Shown: in pieces, positions 1 through 64,000 of the stretch
Layout of the letters: every line of letters starts with the position of its first letter
How positions within the stretch are numbered: position 1 is the stretch's first letter
Assembly: GCA_029262055.1 (NCBI GenBank)
Contig: JAJDAD010000063.1
Coordinates: 62,001 to 126,000, forward strand
From: Candidatus Zhuqueibacterota bacterium
Lineage (GTDB): Bacteria; Zhuqueibacterota; Zhuqueibacteria; Oceanimicrobiales; Oceanimicrobiaceae
Direction: 5' to 3'
DNA: 64,000 bases
Notes under the pieces: model-generated
Databases searched by the model: none
Told to the model about the DNA's origin: nothing
Seen by the model: the letters and a program-made list of their open reading frames with translations, nothing else
Made by a program: the position numbers and the translations under genes

Positions 1-3303
<3,303 letters not shown>

Positions 3304-3591
3304 CTACCGTCATAAGGGCGAGTTGGTCTCGCCAAATCATTTGCCGGAATTGTCTGATTTGTGCTCCAAAAGAAAAGGCTTGCTTGACAGCACAAGAGAG
3401 CGCTCCACTCAGGCATCTGCGGCAGACAGTGCTTACACTGCAGACATAATGTTATTCGCAAGTGATCGCATTACAGGGGCATCTGACGACGAGGCCTGGC
3501 CAAGACAGGATTGAGACAACATTGAGGATGCAACAAAATAAATACGATGGACCTGTCACGATTTATGACCTCTTAGGAATGATGACAATCT

Positions 3592-6500
3592 ATGACACGG
3601 AACGATGGCAAAAACAATGAATCAGCCGCGGAATTGGCAAAGCTGCGCCGGAGAGTGCAAGAACTCGAGGCTGACAACGCCAAACTCTGCCGGACCGGCG
3701 AGGCTATCCAGGAGACTCTCTCGCGAGGATTCAATCAATGCGGAGAGGAGCTCTTTAAATGTATGGTGCGCCAACTAGCCAATACTCTCCAGGCCGATTA
3801 TACCTTGATAGGTGAAATCACGGGAGCAGCGCGTAACAGTGTCCGGACCCTGGCAGTGTTTGCTGACGGTGCCCCGGCTGGCAATATTGAGTACGCTCTT
3901 CGCAATACTCCGTGTGCGAAAGTGATCGGCAGGGCTGCCTGTGTGTATCCCCGCAATGTTGCGGAAGAGTTCCCTGATGATGCTATGTTGCGGGAGATGG
4001 GGTTTGAAGCCTATGTCGGCATCCCTCTGCTTGATACCTCTGACCAGGCCATTGGTATCCTGGTTGGTCTTTTTCGTAAACCCCTTGCCGACCCGGATTT
4101 CTCTAGATCCGTACTCGGCGCATTTGCGGCTCGTATCGCTGCCGAGATCGAGCGCATACGGGCGGAAGACAGGCTGATTAGAAGCAAGACCAGTCTGGCT
4201 GATTCCCAGAGAATTGCACAGCTAGGCAGTTGGGATTGGGACATGGTGGCGCGGAGCGGATACTGGTCGGAGGAAGCTTACAGGATTCTTGGGCTTGAAC
4301 CAGGGCGAGATGACCCCAGCCTGCAGCGCCTTCTTGAGTGTACCCATTGCGAAGACCGTCGATCGGTTGAGACTCAAATCAACACTCTGTTGAAAAAAAA
4401 CCAGCGCGGCGAAATGACGTGTCGCATTGTCAGACCGGATGGCGTGGTCCGTACCGTTTCGCTTGTAGCGCGGGCCGAACTGGACTCACACGACGGGTTG
4501 GTACGGGCTTTTGGCACGATCCGGGATGTCACTGAGTCCGTGGAGGCAAAAGACAGGCTACGCAAATATCAGATTATCTTTGATCATCTTGCGGATGCCG
4601 TCTTCATTTTTGACAAGGAAGACAAGCATTTTCTGGACTGCAACAACGCCGTGATTCGAATGTATGGCTACAGCCGCTCTGAAATCAAATCGATGACGCC
4701 GTTGGATTTGCATCCCAGGAATGAACAGCAAGTGGTGGAAGAGAAGATAAATGTGAGGAATGTCGATGCTCCAAACTGCTACAAACATGTCACCAAGAGT
4801 GGCAAAATCTTCGATGTGGAGATCCTAAGCGATGAGATCATCTACGAGGGACGGGATGCGTGGATCAGCGTAGCGCGTGACATCACTGAACGCAAACGGG
4901 CTGAAGCAGAGCTGAGAGAGTTGAATGAATCCCTGGCACGCGCCAACGCACGGTCGGTGGAGATCATGGCCGAACTTGGGGCGGCCCAGGCTGAGGCCGA
5001 GTCCGCTTCGATCGCCAAGAGTGAGTTTCTCGCCAACATGAGCCACGAAATCCGCACGCCGATGAACGGAATCATCGGTTTCAGCGATCTGCTGGCCGAC
5101 GAAGAACTGCCCTTGGAGCAGATGGAGTGTGTTGATACCATTCGGAGCTCTGCCACGAGCCTGTTGTCAATCATCAACGATATTCTGGATTTTTCAAAAA
5201 TCGAAGCCGGCAAACTCGACCTTGATTTCATCGATTTTGATTTGCAGGTAACAGTGGATCAGGTCACCGATTTGGTTTCACATCGGGCCGAGAAAAAAGG
5301 GCTGGTCTTAACCAGTTTCTTGCATCCGGATGTTGATACCTACGTCCACGGTGATCCTGGTCGACTCAAACAAATCTTGCTAAATCTGGCGAGCAATGCA
5401 GTCAAGTTTACCAGCGAAGGGGAAGTGGCCATCCGCGGGGAGTTATCAGAGGAATCTGAGACGGACCTCCTCGTTCTTTTCAGTGTCAAAGATACCGGCA
5501 TTGGCATCCCGGCCGACGCACAACACAAGCTGTTTGACTCATTCTCACAGGCGGACACGTCGACCACTCGCAAGTTTGGCGGCACCGGCCTGGGTTTGAC
5601 AATTTCAAAACAGCTTGTAACCATGATGGGCGGTGAGGTTTGGTTGGAAAGCTCATCAGGCGAAGGTTCAACCTTCTGGTTTTCCGTCAGGCTTATGAAA
5701 CAGCCGAAAGAGCGGCGTAGACCAACACAGCTTAACGGGGACATAGCCGGTAAACGCATCCTTATTGTCGATGACAACCGCACAAACCGGCAGGTGCTAC
5801 GGCTGCAACTGCAATCATATGATCTGGAGGTTGCAGAAGCGGTTGACGGTATGACAGCTCTGGAATTGTTGCGCAGGGCGAGCCAGGCCGGAAAGCCATT
5901 CCATCTTGCCATCCTCGATATGCAGATGCCGGAAATGGATGGTGAAACGCTGGGCATGGCGATTAAGAGCGATCCGGATATTCACGAGACCATCCTCGTC
6001 ATGCTGACCTCGGTGGGGCAGCGCGGTGATGCCAGGCGGTTGCATGCTGCCGGGTTTCAGGCGTATCTCACCAAACCAACCAAACTGACGCAACTCTACA
6101 GCTGCTTGCGCATGGTGCTTGGCCAGGATAAATCCCGAACAGAGGAAAGCCGCCTGGTTACGCGTCATACCGTCGATGAGAACATGCAAGCGAATACGAA
6201 GATCCTGGTGGTAGAGGACAATATTGTCAATCAAAAAGTCGCCGGTAGAATGCTGGAAAAGTTAGGGTGCCGGTTCGATTTGGCAGCAAACGGCACGGAG
6301 GCTGTCGAGATGGTACAGAATGCAACCTATGATTTCCTGCTCATGGATTGCCTGATGCCGGAAATGGACGGCTTTGAGGCTACTGCGGTGATTAGAAACT
6401 GGGAGTCGGAACATGCAGATGCCGATAGCGATACTGGGGGAATTCCGATCATCGCCATGACCGCTAATGCCATGAAAGGCGACCGGGATAAGTGCCTCAA

Positions 6501-6630
6501 TGCCGGCATGGACGACTATATTTCGAAGCCTGTGAGTATCGACAAGTTGAGGGAAGCAATCTGCAAATGGGCCGGTACAAAAGTATCGGTGGTTGATGAA
6601 GATAAAATTAAGAGAGGGACCGAGCTGTGA
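3592..6630 (+). CDS. Hybrid sensor histidine kinase, GAF-PAS-PAS-HisKA-HATPase-REC-REC
   Basis: A 1012-residue kinase without evident transmembrane segments, so probably cytoplasmic. A short coiled coil (residues ~10-40) precedes a GAF domain (~45-200) and two PAS/PAC modules (~205-320 and ~325-445), each PAC ending in an (I/A)RD(V/I)TE motif. HisKA has the phospho-His at residue 485, then HATPase_c with DTGIGIP and GGTGLGL boxes. Both receivers look functional: Asp776 in ILDMQMP and Asp919 in LMDCLMP, each with the YLTKP or YISKP lysine. There is no C-terminal HPt domain, so phosphotransfer onward needs a partner encoded elsewhere. The next gene begins in a GTGA overlap with this stop, so the two are co-transcribed and probably translationally coupled. 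The ATG at 3592 follows a 288-bp gap with no clear promoter. Confidence 0.93.
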
Positions 6631-7529
6631 GTAATGTATCCGACCTGCGGCGGCGCAATGGTTCAGTAATGAGTAGGGTAGGCTCAAAACTGACCCTCAT
6701 TCTTCTGTTAGGCGCCTTGATTTGGCACCCGGCAAGAACCCAAACGCTGATTGTGACTCATATTCGTCCCTCATCCGATACAGATGTGCGCAATCAATAC
6801 TTCATACGTATGCTGGATTTGGCTCTAAGCAAAACTAAGGGCGACTACAAATTGGTCTCCGCCACTTCGAGAATGCATCAAGGAAGAGCCTTAGCCCAGC
6901 TTAAAAGCGGGGTCGGTCTCGATGTGGTTTGGACGATGACGTCGAAAAGGCGCGAGGAAGAGTTGCTGCCTATTCGCATTCCTCTGCTCAAAGGCTTAAT
7001 CGGCACCCGGCTCTTGTTGATCAACAAATCAGATGCGAACAAGTTCAGCCAAATCACCGCGGCAACGCAATTACAAAAACTACGGGCGGTGCAGGGACAC
7101 GACTGGCCCGACATCGAAATCCTGAGACATAACGGCTATACTGTTGGCGGAGCCGCTTCATATGACGGGCTTTTTAGAATGCTGCAAAAAAGGCGAATCG
7201 ATTATTTCCCGCGTTCGGTAGAGGAGATCTGGCAAGAGGCCGAGACTCACGCAGATATTGGGATAGCGGTGGATAAGTCAATTGTGATGCAATATCCGGC
7301 CGCAATTTACTTCTTCGTCAAGAGAGACAATCATCTTCTGGCGCGGCGGTTGGAGGACGGCCTCAACCGTGCTATCGCGGATGGTTCCTTTGAGGAGGCA
7401 TTCCTCAAGCGATTCAATGAGATCATCGCTAAGGCAGGTCTAAGCGAGCGCTATCGAATTGATTTAGTGAATCCATTACTAACCGATGAAACGCCGTTGG
7501 ATCGAGCAGAGCTTTGGTTCCAATATTAA
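6627..7529 (+). CDS. Periplasmic solute-binding-protein-like protein placed between two kinases
   Basis: GTG at 6627 overlaps the preceding stop (GTGA). An internal ATG at 6669 would give a cleaner signal peptide (basic MSRVGSK, then a hydrophobic stretch ending near HPARTQT). The mature ~270 residues look like a type 2 periplasmic binding protein of the amino-acid class, including a C-terminal block ([21 protein letters not shown]) typical of these proteins. There are no permease or ATPase genes nearby. It lies between a cytoplasmic kinase and a kinase with a periplasmic loop, so I infer that it presents a ligand to the downstream kinase rather than feeding a transporter. The ligand cannot be read from the sequence. 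Confidence 0.75.
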
Positions 7530-7534
7530 GTGCA

Positions 7535-9967
7535 ATGTCCAATAAGGTTACCAAGTTAATGAAGTTTTCCCTGAAACGAACAACGGCTCGGGACTTAACC
7601 TTAGCACTAACACTCACGATAACCGTTGTCGTTATCTCCATCGGCCTGCTAAACTACGTTTTCTCTATAAACGAGGCCAAAGAAGAGTTAGAGAACAAAG
7701 CCAATGATACGGTGGATAAGCTCGCGGATATTCTAGCGGTACCGTTGTGGAGCATTGAATTCGATCATCTGGAACAAATTGCCCAGGTCTATTCCGAGCG
7801 AGACGAACTGGTTGCACTCAGGGTAGTGGACGAGGAGGGACTGCTGCTCTATGAAAAACTCGTGTTTGACGACGGCAAGCTCCTCACTCGGAAGAGAGAC
7901 ATCTTCTACGACAACCAGCGACTGGGAAGTGTGCAAGTGTCTTTCACGCAAAAACGGCTTCGCGAAATACAAAACAACATCATTCGAACAAGTTCGTTTA
8001 TCATATTCTTTGTTATTCTGGCCGTGATCGTGGTAATCCAAACTCTTCTGCAGCGTTACCTCAATCAGCCACTCACAAATCTGGCGGAATTCACTAGCGT
8101 AATCGCAGGCGGCAACTATGGGCATCGCCTGACGCCCGTCATGCAGACCGATATCAGTGAAATCATGCATGGGATAAATGCCATGGCCGATGCAATCCAG
8201 TCACGTGACGCGCGGTTGCAGAAGGCCCGGGAGGAATTGCTGATTAAGGTAGAGGAGCGCACAAGTGAGCTCACCAGTTCTAACAAGATGCTGCAAAAGG
8301 AGATTTCCGAGCGCAAACGCGCGGAACTTGACTTGGAAGAGAGCAACAAGTTTTTGCAGGATGCACTAAAAGTGGCGAGGGAATTGGAGCTGCAGGCACA
8401 AGCCGCGAACCAGGCGAAGAGCGATTTTCTCGCCAACATGAGCCATGAAATCCGCACTCCGATGAATGGCATCATCGGTTTCAGCGATTTGCTGGCTGAC
8501 GAAACCCTGTCCGCAGAGCAGGCGGATTATGTCGAGACCATCCGGAATTCTGCGTCTGGACTGCTGACTATCATCAACGATATTCTGGACTTCTCCAAGA
8601 TAGAATCCGGTAAGCTTGAGCTGGAGTACATCGACTTCGATCTGCGGACTACGATGGCAGAAATGGTGGACCTGTTTACTTTTAAGGCGGAAAGAAAGGG
8701 CCTGTCGCTTACCTGTTTTCTCGATCCGAAAGTCGAGGTCCTGGTCAACGGCGACCCCGGGCGGCTCAAACAAGTGCTCATTAACCTGACAAACAATGCC
8801 TTGAAATTCACCAAGTACGGAGAAGTTGCCATCCGCGTCGAGCTGCAGCACGAAACCGATACTGAGCTCTGCGTCCGCTTCAGCGTCAAAGATAGCGGTA
8901 TCGGCATAGCCGCAAAATCGCAGGAAAAGCTCTTTCAACCTTTCTCACAAGTGGATACTTCCACCACCCGTAAGTTTGGTGGGACCGGGCTGGGGTTGAG
9001 CATCTCTCGCCAGATCACAGAAATGATGGGCGGGGAAATCGGCGTCGAAAGTGAAGAGGGCAAGGGCTCAACTTTTTGGTTTACGGCATTGCTCAGGAAG
9101 CAACCCGAGGAGTGGTGGACGCAGCAGAGCGAGAGTATTGACCTTAGGGGGAAACGGATGCTGGTTATCGACAAGAACCAGAACAACCGCGCTATGCTCA
9201 GGCAGCAACTGCAATCATGGGACTGCATTGTCGCCGAGGCCGCCGATGCAAACGAAGCGTTAAGGCTCTTGCGTTGGCAAGCTGAAGATAATGCCCCATT
9301 TACAGCAGCGTTCGTAGACTTGCAGGTGCCTGGCCTGGATGGCGAGACGCTGGGGAAAACCATCAAAAGTGACATTGCTATCAAGGATACCGTCCTGGTC
9401 TTGCTCACTTCCCTCGGTTGGCGCGGCGACGCCAAAGAAATGTCCAAAATCGGCTTTGATGCTTACCTGACCAAACCGTTAATGCAATCGCAGCTTTATG
9501 ATTGCTTGGTTAGCATATTGAATGACGCGACTACGGATGAGCGCAGAAGGCAACTTGTGACCCGGCACACGCTGGCTGATGATCGTCGCAGGCGGAAGGT
9601 CAAAGTGCTCGTAGCTGAGGACAACGTTGTGAATCAGAAGGTAGCTACAAAAATGTTGGAGAAACTCGGCTGTGATGTTGACTGTGTGGGCGACGGGCAG
9701 GAGGCTGTGGAGGCGGTCACGGCAGTCCCTTATGACCTTGTGCTGATGGACTGTCAGATGCCGAAAATGGATGGGTTTGAAGCGACCCGATTTATCCGCA
9801 CGAACGAAGACCAATGCGGCAAGGTTGCCATTGTCGCTCTGACCGCGAATGCCATGAAGGGTGACCGCGAAAAATGCATCGGCGCCGGCATGGATGATTA
9901 TTTGACCAAACCGGTTAGACCGGTGGACCTGGAGGAAGTGGTGCAAAAATGGGTTGTCAACAAGTAA
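7535..9967 (+). CDS. Hybrid sensor histidine kinase with periplasmic loop and HAMP
   Basis: Start chosen at the ATG at 7535, just after the previous stop; a TTG at 7514 and an ATG at 7559 are alternatives. Two membrane helices (about nt 7585-7660 and 7975-8045) bracket a ~105-residue periplasmic domain. A HAMP linker, a coiled coil, HisKA ([12 protein letters not shown], residue ~304) and HATPase_c follow. Receiver 1 keeps its acceptor Asp (FVDLQVP) and YLTKP lysine, but its acidic pocket reads VIDKNQ instead of V(D/E)DN, so it is partly degraded. Receiver 2 is intact (VAEDN, LMDCQMP, YLTKP). The protein is the likely partner of the binding protein encoded immediately upstream. No HPt or output domain is present. 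Confidence 0.92.
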
Positions 9968-10017
9968 ACAAGTTCACCAGGGAGTGGTATGAGAAGTCAG
10001 GCTGTAGAGCCAATTTT

Positions 10018-13000
10018 ATGATGAAGGCCCTTACCGGAATCCTTCTGTCTGCACTCATCCTGCCGGTGGTTACACTGGCCCAGTGTCTCAAGACCATAAA
10101 CTACGATCTTGAGGCGGGGCTTGCAACCAATCTAACCAAGACAGTGATCCATGACAAGGAAGGCTTTGTCTGGATTGCGACCGACGCGGGTCTGATCATG
10201 TACGATGGTAGAAAGTTCACGACCGTCGCGGACGAACTGCCCAGTTTGTATGTGAAGGATCTGCTGCTGACTGAAGAAGGCATCATGGCAGTCACGGATC
10301 TGGGTGTTTCAGTGGTGGCCCGAACTGATTCCGGCCTGACCTGCAGGCTGTTTGTCGCGGGCAAAAGCGCACTCACCGACTCCACACTGTTTTACCCTAA
10401 GAGGGTCTACAGAGACCGGACGGGAATTCTATGGTTCAGTGAACCCAACGCAATCGTGCGTCTGGAGAATGGCAACCTGCGCAGATTCGAGTTCGATCTG
10501 GAGTACCGCGCAGACAGCTACATCCGGTCATTCACGTTCGTTGAAGACCGGCTTGGCCGTCTCATTGTTTCTTCGCAAAGAGGAGCGTTGTTCCAATTCG
10601 ATCGTACGGAAGAAACTTTCCGGCTACTTGCGGTTGAGAATCCCAACGGACCTTTCAGTATTAACGCCATGATATTGCTGGATAGCACGCTCTGTGTTGG
10701 CGGGGATAAGGGCATTTTCAGCGTGGACCTGACTCATGATCTGAAGGACCTTGCATGGCAATGGCGCTCTCGCTTACCACAGGTTGCTTGTCTGGCACAA
10801 ACAGCGGACGGCGATTTGTATGCCGGTACTAGTGGTGCGGGTTTGTACGTGCTGTCTGACTTGCCGGATGGCCCCCTGCATGCGGCCAGGTGCGAGGATT
10901 TGGCAGCGCAAGTGGTCAACGCCATAAGCATGGCGCCGGATGGCTCGGCGTGGGTTAGCTCTGACGACGGCGTGGCCTATCTCTATCGTCCCTTTTTCCA
11001 CCAGACACTGGCATACTCGAACTATGCCGTACATTCCGTGGCAACGTCCGGTGACCATATTGTGGCCACTGACGGGTATTCCGTCTTTCAGGTCAACAAA
11101 GCTACCACTTATGAAGATAAAGTCGACAAACCTTTTGAGCAGGTCCGGACAAATGAAAGAAGTCCCATCTCTTCTGTTGCATCCGCGGGCGACAACCTAT
11201 GGATTGGTCGTAGTGACGGCAGCCTGACCTATCATGGCACAAGAGGGGAGAGAAGAATAAGACTGGGCGAAATCAGAACGATCTTCCACCTCTTTATTGA
11301 CCTTGATCAGAATCTGTGGGTTTGTCAAGACGGCACCATCGGCGCCTTCAAAATTGACTCCGACTTTAATTTGGAATACTATGGCGCTGACAGAGGCATC
11401 ACGTCCGCCCTCAACGTTATTCGGCAGGACGAAAGGGGCGTTTTATACGGCGGCGGGGTGGGCAATGATGACTATCTATTTCGCTATGATGCACGATCCG
11501 ACGCCTTTACAAGGCTTGGATCTCCCGGAGAGCTGGTTGGTAATAAGAAGTTCGAGGTCTTTGACCTCGCGTTCGATGGTAACGGCGACATCTGGTTGGG
11601 CACCAATGCAGGACCACTGTTATACAAAGACAATATTGTGCGGCTCGACTCGGCTCTGAATGCGCTCGGGAATACCACGGTAAAAGCTCTCGCCAGCGAT
11701 CGGGTTGGCAATGTTTGGATAGGCACAAATCGGGGCCTTTTTAAATTCGGTGAAGGCGACTTGTCACCCTTTGTTCGGAAAGATGGTTTGTCAAGCATGA
11801 CAGTCGCGTTCAGGTCGATTGTTGTTGATCAGGAAGATCACGTCTGGGTGGGCAACTATCACGGTGTATCGAGATCACACCAAACCGGCCGGCTATTGGG
11901 AAAAACCCGCAAGCCGGTCTTTCTATCGCTGATGCTGGATGAGAGTCATGTCAACCCGGCCGAGGCAGGGCCCGCAACCGTTCCTTTCGGTTCGTCGTTG
12001 AGGTTTTCCCATGTTTCTCTCTCTTTCCCCGGTGGAAATGTGTTGTACAAACACCGGCTGCTGGGACTGCATGAGGACTGGTCGGACGCCACCAATGAAA
12101 ATGAAGTAATCTATCCACGTCTGCGCGATGGTCATTACGTTCTTCAGATCAAAGGGCAGCAAACAGGCCATCCATGGAGCGATGCTCTGGAATACACCTT
12201 CGGGGTGGCCCTGCCGATTTATAGAAGCCCGTGGGCCTGGCTGGCCTATTTCTGCATCGCATTGCTATTGGCGGCTGGTTTCGGACAGTTTGTACGTGTT
12301 GTGGAAAAACGGAGAGTGGCGGAAGCGGAACGTGAGGAACTGGCCACATTTCCGCATCTGAACCCAAACGCTATTATCGAGATGAGTGCAAGCGGGGTTG
12401 TCAATTACATAAACCCGAAAGCGCAGAAGGTCTTTTCAGATCTCAGGCATGGCCCTCCCAATTATCCCTGGATTGAGGAGGTTCTGCAAGTCGCCTCTGA
12501 TTTGCACGAGCAACCGGACAACTCCGTTTCGCACGAGATTCAAACGGGCGGTACGTGGTACCGAATTGTAATCCATTCCGTTAAGGACAGCAGCCGTCTG
12601 CGCCTGTACTTTGTCGACATCACAGACAGCAAACGTTCCGAATTGGAGCTGCGCGCGGCTAAGGAAATCGCTGAAGACGCAAGCCGGGCCAAGAGCGAGT
12701 TCCTGGCCAATATGAGCCACGAGATCCGGACACCGATGAATGGCGTTATCGGCATGGCCGGCCTGTTACTCGATACGCCTCTCAATCCCGAGCAAAAGGA
12801 ATATGCTGAAACCGTCCAGAGGTCAGCCGATGCCTTGCTGACGATCATTAACGACATTCTGGACTTCTCGAAGATCGAAGCGGGCAAGCTCGATATAGAG
12901 GAAATCGCCTTTGACCTGGAGAATACACTGGAAGACGTTTCCCACTTGCTCGGCTTTAAGGCAGAGGAGAAGGGACTGGAGTTTACGAGCCTTCTTTCTT

Positions 13001-14256
13001 TCAGCGTTGAGAGGTTTGTTCTCGGAGATCCGGGCCGCTTGCGGCAAATCCTGGTGAATCTGGGCAACAACGCCATCAAGTTCACTAAACAGGGCGAAGT
13101 AGGGATCAGGGCGGATCTGGAAGATGAGACCGAAGTTGAGGTCCGCGTTCGTTTCACAGTTGCTGACACCGGCATCGGTATTCCCCGCAATGAGCAGAAC
13201 AAGCTATTTAAATCCTTTTCTCAGGTAGATTCCTCAACAACGCGCAAGTTTGGCGGTACCGGACTGGGCCTGGCTATTTCTAAACAGCTGGTCGAAATGA
13301 TGGGCGGCGAGATCGGGCTTGATAGTGTGGAAGGCAAAGGGTCGACTTTCTGGTTTACGGTCAGACTTAAGAAGCAATCGCTGGCAGACCAGGGTGATCA
13401 GGATACAAATATTGAGATTGCCGGTAGACGCATTCTTATCGTCGACGATCACAAGACAAATCTTGATATTCTGGGCACCCAGTTGCGGACGAAAGGATAT
13501 TCGGTGACCGAAACCCAGGATGCGAGTGCTGCCTTGACCCAGCTCCGGCTGGCCGCTGAAGAGGACAGTCCGTTTGAGGTTGCCATCATCGACATGCAAA
13601 TGCCGAGGCAGGACGGCGAGGCTCTGGGGCGGGCCATCAAGAGCGAGGCCGTCATTGCAGGCACAAGCTTGCTCATGCTTACCTCGACCGGCCAGCGTGG
13701 TGATGCCAAAAGGTTACACGGGATGGGGTTTGGCGCCTATCTGACCAAGCCGGTCAAGAAATCGCAGCTTTATAGTTGCGTGGCTAAGGTAATCGGACGG
13801 CGCGAAAAAGGCGTCGCAAAGAAGGAGTTCGTCACCCGGCACACGTTGCGCGAAGATCAGAGAACATCGGTCACGGTCTTACTTGCGGAAGACAACAAGA
13901 TCAATCAAAGAGTCGCCAGCAAAATGCTGCAAAAACTGGGTTGCCAGGTTGATTGCGTTGCAGACGGCCAAGAGGCGGTCGCAGCGGTGACGACGGTACC
14001 GTATGATGTCGTGTTTATGGACTGTCAAATGCCGACAATGGATGGGTATGAGGCGACCACAGCGATCAGGCAGATGGAAACCGATGGTCAGCACATCCCG
14101 ATTATTGCTTTGACCGCCAACGCCATGAAAGGTGACCGCGAGAAATGCTTGAGGGCCGGTATGGATGATTATCTCTCAAAACCTCTAAAGATCGAGTCTC
14201 TTGAGCGAACGGTTGCCGATTGGGTGCAGCGAAAGGACAAAAGCAGCAGTGAGTGA
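10018..14256 (+). CDS. Hybrid two-component sensor with extracellular Reg_prop/Y_Y_Y propeller and double receiver
   Basis: The frame opens at 9949, overlapping the previous gene, but the Met pair at 10018/10021 starts a clear signal peptide (MMKALTGILLSALILPVVTLAQ), so I prefer it. The periplasmic part holds many two-component-regulator propeller repeats (motifs such as FVWIATDAGL, VWIGTNRGL, HVWVGNYHG). A Y_Y_Y-like beta domain (about nt 11990-12200) and one membrane helix (about 12230-12300) follow. Next come a PAS-like segment, HisKA (His codon 12718), HATPase_c and two receivers with acceptor Asp codons 13591 and 14020, both well conserved. The front end resembles the HTCS sensors that control glycan loci in Bacteroidetes. 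Those usually end in an AraC DNA-binding domain; this one ends in a second receiver, so it cannot bind DNA itself. Confidence 0.92.
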   Translation: MMKALTGILLSALILPVVTLAQCLKTINYDLEAGLATNLTKTVIHDKEGFVWIATDAGLIMYDGRKFTTVADELPSLYVKDLLLTEEGIMAVTDLGVSVVARTDSGLTCRLFVAGKSALTDSTLFYPKRVYRDRTGILWFSEPNAIVRLENGNLRRFEFDLEYRADSYIRSFTFVEDRLGRLIVSSQRGALFQFDRTEETFRLLAVENPNGPFSINAMILLDSTLCVGGDKGIFSVDLTHDLKDLAWQWRSRLPQVACLAQTADGDLYAGTSGAGLYVLSDLPDGPLHAARCEDLAAQVVNAISMAPDGSAWVSSDDGVAYLYRPFFHQTLAYSNYAVHSVATSGDHIVATDGYSVFQVNKATTYEDKVDKPFEQVRTNERSPISSVASAGDNLWIGRSDGSLTYHGTRGERRIRLGEIRTIFHLFIDLDQNLWVCQDGTIGAFKIDSDFNLEYYGADRGITSALNVIRQDERGVLYGGGVGNDDYLFRYDARSDAFTRLGSPGELVGNKKFEVFDLAFDGNGDIWLGTNAGPLLYKDNIVRLDSALNALGNTTVKALASDRVGNVWIGTNRGLFKFGEGDLSPFVRKDGLSSMTVAFRSIVVDQEDHVWVGNYHGVSRSHQTGRLLGKTRKPVFLSLMLDESHVNPAEAGPATVPFGSSLRFSHVSLSFPGGNVLYKHRLLGLHEDWSDATNENEVIYPRLRDGHYVLQIKGQQTGHPWSDALEYTFGVALPIYRSPWAWLAYFCIALLLAAGFGQFVRVVEKRRVAEAEREELATFPHLNPNAIIEMSASGVVNYINPKAQKVFSDLRHGPPNYPWIEEVLQVASDLHEQPDNSVSHEIQTGGTWYRIVIHSVKDSSRLRLYFVDITDSKRSELELRAAKEIAEDASRAKSEFLANMSHEIRTPMNGVIGMAGLLLDTPLNPEQKEYAETVQRSADALLTIINDILDFSKIEAGKLDIEEIAFDLENTLEDVSHLLGFKAEEKGLEFTSLLSFSVERFVLGDPGRLRQILVNLGNNAIKFTKQGEVGIRADLEDETEVEVRVRFTVADTGIGIPRNEQNKLFKSFSQVDSSTTRKFGGTGLGLAISKQLVEMMGGEIGLDSVEGKGSTFWFTVRLKKQSLADQGDQDTNIEIAGRRILIVDDHKTNLDILGTQLRTKGYSVTETQDASAALTQLRLAAEEDSPFEVAIIDMQMPRQDGEALGRAIKSEAVIAGTSLLMLTSTGQRGDAKRLHGMGFGAYLTKPVKKSQLYSCVAKVIGRREKGVAKKEFVTRHTLREDQRTSVTVLLAEDNKINQRVASKMLQKLGCQVDCVADGQEAVAAVTTVPYDVVFMDCQMPTMDGYEATTAIRQMETDGQHIPIIALTANAMKGDREKCLRAGMDDYLSKPLKIESLERTVADWVQRKDKSSSE

Positions 14257-14341
14257 GGGTGTTCCGGGTAGAATTCGAAGATTTGTATCCCCTTAGGTTT
14301 GAGAGGGACCGGCGGGGGACAGACCGAACACTAGCAGGATC

Positions 14342-17300
14342 ATGATTTTGAAAGACCAGTTTAGACAAGACCGAGTCGCGCCCTGCTCAAGAGCTCTATT
14401 CACGTTCGGGATATCTATACCAAGGGGCATGCAAGTACTAGCATTGCTTGCGCTGAACTTGTTTATAGACCCTTTGCCGACTCCGGTCCAGTCTCAAGAC
14501 CGCAATCCCAGCACCGTACAAAGAGTTGTCAACCTGGATGCACTCAATCTACTCAACTCCGGCGCTGCAGGCCAACAATATGTTCATACCTGGTGGCTGA
14601 CGACGCAGCGGCTAGACGCCGCTGACTACTCAGCAAGGTTCTTGCGTGGCGCATATGGAGAAACTGAACGTTCAGATGGTTGGAAGCCATTGCACGTCCC
14701 CCTGACCACCGAGTCAAGCCTGCCTGAAATTGAAACAGTTGACTCATATTGGTGCCGCAAAACAATCGTTCTTCCTGAGACCATCAACCGGGATCTCATC
14801 TTCTGGGCGTCCCAAATCTCAGATAGAGACAGCACCTTTTTCAATGGCACCCTGATAGGAGCCACCGGAGAATGGGATAGCGAAGTAGCCCAGGGCTATG
14901 ATCTCGCCAGGCTTTACCGGATCCCGCGGGAAATTGTACAGGCTGGCCAGCCTAACGTAATTCTCGTCAAGGTGAAACGTTATTTTCCAAAATCCTCAGG
15001 GTTTGACCATGGTGCAGTGAGAATTGCCTATTCCGATGTGGTTCAACATTCATACCGCTACGAGTGGCTTAATAGTGTATTACCTCTCCCTGTTTACGTT
15101 ACCCTGGGCTGCTATTTTTTGTTGCTGGTTATTCGTAGGCCGAAGGACCGTGAGAATCTCTATCTTGGCTGCTTTATCTTGCTGCTGTTCTGCTACATGC
15201 TGCTCAGGCTCCCGCTCAAATCTGAATATGGGCTTGAGTTCAACGTGATAAAAAAAATGGAGTACCTGGCTCTGTTTTCCTTCGGCCCGTTATGGCATCT
15301 TTTCTTTCTCAGTATGTTTCGGAGGCCACCCGCGAAAGTCGATAAGTTGTTGCGACCGACTGTGAGGGTGTGCTACTTTATGACGGTCGTAAGCTTGGTC
15401 GTCGTTTTGCTTACGAGCCAGGTGCAAGAATGGTTTTTCCTATTCCAGTATGTCGTTATACCGACATGGGCGATCTACACTATCGATGCCATGCGGGCGC
15501 TGAGTTTTGCTATCAAAAGAAGAAATCAAGATGCCTTGCTGATACTATGTGCACTCAGCGTATTCCTGGTATCAACAGCAAGTGACGTTCTACACCATCT
15601 TGCTGTGCATGACCTGCCGCTTCTTGCGAACTACGGCTTCATTGTTTTTGTGACGGGATTTGCGTTTGTTGTCGCGAACAAACATGTCAGGGTCAGTGAA
15701 AATGCCGAGTTCCTTAATAAGAATCTTGAACTCAAGGTTGAGGAGCGCACGCACGAACTTACCATTGCCAGGGATGAGGCTGACAAAGCAAACCAGTCAA
15801 AGAGCGAGTTCCTGGCAAACATGAGCCACGAGATCCGGACGCCGATGAATGGCGTCATCGGATTCAGTGACTTGCTTGCTGATGAAGATTTGTCACCGAC
15901 GCAGGCTGAATACCTTGAGACGATAAGATCTTCAGCCAACAACCTTCTGACACTGATCAACGACATTCTGGATTTTTCTAAAATCGAGGCAGGAAAGCTG
16001 GAGTTGGATTCGGTCGATTTTGATCTCAGAAGTATGCTCAGTGAGGTTACAAGGCTGCTTTCTTTTAAGGCAAGAGAAAAAGGACTGGCTTTCTCATGTG
16101 ACATCGATGAGGATGTTAAGGGTTTTCTTAACGGTGATCCTGGTCGACTGCGCCAAATTCTTCTAAACTTCGTCAACAATGCTGTTAAGTTCACGCAAGC
16201 CGGCGAGGTCCGAATCGTAATAAGAGTAGAGCATGAAACAGAAGAGAAAGTAACGGTCAGGTTCAGTGTTTCCGATACCGGAATCGGAATTCCCAAGGAA
16301 GATCAAGGGAAATTGTTTCGGTCTTTCACTCAAGCCGATACTTCGACCACTCGTAAGTTCGGCGGCACGGGGCTTGGGCTGGCCATCAGCAAGCAGCTGG
16401 CAGAGTTGATGGGGGGGACTGTCGGACTTGAAAGTCAACCCGGCAAAGGATCGACCTTTTGGTTTACAGTAGTATTCAACAAAAGACCTGATCCCACAAG
16501 ACACCTGCCGGGCCCGAGTCTCGATTTGACCACGACCGAGGTCTTAGTCGTATATAGCAGTGCAGGGGTTCACAGAAGATTGGCTGAATTGCTCAACCCC
16601 TTACCGTGTGTGGTTAGCGAAGTTGGCGATGTTCGCGATGCACTGGATAAGTTGCGGACTCGCGCTCAGGAAAACCGTCCGATTGACGCCGTGATAGTGG
16701 ATATGCCGTACCTGCAGGATGATGACGATGCCCTCGTGAAGTTGATCAAGCAGGACCAGCTACTTAAGAATACTCGGCTGATCACCATCGCCGTGGTCGG
16801 CACTCGCGGCGATGGTAAGATGGCTAGAGAGCTTGGCTGTAATGCTTACCTAGTAATGCCAGTGACAACGGAGCAACTTCAGGAGTGCATAGCATCAGTT
16901 CTCGCTCAGCCCTCTGTTGATTCTGCAAGAACAACACTGGTCACCCGTCATACGCTCGCCGAGAATTGTGCCAAGATGCACGTATTGGTAGCCGAAGATA
17001 ATGTCGTGAATCAAAAACTGGCCAAGAAAATGCTGGAAAAGCTCGGGTGCCAGGTGGATTGCGTGAATAACGGAAAGGAAGCAGTCCAGGCTGTTGCGGC
17101 AACCCGGTACGATTTTGTGTTCATGGATTGTCAGATGCCCGAACTGGACGGTTTTGAAGCTACAAGAGTCATCCGCACTAACGAAGAGGAGGGGGCAACC
17201 GTGACAATCGTAGCTCTCACCGCCAACGCCATGAAGGGTGACCGCGAGAAGTGTTTGCAGGCCGGCATGGACGATTACCTGGCCAAACCACTCCAACGTG

Positions 17301-17359
17301 AAGAGCTTGAGCAGGTTGTGGCTGGCTGGATGGGACCAGGCAGCAAGAACCCAGGTTGA
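14342..17359 (+). CDS. Hybrid sensor histidine kinase with sugar-binding-like ectodomain and 7TM region
   Basis: ATG at 14342; a later ATG at 14430 would start a tidier signal sequence ([12 protein letters not shown]). The ectodomain (residues ~90-230) resembles the jelly-roll fold at the front of beta-galactosidases (motifs [25 protein letters not shown]). Seven hydrophobic helices follow (~245-450), in the manner of 7TMR-DISM sensors. A short coiled coil leads into HisKA (His496) and HATPase_c. Receiver 1 is degraded: the acidic pocket reads LVVYSS and the conserved lysine is Met (YLVMP), although Asp787 remains. Receiver 2 is intact (Asp929, FMDCQMP; YLAKP). It ends the array of five related kinases. 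I infer a carbohydrate or glycoconjugate as ligand from the ectodomain only. Confidence 0.91.
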
Positions 17360-17555
17360 TGCTCCGGACTCCGCCGTACAAGTTCGGTTGAAGTTCGTTT
17401 GGTCATCCCCTTAGCGTTTCTCTTATTTCTCCCGGTGTGACACAATTCATCCAAGCCGACGCCCCGGCCAAAAGAACCTGCTTGGAATATTCCTTTGGGT
17501 TGAGTAGGTTCCTATTCGCAGGCCACCAAAATTCGACTAAGACAAAGGAAAAGCA

Positions 17556-18431
17556 ATGCCAGCAACGAATCCCAGAAAAAAAATCAAAGAGATGGAAGTG
17601 ATGGTCGCAGAGGCGATTCCGGAGGCGCATGATACTGTCACGCTGGTTCTGTTTACGGGCAACGACAAGCTTGACTACCAGCCCGGGCACTTTCTAACAA
17701 TCTCGCCCCATCAATTTCCTGGTCTGCAGCGCTGGGTGGCGTATTTTGAAGATCTAAAGGGCAAGAAGGAGCCGCCGCGGGCGTACTCCATGTCCAGTTC
17801 GCCGGATGAAAAATATCTCGCCTTTACCGTGAAGGAGGAGAGGTACGTTTCAGGTGTGACGCCTTATCCGCCATTGCTCTCACCGATCCTGGCCAAAAGA
17901 ACGTTACCGGGAGCCATGATGGTCATCACCGGATTCACCGGCCCGTATCGCCTGACTGACGAAGTGCGCTCCAGGTACGGCGAAATCGTTCATGTCTGCG
18001 CCGGCAGCGGGGTGGTACCCAGCTTCAGCATCATAAAACACGACTTGCGGATGAATGAAAAGTCAAAACATACCTTGGTTTTCAGCAACAAGGTAATGGA
18101 AGATGTCATGTTTTTTCGGCAACTCCGGGAGCTGGAGCAACAGTTTCCGGGACGACTGCGGGTTATCCATACGCTGACCCGGGAGACTCAAAACGTATTC
18201 AGTGATCAGGTTCGCCAGGGCCGGGTGTCGCACACGCTTCTGCAGGAAGCTATCACCAATCCGGAGGACACGGTGGCCTTCGTCTGTGGACCGGACCACT
18301 CGGTCTGGCAAAGGAAGGCAGCGAAGGAAAGTGGAGAGGCATTACCACCGTCATTTCTGAGTAGCGTCCTGCAGGGACTGGAACAGGTTGGACTGCAGAA
18401 GGATCAGATTGTCAAAGAAAGTTACGGGTAG
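17556..18431 (+). CDS. FNR-family FAD/NAD(P)H oxidoreductase without ferredoxin domain
   Basis: A 291-residue protein of the ferredoxin-NADP reductase fold. The FAD-binding barrel carries RAYSMSSSP (the RxYS signature) near residue 75. The NAD(P) half has CAGSGVVPSFSII and a late CGPD motif. The C-terminal [2Fe-2S] domain found in oxygenase reductases is absent, so the electron acceptor must be a separate protein. The ATG at 17556 follows a purine-rich AAAGGAAAAG ribosome site. The next gene begins only 55 bases after the stop, suggesting one transcript with the CAT-like enzyme. Exact substrate and acceptor are unknown. Confidence 0.82.
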   Translation: MPATNPRKKIKEMEVMVAEAIPEAHDTVTLVLFTGNDKLDYQPGHFLTISPHQFPGLQRWVAYFEDLKGKKEPPRAYSMSSSPDEKYLAFTVKEERYVSGVTPYPPLLSPILAKRTLPGAMMVITGFTGPYRLTDEVRSRYGEIVHVCAGSGVVPSFSIIKHDLRMNEKSKHTLVFSNKVMEDVMFFRQLRELEQQFPGRLRVIHTLTRETQNVFSDQVRQGRVSHTLLQEAITNPEDTVAFVCGPDHSVWQRKAAKESGEALPPSFLSSVLQGLEQVGLQKDQIVKESYG

Positions 18432-18486
18432 GAGCACCAGGAATACCTGTAAACGAATTTCCAACCTTCACGCGGAGTGCGGACAG

Positions 18487-19131
18487 ATGCCCAAACTCAT
18501 TACGTTGAACACATGGTCGCGGCGGCCGCAGTACGAGTTCTTTAAGGTTTTCGATAATCCGTTCTTTAACATCTGTGCCGATGTGGATGTGACCGCAGTG
18601 CAACGCCTGGCGAAGCAAAATGACATTTCATTTTTCCTCGCGTCCTTGTATTTGTCGCTGCATGCGGCCAATGGCATCGACGAATTTCGACAGAGGATTC
18701 ATCCTGAAGGTGTGGTCGAATACGAAGCCGTAGACGCCGGCTCCACTATTTTGAACGACGATGCAAGTTTTGGCTTTTGCTATTTTGACTATGCGGCGGA
18801 CTTTCAGACCTTTTATAAAAAGGCGAAAGCGGCATTGGCGGCTTATCACGCGGCGCCAAAACAGTTTGACCCTCAGGACCAACGCGATGATTTATTGCAT
18901 TATTCAGTCATCCCTTGGGTTTCATTCACTAGCTTTTCTCATGCCAGGAGATTTAAGACTGGGGATTCCATTCCCAAGATTGTATTGGGAAGATTTCGAC
19001 AAGAACAGCAACAGGTGAAAATGCCGGTCTCAGTAGACGTCCATCACGCTCTCATGGACGGACTGCACATGGGGGAGTTTTTTCAAGATTTTCAGGCGCT
19101 GCTCGTAGACCCTGCCGCAATTCTGCTTTAG
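18487..19131 (+). CDS. Chloramphenicol acetyltransferase (CAT)-family protein
   Basis: Start taken at the ATG at 18487, giving 214 residues, the normal size of classical type A CAT; an upstream TTG at 18388 would overlap the previous gene and adds a segment unlike the family. Family hallmarks are the N-terminal RRPQYEFFKVF region, PWVSFTSFSH near residue 145, and the catalytic HHALMDGLHMGEFF (His of HHxxxDG) near the C-terminus. CAT proteins are trimers that transfer acetyl from acetyl-CoA to chloramphenicol. Many chromosomal relatives have other or unknown acceptors, so resistance is not established. The neighbour is a flavin reductase, which is not a usual CAT partner. Confidence 0.87.
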   Translation: MPKLITLNTWSRRPQYEFFKVFDNPFFNICADVDVTAVQRLAKQNDISFFLASLYLSLHAANGIDEFRQRIHPEGVVEYEAVDAGSTILNDDASFGFCYFDYAADFQTFYKKAKAALAAYHAAPKQFDPQDQRDDLLHYSVIPWVSFTSFSHARRFKTGDSIPKIVLGRFRQEQQQVKMPVSVDVHHALMDGLHMGEFFQDFQALLVDPAAILL

Positions 19132-19179
19132 AAGCCATCCAATCGTCGCCAACAGTTTTTTAGGAAAGAACCGCACAGA

Positions 19180-19198
19180 GAACCCCCGTGGAGGGTTC
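19180..19198 (+). terminator. Weak hairpin between convergent genes
   Basis: GAACCC and GGGTTC can pair around a 7-base loop between the convergent CAT-like and HAD genes. A TTTT follows at about 19202 on the plus strand only after a few bases, so termination strength is doubtful. Confidence 0.3.
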
Positions 19199-19850
19199 AG
19201 AGTTTTGCCAAATGCTCTTCGGTGAATTCGTGCAAAGACCGAAGTTTTAAGTCCGCAGCGTCAAAACGATCCTGCTGCCAGACGCTCTCATCCGGAATCG
19301 CGACGGTTTTGAGTCTTGCCGCCCGGGCGGCTGCAAGGCCATTGAAGGAATCTTCGAATGCGACAACTTCATGTGCCGGCAGACCGAGTTTTCGCAGGCA
19401 GGTCAGGTAGATGGCAGGATCCGGTTTTCCCTTTGGCTCCAACTCTCCGGAATGCACAAACTCGAACTGGCCTTGCAGTTGCAGCTTGGACAGCACCGCG
19501 GTGATGACTCTGAAATGTGAGGATGAGGCCAGCGCAACCCGCAGATTACGCGATTTAAAAAAATTGAGGATGTATGCGACGCCCGCCATACGGCTACCCC
19601 GGCCGTCGATGAGGAGGTCCAGTTCGTCGAGGATGTCGCTCTCAACCGCCTGACAAGATTTGTCATTCCATCCAAACTGCTCATAACGCAAACGGACGAC
19701 CTCGTCAACCCGCAGTCCCGTCGTCTCCGCCATCATCTCGCGTGTCATTGCGACGCCCACTCGCCGAAAGGCTTTGATGGCAGCTTCCTGCCAAAACGGT
19801 TCCGAGTCTATGAGCACGCCGTCCATATCAAACAGGGCAGCTTTGATCAC
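19197..19850 (-). CDS. HAD-family phosphatase, HxpB/beta-phosphoglucomutase-like
   Basis: The GTG at 19850 overlaps the TGA of the DUF885 gene (GTGA), giving 217 residues. This start places the HAD motif I (FDMDGVLIDSEPF) close to the N-terminus as usual. Other motifs are ALASSSHF (motif II), the lysine in EPKGKPDPAIY (motif III) and FEDSFNGLAAA (motif IV). METTGLR-like sequence (AETTGLRVDEVV) after the first helix resembles the 2-deoxyglucose-6-phosphatase/hexitol phosphatase HxpB group. It likely dephosphorylates a small sugar phosphate in the cytoplasm. Coupling to the upstream lipoprotein gene is by position; no functional link is obvious. Confidence 0.85.
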   Translation of the reverse strand: MIKAALFDMDGVLIDSEPFWQEAAIKAFRRVGVAMTREMMAETTGLRVDEVVRLRYEQFGWNDKSCQAVESDILDELDLLIDGRGSRMAGVAYILNFFKSRNLRVALASSSHFRVITAVLSKLQLQGQFEFVHSGELEPKGKPDPAIYLTCLRKLGLPAHEVVAFEDSFNGLAAARAARLKTVAIPDESVWQQDRFDAADLKLRSLHEFTEEHLAKL

Positions 19851-21187
19851 GGAGCGTTTTCCCCGGCTGGCGATGTTGCGATAAGACTTGATGCGGTTTG
19901 CGGTGTGGAGAGCAGTTCTTTGAAGACCTGCCAACGCTTTTCGATTTGGTCGGCCCCGCCGCTGTTGCGCGCCACGAAATCTTTCACGATGTCCTGGCCG
20001 AGATTGTAGTTTATGACGTAGCTTCTATACCGGTCTATGAACTGCAGGCTTTTTCGGGCGCGTTCCTCGGGCTGCAGGGAGTACCTGGTCATCCAGGCGA
20101 TCGCCTCGGACTCATTCATTGTACCGTCGAGATAGTTGCGGGCCGCCTGGTTGCGAGCATATCCCAGGGCGGTGGTGAGCTGTTTGACCTCGTAAAACCG
20201 CCTGGCGGTGTTGGGTGCAAGCCCGGCAAGCGGGAAGAGAACCTCTTTTTCGAACTCGATCTGTTCTTGTCCCGGAAAAACCATTTCGATGCCATAGTTG
20301 GCGCTGCCCTCTGCGATGAGAGACTGCGGACTGAACAGGGGGTAGACAGAGAATTCCACCCAACCTTGCTCGACGACCAGCTTGTTCTCCAGCAATGCAT
20401 TGTAAACATGGTGGCCAGGGTAGCCTTCATGGGCGGCCAGGTCCACTGCCCGATCGATGTAGATGGGTAAGTCGGTGTTTACTTGAATGAGGCTGAAGCT
20501 GTTGCCCTGGTACCAATTGTAGGCGCCCCACGGTTGATCGCTAACATATTCTACCTTGAAGTCTTCATCTTCGGGGAGCTCGATAAAGGCCAATGTCCGT
20601 TTGCGGCACGCATCGATTGCGGCCTGAAATACGGCGTCCAGCTTTTCCTTCGGAATGATGAAATCCTTCTTGAAATCGGTTAACCGCACCGTGATATCAC
20701 CAGTGCCGGGCAGTGCTGCATCGAGCTTCTGCAGCACGGACTCAAAGTATTGTGCATCGTGGGACGGCGCGACCGCGTCATACAGGAGTCTGCTCTCTTC
20801 ATCAAAGGTCAGCACCTTGCCATTCAGCATCTCTATTTTTGTTTTGACGGCGGTCAACTGTTTTAGCAGAAAAGCGCGGCGCTGGCGCAAAGGCGCATCC
20901 AGAGTTTCAGGCGCAATATTTTGGGTTGCCGCTGACAGGGCATCGGCTTTTTCAGAGAGTCGGGTGTAGGGGAAAGCCTCCGCCTTGCTCTCGGCTGGCG
21001 GCCGCCATTCCGGCGGGCCATAATAAGCGTCGACGTAGTCCGGGTCGTACAGTCCCACTTCGAGGATCAGTTTCACATAATTCTCAGCGATGCCGTCCAT
21101 GCCGGCTCTCCCATTCTCGGATGTCAGATTACAGGCGCTGACGACAAGTGTCAGCAACAGTGTTGCGTAGGCTCTAAATTGGCTCAC
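19847..21187 (-). CDS. DUF885-family lipoprotein, putative zinc metallopeptidase
   Basis: The GTG start at 21187 has a strong AAGGAGAG ribosome site eight bases upstream. A lipoprotein signal ends at VVSAC, so the protein is probably anchored to a membrane on the periplasmic side. The key motif is HEGYPGHH, a gluzincin-type HExxH-like element, with a downstream EGSANYGIEM segment that could supply the third metal ligand. This is the pattern of the DUF885 family, predicted peptidases. Length (446) is shorter than many DUF885 proteins (about 550-600). The downstream HAD gene is coupled by a four-base overlap. A 108-bp gap separates it from arsC, so membership in the ars transcript is uncertain. 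Confidence 0.82.
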   Translation of the reverse strand: MSQFRAYATLLLTLVVSACNLTSENGRAGMDGIAENYVKLILEVGLYDPDYVDAYYGPPEWRPPAESKAEAFPYTRLSEKADALSAATQNIAPETLDAPLRQRRAFLLKQLTAVKTKIEMLNGKVLTFDEESRLLYDAVAPSHDAQYFESVLQKLDAALPGTGDITVRLTDFKKDFIIPKEKLDAVFQAAIDACRKRTLAFIELPEDEDFKVEYVSDQPWGAYNWYQGNSFSLIQVNTDLPIYIDRAVDLAAHEGYPGHHVYNALLENKLVVEQGWVEFSVYPLFSPQSLIAEGSANYGIEMVFPGQEQIEFEKEVLFPLAGLAPNTARRFYEVKQLTTALGYARNQAARNYLDGTMNESEAIAWMTRYSLQPEERARKSLQFIDRYRSYVINYNLGQDIVKDFVARNSGGADQIEKRWQVFKELLSTPQTASSLIATSPAGENAP

Positions 21188-21295
21188 AAAGCTCTCCTTT
21201 TGCTGCGCGGAGCGCGGTTGGCTCTCTGGTCGCGTTCAACCTGTTAGCAGAGATGGTTCTCGGGGGATCTCACCACCTGGCGGATGGAGGGGAAT

Positions 21296-21730
21296 CTACT
21301 CTTTTGCAGGCTGCGACGCAATGTGTTTATTGATGAAATTACGACAGTACTCCTTAATCATGTCACGCACGGTATTGAATTCCCGGCTAATCTGTTCATC
21401 TGTGCCGACGGCCTTGGCGGGATCGGGGAAGTTGTGGTGGAACCGAAGCGCTGCGGAAGGGAAGACCGGACAGCGCTCTTTGGCGTGGTCGCAAACTGTT
21501 ATTATGTAGTCAAACTGAATGTCCTGGTACTCGTCGACATGATTTGAGGTGTGCCTGGAAATGTCGATACCATCGTTCTGCATGGTTGCGACGGCACGGG
21601 GATTTACGCCGTGCGTCTCGACGCCGGCGCTGTATGTTGCGGCCTTGCCGGCGGCAAAGTGGCGGAGATAGCCTTCCGCGATTTGGCTTCGGCATGAGTT
21701 GCCGGTACACAGGACTAGAATGTTCTTCAT
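21296..21730 (-). CDS. arsC: Arsenate reductase, thioredoxin-coupled (LMW-phosphatase fold)
   Basis: The ATG at 21730 overlaps the stop of the acetyltransferase gene (ATGA); 144 residues. The N-terminal P-loop CTGNSCRS has the nucleophile Cys8 and Arg14. Cys80 and Cys87 in TVCDHAKERCP match the redox cascade Cys82/Cys89 of the thioredoxin-dependent ArsC type. HHNFPDPAK supplies the Asp general acid region. The enzyme reduces arsenate to arsenite, which the ArsM encoded two genes upstream in the same direction could then methylate. This is the thioredoxin class, not the glutaredoxin-dependent R773 class. Confidence 0.93.
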   Translation of the reverse strand: MKNILVLCTGNSCRSQIAEGYLRHFAAGKAATYSAGVETHGVNPRAVATMQNDGIDISRHTSNHVDEYQDIQFDYIITVCDHAKERCPVFPSAALRFHHNFPDPAKAVGTDEQISREFNTVRDMIKEYCRNFINKHIASQPAKE

Positions 21731-22206
21731 AAGATCTTCTCCATCACGATTGCTGAGTCGGGGCAAAGCGTCTTGAATTGCTCGGTTTCTTTGATTTGAA
21801 CGGGTACCGTTGAACGGACGACCGGTTCAAAACCTTGCCGCGTAAAATACTCTGCCGCAGTGGTAGTAAGCAAGTAGATTTTGTCAATGCCCGTGGATTG
21901 TGCAAAGTCGAGGGCGTGTTCGAATAAGCGTTGTCCGATTCCGCGGTTCTGTAAAGATCGGGATACAGCCAGGGAGCGCAGGAAGCCGACCCTGCCAAAG
22001 CGCTCGATGCCCACCGTTCCAACGATTGTCTTTTCACGCTGTGCCAGGAAAAATCCACCGAGGCTCTGGTCGAGATCCGCGACGCACAGATCCCACGATT
22101 TCAGCAGAGCGACGACGTCGGCGAAATCACCGGCACGGGCGGGCCTGATTCGGGTGGGGGGCTGCTCCGGTAACGCCTGTTCCACCGCTGTTCTGTCTTC
22201 TGTCAT
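21727..22206 (-). CDS. arsN2: GNAT N-acetyltransferase of the arsenic-resistance ArsN2 type
   Basis: The ATG at 22206 gives 159 residues; an upstream in-frame Met at 22266 is possible. The core has the GNAT acetyl-CoA loop (FLRSLAVSRSLQNRGIGQRLF, R/Q-x-x-G-x-G/A pattern) and the C-terminal AAEYFTRQGFEPV helix-strand. The sequence and its place between arsC and arsM fit the ArsN2 family found in ars operons. ArsN2 function is less established than ArsN1, which acetylates phosphinothricin-like organoarsenicals. Here it is translationally coupled to arsC by an ATGA overlap. Confidence 0.82.
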   Translation of the reverse strand: MTEDRTAVEQALPEQPPTRIRPARAGDFADVVALLKSWDLCVADLDQSLGGFFLAQREKTIVGTVGIERFGRVGFLRSLAVSRSLQNRGIGQRLFEHALDFAQSTGIDKIYLLTTTAAEYFTRQGFEPVVRSTVPVQIKETEQFKTLCPDSAIVMEKIL

Positions 22207-22280
22207 GGTCTCACTGTTTTTAGGTTGAGGTTTTACAGTACTGGCGCCGATGTTGCGATTCGGCAAGCAGACTTGACAGC

Positions 22281-22337
22281 CCTGACAGGACCAGGCAGCG
22301 CTACTGCGTCCATTTCTGTGCCGTACGTCCTGTCAGG
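22281..22337. repeat. Inverted repeat between arsM and arsN2
   Basis: CCTGACAGGAC (22281-22291) and its exact reverse complement GTCCTGTCAGG (22327-22337) flank a 35-base spacer. Each arm is itself near-palindromic (CCTG-A-CAGG). It lies in the 140-bp gap after arsM. It could form an mRNA-stabilising or attenuating hairpin, or hold two protein sites. Confidence 0.45.
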
Positions 22338-22346
22338 ATTGGCGGA

Positions 22347-23150
22347 CTAAGCGGTAGGTTTTTCCGCATAAACCGTAACACTGTAGACGCCGATGTTGTC
22401 ATTCTTGAATTTGCTGAGTTGCTCCGGTGTCAGAAATCTCAGGAGCGTCGAGTCGGGCAGGGGCACTTGTTGTTCTTTCTGTACCTGCATATTCACGAAA
22501 CCTGTCTCTTTAATCAGATTCAGGTAGTCGACGCTTTGCATGGCGCCGGCGACGCAGCCAACATACATTGCCGCTGCTTTTTTGAGTGGCTCCGGCAACT
22601 CGCCTTGTAACACGATGTCCGATATGCTGAAGTGAGCGCCTGGCTTTAGAATGCGGTAGGTCTCCGCGAAAGCCCGTTCTTTGCTCGGCACCAGATTCAT
22701 GACGCAATTGCTGACCACAACATCCGCGCTGTTGTCCGCAATCGGCAGTTCTTCGATCTCCCCCAGGCGGAATTCCACGTTGTCCAGACCGAGCTTTTCA
22801 GCATTCTGGCGCGCTTTCGTGACCATTTGGTCGGTCATATCCACGCCGATTACATGTCCACTGGAGCCGGCAATTTCGCGTGCTACGAAGCAGTCGTTGC
22901 CGGCTCCGGAACCGAGATCGACAACCGTGTCGCCGGGTTTGATCTGCGCGAACTGGGTCGGCAAGCCGCAGCCAAGGCCCAGATCGGCATCCGGGTTGTA
23001 ACCTGCAAGTTGTGAATAATCATCGTTGAATATGGTGGTTTTATCCGAGCAGTCGCTGTCGCCGCAACATGACGATAGATCCCGTTTCTGCTCTGCAATC
23101 TCCCCGTACGTCTCTTTAACAACCTGTTTGATACCTTCAGTGTCAGACAT
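22347..23150 (-). CDS. arsM: Arsenite S-adenosylmethionine methyltransferase
   Basis: 267 residues with a strong AAAGGAGAAA ribosome site before the ATG at 23150. The SAM-binding motif is VVDLGSGAGNDC, with GVDMTD as the acidic loop. The cysteines expected for ArsM are visible: the SSCCGDSDC cluster near the N-terminus, SNCVMN in the middle and YVGCVAGA later. ArsM binds As(III) through cysteines and methylates it stepwise to methyl- and dimethylarsenicals, some volatile. The gene follows arsR after a 68-bp gap that contains a palindrome, so it may be controlled both from the arsR promoter and locally. Confidence 0.93.
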   Translation of the reverse strand: MSDTEGIKQVVKETYGEIAEQKRDLSSCCGDSDCSDKTTIFNDDYSQLAGYNPDADLGLGCGLPTQFAQIKPGDTVVDLGSGAGNDCFVAREIAGSSGHVIGVDMTDQMVTKARQNAEKLGLDNVEFRLGEIEELPIADNSADVVVSNCVMNLVPSKERAFAETYRILKPGAHFSISDIVLQGELPEPLKKAAAMYVGCVAGAMQSVDYLNLIKETGFVNMQVQKEQQVPLPDSTLLRFLTPEQLSKFKNDNIGVYSVTVYAEKPTA

Positions 23151-23178
23151 GACTTTCTCCTTTGGGTTGTATTTGTTA

Positions 23179-23190
23179 TCGCTATAGCGA
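23179..23190. promoter_or_regulatory. Palindrome in the arsR-arsM gap (possible second ArsR operator)
   Basis: TCGCTATAGCGA is a perfect 12-bp palindrome, extending to 18 bp with a single mismatch (23176-23193). It lies 29-40 bases upstream of the arsM start and shares the TTATCG half-site beginning with the operator-like palindrome before arsR. Confidence 0.5.
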
Positions 23191-23218
23191 AAAGTAAAGA
23201 ATGACCGGAGTCAAATAA

Positions 23219-23536
23219 TCAGCAACACTTCATGGAGCTGAAAATTCGTCCGATCATTTTCTGTGCCTTTTGCCAGATTTTTGCATTTATGCAGTAGCAG
23301 ATTTTGGGTCCTTCGATATTGCCGCGAATGATCCCAATTCTTCTTAACTCTTTCAGGTGCTGCGAAATGGTAGATTGCGAAAGAGGAAGTACATTTACCA
23401 AATCACCGCAAATGCAGGTCTGGTGCTTGATTAAGTACTGCAGAATTGCTATGCGCGCCGGATGGGCAAGCGCTTTGGCAAATTCTGCAAGCTCATTTTG
23501 TTCCAGGTTGAAAACTTCAGTTTTTGTGATACCCAT
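23219..23536 (-). CDS. arsR: ArsR-family arsenic-responsive repressor
   Basis: The ATG at 23536 gives 105 residues; a TTG twelve bases upstream is less likely. The winged helix has the recognition helix LSQSTISQHLKELRRIG. Arsenic ligands are suggested by the TCICGD motif at the start of the DNA-binding core, as in the classical ELCVCDL position, plus a C-terminal SMKCC pair. The family represses its own operon and releases DNA on binding As(III) or Sb(III). It is the first gene of the divergence-free cluster arsR-arsM-arsN2-arsC. An inverted repeat overlaps its predicted promoter. Confidence 0.92.
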   Translation of the reverse strand: MGITKTEVFNLEQNELAEFAKALAHPARIAILQYLIKHQTCICGDLVNVLPLSQSTISQHLKELRRIGIIRGNIEGPKICYCINAKIWQKAQKMIGRIFSSMKCC

Positions 23537-23563
23537 TTTTGTTCTCAAGAAGAATAATAGTCT

Positions 23564-23591
23564 TTATCGTATTATCGTAATAATGCGATAA
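23564..23591. promoter_or_regulatory. Operator-like inverted repeat over the arsR promoter
   Basis: Outer arms TTATCG and CGATAA, with 11 of 14 base pairs matching about a centre at 23577/23578. It covers the predicted -10 and spacer of the arsR promoter, where a bound repressor would block polymerase. Confidence 0.6.
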
Positions 23592-23600
23592 AAGTTGCAA
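23571..23600 (-). promoter_or_regulatory. Predicted promoter of the ars cluster
   Basis: On the minus strand, TTGCAA (23600-23595) and GATAAT (23576-23571) are separated by 18 bases. The -10 matches consensus at five of six positions, the -35 at four. The arsR ATG lies 35 bases downstream. Confidence 0.5.
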
Positions 23601-23798
23601 GGTGCAAGTTCTTTTTTTGAGATTGATGTTTAAAAGCGGCTTGTCAGTTCCAATCTACGGCGTTCGCCTTTGTTTGGAATATCCAGCCTGGATAATGCAT
23701 GAATCAGCGTATTGTGCACAAATCTAACAACGACAGTCATTCAGGGGGAATCTTTTTTGAACAGGTCCAGTAGCCTTCGACGGGCACGGATTTTATCC
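23592..23798. other. Intergenic region upstream of the ars cluster
   Basis: Together with the regulatory sites on either side this is part of a ~377-bp gene-free stretch between arsR and the YcaQ-like gene. Beyond the promoter, operator and terminator candidates listed separately I see no coding or structured element in it. Confidence 0.5.
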
Positions 23799-23818
23799 AA
23801 AAAAGATCCTTCCAGGAT
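23799..23818 (-). terminator. Possible terminator downstream of the YcaQ-like gene
   Basis: Read on the minus strand, ATCCT-GGA-AGGAT is followed by C and six T. The stem is only five base pairs, so strength is uncertain, but orientation fits the end of the YcaQ/YdjM-like unit about 100 bases upstream. Confidence 0.4.
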
Positions 23819-23913
23819 GACAAGAAAGGTAGTTCATGAATGGTGCAGGCTAGTCTGACTGAAACAGGGAAAGGTTTTCTTCGAAAGCCGGGTCTGAGCT
23901 GTGCTCGCTTGCT

Positions 23914-25125
23914 TTATGGCGTCAGGTTCTCCAGGCATTTCTTCAGCGGTTGCAACATGGAGCGCGGCTCGACATTCTCGAAGTGAATCTCCGAACAGCC
24001 GTTAAACTCGGCGAATTCCTGAATTTTCTTCGTCAGAGGTATCAAGGCCTTGCCATAGTCCTTGAAGCCGGCTTCGAACACGAGATTCCGGACCAAAAAT
24101 TTCCCACTCGCTCTTTCGGCTTTGGTGTCGATTCGTCCGATAAACTGCTCGCCCCACAAGACGGGCAGGCAGAAGTAGCCGTAAATTCGTTTCGGGGCCG
24201 GCACATAGCATTCTATCTGGTAGTCAAAATCGAACAGCTCCAGCGTGCGTTTCCGTTGGATGACCGCGTTGTCAAACGGCGAGAGAATGTGCACGTTCTT
24301 CATGATTCGGGTTTCAGAGAGGCGGTTCAGAATATCTTCAGTTGAGTAGTAGGGAGCGCGCAACCCTTCGATTTGCACGGCAACCACCTGTCTGGCGGCA
24401 ACCAGTTTCTTGAGCTCGTCGGCGAGGTCCTGCTTTAAACCTTTGCGCAAATAGCCGATTTCCGGTTCGGCGATGACACCATGTGCCTGCAGGGCGCGTT
24501 CGATGAGGTAACGGGAGTACTCGCCTGAGCTTGGTGGTGTCGTGTCGACGTGGGCCGGCAGCACGCGTTCGGTCAGATCATAGATTTTCTGGAAATTGTT
24601 GCGCCGGACAACCATGAGTTTGCCCTCCATAAAGAGCTGCTCAAGCGCAATTTTGGCAGGCTTCCACTGCCACCAGGGGCCGGATTTGTGGCCGGGCGGT
24701 GGTTTGAAGTCTTTGCTCATGGCCGGTCCCTCTAGCGTGATGTGGTCCAGTACTCGCCGCCTGACTTTTTCGTCCTTCGGAAACCACTGCATTTCACCCG
24801 TGGCAAAAGCACGCATTCTGGGTTGACAAAAGCGAAAATCGTCAATTGGGAGGTAGGCGGCGGCATGGCTCCAATATTCAAAAATCCGGCGGTCCTTTGC
24901 TTGCAACTTGTCCAGAGCCCCGGAAGAGTAGTTTTGACAGCGCGTCCAAAACGTGTGGTGGTGCGCCCGTTCGATCACAGAAATTGTGTCGATTTGCACA
25001 TAGCCAAGCTGCTCGACTGTTCTGCGGGCTCCGTCGTGACCGGTTCCAAACGGACGTGATTTGGCCAGACCCTGGCAGTTCAGCGCCAGCCGGCGGGCTT
25101 CCTTTTTAGAAATCGAGTTGGTCAT
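23914..25125 (-). CDS. YcaQ/AlkX-like winged-helix DNA glycosylase family protein
   Basis: The ATG at 25125 overlaps the stop of the upstream gene (ATGA), giving 403 residues, the usual size. The N-terminus has VQIDTISVIERAHHHTFWTR, containing the QxD motif near which the YcaQ (AlkX) catalytic residues lie. Winged-helix repeats follow. The family includes a glycosylase that unhooks DNA interstrand cross-links and removes N7-alkylpurines; related AlkZ enzymes protect azinomycin or other toxin producers. Residues PAYSxx-like EGLRAPYY and CYVPAPKRIYGYF fit the family body. The neighbour is a membrane protein of the YdjM type, which in E. coli is LexA-regulated, so a DNA-damage link is conceivable. 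Confidence 0.85.
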   Translation of the reverse strand: MTNSISKKEARRLALNCQGLAKSRPFGTGHDGARRTVEQLGYVQIDTISVIERAHHHTFWTRCQNYSSGALDKLQAKDRRIFEYWSHAAAYLPIDDFRFCQPRMRAFATGEMQWFPKDEKVRRRVLDHITLEGPAMSKDFKPPPGHKSGPWWQWKPAKIALEQLFMEGKLMVVRRNNFQKIYDLTERVLPAHVDTTPPSSGEYSRYLIERALQAHGVIAEPEIGYLRKGLKQDLADELKKLVAARQVVAVQIEGLRAPYYSTEDILNRLSETRIMKNVHILSPFDNAVIQRKRTLELFDFDYQIECYVPAPKRIYGYFCLPVLWGEQFIGRIDTKAERASGKFLVRNLVFEAGFKDYGKALIPLTKKIQEFAEFNGCSEIHFENVEPRSMLQPLKKCLENLTP

Positions 25126-25664
25126 AGTTTTTGCTTTTGCCGGTATATTTTCAGCACCAAGAGTAACATGAGACAGGGAATCCCGAGCCAGACGATTTCG
25201 CTCAAGATAACTTGTAGGCCCCACTGACTGAAAAAGCTCGCGATGCCAATGGGAGAGACTTGAATCGGTTGCCAGGGAAAGAAATAGCGCGCGTTTTCAA
25301 AAGGGGAGAAGAACGCCACGCCCAGGCCGCCGTTGGTTAAAGCGTCCAGAACTCCGTGCGAAGCCGTGCACAAGAAGAAGTAAATAAAAAGTAGAAACGA
25401 TCCAACGGTGTTTTCCTTTTCTCTTGAAGAAAAACCAACGGTGAAAAGCGCTCCCAAGATTGCGGCAAAAAAAAAGGAGTGTGTAAATCCGCGGTGACCC
25501 CAGAAGTGGCCGTAAGGGATGCCAAGGGCAAAGGCAACTACATCGACGTCGGGAAGAACTGCGCAAAAAATACCGGCCGCCCAAAATCTCGCGGGCTGGG
25601 TTTTACGAAAATGGATCTTGCCGATTGCGTAAGCGACGGCAGTGTGAGCAAAAAGAGATGCCAT
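25122..25664 (-). CDS. YdjM/DUF457-family membrane-bound metal-dependent hydrolase-like protein
   Basis: 180 residues, ATG at 25664. Four to five membrane helices are visible. Metal-ligand motifs characteristic of the family are LPDVD, WGHRGFTHS and ASHGVLDALTNGG. Homologues are inner-membrane proteins of uncertain activity, sometimes annotated as metal-dependent hydrolases; YdjM itself belongs to the E. coli SOS regulon. It is translationally coupled to the YcaQ-like gene downstream by a four-base overlap, so the two probably act together or are at least made together. Confidence 0.85.
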   Translation of the reverse strand: MASLFAHTAVAYAIGKIHFRKTQPARFWAAGIFCAVLPDVDVVAFALGIPYGHFWGHRGFTHSFFFAAILGALFTVGFSSREKENTVGSFLLFIYFFLCTASHGVLDALTNGGLGVAFFSPFENARYFFPWQPIQVSPIGIASFFSQWGLQVILSEIVWLGIPCLMLLLVLKIYRQKQKL

Positions 25665-25787
25665 AGTTGATCAGAGGCAAGCAGCATGACGCCACCTACA
25701 GAGAAATCCTTCCAGCGTTGATTCTTGACGAGCATTCGACATTTCTTTCCGGCGAGTCGATTGGCGCCGTTGCCGTGCTAATGGGCG

Positions 25788-26537
25788 CTACAGGTTCTCG
25801 TGCAACCACTTTATAATGTCACTCTCAACCTCGGGCGCATCCTCGAAAATGCCTACTCCGTGAGCTTCTGACTTGTCGATGATTTTGACTTGTCGCGGTT
25901 CGCCTGTTTGGTCGTAAAGCTCTTTTGCCCAACCGGCCCGGGCGCCGTTCGATTCAAGGGACGAAATCAGAAAGACCGACCTCATTGCAAGGTTGTCGTG
26001 ACCTTTGACGCCGGCCAGGTTGTAGACTGCGCTCGTTTTTCCCGAAATCGCCACCGCGGTCTTGACTCCATAGTCTGGTACGCCGGCGGCCACACAGGCG
26101 AGGTTTGCACCGATCGATGAGCCGACAATCGCGATTCGTTTGTTGTCCACAAAATCGAGTGACCTCAGTTTCCTGAGCACGGCCTGTAAGTCGAGGGGCG
26201 CCTGGCCGGGATCGTTAAACAAAGCATAAATGCTCTTAACGCTATCCGACTTGCCGTGACCGCGTACGTCGTATGCCAGAGTGACGTAGTTCTGTGCGAG
26301 CAGTTTGCGGGAGAAGCTGTTCCATTCGGTCCTGTCCGATCCCCCCTGGTGGATGAGAACCACTGCCGGCAGTCTCTTCGCCTCTGAGCCGGGCCGGGAC
26401 AGGGTTGCACTGATTTTGAATCCATCTGCCGTGTTTATGACAAGTTCGGATTTCTCGACCCCGGCCGGGAGCGAATGAACGCTGAATGCGGACAAAAGGA
26501 ATGCTACGTAGAAGCGGAATGTGTGGTTGATTTTCAT
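25788..26537 (-). CDS. Secreted alpha/beta hydrolase (dienelactone-hydrolase/peptidase S9-like)
   Basis: 249 residues with an N-terminal signal peptide (hydrophobic FYVAFLLSAFSVHS). The alpha/beta-hydrolase elements are the oxyanion HQGGSDRTEW, YDVRGHGKS, the nucleophile elbow GSSIGANLA (Ser of GxSxG) and a late SEAHG that supplies the catalytic His; the acidic residue is probably the Asp in IIDKSEAHG region or nearby. It likely acts in the periplasm on an ester or small peptide. Substrate is not determinable. It stands alone, 20 bases downstream of the GNAT gene in the same direction. Confidence 0.82.
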   Translation of the reverse strand: MKINHTFRFYVAFLLSAFSVHSLPAGVEKSELVINTADGFKISATLSRPGSEAKRLPAVVLIHQGGSDRTEWNSFSRKLLAQNYVTLAYDVRGHGKSDSVKSIYALFNDPGQAPLDLQAVLRKLRSLDFVDNKRIAIVGSSIGANLACVAAGVPDYGVKTAVAISGKTSAVYNLAGVKGHDNLAMRSVFLISSLESNGARAGWAKELYDQTGEPRQVKIIDKSEAHGVGIFEDAPEVESDIIKWLHENL

Positions 26538-26557
26538 TTTGCCCCCATTTTATTTGC

Positions 26558-27220
26558 TTACCTGATAATCGCGAAGATTACTTCGTCGGTATATGTCTTG
26601 TTTTTGTACACTGCTTTTTCATGCCTGGCTTCCTGAGAAAACCCAGCCTTTTCCAGAACCCGCATTGAAGCTTTGTTCCAGCCGAACACCGGAGCATAGA
26701 TACGGCAAAGATCGTGATTCCTGAAGCTATGCTCAGTCAGGGCCTGCACTGCTGCGGTCATGATGCCCCGGCCCCAAAATGGCTCACCCAACCAGTAACC
26801 GATCTCAGCACTATTACAATAAACATCCTGATTGAAGACCAGGCTAATCGCACCGACAGCCTCACCTGCAACCTCAATGGCAAGGTGCAGCGCCGCCTCA
26901 TCAGAGGTCGCTATCTGAATCCACTCCTCTGCGTCTTGGAGAGTATATGGATGTGGGAACAGGTCGCGCAGGTTCATCCAGATCTTTTTGTTGTTAGCAA
27001 GTTCGGCCAGTGAGGTTGGGTCGTCCTGGTGCCAGGACCGGAGACGAAAAGCCGCGCCTTGAATCAAAATTTCACGCAGGGTGTCGGATTTCAAAGTTTG
27101 GATTTTCCGAAGGCGTTTTGATAAACATCTTGAGGGTGAGAGCACATTAGTGACCAGTTCGACCGGCTGCAGTTGACTACGCCGAGGGTTGAATGTAACC
27201 CGTTTTGTTCGGTTTGTCAA
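26558..27220 (-). CDS. GNAT acetyltransferase, RimJ/RimL-like
   Basis: The conserved part begins about residue 45 (GAAFRLRSWHQDD) and runs to the stop. It includes AEIGYWLGEPFWGRGIMTAAV, NKASMRVLEKAGF and the C-terminal strand typical of ribosomal-protein-type N-acetyltransferases. The start is unclear: the longest frame begins with a TTG at 27220 and has no internal ATG before the domain; a GTG or TTG nearer to 27093 would give the usual ~178 residues. The ~40 extra residues show no domain. The acceptor is unknown. Confidence 0.75.
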   Translation of the reverse strand: MTNRTKRVTFNPRRSQLQPVELVTNVLSPSRCLSKRLRKIQTLKSDTLREILIQGAAFRLRSWHQDDPTSLAELANNKKIWMNLRDLFPHPYTLQDAEEWIQIATSDEAALHLAIEVAGEAVGAISLVFNQDVYCNSAEIGYWLGEPFWGRGIMTAAVQALTEHSFRNHDLCRIYAPVFGWNKASMRVLEKAGFSQEARHEKAVYKNKTYTDEVIFAIIR

Positions 27221-27452
27221 GTGTGGGAGTCGTTTTGAGAATTGGTAGGCTCGCAGGTTGGAACAAATACTACTAATGCCTTCAACCCTGAAGAAACAAC
27301 TACGCAGATCGTATCGGGTCGACGGGAATTTTTCGGAAATGGTCCAGGCTTGCGCTGCCCAGAATCAGAGTGATACCGCGCAGAACTTAGCCGATTACCA
27401 TTGAGTATTTTTTTGAGGCTTTCCACATTGCCAAACTTCGGGAGTGCGATGC

Positions 27453-27944
27453 CTACTTTGAAATTTCCACCCTGGCGATCTCGCGCAAGCTGCGCACGTA
27501 GATACGACCGTCCGCGAAGCTGGGGGGCGTCGCATTACGACCACCGGTGATTTGCAGAGCGGTTTTCTCTCTAAAACCGTCCGGGCTGGCTGCCGCAACA
27601 AACAGTTTCCCGCCACTATTCAGGACAACCAGGTGATCGTCAACCAAAATTAAGGACGCGTCGCCCGTTGTCCTCGACTTCCAAATGGACCTGCCCGTTT
27701 CCGGATTGATGCAGGTGAGGAACGCGCCACTGAATCCGTAGATGTAACCCGCGTGATAAACCGGCTCGCTGAAGTTTCCACGTAAATCCCGGCTTTGCCA
27801 AAGTGCCTCGACCTGATATTTTTCACCCAACCTGGAGATATGTAGTAGTTCACTTCGGTCAAAACCGGGCACCAGTAGTTTTGCAGGCTCAATGAGAAAC
27901 GGCGTTGGATGTGTTTGTTGCCCCAGGTTCAAGTTGTCAGAATT
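27453..27944 (-). pseudogene. Remnant of a PQQ-type beta-propeller gene
   Basis: About 160 residues of a PQQ-like propeller are readable (LWQSRDLRGNFSEPVYHAGYIYGFSG, NPETGRSIWKSRT, GRIYVRSL), enough for roughly three blades. The reading frame has an in-frame stop four codons above the only candidate start (a TTG at 27932). No ribosome site and no upstream blades in other frames were recognised. A complete propeller of this sort needs 350-400 residues and a signal peptide. I therefore call it a 5'-truncated gene rather than a functional one. It could still be expressed as a fragment. Confidence 0.55.
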
Positions 27945-28082
27945 CTATTTGTCAGGTTACACAGAGATTCCCGATAGGTTGCCATTGCATCCGGTGGCTG
28001 TTCCACTCATTGCTGGCTTGCCGATAGAACTCGCCGGGTTTAGTGCATGATTGAGATGCAAGTTTAACCGTAAATCCAGGAA

Positions 28083-29636
28083 CTACTTGGAATAAAGCTC
28101 CTTGCTGACAGGCTCGAATTCATCACCGTACCGCCATTGCGGAGCGGCAGGCATGTCCGCAATTAATCGGGCTGAGTAGGCAAATGCTTTGGAAAATTTC
28201 AGCAGATAGTTAAAGTCAAAGTCTGCACCGACTTCGTCTTGTGGCTGGTGATAGTATTTTTGTAGCTCAGGACCAAATGTGCGGAAACCGGGACTGAATG
28301 TAGGCGCAGGTATCCCTTTTCGTGCAAAATTTATGTTGTCGGATCGGCTGAACAGGTTCATGTGCGGCACGGGATCGGAAATAGCATCCAGGCCGAAGGC
28401 CGCCGCACCGCGACTAATTTCCTGTTTCGCTCCTGTGCGGTCCAATCCGACTACTGAGACGATGCTTGTGTCTGTAAAACCGGCGCCGTCCGTGTTGAGG
28501 ACAAAAATCGTCTTATTTAGAGGGACTAACGGATTTTCGGTATAGTATTTACTTCCCAATAAGCCCATTTCTTCAGCAGTGGTGGCAAGACAAATCACCG
28601 ACCTGGCAGGCCGCGCCGAACTCAACGTTTTGGCGGCGCTCAGGAGTGCCACCACCCCCATCCCGTTGTCCCGGGCACCATTATTGATATTGTCTTCGTC
28701 CGCTGGGCCGTGATTCGTGCCGATGTGGTCGAAATGAGCCATCAGAACTACATAACTCTCTTTCAAGTCTGCATGCCCACCCTCGATGAGGCCGACTACG
28801 TTGGGGCTGGTAATAGTCTCAGTCATTTGCTCTTGTATGAAGAGGCCTGTAGAATTCGATTGGTTGATCTTCCCATCATATTTTCCACCGCTGTTGTTGA
28901 TGAGTAAGTGTGGAACCGTAGGCTCATCAGGTTCGTTTTCAGCGGCGGTGGCTACTGTATGTCGGGGGCGTTGCAGGAATGCGGCCAGGCGTTCCCAGGG
29001 CACTTGTCCATCGTATAACTCGACCAGTGCCAGGGCACCTTTCTTCCTCGCCAGTGCCAGTTTTTCATTCCCGGCCTGCAGACCGGCGCGTAGATCCTGG
29101 CCCTCGTGAGTCCCAAAGTTTGCCACTACCACCTTTCCCCGGGCATCGAGCTGCGCATAGTCATTGCCGGCACTGGACGTGTCGTCTATTCCAAACTCTA
29201 CTTGCAGGAGTTGTGCGTCAGCGTTTAGCGGCGTGGCATTGAGGACGATTAGGTCACCACCGTATCGAAGCGTGTCCCCCGAAATAGTCATCCAGTTCTG
29301 CTGCGATTGCGATGATACGCGCAGAGGAACCGACTGAAAATAATCCGAGATCCCCGGAACGTTTCTTAGACCGTAAGCACGAAAGTGCTCAGCGATAAAC
29401 CGGGCCGCTGCTTCATTGCCTGGCTCACCGGATTTTCTGCCTTGCAGGTCATCAGAGGCCAGGAAACGCAGGTTCTCAGAAACCTCCGTCAGGCTTAGGT
29501 TTGATTCCGGATACTCGTCCGCCGATTGCCGGGCTGCCAGAGGGCTTGGGATGGCCGCACACAATTGGGTGACGAGGACCAAAAGTGTCGGCAGGTAACG
29601 AATCAGTTTTTTGCTGAGCTGGTCTTCTTTAATCAC
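28083..29636 (-). CDS. Secreted M28-family aminopeptidase with PA-like insert
   Basis: 517 residues, GTG start at 29636 preceded by GGGGA. A signal peptide ends near PLAARQ. Peptidase M28 zinc ligands are apparent: MAHFDHIG (His), GARDNGMGV (Asp), TTAEEMGLLGS (catalytic Glu pair), LNTDGAG (Asp) and the final YHQPQDE (His). Residues ~130-290 between the N-terminal helix region and the catalytic domain fit a protease-associated insert. These enzymes are extracytoplasmic co-catalytic zinc peptidases releasing N-terminal residues. It diverges from the surface-protein gene at 29863; the 226-bp gap between them holds a palindrome and promoter. Confidence 0.9.
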   Translation of the reverse strand: MIKEDQLSKKLIRYLPTLLVLVTQLCAAIPSPLAARQSADEYPESNLSLTEVSENLRFLASDDLQGRKSGEPGNEAAARFIAEHFRAYGLRNVPGISDYFQSVPLRVSSQSQQNWMTISGDTLRYGGDLIVLNATPLNADAQLLQVEFGIDDTSSAGNDYAQLDARGKVVVANFGTHEGQDLRAGLQAGNEKLALARKKGALALVELYDGQVPWERLAAFLQRPRHTVATAAENEPDEPTVPHLLINNSGGKYDGKINQSNSTGLFIQEQMTETITSPNVVGLIEGGHADLKESYVVLMAHFDHIGTNHGPADEDNINNGARDNGMGVVALLSAAKTLSSARPARSVICLATTAEEMGLLGSKYYTENPLVPLNKTIFVLNTDGAGFTDTSIVSVVGLDRTGAKQEISRGAAAFGLDAISDPVPHMNLFSRSDNINFARKGIPAPTFSPGFRTFGPELQKYYHQPQDEVGADFDFNYLLKFSKAFAYSARLIADMPAAPQWRYGDEFEPVSKELYSK

Positions 29637-29770
29637 TTTCAGTTCCCCGTAATAAATTTGTAGAAGTTCCGGATTTTATGTAGAAGAAACTGAAAATGGG
29701 AATACTCAAATACATAATCAATCAAAACAAAGGGCAAAGGCTGCTTTGGTGCGGGACACACGGAAAGGAA

Positions 29771-29784
29771 AATTGTTAACAATT
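29771..29784. promoter_or_regulatory. Perfect 14-bp palindrome, operator candidate
   Basis: AATTGTTAACAATT is its own reverse complement. It ends five bases before a TTGACA -35 element, in the divergent gap between the M28 peptidase and the glycan locus. It could be the operator of the ROK regulator encoded at 40077 or of another sugar regulator. Confidence 0.5.
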
Positions 29785-29788
29785 ATTC

Positions 29789-29816
29789 TTGACATTGGTT
29801 GCAGAAAGGTTATTTT
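29789..29816 (+). promoter_or_regulatory. Predicted promoter of the glycan locus
   Basis: Consensus TTGACA (29789-29794) is followed after 16 bases by TATTTT (29811-29816). The TATTTTAG stretch also resembles the TAnnTTTG element of Bacteroidetes promoters. The gene at 29863 has a consensus AGGAGG ribosome site at 29853-29858. Confidence 0.5.
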
Positions 29817-29862
29817 AGGCAAAGCATAGTTTGTTTAGTGAATAAATAAACCAGGAGGCGTC

Positions 29863-31365
29863 ATGCGGAAAACGAAGATAATCGGTGTTCTGACCATGTT
29901 TGTTTCGCTTTTCGTGATCTCGGTAGCCGGGGCCAATGCGCAACAACCCGATGCACCGACAGGCATTGCAGTTGCAGTTGATTCGCTGACGCGCAATCTT
30001 GTGACATGGATTGACGAAGCATCCGCGAGTGGAGAGACATATAATGTCTATGTCAGCGAATCGCCAATTGTAGACATTGCAGCAACGGGCGTCACAAAGG
30101 TAGGCCGCGATGTTGCTGAGGGTGATCAGAGCTTTTTGCATGTTCTTTACACCGCACAAACTTCTGGTCCTGTTAGTTATTATTATGCAGTGACCTCGGT
30201 TTCCGCCTTGAGGGAAGAAAACGTAGCGATCTCGCCCGGCAGTAATGCAACCACGAACGCGACCGAAAACGATGCTATTGCGACGGGCATGATTGCTCTT
30301 ATTTCGACGCCGGTTGTAATCGATGGTGACATTGGAGAGTTTACCTCGCAGACCATTCCTTTTTTGATGGATGATGCGCACGGCTGGGTCGAGGGAGATG
30401 TGACCGATGATGCCGATCTTAGCGCCAAAGCTTACGTGATGGTGGATTCCGACAATCTCTACTTTGCGGGGGACATTACGGACGAGTCCCTGGTGCAGAA
30501 CTTCAGCGGTTTTGGTACCTGGAATGGGGATTCATTTGAACTTCATGTCGGCCTATACCCTCTGCCGGCGAAACTTGATCACAATCAACGGTTTAAGCGG
30601 GCATCTGAGCCGGACTATCAGTTTCGCCTAAGTCCTAATGAGGAGACCTGGATGCACGTACCCTTTCCCGGGCGTGGAGATAACCAATCTCCAAGTCATG
30701 TGGTAGATTACGTTGAGATTGCGGTTGCGCCCAGAGATGGTGGCTATTTTCTGGAGTCACGTATTCCGCTGCAGGGATTGCTTGACGACCCGATTATGCA
30801 AGGCCATCCCGCCGGGCAGGATAGTCTATTTGTTCCGGAGTTGGGAATGGTTCTGCCTATCGATTTTACTTTGAGTGATGGCGATACAGAGGCCTACGAC
30901 GGGCATCGCTACTATTTTTGGGAAGGTCCTGATATCCCCCGACCATTCCAAAGTCCTCTGGTTTGGTCGCAGGCGGTTATTGCGGAGCCACAGATCGCAA
31001 CATCAGTCAATTCCCCGGAAGGGAGGAGAATAACCATTCCTGATAACTTTGCTCTAGGGGCGAATTTCCCGAATCCGTTTGTAACCGCGGTTTCGTCTTC
31101 GGCAATAAATGCTCCACGTGCCTCTTCGGGTCAGACAACCATCCGGTATTCCTTGTCCCAGCCGGAAAGTGTCTCCCTCAAAGTTTTCGATATTCTGGGC
31201 CGTGAAGTTGTGACTTTGGTGCAGGGCAGGTTTCAGGCTGGTGAACATTCCATTAGTTGGAACGGTCGGGATCGTGTACAGAATCTTGTGGCGCCTGGCA
31301 TGTATTTCTATCGACTGCAAGTAAGCGGAAATGTCAAAACTCGCAAAATGTTGTTGCTCCGTTAA
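29863..31365 (+). CDS. Secreted CBM9-like protein with FN3-like front and FlgD/T9SS-type C-terminal module
   Basis: 500 residues. A signal peptide ends at GANAQQ. A fibronectin-III-like segment (~30-120) is followed by a CBM9-like domain (~145-370; VIDGDIGEF at its start, AYVMVDSDNLYFAGDITDE, and a long polar body ending in YYFWEG). CBM9 modules bind the ends of beta-glycans, and stand-alone versions are common on FCB surfaces. The C-terminal ~90 residues are a FlgD-Ig/T9SS-type tail ending KMLLLR. The NPFNP loop of this tail is replaced by NPFVTAVSSSAINAP, an insertion not seen in its relatives in the window. First gene of the locus, behind its own promoter. Confidence 0.82.
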   Translation: MRKTKIIGVLTMFVSLFVISVAGANAQQPDAPTGIAVAVDSLTRNLVTWIDEASASGETYNVYVSESPIVDIAATGVTKVGRDVAEGDQSFLHVLYTAQTSGPVSYYYAVTSVSALREENVAISPGSNATTNATENDAIATGMIALISTPVVIDGDIGEFTSQTIPFLMDDAHGWVEGDVTDDADLSAKAYVMVDSDNLYFAGDITDESLVQNFSGFGTWNGDSFELHVGLYPLPAKLDHNQRFKRASEPDYQFRLSPNEETWMHVPFPGRGDNQSPSHVVDYVEIAVAPRDGGYFLESRIPLQGLLDDPIMQGHPAGQDSLFVPELGMVLPIDFTLSDGDTEAYDGHRYYFWEGPDIPRPFQSPLVWSQAVIAEPQIATSVNSPEGRRITIPDNFALGANFPNPFVTAVSSSAINAPRASSGQTTIRYSLSQPESVSLKVFDILGREVVTLVQGRFQAGEHSISWNGRDRVQNLVAPGMYFYRLQVSGNVKTRKMLLLR

Positions 31366-31409
31366 CCTGATAAGGTTCATCTGAATGTGGTTTGACAAAA
31401 CAAGTCACT

Positions 31410-34073
31410 ATGAATAAAATTATTCTCATCTGCCTCACCGCTATCTGCTGTTTGAATTCTCTGTTTGCCGGAACCACCGGTAAGATCAGCGGCAGGGTTA
31501 CGGAGGCCGCTTCCGGTGAACCTTTGCCCGGGGTCAACCTGATTCTTGTGGGTACGACAATGGGCGCTGCTTCCGACAGCCGCGGGCGATACGCGATTCT
31601 GAATGTGCCGCCCGGAGAATACGTGCTGCGCAGCAGCATTATCGGTTACAAGATTGTCGAAGTTACCGAAGTGCTGGTTCGTATAGATTTAACGACGGCG
31701 GTCGATTTTGAAATGACCGACACCGTTCTTGAAACAGGCGAGACGGTAACCGTGGTCGCTGAACGGCCGTTGGTGCAAAGGGATATCACCTCAGGCCTGG
31801 CCGTGGTCAATCAGGATGAGATCTCGAGTCTGCCTGTACAAGAGCTGGCGGAGGTTCTGTCTCTGCAGGCAGGAATAACCGAGGATGCCGGCGGCAATCT
31901 CCACTTTCGTGGTGGTCGCGCCGGTGAAGTCGCGTTCCTGGTCGATGGCATCTCTATCACAGATCCTTTTGACCGGGCTGCCGCACTTCAGGTAGAAAAC
32001 AATAGCGTGCAGGAGCTGGTCGCTGTTTCGGGAACATTCAACGCAGAATATGGACAGGCTCTTTCGGGCATTGTTGACATTGCGACCCGGGAAGGCGGAT
32101 CGCGACTCACTGGTCAGTTAAATGCTTATACAGGCGACTATGTCAGCACGAACGATGATGTTTTCTTTGAAATAGACGATGTCGAGCCGGCGGCTGTGCG
32201 AAATCTTCAGGGAACACTGAGTGGACCTGTTCCCTTGCTTGGGGAAAAGCTCACGTTTTTTGCCACCGGACGGTATTTCCGCAACGACGGTTGGTTGTTT
32301 GGCCAAAGGCGGTTTCTGCCCAGCGATTCCTCCAGTTTTTCGGCGCCTAATCCGGCAGATTGGGTCATCGTTGAGAGCGGAGACGGCGCGATCGTTCCAA
32401 TGAATCGCAGACGGAAATATTCGTGGCATGGCAAGCTCAGCTACAGATTTACGCCGAATCTCAAGCTTGCTTACACCTTGCTTGGAGAGGATGTCGATTC
32501 TCAGAACTACAATCATGTGTTTAAGCTGAACCCCGAGGGAAGTCTTAAGAAGTTCGAAAACAATCAAACCCATATCGGTTCATTTACCCACTCCTTGTCG
32601 TCAAAATCGTTTTACACTTTGCGTGGGTCTTTTTTTAAAAAGGAGTTTCGCCGGTTCGTGTTTGAGGATCCAACGGATGGTCGTTATGTCAATCCTCAGT
32701 TGCTCCGCCGCATCGGTAGCAGTTTCCACAGCGGCGGCATTCTCATGGATCATTTTACCCGGGAAACCAAAACGTGGAACGGCAAGTTCGATTTTACCAG
32801 CCAGGTGCATTCTGACCACCAAGTCAAACTCGGCGCCGAATTCCGATCCCATGAGTTAGAGGTCTCGGATATCAGAATTCGATTTGATCGCGATAGCAAT
32901 TTTATGCCGGTTGTCGACCCGGTCACAACGTTCAATAATAATCACTATGTGAACAAGCCAAAGGAGTTTGCGGTTTACGCGCAGGACAAAGTCGAATGGC
33001 GGGACATGATTATCAATTTCGGTTTACGATTTGACTTGTTTGATCCTAACGGTGTTGTTCCAGTTGAGTTGCGCGACCCTGAAAACTCCGAGAAGGTCTC
33101 AGCCAGCACAAAAAAACAACTCAGCCCACGCATCGGTGTGGCGTATCCGATTACTGATCGCGGTGTAATACATGCCTCCTACGGCCACTTCTTTCAGTTG
33201 CCGGCTTTCGACTTTCTTTATCAGAATTCCGAGTTTGAAGTTTTTCCTGGTGGCTTATCTGCCAGCAGGCTTGGCAGTGCCGACTTTGAGAACAAGATTG
33301 GAAATGCCAACCTTGAGCCGGAGCGGACGGTAGCCTACGAGATCGGTTTGAGGCAGCAGCTCGGCGAGGAGCTTGCCGTGGATGTTACGGGATACTTCAA
33401 GGATATCCGAAATTTGCTCGGTACCGAAATCAATGAACTGTTCACGCTAGGCGACAAATATGCGCGATTCATCAACCGCGACTTCGGTAACGTACGGGGC
33501 ATTACGATAACCGTAAACAATCGGGCCACCAGCTTGCTCAATTTTTCTGCCGATTATACTTTTCAAATCGCTGAGGGCAATGCGTCTGATCCGGCCTCAG
33601 TCTTTCTGGATAATCAAACAGACCCACCGGTTGAAACCGAGAAAAAGGTGATTCCGCTTGACTGGGATCGCCCCCACACATTGAATGTGCAGTTGGGTTT
33701 GCGGAGACGAAACGCATGGAACATCAATTTTCTGTTTAAGTTGTGGAGTGGGTTGCCCTACACCCCTTCAGCGCAAGGGACGCGTCTATTGCCGTTCGAA
33801 AACAGCTCGCGCAGACCGAGTCAGATCACTCTTGATTTCAGAGCTGCCCGTACTGTCAATCTATTGGGAATGAAATACAGATACTATCTGAATGTCGATA
33901 ACCTTCTCGATCGAAAGAATGAGATTATTGTGTTTGCGGATACTGGCCGGGCCGGCTCCACGCTTACCCGAAACCCCGCAAGAGGTCCGAATACGGTTGA
34001 TGAGTTTTTAACGCGTCCTGATTTTTATGCGCCGCCGCGTCAGGTGACGGCGGGGCTTGAGATAATCTTTTAA
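31410..34073 (+). CDS. TonB-dependent outer-membrane receptor, CarboxypepD_reg-like + plug + barrel
   Basis: The ATG at 31410 gives a proper signal peptide (MNKIILICLTAICCLNSLFAG); the frame opens slightly earlier at a TTG. The N-terminal beta-sandwich (GKISGRVTEAASGEPLPGVNL) is the carboxypeptidase-regulatory-like domain typical of FCB receptors. The plug domain follows (VQELAEVLSLQAGI, FRGGRAGEVAFLVDGISITDPF). The rest alternates amphipathic strands and ends with an aromatic residue (LEIIF), as outer-membrane barrels do. About 890 residues. It should import a nutrient, probably an oligosaccharide from context. No SusD gene follows; the next gene, two bases downstream, encodes the large surface protein. 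Confidence 0.9.
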   Translation: MNKIILICLTAICCLNSLFAGTTGKISGRVTEAASGEPLPGVNLILVGTTMGAASDSRGRYAILNVPPGEYVLRSSIIGYKIVEVTEVLVRIDLTTAVDFEMTDTVLETGETVTVVAERPLVQRDITSGLAVVNQDEISSLPVQELAEVLSLQAGITEDAGGNLHFRGGRAGEVAFLVDGISITDPFDRAAALQVENNSVQELVAVSGTFNAEYGQALSGIVDIATREGGSRLTGQLNAYTGDYVSTNDDVFFEIDDVEPAAVRNLQGTLSGPVPLLGEKLTFFATGRYFRNDGWLFGQRRFLPSDSSSFSAPNPADWVIVESGDGAIVPMNRRRKYSWHGKLSYRFTPNLKLAYTLLGEDVDSQNYNHVFKLNPEGSLKKFENNQTHIGSFTHSLSSKSFYTLRGSFFKKEFRRFVFEDPTDGRYVNPQLLRRIGSSFHSGGILMDHFTRETKTWNGKFDFTSQVHSDHQVKLGAEFRSHELEVSDIRIRFDRDSNFMPVVDPVTTFNNNHYVNKPKEFAVYAQDKVEWRDMIINFGLRFDLFDPNGVVPVELRDPENSEKVSASTKKQLSPRIGVAYPITDRGVIHASYGHFFQLPAFDFLYQNSEFEVFPGGLSASRLGSADFENKIGNANLEPERTVAYEIGLRQQLGEELAVDVTGYFKDIRNLLGTEINELFTLGDKYARFINRDFGNVRGITITVNNRATSLLNFSADYTFQIAEGNASDPASVFLDNQTDPPVETEKKVIPLDWDRPHTLNVQLGLRRRNAWNINFLFKLWSGLPYTPSAQGTRLLPFENSSRRPSQITLDFRAARTVNLLGMKYRYYLNVDNLLDRKNEIIVFADTGRAGSTLTRNPARGPNTVDEFLTRPDFYAPPRQVTAGLEIIF

Positions 34074-34075
34074 CC

Positions 34076-37000
34076 ATGGATGCTCTCAAAACGAATATGA
34101 TGGTTCGGAATCTGACTTCTATTCTAATCGCTTTTTTGTTGCTATCCCTTGCCGGGATTGCCCGGTCGCAGGCGACTTTTGTAGATACTTCCAAAGCGGA
34201 CAGAACCTGGCGCAAGAAAGGGATACACAACGGCAATCTTCTTCGCACGCTCTTTTTCAACTGGGGTGAAGTTGCTCGCTGGCCGGATCAGCCTTCAGTA
34301 GAGTGGCCCAAAGGCAGTGGTAACTCTTACGTCGATGGTGTAACCGTCCTGGTGGGCGCGGAGGTGGTCGAGGGTAACTTGGATACGCTTCACATTGTAG
34401 AGGCTGGGTTTCGTGAGCTGATGGAGATTTCTCCCGACGGCATTGAATACGGGTGGCAGCCCTTACCCCGATACGTAGATTTTGATCAAGATTCCCCTGC
34501 GATGAGCGACAGGCCAGAGAGTTGGCCCAAAACCTGGCCGGATAAGCCCGCGAGCTTCGATGGTATCTGGAACGGTTTCTTTGGTGCGAAGACCTCGGCG
34601 GACCAGGAGAGCTTCTTCGTCTTTGACGACGCGCTTGACAAACGGTTTGCTTACCAGCCGAGTCCGGTTTCGGATCCGCTTCGTGGCGGTCTCGGGATGC
34701 AGGTTCGTACGCGGGGTTTGCAGTGGGCGCACGTTCTGGCCGAAGACGTCCTTTTCTGGCTTTACGATGTGACCAATGTTGGCGAGAAGGGCTACCGGGA
34801 TGTATTTTTCGGAATGTACATTGACAGTGGCGTGGGCGGCACGGATGACTCTTTGGATGATAATGGGTTTTATGATACCGTCATCGATATTGCGTACGCC
34901 TGGGATAATGATGCAACTGGAGATATTGGTTTCGTTGGCGCTCCAGGCTACGTCGGTTATGCGTTTCTGGAGAGTCCCGGAAATCCTTTTGACGGAATCG
35001 ACAATGACCTGGATGGCCTGATTGATGAACGCCGCGATGACGGCATTGATAACGACGGCGACTGGCGTTCTTTCCTGGATCAGAATCAGAATGGTCAGTG
35101 GGACGAGGGCGAGCCGGTTTTTGACGACGTCGGGCAAGACGGCCTTGGCCCGCTGGACAGAGGATACCAGGGGAGAGATTTGGGAGAGTCTGACGGCCAA
35201 CCAACGGCGGGTGAGCCAAATTTTGATGCGACCGACCTGGGTGAATCCGACCAGATCGGCCTGACGGCAGTGGATCTCATTGTGGCAGGACTGAGCGGGG
35301 ATGTAACGTTCGAGACAGTAGGGCAGGAAGACCTTTGGAGCCGCATGGCCTCAGGTTTTTTGGACACGGAGCAAAATCTGAATACGAACGCGGGATTGAT
35401 CTACTCTTCAGGTGCATTTCCCATGCCGGTCGGACATACGGAACGCTTTTCCATGGCCCTGCTTGTTGGAGAAGATTTGGACGATTTGTTTCGCAACAAG
35501 AACACCGTGCAATTGGTTTTTGATGCGAATTACAATTTCGCCAGACCACCCGACAAACCCAACCTGAACGTGGTTCCCGGGGACAAAAAGGTTACCCTGT
35601 ATTGGGATCGGGTTGCAGAGGATTCGAGGGATATTTTTCTGGCCGATTCTCTTGGAAATGGGCGGAAGGATTTTGAAGGGTATCGGGTTTACCGTGCAAC
35701 CGATCCCAATTTTTTGGAAAACCGAACAATAACGGATGCCTTTGGTAACCCAATTTTTCGTAAGCCTATCGCTCAATTTGATCTTGTCAATGACCTGAAA
35801 GGCCCTCACCCGATTGGTGTGAATGGCGCCCAGTTCAACATGGGGACGAATTCCGGGTTGCAGCATGTGTTTGTCGATACCCCGCTAGTCAACGGACAAA
35901 CTTATTATTATGCGTTGGTTTCCTATGACCAGGGGGACGTGAGCATCGGCTTGGCTCCGAGTGAGTCGCCAAGCGTTATCGAAGCCGACATTGCCGGAAA
36001 TGTCAGAACCGATATCAACACTGCAATCGTGATACCCGACGCGCCAGCCGCAGGTTTTCGTCCTCCTGAAGTCCAGGGAGGTGGCGTGCTGCATCAAGCC
36101 GGCCCAGGCACCGGGCGGGTAGAAATTGAATTCTTCGACCATACCCTTATCAAGGATGGCCAGCGCTACCAAATCGCGTTTGAATCTGCAACCTTCCAAC
36201 AGGAGACGCAATCCTACTCGGTATTCGACCTTAACCGCAATCCACCAAGCCTGGTTGTGGAGAATAGTCCATTCGTGGGCTACGACGAGTTCGGTCGCCC
36301 GGAAGAGGGGCCGCTTTTTGATGGCATGCGAGTACAAGTGCTTAACGACACCACGGCCTATGATAGTCTGAATTCAGGTTGGCTTCCGGGCTCTGAAAGC
36401 AACTTGACAGTCTCGGGCGGCAAAAGTTCAGAAGGAATTCCCAATCGCAGAACAATTTTCCCGGCTGACTACGAAATCAGGTTCTTCGATACATTCGTAG
36501 ATACGTCTTCAGAGTTTGGTCTCCGGCCACAACCTACGAAATTTGAGGTGTGGAATGTCACTGACGATTTGAAAGTCGATTTCTTCTTTTTTGATTTGGA
36601 TAGGGATTCAACCTTGACTCACGGTGACAAAATTGTTCCTCTGTACTATCTGTTCGGTGATTCCGTTGCAAATAGCGGTGGCCGGCGGGATTATCGCATG
36701 GCCTGGGAAGCAGAATTCTTGGCGCCGGTTTCAGGCGATACCATTCTGCCGCAGTCAGACGATATTTATTTGATGAGCTCTACAAAGCCTTTCCGCACCG
36801 GGGATGTTTTCGAATATGAGACGCGTTCTGCGCACGTTGATAATATTGCCGCTGAACAAGAGATGGACCGTATAGCCGTGGTCCCCAATCCGTATCTTGG
36901 CGCAGCTTCCTGGGAACCGGCAAACCGGTTTCGTTCAGGCAGAGGGGAGCGCAAGATTGATTTCATACATCTCCCGGCGCTATGTACCATACGGGTTTAC

Positions 37001-37177
37001 ACCATGAGCGGTGTTCTGGTGCAAACCCTGGAACATAGCAGTACCGCGGATGATGGTTCCGAATCCTGGAATCTCATATCCAAGGATGGCATGGATATCG
37101 CGTACGGCGTTTATTTTTACCACGTGGAGGCACCCGGGGTTGGCGAGACAATCAAGAAATTCGCGATTGTGAAGTGA
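34076..37177 (+). CDS. Large secreted surface protein with Asp-rich calcium-loop-like repeats
   Basis: 1033 residues, start two bases after the receptor stop. A signal peptide ends near GIARSQ. Residues ~300-400 contain repeated DGIDNDLDGLIDE, DGIDNDGDW and DQNQNGQWDEGEP motifs, like thrombospondin type 3 or EF-hand calcium loops. A fibronectin-III-like stretch (~500-640, with a YRVYRATDPNF strand) and a C-terminal module (VVPNPYLG ... YGVYFYHVE ... KKFAIVK) follow, the latter resembling the FlgD/T9SS tail. No enzyme motif is visible. Its position directly after the receptor is where SusD would be in Bacteroidetes, so I infer a ligand-binding or receptor-partner role. The PorV-like gene overlaps its stop (GTGA). 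Confidence 0.72.
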   Translation: MDALKTNMMVRNLTSILIAFLLLSLAGIARSQATFVDTSKADRTWRKKGIHNGNLLRTLFFNWGEVARWPDQPSVEWPKGSGNSYVDGVTVLVGAEVVEGNLDTLHIVEAGFRELMEISPDGIEYGWQPLPRYVDFDQDSPAMSDRPESWPKTWPDKPASFDGIWNGFFGAKTSADQESFFVFDDALDKRFAYQPSPVSDPLRGGLGMQVRTRGLQWAHVLAEDVLFWLYDVTNVGEKGYRDVFFGMYIDSGVGGTDDSLDDNGFYDTVIDIAYAWDNDATGDIGFVGAPGYVGYAFLESPGNPFDGIDNDLDGLIDERRDDGIDNDGDWRSFLDQNQNGQWDEGEPVFDDVGQDGLGPLDRGYQGRDLGESDGQPTAGEPNFDATDLGESDQIGLTAVDLIVAGLSGDVTFETVGQEDLWSRMASGFLDTEQNLNTNAGLIYSSGAFPMPVGHTERFSMALLVGEDLDDLFRNKNTVQLVFDANYNFARPPDKPNLNVVPGDKKVTLYWDRVAEDSRDIFLADSLGNGRKDFEGYRVYRATDPNFLENRTITDAFGNPIFRKPIAQFDLVNDLKGPHPIGVNGAQFNMGTNSGLQHVFVDTPLVNGQTYYYALVSYDQGDVSIGLAPSESPSVIEADIAGNVRTDINTAIVIPDAPAAGFRPPEVQGGGVLHQAGPGTGRVEIEFFDHTLIKDGQRYQIAFESATFQQETQSYSVFDLNRNPPSLVVENSPFVGYDEFGRPEEGPLFDGMRVQVLNDTTAYDSLNSGWLPGSESNLTVSGGKSSEGIPNRRTIFPADYEIRFFDTFVDTSSEFGLRPQPTKFEVWNVTDDLKVDFFFFDLDRDSTLTHGDKIVPLYYLFGDSVANSGGRRDYRMAWEAEFLAPVSGDTILPQSDDIYLMSSTKPFRTGDVFEYETRSAHVDNIAAEQEMDRIAVVPNPYLGAASWEPANRFRSGRGERKIDFIHLPALCTIRVYTMSGVLVQTLEHSSTADDGSESWNLISKDGMDIAYGVYFYHVEAPGVGETIKKFAIVK

Positions 37178-38226
37178 CTGGCACAGGCTTAAAAGTGAAC
37201 CGGATCATGATGAATAGAATAATCTTTGCAATCATCTTAATACTCCCTGCAGCGGGGTTTAGTCAGTTTGTTAGCGACGTGTCCAAAGCCGGGACGACTG
37301 CTGCAGCATTCTTGGAAGTGGGTGTCGGATCCCGGGCGGTCGGCCTGGGTGAAGCGTATGTTGCTATCGCCAATGATGTGTCGGCCGTTTACTGGAATCC
37401 TGCTGGCTTGGCACAGCTTGGCAAGAGAGAGCTCGGCCTGAATCATATCGAGTGGTTCGCAGATGTGACGATTGACCACGCCTCACTCGCGTTCCCGATT
37501 AAAGGATTCGGCACCTTGGCGTTCGGCCTAACCATGCTGAATATGGGAGACCAGGACGTTCGAACTGTCGAAGAGCCGGACGGCACCGGCGAACGCTTTG
37601 GCGCTAATGACATTGCTGCCGGGATTTCATACGCCCGTAGCTTAACGGATCGCTTTGCTATTGGCGGGACGATCAAGTTTGTCAGACAAACGATTTTCAA
37701 TATGCACGCCAATGGTGTTGCGCTGGACGTCGGCACCATGTTTACCACGCCGCTGAAAGGGCTGCGTTTGGGCATGAGCATCACGAATTTTGGTACAAAA
37801 ATGCGGATGCGCGGCGACGATACCGTCGTTTTTGTGGATATCGCTCCGGACAATTTTGGCAGCAACAACCGGATCGTGAGCCGTCTTGATTTAGAATCGT
37901 GGTCTCTTCCACTTAATTTTAGAGCAGGGCTCGCCTACGAAATCAAGCAGACACGCGGCAGCAAACTCACATTAGCGCTTGAGGGACTGCATCCAAATAA
38001 TAACACCGAAAGCGTGAATGTCGGCGGTGAGTACCTGTTTCAGGGATTTTTTGCTGTCCGGGCTGGATATCGCTCTCTCTTCATCCGCGATGGAGAAGGT
38101 GGACTCTCTTTGGGAGCCGGCCTGACCACTAAGATCAATAACATGCACTTGCAGTTTGACTACAGCTACTCTGACCATAATCGTCTACAGAGCGCGCAAC
38201 GTTTTTCAATCGGACTTATCTTCTAA
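37174..38226 (+). CDS. PorV/PorQ-family outer-membrane beta-barrel protein
   Basis: The GTG at 37174 overlaps the previous stop; the ATG at 37207 (MMNRIIFAIILILPAAGFSQ) starts the signal peptide and may be the real start. The hallmark is the early GSRAVGLGEAYVAIANDVSAVYWNPAGLAQL block shared by PorV/PorQ and FadL-like UPF0164 proteins. The remainder is a predicted barrel ending in LIF. PorV is the shuttle of type IX secretion that carries cargo to the attachment complex. The other T9SS genes are not in this window. It may serve the surface protein encoded just upstream. Confidence 0.85.
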   Translation: MTGTGLKVNRIMMNRIIFAIILILPAAGFSQFVSDVSKAGTTAAAFLEVGVGSRAVGLGEAYVAIANDVSAVYWNPAGLAQLGKRELGLNHIEWFADVTIDHASLAFPIKGFGTLAFGLTMLNMGDQDVRTVEEPDGTGERFGANDIAAGISYARSLTDRFAIGGTIKFVRQTIFNMHANGVALDVGTMFTTPLKGLRLGMSITNFGTKMRMRGDDTVVFVDIAPDNFGSNNRIVSRLDLESWSLPLNFRAGLAYEIKQTRGSKLTLALEGLHPNNNTESVNVGGEYLFQGFFAVRAGYRSLFIRDGEGGLSLGAGLTTKINNMHLQFDYSYSDHNRLQSAQRFSIGLIF

Positions 38227-38229
38227 GCG

Positions 38230-40056
38230 ATGAAATTACTGACACTCGATTGGTCGATCATTATTGGCTATCTGGCAACATCGCTGTTGATTGGGCTTTA
38301 TTTCTCCAAGCGAGCCGGAAGCAACCTTGTCGAATATTTCGTGGCAGGGCGGAAGCTGAGCTGGTGGGTCGCCGGTACTTCTATCGTGGCAACATCGTTT
38401 GCGGCCGATACGCCTCTGGCGATTGCCCGCATTGTGCGCACCCAAGGGTTGCAAGGCAATTGGTTTTGGTGGAGTGGTTTGATGGGTTTCGTATTGTGCA
38501 TGTTTTTTTTCGCAAGAATGTGGCGAAGAGCGAAGCTCCTCACGGATGCTGAATTTCTCGAGTTGCGCTATGAAGGAAAACCGGCGGCAACCTTACGTTT
38601 GTTTCATGCGGTCTACCGGTCTGTCCTGTTTAACAGCATTACCATGGGGTGGGTCATACTTGGCATGCAGAAGTTGTCGGTTGAAACATTTGGTTGGTCC
38701 AAGCTGACCGCAATTCCCTTGCTGATCGCGGCCTGCCTGGTCTACACTGCTTTGGCCGGTCTCTGGGGCGTCGTGATTACGGACTTATTTCAATTTGTTT
38801 TGGCAATGGTAGGCTCAATTATCCTGACAATCCTGGTACTTGATTATGTTGGAGGTCCTGCACAACTTGCTGAAAAAGTAGTGGCCGCAGCCGCAACAAA
38901 TTCCGCAGGAGCGAATGGGTATGCTGCCGTTGCGGGGCCGGACCGAATTCTGAGCTTCTTCCCTGACTTTTCGGCCGGAGGATTGGCGGTTTTGACATTC
39001 GCGGTCTTCATCGGAGTGCAGTGGTGGGGTGGAGGCGAAGGCGGCGGTTTTTTGGTTCAGAGATTGTTTGCCACCAGGGACGAACGCCATGCGGTGCTGG
39101 CGTTGCTTTGGTTTAGTGTTGCGCACTTCGTGCTGCGCACCTGGCCCTGGATTGTCGTAGGCCTGGCGTCCGTTATCGTTTTTCCGGACCTTGCAGACCC
39201 TGAATCCGCTTACCCCAAGATGATGGTCAGGTTTTTACCCACGGGACTCCGGGGCCTCATGGTTGCCTCCTTTATTGCCGCCTTCATGTCTACCATAACA
39301 ACGCACCTGAATTGGGGCGCTTCCTATTTGATGAATGACGTGTACAGACGTTTCTTGAGAAAAGACGCATCAGACCGGCACTATGTCATGGTTTCACAGC
39401 TCTTCGTCCTGGCCATGGCGCTGTTGGCGGGTTTTGCAGCGTGGCAGATGAATTCAATCTACAGTGCCTGGTTGTATTTGACTGAAATCATGGCCGGCAC
39501 CATTTTCGTGGTCCTGCTCAGGTGGTACTGGTGGCGCATCAACGCCTGGTCTGAAATTGCAGCTATGATCAGCTCTCTGGTTATCTCCAATTCTTTTCGG
39601 TTAATTAAGCCGCTGGCTGCGCTGTTCGACCAGTTAGCGATGACTTCGTTATCCGGTTTTTTGCACAGCATTGAATTCATTGCCCTGGATCAGTGGTACC
39701 CGGTACGGTATCTGATTATCCTGGCGATCTGTACTGTGGTTTGGTTGGTGGTGACTTACCGCACACAGCCGATTTCTGAAGCGCACCTTATGGCTTATTT
39801 TCGCCGCGTACGGCCGGGGGGGTGGTGGGCACCCATCGCTCGGAAATGTCCCGACGTCAAGCCCTCTGAGGTGGGTTGGCTGGAAATCGGAAGCTGGATA
39901 CTGAGTGTTACGGCCATATTCCTGGCTCTTTTTGGTGTCGGATGGTTGTTTCTGGGGGAGGCCGTTAAGGGGGGAATAGCGATTGGCTGTGCACTGGTTC
40001 TGGGCTACTTTCTGCTACAGAACCTTTCACGAATGAACTGGGGCGAAGTCAACTGA
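38230..40056 (+). CDS. Sodium:solute symporter (SSS family)
   Basis: 608 residues with 13-15 membrane helices. The start at 38230 is three bases after the previous stop. Family markers are YFVAGRKLSWWVAGTSIVATSFAADTPL near the N-terminus and GLMVASFIAAFMSTITTHLNWGASYLMNDVYRRF, the sodium-binding region around helix 8. A long cytoplasmic loop with RRVRPGGWW precedes the last helices. The protein should bring a solute, most likely a disaccharide or monosaccharide given the downstream phosphorylase, across the inner membrane with Na+. Substrate is inferred from context only. Confidence 0.9.
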   Translation: MKLLTLDWSIIIGYLATSLLIGLYFSKRAGSNLVEYFVAGRKLSWWVAGTSIVATSFAADTPLAIARIVRTQGLQGNWFWWSGLMGFVLCMFFFARMWRRAKLLTDAEFLELRYEGKPAATLRLFHAVYRSVLFNSITMGWVILGMQKLSVETFGWSKLTAIPLLIAACLVYTALAGLWGVVITDLFQFVLAMVGSIILTILVLDYVGGPAQLAEKVVAAAATNSAGANGYAAVAGPDRILSFFPDFSAGGLAVLTFAVFIGVQWWGGGEGGGFLVQRLFATRDERHAVLALLWFSVAHFVLRTWPWIVVGLASVIVFPDLADPESAYPKMMVRFLPTGLRGLMVASFIAAFMSTITTHLNWGASYLMNDVYRRFLRKDASDRHYVMVSQLFVLAMALLAGFAAWQMNSIYSAWLYLTEIMAGTIFVVLLRWYWWRINAWSEIAAMISSLVISNSFRLIKPLAALFDQLAMTSLSGFLHSIEFIALDQWYPVRYLIILAICTVVWLVVTYRTQPISEAHLMAYFRRVRPGGWWAPIARKCPDVKPSEVGWLEIGSWILSVTAIFLALFGVGWLFLGEAVKGGIAIGCALVLGYFLLQNLSRMNWGEVN

Positions 40057-40076
40057 AAAACTCTGCGAGGAGAGAG

Positions 40077-41282
40077 ATGGGATATATCAAACCTGCTAAT
40101 GCGCAGTTGATTAAGGGGCTAAATCAACAGCTAGTTTTAAATATGATTAAAAAGGAAGGCGCTATTTCAGGCGCTGACCTAGCCAAAATCACTCGCCTGC
40201 AGCCGGCAACAGTATCGAAGATTTTGAAGCACATCAATGATTTGGGGATGATACGGGAGGCAGGAATCGGAGAATCCACAAAGCTTGGCGGTAAACGCCC
40301 AAATCTTTGGCGGCTTAATGCTGACTTTGGTTATGTCATAGGTGTGGAGGTTCTCTCGTTTGAACTGCGCGCCGTACTTCTCGATTTCGAATCAAAAGTT
40401 GTAGCTGAGCACAGCGAGTCCTTACCGAAAAAGATCACCAGTGAGAATATTGCAGATCATATTCACGCGTTAGTCAGGACAGTCTGCAATGCCGGGCGCA
40501 TTGCCATGAAAAATCTCATGGGGGTGGCTCTGGGGGTTAGCGGTATAGTTGATTCGGAAGACGGCGCGATCAAGTTCTCCATCGATCTTGGGTTGCGTGA
40601 GCACCCAATCAGGGATATTTTGGAAAAAAGACTTAACACCCAGGTTGTGGTTGATAACGATGCGAACGCCGCCGCAGTTGGCACGAAGTGGATGGGATGT
40701 GGCCAGGACAAGAGGCATCTCGTCTACCTCATCGTTAACGAGCGCATTACCGGCATAGGTTGCGGCATTATTCTGAACGACGAACTGTTTAGGGGCACAA
40801 CCAATAGTGCGGGTGAGTTGACGTTGTCGTTGCCGGCATTGGATGATTTGCGCCATGATGAAGCAAGTTCCGAGAATGGCAAGCCTGCCACTAGCCTGAC
40901 CATGACAAACTTGATCGCGATGGCACGAGAGGGCGATGACAATGCCCGGCAGACGTTGGTTGATTTGGCCAACGTCTTAGCCGAAGAGGTTGCTCGAATC
41001 CTTGATTTCATAAACCCGGAATTGGTTGTCTTCGGTGGAGATATTGTCGAAGCCGCTGACTTGATCCTGGAACCAATCAGAAGCGAGGTAAAAAAGCTTA
41101 CCCTGGAATTACCGTTCAAAGCTGTGACCATAAAGATGACCGGGTTTGGTCAAAACGCGGTCGCAATCGGCGCGGCATCATTGATATTTAAGCAGGTTTT
41201 CAAAAAGACCCAATCTGCTGCGAGACATGTCTTTGCGATTCCAGGTACAAAGCGGAATAAACCAGTGGGTTTTTCAGACTGA
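40077..41282 (+). CDS. ROK-family transcriptional regulator (NagC/Xyl repressor type)
   Basis: 401 residues with a GAGGAGAGAG ribosome site. An N-terminal winged helix (IKKEGAISGADLAKITRLQPATVSKILKHINDLGM region) precedes a ROK domain with VVDNDANAAAVGTKWMG (the ATP/sugar-binding DxD/N region) and a C-terminal VFGGDIVEAADLI. The usual zinc-binding Cys cluster of ROK sugar kinases (CxCGxxGC) is not evident, consistent with a regulator. It probably senses a sugar released by the pathway and controls the locus. The palindrome at 29771 is a candidate operator. Confidence 0.88.
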   Translation: MGYIKPANAQLIKGLNQQLVLNMIKKEGAISGADLAKITRLQPATVSKILKHINDLGMIREAGIGESTKLGGKRPNLWRLNADFGYVIGVEVLSFELRAVLLDFESKVVAEHSESLPKKITSENIADHIHALVRTVCNAGRIAMKNLMGVALGVSGIVDSEDGAIKFSIDLGLREHPIRDILEKRLNTQVVVDNDANAAAVGTKWMGCGQDKRHLVYLIVNERITGIGCGIILNDELFRGTTNSAGELTLSLPALDDLRHDEASSENGKPATSLTMTNLIAMAREGDDNARQTLVDLANVLAEEVARILDFINPELVVFGGDIVEAADLILEPIRSEVKKLTLELPFKAVTIKMTGFGQNAVAIGAASLIFKQVFKKTQSAARHVFAIPGTKRNKPVGFSD

Positions 41283-41288
41283 TTCAGT

Positions 41289-41328
41289 AAAAAAAGCCTG
41301 TCACAATGCGGCCACATTGCGACAGGCT
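41289..41328 (-). terminator. Strong intrinsic terminator for minus-strand transcription, just after the ROK gene
   Basis: AGCCTGTC (41295-41302) and GACAGGCT (41321-41328) form the base of a 15-position stem with a GGCC loop. The two mismatches on the plus strand are A-C pairs, which become G-U pairs on the minus strand, so only the minus-strand RNA pairs fully. On that strand the stem runs into seven T (41295-41289). The plus strand has no T-run after the stem. It therefore terminates a transcript coming from the right. Confidence 0.7.
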
Positions 41329-41335
41329 AACACAA

Positions 41336-41454
41336 CAAAGCAAGATGCGTCGATGCTCCGCAAGTAAGCAGTGACCGACGGCAACCTTAAACTAGTGTGA
41401 AGGTCGGGTAGCTGTGGTAAGCCGTGGCTTTTCAGCTAGACCCGTTTTGCTTTG
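41336..41454. ncRNA. Candidate structured RNA with a four-way junction, upstream of the GH94 gene
   Basis: P1 pairs CAAAGCAAGATG (41336-41347) with CGTTTTGCTTTG (41443-41454): 12 pairs, two of them G-U on the plus strand. Inside are three arms. P2 is CGTCG/CGACG (41348-41352 with 41376-41380), capped by TGCT/AGCA. P3 is ACCTT/AAGGT (41384-41388 with 41400-41404). P4 is GGGTAGCTG (41406-41414) with CAGCTA and CCC (41433-41443, GA bulge), capped by AGCC/GGCT-type pairs. The P1 wobble pairs favour the plus strand, as a leader of the GH94 gene 58 bases downstream. The adjacent terminator favours a minus-strand small RNA. I could not match it to a known riboswitch family. Confidence 0.5.
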
Positions 41455-41511
41455 ATGTGGGAAGTTAACATCTTCGGCGAGAATTCAAAATCTTTTTGAG
41501 GAAAGTCTTTT

Positions 41512-43950
41512 ATGAGTTATGGCCATTTTTCAAGTGACGGAAGAGAGTATATTATTACGCGACCGGATACCCCGCGGCCGTGGGTGAACTATCTTTTCAA
41601 TCACAGCTATCATGCAATTGTGTCGCAGACCGGTGGTGGATTTAGCTATTGCAGGGATCCAAAGTTCAACCGCGTGCACAAATACGAGCGAATGGTGAGC
41701 GATCGTCCGGGCCGCTATTTGTATTGCCGGGACAAGGAAAGCGGTGAAACCTGGTCGGCAAATTGGCAGCCGATGATGCGACCTTTTCAGGAATTCGAAA
41801 CCCGTCATGGTCTCGGTTACACTGTGATACGTTCCCGCTATTTCGACATCGAGGTCCGGATGACCTTTTTCGTGCCGCTGGATTCGCCATGCGAGGTCTG
41901 CCGGGTAGAGGTAAAGAATCACTCTGGCGTGAGCAGATCTTTACAGTTGTTTCCATTCGTTGATTTTGTTGCAGGCGATGCCCAACTGGAGATCGATTAT
42001 CCCAATATTCTGTCCTTGTATAATCGCAGTTTTTTTGATGCTGAGCATGGCGCCATTATCGCCTACAAACAACCACACCCCGGCCGTGAGTTGGAGAGTT
42101 GTGCTTTTTTCGCCAGCTCAGCTTCCGTTTCAGGATTTGAGTGCGCAAGAGAGGCTTTCCTCGGGCGCTACGGCTCCCTGAGCAACCCCAAAGTCGTTCA
42201 GGATGGCAAGTGCTCAGATTCGACGGTTTGTGGCGAGGACATGGTCGGTGTTTTTGAACACCAGTTTGAAATAGCCGCCAATGAATCGGATACGTTCGTT
42301 CTCCTGACAGGGTTTGTCGACGATGAGGCAATTACCGATACAAATGCTCCAAACGCGAAAGAGTCTTTCTATCAGAGCCTGCCATCCGCCGCCTGCAAGC
42401 GCATGATAAAGAATATGATGGATGAATTCCTGAGCGAGAAGCAGGCCGCTGATGAGCTGAAGAGGATCGATGAGTACTGGCAGCAGCAAACCTCCAGCCT
42501 GGTGGTCGAGACCCCTGATGCGGAGTTTAACCGCATGACCAATATCTGGGGACGCTACCAACTCTTTGGGATTACGCATTGGCGGGGCACTTCTGCCTAC
42601 CACAACGCCGAGGGCGGCAGAGGTTACCGTGATACGGCTCAAGATGCGGTGGGAATCCTGGCACTTGATGCGGTTCTCGCTAAAAGCGTGCTGGAAAAAC
42701 TGCTGCGGTATCAATATGCCAATGGCCATGCTGTCTCGGGATTCTCTGATAAAGAGGGTAGTTGGGAAACTCAGGGTCAGGCGGTTGTTACCGGCAAGTC
42801 CGATATGGCCGTTTGGCTGGTTTATGCGGTTGTGGCCTATCTTGAAGAAACCGGAGACCTGGGATTCTTGGATAAAAGATATCCATTTCTGGATAAGGGC
42901 GAAGCATCTGTCTATGCGCATTGCTTGCGCGCATTGGAGTTCCTGACGAGAAACCTGGGTAGCAACGGCCTGCCGCTCATCGGCAAGGCAGACTGGAACG
43001 ATGCCTACGATCGTTTGGGCTACCGTGGAAAGGGAGAGTCACTGTGGTTAGCCATGGCAATCGTCCGTGCACTAAATATGATGATCCAGGTTAGTGGATA
43101 CATCGGAGATGACAAAAAGTCGCTTTTACTGAATGAATTGGCCGAGAATCTACAGAGTAATATCCGGAAATTCGGTTGGGATGGGAATTGGTTCATAGCT
43201 GCCATCAACGACAACGGTTTTCGTGTCGGTTCAATTGAGAACAGTCAGGGGAAGCTGCCGCTAAACTCACAAACCTGGGCAGTTCTCAGCGGGATCGTCG
43301 ATAGCAAACAGGGCCATGAGTTGGCTGAACTGGTAGACCGTGAATTGGACACAGAGTATGGTCCAGCCCTCTTCTCTCCAGAGTACCGGGACTACCATCC
43401 GGGCATCGGCCGGGTGACCTCATTTGCCCCTGGTACTAAGGAAAATGCTGCCGTGTTTTCTCATGCCGCAGCTTTCAAAGTAGTCGCTGATTGCGTTTTG
43501 AAACGCGGCAACAAGGCGTACGACACTTTCAGAAAGGTCATGCCGGGCAACCCCCGGAAAGCAGATGCGGACCTGCACAAAGTCGAGCCGTACGTCTACG
43601 CGGAGTACATCGTCGGGCCGGGCCATCCAACCAGGTTTGGCGAAGGCGGCTTCACCTGGAATACCGGTACAGCCCCCTGGATGTTCATGGCAGCAACAGA
43701 GTGGATATGTGGCGCCAGGCGGACTTTGGATGGACTGTTAATCGATCCTTGTATCCCAGCTGAGTGGAAGGAATTCAAGATTGTCAGGCCTTTTAGAAAT
43801 GCCATTTATCAAATCATTGTGCGGAATCCAGGTCATGTCGAATCGGGCGTCGTGCAGATGAAGGTCGATGGAATTGTCGCGCAAGGCCAGTTGATATCGC
43901 CACACGAAGACGGCCGAGAGCATCTAGTCGAGGTTCTCCTGGGAAAGTAG
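41512..43950 (+). CDS. GH94 disaccharide phosphorylase (cellobiose/laminaribiose/chitobiose type)
   Basis: 812 residues, no signal peptide, so cytoplasmic. Start ATG at 41512 with a GAGGA site. The N-terminal beta-sandwich carries YHAIVSQTGGGFSY and RYLYCRDKESGE-like strands, and the (alpha/alpha)6 barrel begins near WGRYQLFG. The acid residue is Asp497 in GKADWNDAYDRLG. RGYRDTAQDAVG and NTGTAPWMFMAATEW are GH94 signatures near the phosphate site. The reaction is phosphorolysis of a beta-linked disaccharide to a sugar 1-phosphate plus a monosaccharide, saving one ATP. GH16-like enzymes in the same locus make cellobiose or laminaribiose plausible substrates, but the specificity is inferred. 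Confidence 0.9.
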   Translation: MSYGHFSSDGREYIITRPDTPRPWVNYLFNHSYHAIVSQTGGGFSYCRDPKFNRVHKYERMVSDRPGRYLYCRDKESGETWSANWQPMMRPFQEFETRHGLGYTVIRSRYFDIEVRMTFFVPLDSPCEVCRVEVKNHSGVSRSLQLFPFVDFVAGDAQLEIDYPNILSLYNRSFFDAEHGAIIAYKQPHPGRELESCAFFASSASVSGFECAREAFLGRYGSLSNPKVVQDGKCSDSTVCGEDMVGVFEHQFEIAANESDTFVLLTGFVDDEAITDTNAPNAKESFYQSLPSAACKRMIKNMMDEFLSEKQAADELKRIDEYWQQQTSSLVVETPDAEFNRMTNIWGRYQLFGITHWRGTSAYHNAEGGRGYRDTAQDAVGILALDAVLAKSVLEKLLRYQYANGHAVSGFSDKEGSWETQGQAVVTGKSDMAVWLVYAVVAYLEETGDLGFLDKRYPFLDKGEASVYAHCLRALEFLTRNLGSNGLPLIGKADWNDAYDRLGYRGKGESLWLAMAIVRALNMMIQVSGYIGDDKKSLLLNELAENLQSNIRKFGWDGNWFIAAINDNGFRVGSIENSQGKLPLNSQTWAVLSGIVDSKQGHELAELVDRELDTEYGPALFSPEYRDYHPGIGRVTSFAPGTKENAAVFSHAAAFKVVADCVLKRGNKAYDTFRKVMPGNPRKADADLHKVEPYVYAEYIVGPGHPTRFGEGGFTWNTGTAPWMFMAATEWICGARRTLDGLLIDPCIPAEWKEFKIVRPFRNAIYQIIVRNPGHVESGVVQMKVDGIVAQGQLISPHEDGREHLVEVLLGK

Positions 43951-44072
43951 AAAGATACAATCAATATTTATAAGAATGGTAGTCAAGGAAAGGAGGTCAG
44001 GCATCGTCGCAGTCTTTGTTAAGTGATTACTAAATTAATCGGCAACACCATCAACTAAGGTGGGAGGTAAAT

Positions 44073-46562
44073 ATGAACAAGTTAGTAGGTCTTTTAGTGC
44101 TCACGGTTTTTTTCGTGAACGTTAATGTCGGAATGGCACAAAGCCTGGAGAGTTTTGATGAGCCACTCAGTTTTAGCCCCGGCCCCGGCGAGTGGTTTAC
44201 TTTTAGCTGCGATGAAAGCTATGTGACCTTTTCCGGAGCACTATCCGGCGGCGCATTGGTTTTGGAAAAAGAACCTGTGGGATTTGGCTGTGGCGCGCAG
44301 TATGCGTTTGCAGCTCCCCAGGACTGGACGGGTAAGCAAGTTTCATTCTGGGTAAAAATTGACACCACCGAGTTCACCAGCGTTAACTTTCAAATCTTCG
44401 ACGCCAATGATGAAGAGCAGTGGGAGCAAAAGGTCTCGCAAGTTCCCCAGGGCGGCGCCTGGGTGGAATTTGTTGCCACGATTTCTCCTGAGCATTTTGT
44501 GAACAATGGTAACGGCGGCATTGGGGACGGAGCCTTGGACATAACTCAGATTAACAAGCTCAACCTGATTGCGTTCAACAATGGCGAGATTTTTCGAAGA
44601 ACCGTTATGTTTGATGAGATGACACTACGTGATGTGCCCACCACCGAGACTCTGATCGAGAGTTTTGAGGATTCGGTAACCGTTGAACCGCCTTCGTACG
44701 AACCGACTCCCGGAACCTGGAATTCCTTTTCCGGCGATACATCGTTCATCGCGACCGACGGCCCAGCTCACGATGGAACCAACTCTTTCGTAGTACAAAA
44801 ATCAGGCGTTGGATTTGGTGCCGGGATACAGTACGCATTGCCGGCAGTGGAGGATTGGACCGGCAAAGCAATGTCGTTTTGGGTTTACGTCGATACTGTT
44901 GAGTTTTCCGGCTACAATTTTCAGGTGTTTGATGCGGTCGATGATGAACAGTGGGAGCAGACCATCATCACCAACCCGTTGCAAGGAGGCTGGCAACAAG
45001 TGGTTGCTCATATCGACCCGGCATATTTCCAGAATAATGGCAATGGCCCCGGAATTGGCGACGGACAACTTGATGTAACTCAAATCAAGAAATTCAACGT
45101 CATCTTCTTTAATCGGGGTGAAAACTTCACGCGCGAGTTCAGAGCAGATGACTTTCGCCTCCTCGACTCACCCATTCGGCCACTGACTGCTGCGCACCAG
45201 ATTGAGAATTTTGACAACGCTGTTTTTGAGCCGCCGAGCTACGACCCGACACCGGGGCTTTGGAACTCTTTTTCAGCGGATACTTTCTATGTCACTCCGG
45301 ACGGTGGCCTTACGGGAGCCGGAGTTGTCATCGAAAAATCTCCGACCGGCTTTGGGACGGGCATTCAATACGGTCTGCCGGAAATTCAAAACTGGCGCGG
45401 CAAGCAAGTGTCGTTTTGGGTTCACATCGACAGCACCGAGTTCACCAGTGTGAACTTTCAAGTGTTTGACGCTAACGATGACGAGCAGTGGGAACAGAAG
45501 GTAAGCCAGTCCTTACAAACCGGTACCTGGGTTGAGTACATCGTCACGATCTCGCCGGAGTATTTTGTTAACAACGGCAACGGCCCCGGGCTTGGCGATG
45601 GCAAACTGGACGTCACGCAGATAAAGAAGTTCAACCTCATCATTTTTAATAGCGGTGAGATTTTTAAACGCACCATCACCGTCGATGAATTTGAGTTGCG
45701 GGACTTGTACGCTGACGATACCCAGCTCGAGAGTTTTGAAAACGAGCCCACGTTTGAGCCGCCGTCGTATGAGCCCACACCGGGCACCTGGAACTCTTTT
45801 TCCGCAGACTCTTTCTACGTGACCAACAGATTCGGACACGACGGCCAGTCCTCAGTTAAGGTGGTAAAGAGCGGAGTAGGTTTCGGAACAGGACTGCAGT
45901 ATGCTTTGCCAGCGACAGCGGACTGGACAAAGAGCCGTGTGACTTTCTGGGTATTTGCCGATACGGTTGAGTTTTCCGGTTACAATTTCCAGGTGTTTGA
46001 CGCCAATGACGACGAGCAATGGGAGCAAGCGATCGTCGCTAACCCTCTGCAGGCGGGCTGGCAGGAAGTGGTCGCTAACATTGAGCCGGTCTATTTCCAG
46101 AATAACGGCAATGGTCCAGGGGTTGGTGACGGACAGCTTGATGTAACCCAGATCAAGAAGTTCAATGTTATCATGTTCAATCGCGGCGAGAATTTTACCC
46201 GGACCTTTTATGTGGATGACTTCAGGATCGATGGCAGTCCGCTTGTAACCGGCATCAATGATTCACCGGTTGAGTTACCGGTAGCATTCGCTTTGGGGCA
46301 GAACTACCCGAATCCGTTTAACCCCTCGACCACCATTGAGTACAGGTTAGAACAAGCTGCTGACATCAACCTGACCATTTACAATATCATGGGCCAGAAA
46401 GTCCGAACCTTAGTTCAAGGTACGCAGCGGGCAGGAGCACATGCGGTGCAGTGGAGCGGCAGAAACGATTTTGGTAGAGTTGTTTCCAGTGGCACTTACT
46501 TCTATGTTTTGCGCAGCGCTGATAACGTGACGTTGACGCGCAAGCTTATGCTTCTGAAGTAG
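44073..46562 (+). CDS. Secreted four-repeat binding protein with FlgD/T9SS-type C-terminal module
   Basis: 829 residues; ATG at 44073 behind GGGAGGT. Signal peptide ends at VGMAQ. Four tandem domains of about 170-182 residues begin at residues 26, 196, 378 and 553. Each opens with (E/I)ESF or ENF, contains a WNSFS-type strand, SFWV, NFQ(V/I)FDANDDEQWEQ, NNGNGPG and KFN(V/L)I. They look like beta-jelly-roll carbohydrate-binding modules, possibly of the CIA30/CBM kind; no catalytic residues are apparent. The last ~90 residues are the sorting-type tail ending LTRKLMLLK. It probably coats the cell surface and binds glycan. An intrinsic terminator follows the gene. Confidence 0.8.
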   Translation: MNKLVGLLVLTVFFVNVNVGMAQSLESFDEPLSFSPGPGEWFTFSCDESYVTFSGALSGGALVLEKEPVGFGCGAQYAFAAPQDWTGKQVSFWVKIDTTEFTSVNFQIFDANDEEQWEQKVSQVPQGGAWVEFVATISPEHFVNNGNGGIGDGALDITQINKLNLIAFNNGEIFRRTVMFDEMTLRDVPTTETLIESFEDSVTVEPPSYEPTPGTWNSFSGDTSFIATDGPAHDGTNSFVVQKSGVGFGAGIQYALPAVEDWTGKAMSFWVYVDTVEFSGYNFQVFDAVDDEQWEQTIITNPLQGGWQQVVAHIDPAYFQNNGNGPGIGDGQLDVTQIKKFNVIFFNRGENFTREFRADDFRLLDSPIRPLTAAHQIENFDNAVFEPPSYDPTPGLWNSFSADTFYVTPDGGLTGAGVVIEKSPTGFGTGIQYGLPEIQNWRGKQVSFWVHIDSTEFTSVNFQVFDANDDEQWEQKVSQSLQTGTWVEYIVTISPEYFVNNGNGPGLGDGKLDVTQIKKFNLIIFNSGEIFKRTITVDEFELRDLYADDTQLESFENEPTFEPPSYEPTPGTWNSFSADSFYVTNRFGHDGQSSVKVVKSGVGFGTGLQYALPATADWTKSRVTFWVFADTVEFSGYNFQVFDANDDEQWEQAIVANPLQAGWQEVVANIEPVYFQNNGNGPGVGDGQLDVTQIKKFNVIMFNRGENFTRTFYVDDFRIDGSPLVTGINDSPVELPVAFALGQNYPNPFNPSTTIEYRLEQAADINLTIYNIMGQKVRTLVQGTQRAGAHAVQWSGRNDFGRVVSSGTYFYVLRSADNVTLTRKLMLLK
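44148..46255 (+). repeat. ABAB tandem protein repeats within the four-repeat gene
   Basis: Units start at 44148, 44658, 45204 and 45729. Units 1 and 3 share TEFTSVNFQ, QWEQKVSQ and ISPE(H/Y)FVNNGNG. Units 2 and 4 share VEFSGYNFQVFDA, NPLQ(G/A)GWQ and YFQNNGNGPG. The pattern points to duplication of a two-domain block. Confidence 0.8.
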
Positions 46563-46591
46563 TTTCATCAATTCCTTTGTAGAGTTCTATC

Positions 46592-46638
46592 AAGAAGTGC
46601 CGCCTCATGCGTCAGCAGAGGCGGAACTTCTTTTCTTT
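46592..46638 (+). terminator. Intrinsic terminator after the four-repeat gene
   Basis: AAGAAGTGCCGCCTC (46592-46606) pairs with GAGGCGGAACTTCTT (46618-46632) with one mismatch over 15 positions and an 11-base loop. It continues into TTCTTT. It separates the symporter/GH94/binding-protein unit from the GH16 unit. Confidence 0.8.
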
Positions 46639-46703
46639 CTGCTTTTGGTGCAGGCTTTCGAAAACAGATGTTGCTATCATTAAAGATGAATGGGGCATGA
46701 GTC

Positions 46704-47765
46704 ATGGACTGCAGGAATTTCAGCAGAGGCCGCTTATTACCTGCGCTGGTAAGTGTTTGTTTTTTCGTAAGTATTGTCTCGTCCGCAGCGCTCGCTCAGG
46801 TGCGAAAAATCGATTTCGCCGGAGTGACCTGGACGGTGAGGTCAGGGAGCGGCGGTCCGGGTCCGAATCAATGGTCAGACAGCGAAGAGAGCGTCTGGCT
46901 GGACGAAGCCGGCCATCTTCATCTGAAGATTCGTAAAATAGATGGCGTCTGGCACTCGGTTGAAATCGATACCGATGGGTTCTCGACGCATGGCGAACAC
47001 CGGTTCCTGGTAGAGGGCCAAATCGACGATCTTGACAGGCATGTCGTCCTGGGCCTCTTCGTATTTGCAAATGATAGAAACGAGATTGACATTGAGTACT
47101 CAAAATGGAGCACGCCAAGTAGACAAAATGTCGGTAGCTACGCGGTTCAGCCATATAGTACACAAGGAAACTTTCTGAGGTTCGTTTCACCTTTGGATAC
47201 GACTCTGTCTACGCATCTTTTCAACTGGCAAGCGGATTCTATCGTGTTCGCAAGCTATCAAGGTTTGCAACACGGGGAGCCGCCTTCTCAAGATCAAGTC
47301 ATCAATAAATGGACCTATACCGGCGCAAATATTCCAAATCCATTGCGGAATTTGCGCACGATAGTAAATTTCTGGATGTTTCGCGGCACAGCGCCTGTCG
47401 ATACTAGTGACCTCGAAGTCATCATTCATGATGTGGTACAACCGATTGCAGTGACAAGTGTGGACGAGCGACCTGCCTCGCAGCCGGAAGGCTTTACCCT
47501 GCATCAAAATTATCCCAATCCGTTCAATCCCGAAACGACGATACGCTATTCGGTGCCGAGTGGAGAAAAAGTAACATTGAAGATTTATAATACCACGGGT
47601 CAAGAGGTCCGAAGCCTGGTAAATGGCATTGAATCTGCCGGTGAAAAAACCATGGTTTGGGACGGACGCGACAATTTTGGAACACCAGTTGTGTCCGGTG
47701 TTTATTTTTATAGATTGCAAACGGGACGTCATCAAGCCGTTGAAAAAATGGCGCTTCTTCGATAA
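46704..47765 (+). CDS. Secreted GH16-like protein with FlgD/T9SS-type tail (copy 1)
   Basis: 353 residues with a signal peptide ending at AALAQ. The central ~230 residues look like a GH16 jelly roll: FAGVTWTVRSG, HGEHRFLVEGQID, VVLGLFVF and the catalytic-type motif EIDIEYSKW (Glu127 and Glu131 in E-x-D-x-E). GH16 enzymes cleave beta-1,3, beta-1,3/1,4 or agar-type galactan links by retention. The small, loop-poor form may have a different or reduced activity. The last ~90 residues carry NYPNPFNP and end VEKMALLR. A paralogue lies at 51105; the FG-GAP gene stands between them. Confidence 0.78.
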   Translation: MDCRNFSRGRLLPALVSVCFFVSIVSSAALAQVRKIDFAGVTWTVRSGSGGPGPNQWSDSEESVWLDEAGHLHLKIRKIDGVWHSVEIDTDGFSTHGEHRFLVEGQIDDLDRHVVLGLFVFANDRNEIDIEYSKWSTPSRQNVGSYAVQPYSTQGNFLRFVSPLDTTLSTHLFNWQADSIVFASYQGLQHGEPPSQDQVINKWTYTGANIPNPLRNLRTIVNFWMFRGTAPVDTSDLEVIIHDVVQPIAVTSVDERPASQPEGFTLHQNYPNPFNPETTIRYSVPSGEKVTLKIYNTTGQEVRSLVNGIESAGEKTMVWDGRDNFGTPVVSGVYFYRLQTGRHQAVEKMALLR

Positions 47766-47789
47766 GAAAAGTTTTCTGCGGGAGGTGAC

Positions 47790-50700
47790 ATGAAAATACT
47801 CAGGACGACTTCACTGGCCGGAGTTGCCATCCTGGTAGTCCTGGTGGCGACAACTATCGCTCAGACGCAAGTCATTTTCACAGACGTTAGCGAGAACCGT
47901 GGCATCCTGCCTTACCAAATGGCATACGGTAAAGGAGGGTCAGTGGCCGCGGCTGATTTTGACAATGATGGGGATGTTGATTTGTTTCTCCCCACCGCTT
48001 CCGGCATACCCGACCAACTTTACCGGAATATCGGTAATGGTAGTTTTGAAGAAATTGCCGCTACAGCCGGCGTTGCCTCTATGGATGCCAACCGTGCTGC
48101 TCTTTGGTTTGATTTTGACGGAGATCATCTGCTTGATTTGTTCGTGGCCGGAGACTGTTTTGAGCAAGATGGATCGTGCCCGCAGTCTTCTACCCTGAAG
48201 TTATATCGCCAGTTTGAAGATGCGAAATTTGAAGACGTTTCTACGGCAGCCGGGTTTGCCAATGATAGCGTCGTTGACACTCTGGCGCATCGAGGCCCAC
48301 TGAGTGCCGGGGACATTAATGGCGACGGTTATTTGGATCTCCTGGTTAACCTTTGGGCTGGAGAGGCCCAGCTTTTCTTGAACCAAAGGGATGGTACCTT
48401 TACCGATATCACTGTCACCAGTGGGCTTGGTGGCACCGGACGCCTCAGATCGCATTGGCAATCCATGATGCATGATTTTAATGGCGACGGTCTTCTGGAT
48501 ATTTACTCAAACATCGATTTCGCCCCAAATTTACTGTGGGTTAACCAGGGCGACAATACTTTCGAGGATAGGGCCATTGTGTCCGGCTCAGGTAATAAAT
48601 GGAATGACATGGGTCTGACCCTGGGAGACTACGATAATGATGGGGATCTGGATCTATATATAACGAATATTACCACCGCAAGTCGTAACAATGTCTTATT
48701 GCGCAACGAATCTATCGGTGACAACCTCAGTTTCAGCAGAGCAGCTATTGATGCTGGTGTCGCTTATGGAGGGGTCGGTTGGGGCTGCACTTTCTTCGAT
48801 GCAAATAATGATGGTTGGCTGGATGTTGCAGCGACGAACGGATTTTTTCACGGAAGTGCAGCCACGGATTCTTCCAAATTCTGGATGAGTTCGGGAGGTG
48901 CTCCCGTCACCTTTGTGGATGTATCCGACAAGGTTGGTTTCAACGACGATTTCTGGGGAAGCTCTCTCATTGCAGTTGACACCGACCGTGACGGCGATTT
49001 AGACCTCTTGCAAACCTGCAATGGCAGCGGCCCGCAACCAAGCCTTTTTCGCCTGCTGGAAAATCAACCTCAAGGAGCGGCCGCGTCCAACAATTACCTG
49101 GTTGTGAAACCGAGAATGCCAGGGGCCAACTACTGGGCAATCGGAGCGGTCGTGCGAATCCGCGTGGGACAGCTATCCATGATGCGCTTAATCTCTGCCG
49201 GGACCAGTGTGTTTGGCCAGGAGCCTGCCGAGGCATTTTTTGGAATCGGCGAATCTGCAGAGGTAGACGAAGTATCTGTAGAGTGGCCGGACGGCACAAA
49301 GACATTCCTTGAAAATATTGACGCCAATCAACAACTTGTTATTGAGCAACCAGCAAATCAAGACCTTGTCTTCACAGATGTCGCTTCGCTCTCAGGTATG
49401 GATTTGCCAAATACTCTGAATGAATCGCTTGCCTGGGGCGACTACGACAACGATGGCGATGAAGATCTTTACTTGACCAACAACGGTCCCAATCGACTCT
49501 TTCGCAATGACGGCAATGATGTTTTCACAGATGTTTCGAGTATTGTTGGAGTTGACAATGATCTTTTCAGCGTGGGCTGTGCTTTCGGCGATCTCGACAA
49601 TGACGGCGACCTCGATCTTTACGTGGTAAATTTTGGCGCCGGACACGACGTTTTGTATAGAAATGATGGTCCGGTCCTGGCAGGCGGGGAATTCCAATTC
49701 ACTGATATTACAATTTCTGCCGGAACGACGGTTGAAGAAAGCAGCCGCGGCATGGCTTTTGTGGACTTCGATCGGGATGGTTTGTTAGACATTTATGTCA
49801 ATGCAATCGGTGAGGACATTCTATACCACAACAAAGGCAATCTTCAGTTTGAAAACGTGGCATCGCAGTTCGGCATCGTTGGGGCCGGCGGCCAGGGGGT
49901 TGGCGTCGTCGGTACCGACGTCAATAATGATGGTTGGCCCGATATTTACAACGCCAATCGCAGTTTCGATCTGAGTAATCTATTCATTAATTCGAACGGC
50001 CTATTTACAGACATTGCCAATTCCTCGGGCATTCAGGCGATTGGTCTGGGGATGGGAATTCTATCCTTCGACTATGACAACGATTTAGACATGGATTTGT
50101 ATTGGACGACCTGGCCGGGCAACAATGTGCCTGAGACCAATAAGCTTTACCAAAACCAGGGGAATGGCAGCCAATTTGTTGATGTTGCACGACAGACAGG
50201 CACGGCAGATTCCCTCGGCTGGGGTATTAGTTGTAACGCGGGTGACGTTGACAATGACGGCTGGATGGACTTTTTTGTCACCAATGGCTTTGATGACACC
50301 ACCACGCCAAACGTCCTTTTCCACAACCAGAACGGCAGTTCATTTGCGGACATCACGAACCTGATTGGCGGAGGTGATTTCGATGGCCGGGGCGTTGCTT
50401 TTGCTGATTATGATGGCGACGGCGATCTTGATTTGTGCGTCACCGGCGGTCCGAATGACAACACGAAGCTCTGGCGTAATGACAGTCAAACCGACAATCA
50501 CTGGCTGCATATCACCTTGGCCGGTGAGCGAGGCAACAAAAGCGCCATTGGCGCGGCCGTGCAGGTCACGACAAGCCTTGATGTAACCACCGTTCAGGAG
50601 GTAAGCGGCGGAGCCGGACGGGGATCGTTCAACAGCTTGCCGCTTGAGTTCGGACTGGGTAAGGCAGATAGCGTGGTCGCAATAAGCGTTCGCTGGCCCA

Positions 50701-51083
50701 GCGGCCTGCAGCAGTCTTTGCCCGGCACAGGCGTTGACCGGGCGCTCACGCTTTTCGAGTCGGCGATTACGAGCATCGAGGATGAGCGGCCAGAACTGCC
50801 GGGACAGTTTTCGCTCAGTCAGAATTATCCCAATCCTTTTAATCCGACCACAACAATTCAATTTGCACTTGCAGCGGAAAGCAGGGTCTCGCTGAGCATC
50901 TATAACGTGCTCGGAGAATTGGTGCAAACGCTAATCTCCGGCCAGATCAGAAGCGCCGGACAACATCAGGTATCCTGGGACGGAAGAAACAGCGTGGGCG
51001 CACAGGTCGCAAGCGGGGTTTATCTGGCGAGCTTACAAAGCGAACGTGAGGTTGAATCACGCAAGATGCTACTCATCCGATAG
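47790..51083 (+). CDS. Large FG-GAP/VCBS repeat protein with two ASPIC/UnbV modules and sorting-type tail
   Basis: 1097 residues behind a strong GGGAGG site, signal peptide ending at IAQTQ. Two successive propeller units contain many DFDNDGDVDL and DVNNDGWPD calcium loops (FG-GAP/VCBS), as in CRTAC1-like proteins. Each propeller is followed by an ASPIC/UnbV-like domain (AEVDEVSVEWPDGTKTF and DSVVAISVRWPSGLQQS). The end has NYPNPFNP and ESRKMLLIR. The protein is presumably surface-bound, calcium-stabilised and ligand-binding or adhesive; no catalytic motif is visible. It is 24 bases after one GH16-like gene and 21 before the other. Confidence 0.85.
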   Translation: MKILRTTSLAGVAILVVLVATTIAQTQVIFTDVSENRGILPYQMAYGKGGSVAAADFDNDGDVDLFLPTASGIPDQLYRNIGNGSFEEIAATAGVASMDANRAALWFDFDGDHLLDLFVAGDCFEQDGSCPQSSTLKLYRQFEDAKFEDVSTAAGFANDSVVDTLAHRGPLSAGDINGDGYLDLLVNLWAGEAQLFLNQRDGTFTDITVTSGLGGTGRLRSHWQSMMHDFNGDGLLDIYSNIDFAPNLLWVNQGDNTFEDRAIVSGSGNKWNDMGLTLGDYDNDGDLDLYITNITTASRNNVLLRNESIGDNLSFSRAAIDAGVAYGGVGWGCTFFDANNDGWLDVAATNGFFHGSAATDSSKFWMSSGGAPVTFVDVSDKVGFNDDFWGSSLIAVDTDRDGDLDLLQTCNGSGPQPSLFRLLENQPQGAAASNNYLVVKPRMPGANYWAIGAVVRIRVGQLSMMRLISAGTSVFGQEPAEAFFGIGESAEVDEVSVEWPDGTKTFLENIDANQQLVIEQPANQDLVFTDVASLSGMDLPNTLNESLAWGDYDNDGDEDLYLTNNGPNRLFRNDGNDVFTDVSSIVGVDNDLFSVGCAFGDLDNDGDLDLYVVNFGAGHDVLYRNDGPVLAGGEFQFTDITISAGTTVEESSRGMAFVDFDRDGLLDIYVNAIGEDILYHNKGNLQFENVASQFGIVGAGGQGVGVVGTDVNNDGWPDIYNANRSFDLSNLFINSNGLFTDIANSSGIQAIGLGMGILSFDYDNDLDMDLYWTTWPGNNVPETNKLYQNQGNGSQFVDVARQTGTADSLGWGISCNAGDVDNDGWMDFFVTNGFDDTTTPNVLFHNQNGSSFADITNLIGGGDFDGRGVAFADYDGDGDLDLCVTGGPNDNTKLWRNDSQTDNHWLHITLAGERGNKSAIGAAVQVTTSLDVTTVQEVSGGAGRGSFNSLPLEFGLGKADSVVAISVRWPSGLQQSLPGTGVDRALTLFESAITSIEDERPELPGQFSLSQNYPNPFNPTTTIQFALAAESRVSLSIYNVLGELVQTLISGQIRSAGQHQVSWDGRNSVGAQVASGVYLASLQSEREVESRKMLLIR

Positions 51084-51104
51084 GACTTGGGAGATGCAAA
51101 AAAT

Positions 51105-52223
51105 ATGAGGACCGATGTGAGTATGAAATGTCTTCGTTTGATAGCTGTTTTAGCGCTTGCGGGGTTGTTCATGGTTGATGTCCACTCCGCCAAAGCACAG
51201 ACACAGCACCACTCCGGATCACATAATTACACAACCGGAACCAGGAAAATTGATTTTTCCGGTACAACTTGGACAGTGAAATCCGGCTTTGGCGGGCCTG
51301 GGCCCAACAACTGGTCAGATAGCCAGGAGAGTGTCTGGTTGGACGATCTGGATCGTTTACACATGAAAATTCGTGAGATAAACGGCGTTTGGCATTCCGC
51401 AGAAATCTACACAGACGCTGTTACAAGTCATGGTGAGCACCGCTTCCTGGTCGAAGGGCAGGTAGACGATATGGATCGTAGCGCTGTTCTTGGTTTGTTT
51501 GTCTACTTCGACGACCTGACTGAAATCGACATTGAGTATTCAAAGTGGGGGGCGGCTAGCAGACAAAATGTCGGTCAATTCGTGATCCAGCCCTATGGTA
51601 CTGGCGGTAACCTACAGTCCTTCGTTGCCCGGCTGGACACTTCGCTTAGCACGCACCTATTCAATTGGCAACCTGATTCTATCACTTTCGCAAGCATTCA
51701 GGGTCTGCACCAACAGGATCCGCCATCAGTAGACGAATATATTCACAGATGGAACTATAGGGGAAATGACAACCCGGACCCGGCCAAAGGCTTGCGAACC
51801 AGGATCAACCTCTGGATGTTCCGCGGTGCCAGTCCGGTAGACACGACGAATCTCGAAGTTATCATCAGAGATGTCTTTCAGCCGCTTTCCCCGGTCTCCA
51901 GCATTGAATCTAAGCCACCGGCAAGACCCGAGACGTTCACGCTTTTCCAAAATCACCCCAATCCTTTTAATCCGCAGACGACGATTCGGTATGCTGTTGG
52001 CGCCGACGCTGGCGCAAGTGCAGTTGTACGGCTCAGGGTGTTCAACCTGAGAGGTCAATTAGTCAGGGTTTTGGTTGATGCGAGTGAGGCGTCAGGCCGG
52101 AAGTCCGTTTTGTGGGACGGAAGAGACGACTTCGGCCACGAAGTTGCGTCCGGCTTGTACTTTTATCAACTTCAGGTCAACGGCGGACTGGCGGATAGCA
52201 AAAAAATGCTGTTACTTAGGTAG
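51105..52223 (+). CDS. Secreted GH16-like protein with FlgD/T9SS-type tail (copy 2)
   Basis: Start set at the ATG at 51105, with GGGAG about twelve bases upstream; TTG at 51087 and ATG at 51123 are alternatives. Signal peptide ends at SAKAQ. A short His/Ser-rich spacer precedes the GH16-like domain: FSGTTWTVKSG, HGEHRFLVEGQVDD and EIDIEYSKW (Glu140 and Glu144). It aligns along its whole length with the protein encoded at 46704, so the two are paralogues. The C-terminal tail has NHPNPFNP and ends KKMLLLR. The likely role is cleavage of, or binding to, a beta-glucan on the cell surface. Confidence 0.78.
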   Translation: MRTDVSMKCLRLIAVLALAGLFMVDVHSAKAQTQHHSGSHNYTTGTRKIDFSGTTWTVKSGFGGPGPNNWSDSQESVWLDDLDRLHMKIREINGVWHSAEIYTDAVTSHGEHRFLVEGQVDDMDRSAVLGLFVYFDDLTEIDIEYSKWGAASRQNVGQFVIQPYGTGGNLQSFVARLDTSLSTHLFNWQPDSITFASIQGLHQQDPPSVDEYIHRWNYRGNDNPDPAKGLRTRINLWMFRGASPVDTTNLEVIIRDVFQPLSPVSSIESKPPARPETFTLFQNHPNPFNPQTTIRYAVGADAGASAVVRLRVFNLRGQLVRVLVDASEASGRKSVLWDGRDDFGHEVASGLYFYQLQVNGGLADSKKMLLLR

Positions 52224-52228
52224 GCACG

Positions 52229-53752
52229 ATGTTTCGATTTGCTACCGTATTTCGAATCGTCCTGATCTCTGTTGCCATAAGTGCAAATCTGCTTTCTGCC
52301 CAAACGGATGCGAGCCACCGGGCTTTGCAGTGGCTGCGCAGCCAAATGCTGTTTGATATTGATTCGGGGCCCGGGACTGCCAAACTGGTCAAGAGCTACG
52401 AAACCAATTCGATAATTGGAGCCTGGGTTTACGACCAGGCGCTTGCAATTATTGCATTTACCGCTGCGGGAGACCATGGCTCCGCCCGATCCGTTCTAAA
52501 TGCTCTGCGCCTGGCCCAGACCAAAGACGGTTCCTGGGACTTTGCTTATGCCTACAATACCGGCGCCAGACTTGACACCCGCATCCCGGTCGGCAGCAAT
52601 GCGTGGGTCGTCATCGCCATCGCACAATATGAACTCATGACCGGGGATGAGTCTTATCGCGACCTGGCTCTGGCCAACCTTGCCTGGCTGCTGCAATTCA
52701 GAGATGCCGACCCAAACGCTGACACCTATGGCGCTTTTGTCATGGGCCCCGACCACGAAAGCACCACCTGGGACGAATCTACAGTTTACAGCACCGAACA
52801 TAATGTCGATGTTTATGCCGCGCTGCGTCTGCTTTTTGCCCTGACCGGGCAGCAGCGATTCAGCGACCATGCCGATGAAATCTATTCCTACCTTGTGACT
52901 CAAATTTGGAATCCTTCGCCGGATTCGAATGATCCCGTCGGCTCATTGCCGGCAATTTTTTGGGTGGGTTTCGTTGACTATACAAAATACCTCGACCCGC
53001 AAAGCTGGACCGTTGCTGCAATTGGTGCGACGGGCCCCAGCGGAGAAGATTTCACCGCGGCTTTGGATTGGGCTTATCAGGAGCTGCGCGTCTCCGAAGC
53101 TTCAGTTAACGGCATAAGCGGGATTCAAGGATTTGACGTCAACGCCAGTTTCGACTTGCCGGTCGACAAAGTTTGGTCTGAAGGCAGTGAAGGTATGGTA
53201 ACTGCGTATTTCTCGACTGGTGGTCCGGAAGATTCGACCAGAGCCGTGTTCTTCCACAACCAGACTAAACGTTACCAGTCCGCAAATGGCGGAGTTCCGT
53301 ACGCGACAGACAATTCGGATGGTTGGGTGTCTTTTAATTCCGTGGCCGGGACCGCCTGGTTTGTTTTTAACGAGCTTCGGATAAACCCGTTTCAGGTGAA
53401 TAGCGACTTTGCTACCGGGGTCAGACAGCCATCGCCCGGTAGGCGAGGGAGCGCCCAGCCGGATGCTTTTAAACTTAAAAGCATCTACCCAAATCCTTTT
53501 CATTCTGATTCAGGTGGTGAGGTGTCAATTGCATACCGGTTGAGCGAAGAGAGTGACGTTACTCTTTCAGTTTTCAATCTTTTGGGACAGCGTATCAGTA
53601 TTCTGAACCGCAGCAGGCGATCTCCCGGCCTGCACAAGACAACGTGGAATGGACGCGGAAAAAACGATATCGCCCTGCCATCCGGAGTTTACCTTATCAC
53701 TCTGGAGTCCCGCCAAAGTAGGGACTTACGTAAGGTTGTGCTGTTTCGATGA
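52229..53752 (+). CDS. Secreted alpha-helical-barrel protein, glycosidase-like, with sorting-type tail
   Basis: 507 residues, ATG five bases after the previous stop; signal peptide ends at LLSAQT. The body alternates helices with aromatic turns (WLRSQM, KDGSWDFAYAYNTG, SNAWVVIAIAQYELMTG, WLLQFRD, EHNVDVYAALRLLFALTG, VWSEGSEGMV), which suggests an (alpha/alpha)6 barrel of the six-hairpin glycosidase type. I cannot assign it to a numbered family. The Asp/Glu in STEHNVD and WSEGSEG are candidate active-site residues. The tail has IYPNPFHSDSGG, a variant of the usual NPFNP loop, and ends RKVVLFR. The downstream chaperone-like gene overlaps its stop (ATGA). Confidence 0.65.
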   Translation: MFRFATVFRIVLISVAISANLLSAQTDASHRALQWLRSQMLFDIDSGPGTAKLVKSYETNSIIGAWVYDQALAIIAFTAAGDHGSARSVLNALRLAQTKDGSWDFAYAYNTGARLDTRIPVGSNAWVVIAIAQYELMTGDESYRDLALANLAWLLQFRDADPNADTYGAFVMGPDHESTTWDESTVYSTEHNVDVYAALRLLFALTGQQRFSDHADEIYSYLVTQIWNPSPDSNDPVGSLPAIFWVGFVDYTKYLDPQSWTVAAIGATGPSGEDFTAALDWAYQELRVSEASVNGISGIQGFDVNASFDLPVDKVWSEGSEGMVTAYFSTGGPEDSTRAVFFHNQTKRYQSANGGVPYATDNSDGWVSFNSVAGTAWFVFNELRINPFQVNSDFATGVRQPSPGRRGSAQPDAFKLKSIYPNPFHSDSGGEVSIAYRLSEESDVTLSVFNLLGQRISILNRSRRSPGLHKTTWNGRGKNDIALPSGVYLITLESRQSRDLRKVVLFR

Positions 53753-55155
53753 CAATGTCCAGCCTGACTGTGCGATTTCCTGCCGCGATTGTCTTCTTCT
53801 CTTTCTTGCTTCTCTTGCAAGCCTGCACGGATGCATTGGAGAGTGAGCAAATTCTTGCGAGAGTAAATTCGAATGAGATCACAAAAGATGAGTTTCGAAA
53901 ACGCGCGGAGTTTTATCCACCTCCACGTTTTGTTTCCTGCAATGGATTTAAAGGAAAGCGCGGACTGCTGGAATACCTGATCGGCGAAAAACTTATGGCC
54001 CAAGCTGCTCACGAAATGGCCCTGGATACCAGCCGGGCTTTCAAAAAGCAAATCGAATTCGTTGAACTTCGGGCTGTTTTGCAGGAGTTGTTTGAACTTG
54101 AAGTAAAGAAGAAAATCGAAGTGGACTCGACGGAATTGCTCGACGCTTTTGACAAGCAGCAAAAGAAGTTTGACATTCAGTTGTTCCGGACCAGCAGAGA
54201 AAGTGTTGCCTCATCTATCCGCCAAGAGCTTTTGGCCGGCATAACTGTAGGCGTAGGTAGCGCGGATTTTTCCGGGGAAAGTAAGGCTGCCGAGAGTTTC
54301 GAAACGGTCAGTTGGGGAGATCTGCCGGAGCCGGTGGAAAAAGAACTCTACGCCATGCAGATCGGTGATATTTCCAACGTGATAAGGTCAGCGAATGGCT
54401 ATGTGGTGCTGCGAGTTCAAAATGTTTGGATCAATCCTATCACTCCGGAAGGCCGGTTCAAGCAAAATGCGTCCGGGATACGGAAAGTGCTGCGCGCCCG
54501 GAAAATGCGGAACCTGAACGCTGACTTGGTTGCTAACCTTATGAACAAGCAGAGCGTTATCGTTAAAGGCGATGCTTTTGAAGCGCTTGCGCGCTGGCTG
54601 GATCGGATTACTGAATACAAAAACGACTCAGATTTGCCGGAAGCGCTGGATTCGGAGCAGGAGATTAATTTCGACCGAATCGCGGTCGGTCTGAAAGAAA
54701 AACTGAACGAGCCGCTTGTTACCTTTCACGACGGGCATTTCCCCATGCGCGCGGTCCTCGAGAAGTTTCATTTCTATCACGTCAGGGTGGACGACAGTTC
54801 CCCCGCCGCCATGCGCAGACAACTTCACGCAGACCTGAAACGAATTGTACAGGATGCACTGCTTGCAAGGGAGGGCTATAACCGTGGACTGCAGAGTGCT
54901 CCGGCGGTTCAGTCAGAAGTAAGGTTGTGGCGAGACTATTACTCATCTCAACTTTTTGCAGCAAAGTTGGGGATTAAGCAGAGCGAGAGTGGCCAGAAAG
55001 TTTTTCCGGAGGATTTGCTGCAGATACGTGAAGAAGCAAGCATCAAAGTAGACAACGAACTCCTCGACAGCATTCAACTCACCAGGGTTCCGGTGTTGGC
55101 TATGCGTCCCGGTACCGCCTATGGTCCGGTGGTGCCGCCCTGGCCGGTATTTTGA
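53749..55155 (+). CDS. SurA/PpiC-like peptidyl-prolyl isomerase-type lipoprotein
   Basis: 468 residues. The lipobox LLQAC follows a long hydrophobic stretch. ILARVNSNEITKDEFRKR is the start typical of SurA/PrsA chaperone domains, followed by helices with EKLMAQAAHEM. A parvulin-like core is suggested by FETVSWGDLPEPVEKELYAMQIGDISNVIRSANGYVVLRV (residues ~175-220 span). A long C-terminal helical part and a Pro-rich end (VVPPWPVF) follow. It likely folds outer-membrane or exported proteins in the periplasm. Coupling to a secreted-enzyme gene by a four-base overlap suggests service to the products of this locus. Confidence 0.75.
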   Translation: MTMSSLTVRFPAAIVFFSFLLLLQACTDALESEQILARVNSNEITKDEFRKRAEFYPPPRFVSCNGFKGKRGLLEYLIGEKLMAQAAHEMALDTSRAFKKQIEFVELRAVLQELFELEVKKKIEVDSTELLDAFDKQQKKFDIQLFRTSRESVASSIRQELLAGITVGVGSADFSGESKAAESFETVSWGDLPEPVEKELYAMQIGDISNVIRSANGYVVLRVQNVWINPITPEGRFKQNASGIRKVLRARKMRNLNADLVANLMNKQSVIVKGDAFEALARWLDRITEYKNDSDLPEALDSEQEINFDRIAVGLKEKLNEPLVTFHDGHFPMRAVLEKFHFYHVRVDDSSPAAMRRQLHADLKRIVQDALLAREGYNRGLQSAPAVQSEVRLWRDYYSSQLFAAKLGIKQSESGQKVFPEDLLQIREEASIKVDNELLDSIQLTRVPVLAMRPGTAYGPVVPPWPVF

Positions 55156-55183
55156 ACTGGTGCAAAAGGTGGATTGCTGTCCA

Positions 55184-56875
55184 TCACTTCTCGCCCACAA
55201 CTAGCCACATGAATTGATACGGACGCAGTGTTATCTCAGACAGTGCAAGTTCCTGGCCTGAAACCAGGTCGGTGAACGACCGGCTGTTTGTCTGCGGTGT
55301 AACCGTCACATCCCGGTCAGTCAGGTTGTGTATCGCGATGACCGTTCGGTTCTTGTCGGGTGCAAGCCGAACCGCGGCAAACACCTCATCCCCGAGTCCC
55401 GGAAACTCAAATCCCCCAAACGGATGAAAGGCAGAGTCGGATTTTCTGATCTGCAACAGCGACTTGAGCGCTGAAAATACCTGATCGCGAATCGATCCGT
55501 CATCCTGCAATTCCGACATCAGGGTTTCGTAGTCGAGTTTTTCGCGATTGATGCTGCGATAACGTCCGCTGCGCTTCACCCCCTCGACATCGTTTGAAGA
55601 GCCGACAAGAGAGTGAAAGTAGATTCCCGGAACCCCTGGCATTGCCAGCATGATTGCCTGAGAAACAAGCAGTCGCTTTACGCGCAGGCTGTCAGAGGCG
55701 TTTGGATCGGTGAGCAGGTCCATATAGTTACAGTTTAGTTCATAAGGAGATTGGCTGTCATCTTCATTCCTTTTGAAAGAAACAAAGCCTCCATGTGCCT
55801 GAGCCGTGTCCGCCAGAGATGTGATTTCGCCGCTGGTCAGGATTCCTTCCACCGGGCGCAAACCAACGCCGTCATGGCTGGCCGTGAAGTTGAAGAAACA
55901 GACCTGATCTGAAGGTAAGCTCAACGACTGCGCCCAATTGGTCAGTTTTGTGGAATTGCCTTGGATCATGCTGTGGGCCAGCAGCGGCGGCAACGTGAAG
56001 TTGTACACCAGGTGTGCCTCATCATTGCCGTTGCCGAAGTAGGAGACGTTCTCCTCGTGCGGTACGTTGGTTTCGGTGATGATGATTGTTGCGGGCGCGA
56101 CTGCGCTCAGGACTGCGCGCACCAGCTTGATGACTTCGTGCGTTTGTGGCAAATGGATGCAGGACGTGCCCGGCTCTTTCCAAAGGAAAGCGATGGCATC
56201 GAGCCGCAGCAGCCTGGCCCCTTGTGCCAGGTAAAACAGAAGCACTTCGAGAACGGCCAGCAAGACGGCTGGGTTTCTGTAATTCAGATCAACCTGATCT
56301 GCACTGAAGGTCGTCCAGATGTGTTTCTCCTGACCGCTCGCCGTCGTGAACGTTGTCAGCAACGGCAGCGTGCGTGGCCGCACCACCGCTAAATTGTCTT
56401 GTTCCGCGGGGCAGGCGACAAAATAATCCGCGAACTGTTCATCTCCTGCAAGATAACCTTGAAACCAGGAAGATTCTTGTGAGATATGGTTGATGACAGC
56501 ATCGAACATCAGGCGGTAATTTTTAGCCAGTTCCATAATATCCTGCCAGGCTCCGGCATTTGGGTCGACCTGGCAATAGTCGATGACCGAGAAACCATCG
56601 TCGGACGAATAGGGATAAAACGGTAGAATGTGCACACTGTTGATGGCACCGGCCACGTGTGATTCGAGAAATCGCCACAAGGTCTGCAGGGGCGAAAGGC
56701 CGGTGCTCTGTACGTGATCGGCATAACAAATCAGCACGATATCGGCCTGCGACAATTCATGCCGTGCCGACGGAATGCTACTCGTGTAAGAGTCGACCAA
56801 GTCTTGGATTTGACGATTTGTCGTTTCAGCTATTGCCTCGGGATAAAGGGCTTTCAGTCTGGTTTTGAAAGGCAT
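55184..56875 (-). CDS. GH13_18 sugar phosphorylase, glucosylglycerate-phosphorylase-like
   Basis: 563 residues, cytoplasmic (no signal). GH13 motifs: DAVINH, the nucleophile Asp226 in LLRLDAIAFLWKE, acid/base Glu268 in ITETNVP and transition-state His334-Asp335 in ASHDG. The GH13_18 block HILPFYPYSSDDGFSVIDY is present. Length matches glucosylglycerate phosphorylases (YcjM, ~560) better than sucrose phosphorylases (~490-505). It would split an alpha-glucoside such as glucosylglycerate with phosphate to give glucose 1-phosphate. Orientation is opposite to the glycan locus and only 28 bases separate the convergent ends. Sucrose or glucosylglycerol remain possible substrates. Confidence 0.85.
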   Translation of the reverse strand: MPFKTRLKALYPEAIAETTNRQIQDLVDSYTSSIPSARHELSQADIVLICYADHVQSTGLSPLQTLWRFLESHVAGAINSVHILPFYPYSSDDGFSVIDYCQVDPNAGAWQDIMELAKNYRLMFDAVINHISQESSWFQGYLAGDEQFADYFVACPAEQDNLAVVRPRTLPLLTTFTTASGQEKHIWTTFSADQVDLNYRNPAVLLAVLEVLLFYLAQGARLLRLDAIAFLWKEPGTSCIHLPQTHEVIKLVRAVLSAVAPATIIITETNVPHEENVSYFGNGNDEAHLVYNFTLPPLLAHSMIQGNSTKLTNWAQSLSLPSDQVCFFNFTASHDGVGLRPVEGILTSGEITSLADTAQAHGGFVSFKRNEDDSQSPYELNCNYMDLLTDPNASDSLRVKRLLVSQAIMLAMPGVPGIYFHSLVGSSNDVEGVKRSGRYRSINREKLDYETLMSELQDDGSIRDQVFSALKSLLQIRKSDSAFHPFGGFEFPGLGDEVFAAVRLAPDKNRTVIAIHNLTDRDVTVTPQTNSRSFTDLVSGQELALSEITLRPYQFMWLVVGEK

Positions 56876-57238
56876 GGCAGTACCTGCGGTTGGTTGCGTC
56901 TTACCATATTCTGACTTGGTTGAAATGTGAGTGAATAGATTATGGAAGCATGGTCACAGAGCATGGCACATTACGTCACGGATGGCACTTCCGGAGAATC
57001 TTCTGAGAAAATACCGCAATGTAGATGCCTGTCCTGAACTGTTCCGGATTAAGTTAACAGAGTTAGCAAGAAAACCAAGTGCGGAAACAGGGCTTCGTTT
57101 GGGGTTGGGCAAATGATTTCTGATGTACGGATTGGGGCCCTTCCTGAGTCAGCGGTTCAGGGCCGTCGTCGATGGTAACTCAGGTGCTGCGTACGGCCGT
57201 CTGCTATGAATGTCCCGGCACGGTTCGCCGTTTCATAT
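56876..57238. other. Intergenic region of 363 bases
   Basis: Lies upstream of the GH13_18 gene and downstream of the multiheme cytochrome gene (both minus strand). I see no gene, no terminator with a T-run and no convincing promoter here. Confidence 0.5.
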
Positions 57239-58543
57239 CTACTGGCCCACGCTGCGCGCGTAGCTCCTCAGGTCGTGGCAGCCGGGGAGGCAGGAGCCGC
57301 CGTCATCTTTGCGGCTGAAATTGATTGGCATTTTCCACGTCCCGAAACTGACAAAATCCGATATGAGGTAGGGATTGTCGGAAGCGTGAATGTCGTGACA
57401 GAGGTGACAGCTTCTGCCTTTCTCCTGATTGACGTGCACAAAGTGGAGATTTTTGTCACCGTTCCGGAAGTCGGTCGCAAGCGTAGTGACTTTCGACTCG
57501 AGCAGCGCTTCATCATGGCACTCGAAGCAGAGGGCAAAGGAGGCCGGCTCGCCCTTGGCATAGTCTCCGGAAGGGAAGGCTGCGTTCAGCAGGGGCATGG
57601 TATCAGAGGAATGGACGGAATGGCATGCCGTGCACTCACCCTCAGCCACGGGCGCGTGCATAAAGATCTTGCTCTTGAGTAGCGGGCGGATGCTGCGCGA
57701 GGTGTTCTTATGACAATCAAAGCAGACCTGCGGCGGTTCAGCTTTAAGCAGGCTACCGAATCTGGATGAATGCGGAAAGTGGCATTGCAGACAGCTCTTT
57801 TTCTCCTGAAACGGTGCGTGCACAAATTCATGTTCTGACATCCCCTCTTCGATGTCGTCATGGCAGCCGTAGCACAACTCCGGCTCCTGCGCAAGCAGAA
57901 TTGCCGGCACCTGGCTCCCGTGCGGCTGGTGGCAGCCAAGGCAATCGTCTTCGAAGGCGCCGTGCACGGTGGGCAGGGAGGCTTCTTCCTGGATGGCGCC
58001 ATGGCATCCAAAACACAGCTCAGGCGTGTCCTGTTTTAACAGGGCGCGATGATCAGACTGGTGTACTTCGTGACAACTCGTGCAGTATTTGCTTGCGACC
58101 GGGCCGTGCTGGGCCGTATTTTTCTCTAACTCAAGTTCGTGACACCCTTCGCAGATGATTTCGGTGTCATCCTCGAGCACAAGCAGGGATGGTTGATTGG
58201 AGCTATGTGGCGAGTGACAGCTCACGCAGTCGCCGTCTGCGACCGGGGAGTGCACGTTCGCTTTTTCGTTGTTGGTGTCGTGGCACATGTAGCACAGATC
58301 AGGTACCTGCTCAGCCAGAGAAAACTCGTCCCCGGTATCTTTAGGGTGCTCGCCTTCGCCGGGCTCGTGGCAGGTTTCGCACTCATCTTCCAGCGGCGCG
58401 TGCACAACGCTGTTGGATCGGACTCCGCCGTGACATGCAGCCGTAACACAGCCGTTGCTGTCTGCAAAGTCCTGGGCCCGTACGGCAAATGCCAGCAGCA
58501 CCAGCCAGAGGCAAGTCAATCCGGTTCGCGTCAGCTTGTTCAC
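57239..58543 (-). CDS. Periplasmic multiheme c-type cytochrome, 13 CXXCH motifs
   Basis: 434 residues; GTG at 58543 overlaps the barrel gene's stop (GTGA). Signal peptide ends at FAVRAQ. Thirteen CXXCH motifs are readable, from CETCH near residue 55 to CHLCH near 385. Two further Cys/His sites have longer spacing: CVTAACH (CX4CH) at the start and CLPGCH (CX3CH) at the end. Heme count is therefore 13-15. Histidines between motifs can supply the second axial ligands. The protein would be the periplasmic element of a porin-cytochrome conduit, comparable to MtrA (10 hemes, ~330 residues) but longer. The doubled-CXXCH repeat spacing suggests growth by duplication. Confidence 0.92.
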   Translation of the reverse strand: MNKLTRTGLTCLWLVLLAFAVRAQDFADSNGCVTAACHGGVRSNSVVHAPLEDECETCHEPGEGEHPKDTGDEFSLAEQVPDLCYMCHDTNNEKANVHSPVADGDCVSCHSPHSSNQPSLLVLEDDTEIICEGCHELELEKNTAQHGPVASKYCTSCHEVHQSDHRALLKQDTPELCFGCHGAIQEEASLPTVHGAFEDDCLGCHQPHGSQVPAILLAQEPELCYGCHDDIEEGMSEHEFVHAPFQEKKSCLQCHFPHSSRFGSLLKAEPPQVCFDCHKNTSRSIRPLLKSKIFMHAPVAEGECTACHSVHSSDTMPLLNAAFPSGDYAKGEPASFALCFECHDEALLESKVTTLATDFRNGDKNLHFVHVNQEKGRSCHLCHDIHASDNPYLISDFVSFGTWKMPINFSRKDDGGSCLPGCHDLRSYARSVGQ

Positions 58544-60501
58544 AGCTTCCTCTCGACTCGCATGTACATTCTGCTGAAGTTGGTTCTTTCTCCCGAAAAA
58601 CTACGCCGGTAGTTTCCAAACCCGAGGATCAAGTTGATTTGCCGAAAATAGGTCGAGAATTCCCCCTGAAATGAAATCAAATTCAGGTCAAGTCCACGCC
58701 CTTCCTGGAAGACGTAACTGCCCTCGAAGTCGATTTTGGACTTTCTGCCGACCCGGTAGAATGCCCTGCCCGACAGGTTTGCAAACGTCTGCTTTTCGTC
58801 ATCATCTTTTAGGGTGTTCTTCTGTATGTCTCCGGTTAGGGATGCGGTTAACCGGTTGAACAGGTAGCCGGTCAGCGTGGCGAAGAGTCTGGTCGAGCGT
58901 ATGGGCACCACATTGCTGTCCGTATCATCAAGTTCAGCACCACCTGACAGAATGCCATAGGACGCTCTGGCGCCGTAGACCCTGCGCGAGATCTTCTTGA
59001 ACACCCTGCGGTCGGTTCGTTGCAAGTTGCCATGATCCAACTCATGCGATCGGTAATAGAGGTCAAGATGGTTTTTTAACAGGGAGAAGCTCATGCCAAA
59101 TTTGTGTGAGATGGAATCAAAGTCAAAAGAAGACTGCGGCTGGGTTGAGTAATCGATCAGTACGTCATCCCCGTTTGCGATGAGCCCGCCCGGCAGGCGC
59201 TGTATCTCGAGGAAGTCCCCTCTCTCGATCAGAACATAATCAAAGCTTTCACTATAGGTAATACTTTCCGTTTCATCCTTTACGATGACACTGCCGAGCG
59301 GTACAAAAGGTTTGTCCAGCAGCACAATATCACCATCGTTAAGTCTATGCGCCTCATTCACGACCCGCACGATGAGCTCATCATTATCCTGTGTCTCTCC
59401 GCGCAGACGAAAGTCGTAAGAGAACGTCACTCTGCCCGTCGGTATTCGTTTTTTGTACTCCAGGTTTAGCCCCAATGTCCTCTGGGTTTCGTCAAAAGCG
59501 TCCTGGTTGAGACGACTGTATTCCAGGCGCAGTGAGCTGCGCAGGCTTAAATACAATTTGTGTTCAAGCTGACCGGTAACGCGATGTTGCCTGGAGTCAA
59601 AACTATTCTGCCGGTAGTCGACAAACTGGTAACTCGTGTTCAGGGCAAACTGCTCGGGCAGTTCGAGGTACATGTTCTCATTGACCTGCCAGCGGCGGAA
59701 CGGAATGTCGCCTTCTTGCAGATTGTACAAGACATAGGAATTGAAATGCCGATTTCCGTTGGTATCAAAAAGAAGCCGGTTTCTCAGATTGAGCGTAGTA
59801 AGACGGTTGCGGACGGTATCGATTCTGACGTATCTTCTTTGGTAATCAATATGAGAAAGCGTCAACTGATGGTCATCCAGTTCAGTGAATGATTTCTTCA
59901 TCCGCGAATTAAAGGAAATTCTCCTGTTTTTGAACTCTCTGCCGGTCTGAAGTTGTTTCTCCCTGGAATTTTCATAATCGTAGGACACGGTCAGCGGGAG
60001 CGCACTATTTCGTAGGTTCAGCCTGTTGCCAAATCCCGTGCGAAACAGCTCAACATTGGTTGCCAGGTCCCGGTTGATGTACTGGTGATTGACGTTGCCA
60101 TATATGTTGAAGGACAAAGCGCGTTTGTTGAAAATTGTGGACCGGATCCCGAACTTCTCTGCGGTGCTGAACTCGCTGCGGTTCGGCTGGTTGATGAAGC
60201 GTTCCCGTCGTGTGCCCGGGCGATAATCGAGGTTGGCGTCCAACAGAATGAAGTTAGGATGCATGATGTAGCTTTGCGCGGTCAGCATTAAGCGTCCGCG
60301 GATGTCAGAGGTTCTGGGTCTTTCTGTAGCGCCCGATTGCAGCAGGTTGCTCTGCAACCGGTATTGCCCTTCCAGATCGACCTGACCATCCACCGACATC
60401 AACCTGAAGCCGCCCCAGTCTACCTCCGGGGTCTGCCCATGTAGCGGTGCAGCCGTGATTAGGCACATCAGGGCCAGAATTTTGTTAAATAGTTTTGCCA
60501 T
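58540..60501 (-). CDS. Outer-membrane beta-barrel of a porin-cytochrome conduit
   Basis: 653 residues from the ATG at 60501 (a GTG directly upstream is in frame). Signal peptide ends at LHGQ. The mature protein is rich in alternating strands with Arg/Tyr-rich turns and ends in an MRVERKL strand. The number of strands looks large (two dozen or more), like MtrB/PioB/OmbB barrels, although similarity to those families is not evident by eye. Its place between a pentaheme lipoprotein and a 13-heme cytochrome, in one coupled unit, is the main argument that it is the conduit's sheath. A role as an unrelated porin cannot be excluded. Confidence 0.78.
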   Translation of the reverse strand: MAKLFNKILALMCLITAAPLHGQTPEVDWGGFRLMSVDGQVDLEGQYRLQSNLLQSGATERPRTSDIRGRLMLTAQSYIMHPNFILLDANLDYRPGTRRERFINQPNRSEFSTAEKFGIRSTIFNKRALSFNIYGNVNHQYINRDLATNVELFRTGFGNRLNLRNSALPLTVSYDYENSREKQLQTGREFKNRRISFNSRMKKSFTELDDHQLTLSHIDYQRRYVRIDTVRNRLTTLNLRNRLLFDTNGNRHFNSYVLYNLQEGDIPFRRWQVNENMYLELPEQFALNTSYQFVDYRQNSFDSRQHRVTGQLEHKLYLSLRSSLRLEYSRLNQDAFDETQRTLGLNLEYKKRIPTGRVTFSYDFRLRGETQDNDELIVRVVNEAHRLNDGDIVLLDKPFVPLGSVIVKDETESITYSESFDYVLIERGDFLEIQRLPGGLIANGDDVLIDYSTQPQSSFDFDSISHKFGMSFSLLKNHLDLYYRSHELDHGNLQRTDRRVFKKISRRVYGARASYGILSGGAELDDTDSNVVPIRSTRLFATLTGYLFNRLTASLTGDIQKNTLKDDDEKQTFANLSGRAFYRVGRKSKIDFEGSYVFQEGRGLDLNLISFQGEFSTYFRQINLILGFGNYRRSFSGERTNFSRMYMRVERKL

Positions 60502-60525
60502 CACAACGTCTTGTAGAGTACTCTC

Positions 60526-61095
60526 TCAAAGGAAAAAATCCTCGTTCCCGCCGTGGGGGTTATGGCACTCGATACAACTGGTTTTTTCGATCTCAGCGTG
60601 GATTTCGTTCGCAAACACCGCATGGCTGTCATGACATTTCAAGCAGACGTCCTGACCTTTGGCAAACAGCAGCTTTGGGTAGTCGGCTCTGTGCGGATTG
60701 TGGCAGGCAGTACACAAGCCACCCGCAACCGGGCCGTGCAACAAGCGCAAATCTTCCCGAAAATCGTCGTGGCAGGAATAGCACAAGTCGGGTGGCTCTT
60801 CATTCAGCTGGTTCCCGGCAGTGCGGCCGTGACAAGAGTCGCAGGCTTTCTCGAGAAAGGGATAGTGGAAGAAGATCTCAGGCTGCTTCCGGCGCGTGGC
60901 AACCGAAACCGGTGATGCGGTGCTTGAGTCCGCCGCCAGCGAGTCAGCCATTGCCGACTCACTACTTTCCGGCTCGGGAACGCCGTCAAAAAGTGTAGAG
61001 AGTATTTTGAATTTTTTTTCGGAGGAGCAGGAGAGAGAGCAGCAGGCAACCAGAAAAATGATGAAATATATGCTATTTTGTGAGAGACTTGTCAT
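60526..61095 (-). CDS. Pentaheme c-type cytochrome lipoprotein
   Basis: 189 residues from the ATG at 61095; a GTG at 61125 is possible but puts a polar stretch before the signal. The lipoprotein signal has IIFLVACCSLSC; either Cys could be lipidated. A Ser/Glu-rich linker (about 40 residues) precedes five CXXCH motifs: CDSCH, CYSCH, CTACH, CLKCH and CIECH. Lipidation suggests attachment to the outer membrane, possibly on the cell surface as the terminal element of the conduit. It is much smaller than the decaheme MtrC/OmcA class. The barrel gene begins 24 bases downstream. Confidence 0.88.
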   Translation of the reverse strand: MTSLSQNSIYFIIFLVACCSLSCSSEKKFKILSTLFDGVPEPESSESAMADSLAADSSTASPVSVATRRKQPEIFFHYPFLEKACDSCHGRTAGNQLNEEPPDLCYSCHDDFREDLRLLHGPVAGGLCTACHNPHRADYPKLLFAKGQDVCLKCHDSHAVFANEIHAEIEKTSCIECHNPHGGNEDFFL

Positions 61096-61171
61096 TCCGG
61101 TTGCATGCGTTTGTTCATTTTCCACTCCTACGGTTCACGATGAACAAACACAACCGGGTTCCAAACCCTCT

Positions 61172-61192
61172 TGCAACCAACTATTGGTTGCA
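61172..61192. promoter_or_regulatory. Perfect hairpin between the NHL gene and the pentaheme gene
   Basis: TGCAACCAA (61172-61180) pairs exactly with TTGGTTGCA (61184-61192) over a three-base loop. No T-run follows on either strand. It may process or stabilise the transcript, or bind a regulator. Confidence 0.45.
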
Positions 61193-61251
61193 GTAATAAT
61201 TCAACCTGAATCAAGTTGCCGTCCAACCCACCGTGATCAGCCCTGATGTGT

Positions 61252-62364
61252 TCAGTTCTTCCGGGTTGTCATCTCGCGCTCAGGACCAGTGCCGATCTCA
61301 GGACCAACATAGGCATATACATTGACTTTGTCCGGGCCATACTGGTTTGTAACAAAGATAAGATGTCTGGCCTGGAAGCCTTTATAAACGTACTTTTCAA
61401 AATACTTCAAGTTGTCATAATCTATCACGACTTTTGCAGGCAACCACATATCCCCCGGACTTTTATACTCGCCGCCGAAGAACATGAGGAGCCGATCGAA
61501 CTTATCAAAGATTTGGACATTTTCGAAGCCGGCGTCAACAACGAACAGATTGTTGTTCTTGTCAACAGCGATCCCTTTCGGACGTACGAACTGCCCGAGG
61601 CCCTTGCCATAACTGCCAATGGATCTGACATATTCGCCTTCCGGCGTAAAGACTTTGACATTGAATTCACCAAAGTCGCTGACGTAAACCCGGTTAGACG
61701 AGACAAACAGGTTGGTCGGCTGATGCAAGAATTCTTCGGCAGTTTCAGCGGCATCCGGAAAACTCTTGACCAGTTTGTGATCGCCCTTTGAGTAGACATT
61801 GATTTTGTGGTCATTCATATCGGTGACATAGATCTTGTCGCCGGCCACTTGTACATCTGTCGGTTTAATCTTACTGGCATCGCCAAAATTTGCCAGGTAT
61901 TTCAGATCCTGATCGAACACAATCACCTGCCTGCGTTGGGCATCGGCAACATAGAGATTGCCTTCGGGATCCACAAAACAATTGATGGGTTTTTTCAGCA
62001 AGCCGTAGCCCTGCGGCTGGAAATAATCGAATGTTTTCCTCTCGAGATCGATGATCTCCATGCCCCCAAGCATGGTGTCGCAAATATAGATCTTGCCGTT
62101 GTGAATTGCGATGCCGTACGGTTTGACGATCTCCTTTTCTTCTTTCTCCTTTCCCATAACATAGCTCTTGAGGCCGGATGTTTTTCCTGTTATGTCTTTT
62201 GCAGAGCTAAATGTGGTCAAGAATTGAATCCGCGTCGTATCCGGCGGGGGAGGGAAAATCGTCAGGGAGTCTTCGACTGTGGGTTTTGTCAGTTGTGAAG
62301 AACATGCCGTAGCCAGTATGGCTAGAGAGAGATGGAGCAGTAGCCTGGAATGTCTGAATTTCAT
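61252..62364 (-). CDS. NHL-repeat six-bladed propeller lipoprotein
   Basis: 370 residues from the ATG at 62364; a GTG at 62379 is in frame. The lipobox is LATAC. NHL-type blades are clear: KPYGIAIHNGKIYICD, KPINCFVDPEGNLYVADA, QPTNLFVSSNRVYVSDFGEFNVKVF and RPKGIAVDKNNNLFVVDAGFENVQIF. Propellers of this kind occur in multiheme cytochrome clusters, where they are thought to dock partners; the exact role is not known. It carries no heme motif. The 126-bp gap to the next gene contains a perfect hairpin. Confidence 0.85.
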   Translation of the reverse strand: MKFRHSRLLLHLSLAILATACSSQLTKPTVEDSLTIFPPPPDTTRIQFLTTFSSAKDITGKTSGLKSYVMGKEKEEKEIVKPYGIAIHNGKIYICDTMLGGMEIIDLERKTFDYFQPQGYGLLKKPINCFVDPEGNLYVADAQRRQVIVFDQDLKYLANFGDASKIKPTDVQVAGDKIYVTDMNDHKINVYSKGDHKLVKSFPDAAETAEEFLHQPTNLFVSSNRVYVSDFGEFNVKVFTPEGEYVRSIGSYGKGLGQFVRPKGIAVDKNNNLFVVDAGFENVQIFDKFDRLLMFFGGEYKSPGDMWLPAKVVIDYDNLKYFEKYVYKGFQARHLIFVTNQYGPDKVNVYAYVGPEIGTGPEREMTTRKN

Positions 62365-62445
62365 ATGCGTGATACTCACTTATTAATACCAGAAAATGGA
62401 AAGCAAGGGGAATAGCGATTCGATGGTCTGGTTGCTGAATTCATC

Positions 62446-62461
62446 GCTGCACAAATGCCAG
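62446..62461 (-). promoter_or_regulatory. Weak sigma-54-like promoter before the NHL gene
   Basis: The minus strand reads CTGGCATTTGTGCAGC: GG and GC are ten bases apart as required, but the -12 part has CAGC instead of TTGC. It is 70-80 bases upstream of the NHL gene start. Confidence 0.3.
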
Positions 62462-62491
62462 ATATGAACTTTTGTTCGTCACAATAGAGTC

Positions 62492-63121
62492 TTATTTGTC
62501 ATGGCAGGTTAGGCAGAGGCCACTGCTTACATTGGAGATTCTTAACAGGTTGGCTAAGTTGGTGCTCCTGTGTACATCGTGGCATGAGGCACATTGCACC
62601 TTGTTACTGATCAACAGGTCCGCATTTATCGTTCCTCCCAAACCTGAGTTTTGCGTGGTTGGATTGTATAACTCACCATCTGAGCTGGCGAGAGTCGCAT
62701 CATAGACAAACGATACCGGATGGTCATTGCTAAGATCGGTGCCGAGCAACGCATCTCCAGTCACAAATTCGTTTCCGTTGATCGTACCACTGAAGTTATC
62801 CACCGCGACGGTGCCGTCATGACAGCTCAGGCAAAGTTTTGACGAGCCATCAGGTTGCCCCATTGTAGCGTCCAGAGTACCACTGCTGTAGAGTGCAAAT
62901 GTCGTGTTGGTTATTTCATGATTCCACAGCGGTGCGTCAGCTACTGTGGCATCCGCATTGTGTGGGGTGTGGCAGACAGCGCAAATTTCGTTGGTATTGT
63001 TCCAGGTTTCACCGGAAAAATCGTGTGCTGAGCCAGTGATTCCCTGGCCAAAACACAATCCGGAGAACACCATCACAATGCCGAAAACTAGCGCACTTCG
63101 AAAGATTGCTCTAGGCATCAT
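62492..63121 (-). CDS. Tetraheme c-type cytochrome, first gene of the conduit cluster
   Basis: 209 residues, ATG at 63121 with AGGAGG-like AAATGA upstream (TTAGGAGGAAATG on the coding strand). Signal peptide ends at GLCFGQ. Four heme motifs: CAVCH near residue 48, CLSCH, CASCH and CLTCH at the very end. The segments SAHDFSGETWN and HTPHNAD resemble NapC-independent soluble cytochromes found in Geobacter-type clusters. It is probably a soluble periplasmic or secreted carrier. A sigma-54 promoter lies about 130 bases upstream of the ATG. Confidence 0.88.
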   Translation of the reverse strand: MMPRAIFRSALVFGIVMVFSGLCFGQGITGSAHDFSGETWNNTNEICAVCHTPHNADATVADAPLWNHEITNTTFALYSSGTLDATMGQPDGSSKLCLSCHDGTVAVDNFSGTINGNEFVTGDALLGTDLSNDHPVSFVYDATLASSDGELYNPTTQNSGLGGTINADLLISNKVQCASCHDVHRSTNLANLLRISNVSSGLCLTCHDK

Positions 63122-63248
63122 TTCCTCCTAATTCGTTTCGTAGGTTATTCGTCACATTATTCCCCTTGCTGAACGTCAAATCTAAAGTTCCTAAGACCGT
63201 TGACCGATACTAGGTAGATACCCTTCAGATTTACTGTCCTACTTATCC

Positions 63249-63264
63249 GCAATTATGGTGCCGC
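63249..63264 (-). promoter_or_regulatory. Sigma-54 (-24/-12) promoter of the cytochrome cluster
   Basis: The minus strand reads GCGGCACCATAATTGC: GG at -24 and GC at -12 are separated by ten bases, with GGCAC and TTGC both matching consensus. The predicted start is near 63237, about 115 bases before the tetraheme gene. Confidence 0.75.
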
Positions 63265-63410
63265 AAACCGCCCCATTTTGCAACAAACATACTGGGAAGA
63301 GGGAGTGCTTGAAAACGGCGCAAGTTACAGAAAAACAACATCAATGTGTTTTTAGCCTGCACGAGGTGAAGATACAAGCCGTTGCAGGCGAGTCTTGTGT
63401 AACGGTTGCG
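63265..63410. other. Spacer between sigma-54 promoter and activator site
   Basis: Part of a 527-base gene-free stretch (63122-63648). Between the promoter and the inverted repeat I see no gene; a DNA loop would join the two sites. Confidence 0.5.
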
Positions 63411-63449
63411 TTGCGCCAAATAGCGCACAGCGAGTGCCATTTGGCGCAA
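63411..63449. promoter_or_regulatory. Inverted repeat, likely enhancer-binding site for the sigma-54 activator
   Basis: TTGCGCCAAAT (63411-63421) and its exact reverse complement ATTTGGCGCAA (63439-63449) flank 17 bases. It lies about 150-200 bases upstream of the -24/-12 promoter, a standard distance for activator sites. The left copy also has inner symmetry (TGCGC ... GCGCA). Confidence 0.6.
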
Positions 63450-63648
63450 TCAGGAAGAGAGTAAGTAAAAATTACAGAAAAGTAAAACAAGTAATGTACA
63501 TCCAAACGGAAGTTGGTATTGTCAGGATTTTGTTGCGGTTTCTTTGGGGCAGGTTTACCGGACAGACCAGGCCGCGATAGGGGCTTGTACAGAGGTTAGG
63601 AGCGCATTGAAGAAGACAAGAGAGTGCAGTTGCTAGTTTGGGCAATAG

Positions 63649-64000
63649 CTAGGTAGAGAGGGAGTGCTTCCGCATTTTATAGCGCAGGGCATGACGTGAG
63701 ATTTTCAATAGATTTGCCGCACGGGTTTGGTTGCCACCGGTGCGCTGCAGCGCCTGCTGGATAAGTTGTTTTTCGACGCCGCTCAGGGCAACGCCAGGTG
63801 ACGGCAAACTGAAAAGGTCGGATTCGTTGCCTGCAGGTGCCTGAGTGAGTTCCAACGGCAAATGTTGCACCCGGATTGTCTGGGTGTCCTCCAGAATCAT
63901 AATTCGTTCCAGCACATTGCGCAGTTCCCGGACGTTGCCAGGCCAGGTGTATTTCATCAGAACCCGCAGTGCTTCAGGGTCGATACCAGCTACGCGTTTG
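63649..64000 (-). CDS. Sigma-54-dependent activator, C-terminal part (5' part outside window)
   Basis: The frame is open to base 64000, so the start and most of the AAA+ domain lie to the right of the window. Visible are the end of the AAA+ region (WPGNVRELRNVLERI, the family signature) and a Fis-type helix-turn-helix at the C-terminus (VEKQLIQQALQRTGGNQTRAANLLKISRHALRYKMRKH). Such proteins bind upstream sites and remodel sigma-54 polymerase. The gene is transcribed toward the cytochrome cluster, whose first gene has a sigma-54 promoter and an inverted repeat, so it is the obvious regulator. Whether it has a REC, GAF or PAS sensor domain cannot be seen. Confidence 0.92.
   Translation of the reverse strand, partial: KRVAGIDPEALRVLMKYTWPGNVRELRNVLERIMILEDTQTIRVQHLPLELTQAPAGNESDLFSLPSPGVALSGVEKQLIQQALQRTGGNQTRAANLLKISRHALRYKMRKHSLST

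Follow-up and report, generated by a model that had tools for sequence, protein, structure and literature searches.

A candidate intrinsically terminated small RNA on the minus strand between a ROK-family regulator gene and a GH94 phosphorylase gene in Calditrichota

A compact inverted repeat at 41336-41454 of the window (the whole 64-kb stretch of DNA analysed here, from an uncultured bacterium) separates a gene for a sugar regulator from a gene for a glycoside phosphorylase of family GH94, and raises the question of which strand is read as RNA and what such an RNA could do to its neighbours. A preliminary description of the sequence had proposed a sugar-responsive leader of the GH94 gene or, alternatively, a small RNA. 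The position that it gave between the two genes is borne out by the domain assignments (Table 1). In the current analysis the alternative of a small RNA has gained support, on the minus strand, from the fold, a terminator and the layout of a related locus. The reading that we favour, and consider fairly probable, is that of a stand-alone, intrinsically terminated minus-strand small RNA that most likely acts as a cis-antisense RNA to a read-through mRNA of the ROK and GH94 genes.

Table 1. Genes and RNA parts of the locus, in window positions; G050 is the related genome described in the text
Feature	Position	Strand	Evidence or remark
TonB-dependent receptor	31392-34073	+	
Sodium:solute symporter, same operon direction	38230..40056	+	PF00474; precedes ROK in G050 too
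ROK-family repressor-like regulator, convergent with the RNA	40077..41282	+	PF00480, E 1.9e-38
Candidate small RNA, ~165-171 nt	41289..41459	-	z -6.87 for body and terminator (41288-41470); ortholog layout in G050
Ends of the RNA	probable 5' end near 41456-41459; 3' end at T tract ~41289	-	
Intrinsic terminator: 15 perfect pairs, 4-nt loop, T7 tract	41289..41328 (hairpin 41328-41295)	-	
Closing stem, 3' strand UUGCUUUGUUGUG	41331..41343	-	MFE and centroid; inverted repeat
Arm C: GCCGUCGGU..AUCGACGC	41346..41383	-	fold
Arm B: ACCUU..AAGGU	41384..41404	-	fold
Arm A: CGGGU..ACCCG, inner AGCUG..CAGCU, apical hairpin	41405..41444	-	fold
Closing stem, 5' strand CACAUCAAAGCAA; 12 pairs, one U-U mismatch	41447..41459	-	MFE and centroid
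Possible promoter TTTT-N19-TAACTTCC, directly before the closing stem	41460..41490	-	weak Bacteroidota-like match
GH94 glycoside phosphorylase, divergent from the RNA	41512..43950	+	PF17167, PF06165

The inverted repeat is present as described and extends to 41331-41459, with arms of 21 nt that are 81% complementary. The preliminary description had drawn a 12-pair stem around three arms on the plus strand. The 12-pair closing stem does form there, but the minimum free energy (MFE) structure above the stem is one long rod with a z of -1.93, and the mirrored four-way fold has 2 pairs fewer and is 4.3 kcal/mol worse than the MFE. For the minus strand, the MFE and the centroid structure are both the four-way junction (-42.9 kcal/mol, z -4.43, equalled in 0 of 200 shuffles). 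The ensemble diversity is 6.1 on the minus strand against 39.7 on the plus strand (129-nt version), the mean probability of the MFE pairs is 0.93 against 0.57, and nearly every base of the minus-strand RNA is paired in the fold ensemble. The fold is real, and the strand to which it had been assigned is wrong, the minus strand being favoured.

A fold survey of 796 stretches of equal length in the window, covering both strands, found a z of -4 or lower in 3; the element itself reaches -5.4 on the minus and -3.9 on the plus strand in this survey, values that are noisy with 24 shuffles each. Unusually stable folds are also seen at 36961-37089 on the minus strand (z -6.3), inside a coding gene, and at 23361-23489 on the plus strand (z -4.2), between genes of the minus strand. 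At the place of the element, 23 and 35 of 1500 shuffles (~2%) fold into a closing stem that holds exactly three branches, so the junction taken by itself is moderate evidence.

The terminator, which the preliminary description overlooked, starts ~8 bases past the interval given there, on the minus strand. The element therefore has the make-up of an intrinsically terminated small RNA, namely a structured body followed on the same strand by a hairpin and a U tract, in an intergenic region. No other perfect-stem terminator of 10 bp or longer than that of the element exists on either strand of the window, as counted by a scan for a perfect stem of at least 10 bp, a loop of 3-8 and 6/8 T, which leaves longer loops and mismatches (e.g. 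near 46592-46636) uncounted. The hairpin at 46592-46636 (AAGAAGTGCCGCCTC..GAGGCGGAACTTCTTTTC, plus strand) is intergenic, lies just past the gene at 44073-46562 and resembles a long-looped operon terminator; few stretches of the window fold more strongly than the one around it.

The nearest relative of the GH94 gene has been identified in the genome G050, which belongs to Calditrichota and to another family of the same class; over the 1500 bases compared, one of its contigs does not differ from the MAG 'Calditrichaeota bacterium CLD5' (QQUM01000297.1). The gene order symporter, ROK, intergenic region and GH94 is kept, with identities to the window genes of 58% for ROK and 58-68% for GH94, and the intergenic region is 328 bp long. 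Its minus strand repeats the layout of the window, with a promoter box, a closing stem, three arms, a linker and a terminator in this order. The promoter box is of the Bacteroidota type, TTTG-N20-TATTTTTA (shuffle fraction 0.02), and ends 3-4 nt before the closing stem. The candidate promoter of the window occupies the same relative place and, with a shuffle fraction of 0.54, is not significant by itself. The closing stem of G050, UGCAAaGACAA/UUGUCUUGCA, makes 10 pairs around the three arms, the linker is short (6 nt, in register with that of the window), and the terminator is made of 15 bp with a 4-nt loop and a U tract. The first arm is opened by GGG and closed by CCC as is arm A of the window, and it is branched in G050. 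The arms of the two RNAs share no alignable sequence, and the homology of arm B and arm C is by order alone. The minus-strand fold of G050 has a z of -4.47 with the terminator and -3.04 without it, and the plus-strand fold without it a z of -0.99.

Between the two terminator stems, both partners have changed in 5 pairs and a single partner in 1, with no pair broken; control slides of the stems gave at most 1 double change. The sequence AGCC and the apex AUGUkGCCGCAU are common to both terminators and the outer stem differs. In the closing stem there is one compensatory change, with an offset of one base. The covariation seen at this one homologous locus thus speaks strongly for the terminator and weakly for the closing stem, and the predicted four-way junction is supported, short of proof, from two sequences. 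At both loci the hairpin has a perfect stem on the minus strand only, and in each species some of the pairs in it are G-U, which on the plus strand would turn into mismatches. Neither intergenic region carries a strong plus-strand terminator. Terminators of at least 12 bp were matched 4 times in 209,719 bases of other loci of the same phylum, some of which overlap, and from this frequency the chance that one falls in the syntenic 328-bp gap, and there on the same strand, would be of the order of 0.3%. The existence of the small RNA is well supported in silico by the fold, the terminator and the syntenic layout of the ortholog; its promoter, expression, target and mechanism are predictions.

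As the preliminary description had suggested, no known riboswitch fits the element. No family of Rfam 15 reaches its gathering score in the window, at E <= 10 neither locus has a meaningful match, and the tRNA/tmRNA model of ARAGORN does not recognise the element. Our literature search returned no paper joining Calditrichota with a small RNA, and none joining cellobiose phosphorylase with ROK and a small RNA.

Further copies were not found in 82 Calditrichota genomes by DNA, covariance models or the terminator pattern, the reach of these searches being limited by weak primary conservation. A single-sequence covariance model, R1, detects no second copy in the 82 genomes of the phylum, a weak negative since R1 misses even the RNA of G050. 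A skeleton model of the closing stem and terminator, R2, recovers both known loci with scores carried mostly by the terminator. Neither the terminator pattern allowing up to 2 mismatches nor a DNA search with the G050 sequence brought up another palindromic match or a further homolog, respectively, and inspection of the regions upstream of other GH94 relatives revealed no such RNA unit. Short DNA matches in relatives appear on inspection to be chance or shared terminator letters. The next match of R2, G040:C217, was rejected as an unrelated long hairpin with a terminator. In this unit (L083 1430-1572) a terminator of ~15 bp, AACCCTGAGC..GCTCAGGGTTTTATTTT, comes after the long hairpin ACGGAGAGU..ACUCUCCGU. 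A divergent gene has its 5' end beside the unit, which could be another small RNA in this class, without homology to the RNA described here.

Adjacent ROK-like and GH94 genes with short spacers and without the RNA have been identified in Omnitrophota (L047, L048, L058, L060, L061) and in one Calditrichia MAG (L054), where size and C-terminal sequence were the grounds for calling the upstream gene ROK-like. The GH94 proteins of these loci show ~50% identity. The occurrence of the pair across phyla suggests horizontal transfer or an old operon. As the adjacency occurs in these genomes without the RNA unit, the RNA appears to have been inserted in a lineage-specific way into a gene pair that existed before it.

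The best NCBIfam match of the ROK gene is NagC/Mlc, below the cut-off. A PorV-like protein is also encoded among the plus-strand neighbours, and past GH94 there are secreted proteins with sorting domains. A sigma-70-like plus-strand promoter was found before GH94 neither in the window nor in G050, by a scan that the promoters of this phylum may not fit. With no plus promoter found between the RNA and GH94, the GH94 gene may rely on transcription running through from ROK. Transcription of the small RNA would start at the closing stem or close to it (~41459), and the transcript would fold into the compact four-way junction and be ended by its own terminator at ~41289, diverging from GH94 and converging on ROK. 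It cannot be a leader on this strand, which carries beyond it just the antisense of ROK. A read-through transcript of ROK and GH94 would contain the exact complement of the whole small RNA, because GH94 is without a recognisable promoter and the two genes lie close together on one strand in related loci. We propose tentatively, as a possibility that may well prove wrong, that cis-antisense action lowers the output of GH94 or uncouples it from that of ROK and the transporter, under the control of sugar status or of ROK. Polymerase collision or transcriptional interference could operate alongside antisense pairing.

The same minus-strand transcript could instead act in trans on other mRNAs or titrate a protein, its proximity to GH94 then providing only co-regulation by the ROK repressor. 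The terminator and a fold in which nearly all bases are paired agree with such a role, and the conservation of the apex AUGUkGCCGCAU despite the change of the outer stem fits a recognised feature. The near-complete self-pairing, however, leaves few unpaired bases for a seed, which makes a trans-acting RNA of the seed type less natural, while protein binding would still be possible. Domains of Hfq and ProQ were not found in the source genome (97% complete), which weakens the case for a classical trans-acting small RNA and not that for an antisense RNA, and the presence at a single locus ties the RNA to its neighbours; we regard this reading as unlikely. A further step away, and a long shot in our judgement, is a novel family of structured RNAs, to date limited to one Calditrichota sugar locus, in which the rigid four-way junction would be the functional part rather than an antisense seed, binding a protein such as ROK or a sugar metabolite and controlling the neighbours in trans. 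The terminator might also be the only functional part, shielding ROK from antisense transcription that starts in or before GH94, with the folded body incidental. It is the best conserved part and lies ~13 bp past the ROK stop in the window and ~58 bp past it in G050; yet the minus-strand fold without the terminator is strong in the window and moderate in G050 (z -4.43 and -3.04), and both loci have a stem near the terminator around three arms, which renders this explanation rather improbable.

Two explanations do without a minus-strand RNA, and both appear very unlikely to us. A cis-acting leader of GH94 on the plus strand, either a sugar riboswitch or an mRNA-stability element, would suit the position between ROK and GH94 and the 12-pair closing stem that the plus strand can form. 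The plus-strand folds are nevertheless poor in both species (z -1.93 and -0.99) with a diffuse ensemble, strong plus-strand terminators and Rfam matches are lacking at both loci, the terminator stem is perfect on the minus strand only, and the U tract of the hairpin points away from GH94; the sugar-responsive leader of the preliminary description is therefore disfavoured. ROK repressors bind inverted repeats, and the 34-bp palindrome could on this ground serve the ROK repressor as a DNA operator instead of being a terminator, the more so as the inner core ATGCGGCMACAT is common to both loci. The outer arms, however, are fully compensated and the T tract is one-sided, as an RNA would show, and the palindrome has no other copy with 0-1 mismatches in the window and thus none at the head of the operon.

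The antisense small RNA favoured here resembles some known systems in part. The terminator hairpin of G050 gives a weak Rfam match (17.8 bits, E 0.88) to the antisense hairpin RNA RNA-OUT of IS10 (RF00240), which is far under the gathering score of 41 and represents a generic hairpin resemblance. GibS of Bacteroides thetaiotaomicron is a 145-nt small RNA induced by GlcNAc, the targets of which are metabolic genes (PMC7366714). The present RNA is likened to this intergenic, sugar-linked RNA of ~145 nt by description, being itself intergenic and situated in a sugar locus. The DonS-type antisense RNAs of the PULs of Bacteroides are 78-128 nt long and are divergent from and antisense to susC homologs, and selected cis-antisense RNAs of Bacteroides are predicted to fold extensively (PMC7366714). 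Like DonS, the present RNA is divergent from a sugar-utilisation gene and antisense, a likeness by description in which repression is presumed. Unlike DonS, which faces susC homologs in another phylum, it is ~170 nt long and lies between ROK and GH94, and the gene from which it diverges is GH94 and not a susC homolog.

The locus also illustrates that identical inverted repeats can pass for a riboswitch when one strand is read and point to a small RNA when the other is, so that a one-strand reading can mislead. The analysis offers a concrete small RNA candidate in a phylum known largely from metagenomes, and if the RNA is real, the control of sugar loci by opposite-strand RNAs described in Bacteroides would extend to a glycoside-phosphorylase locus.
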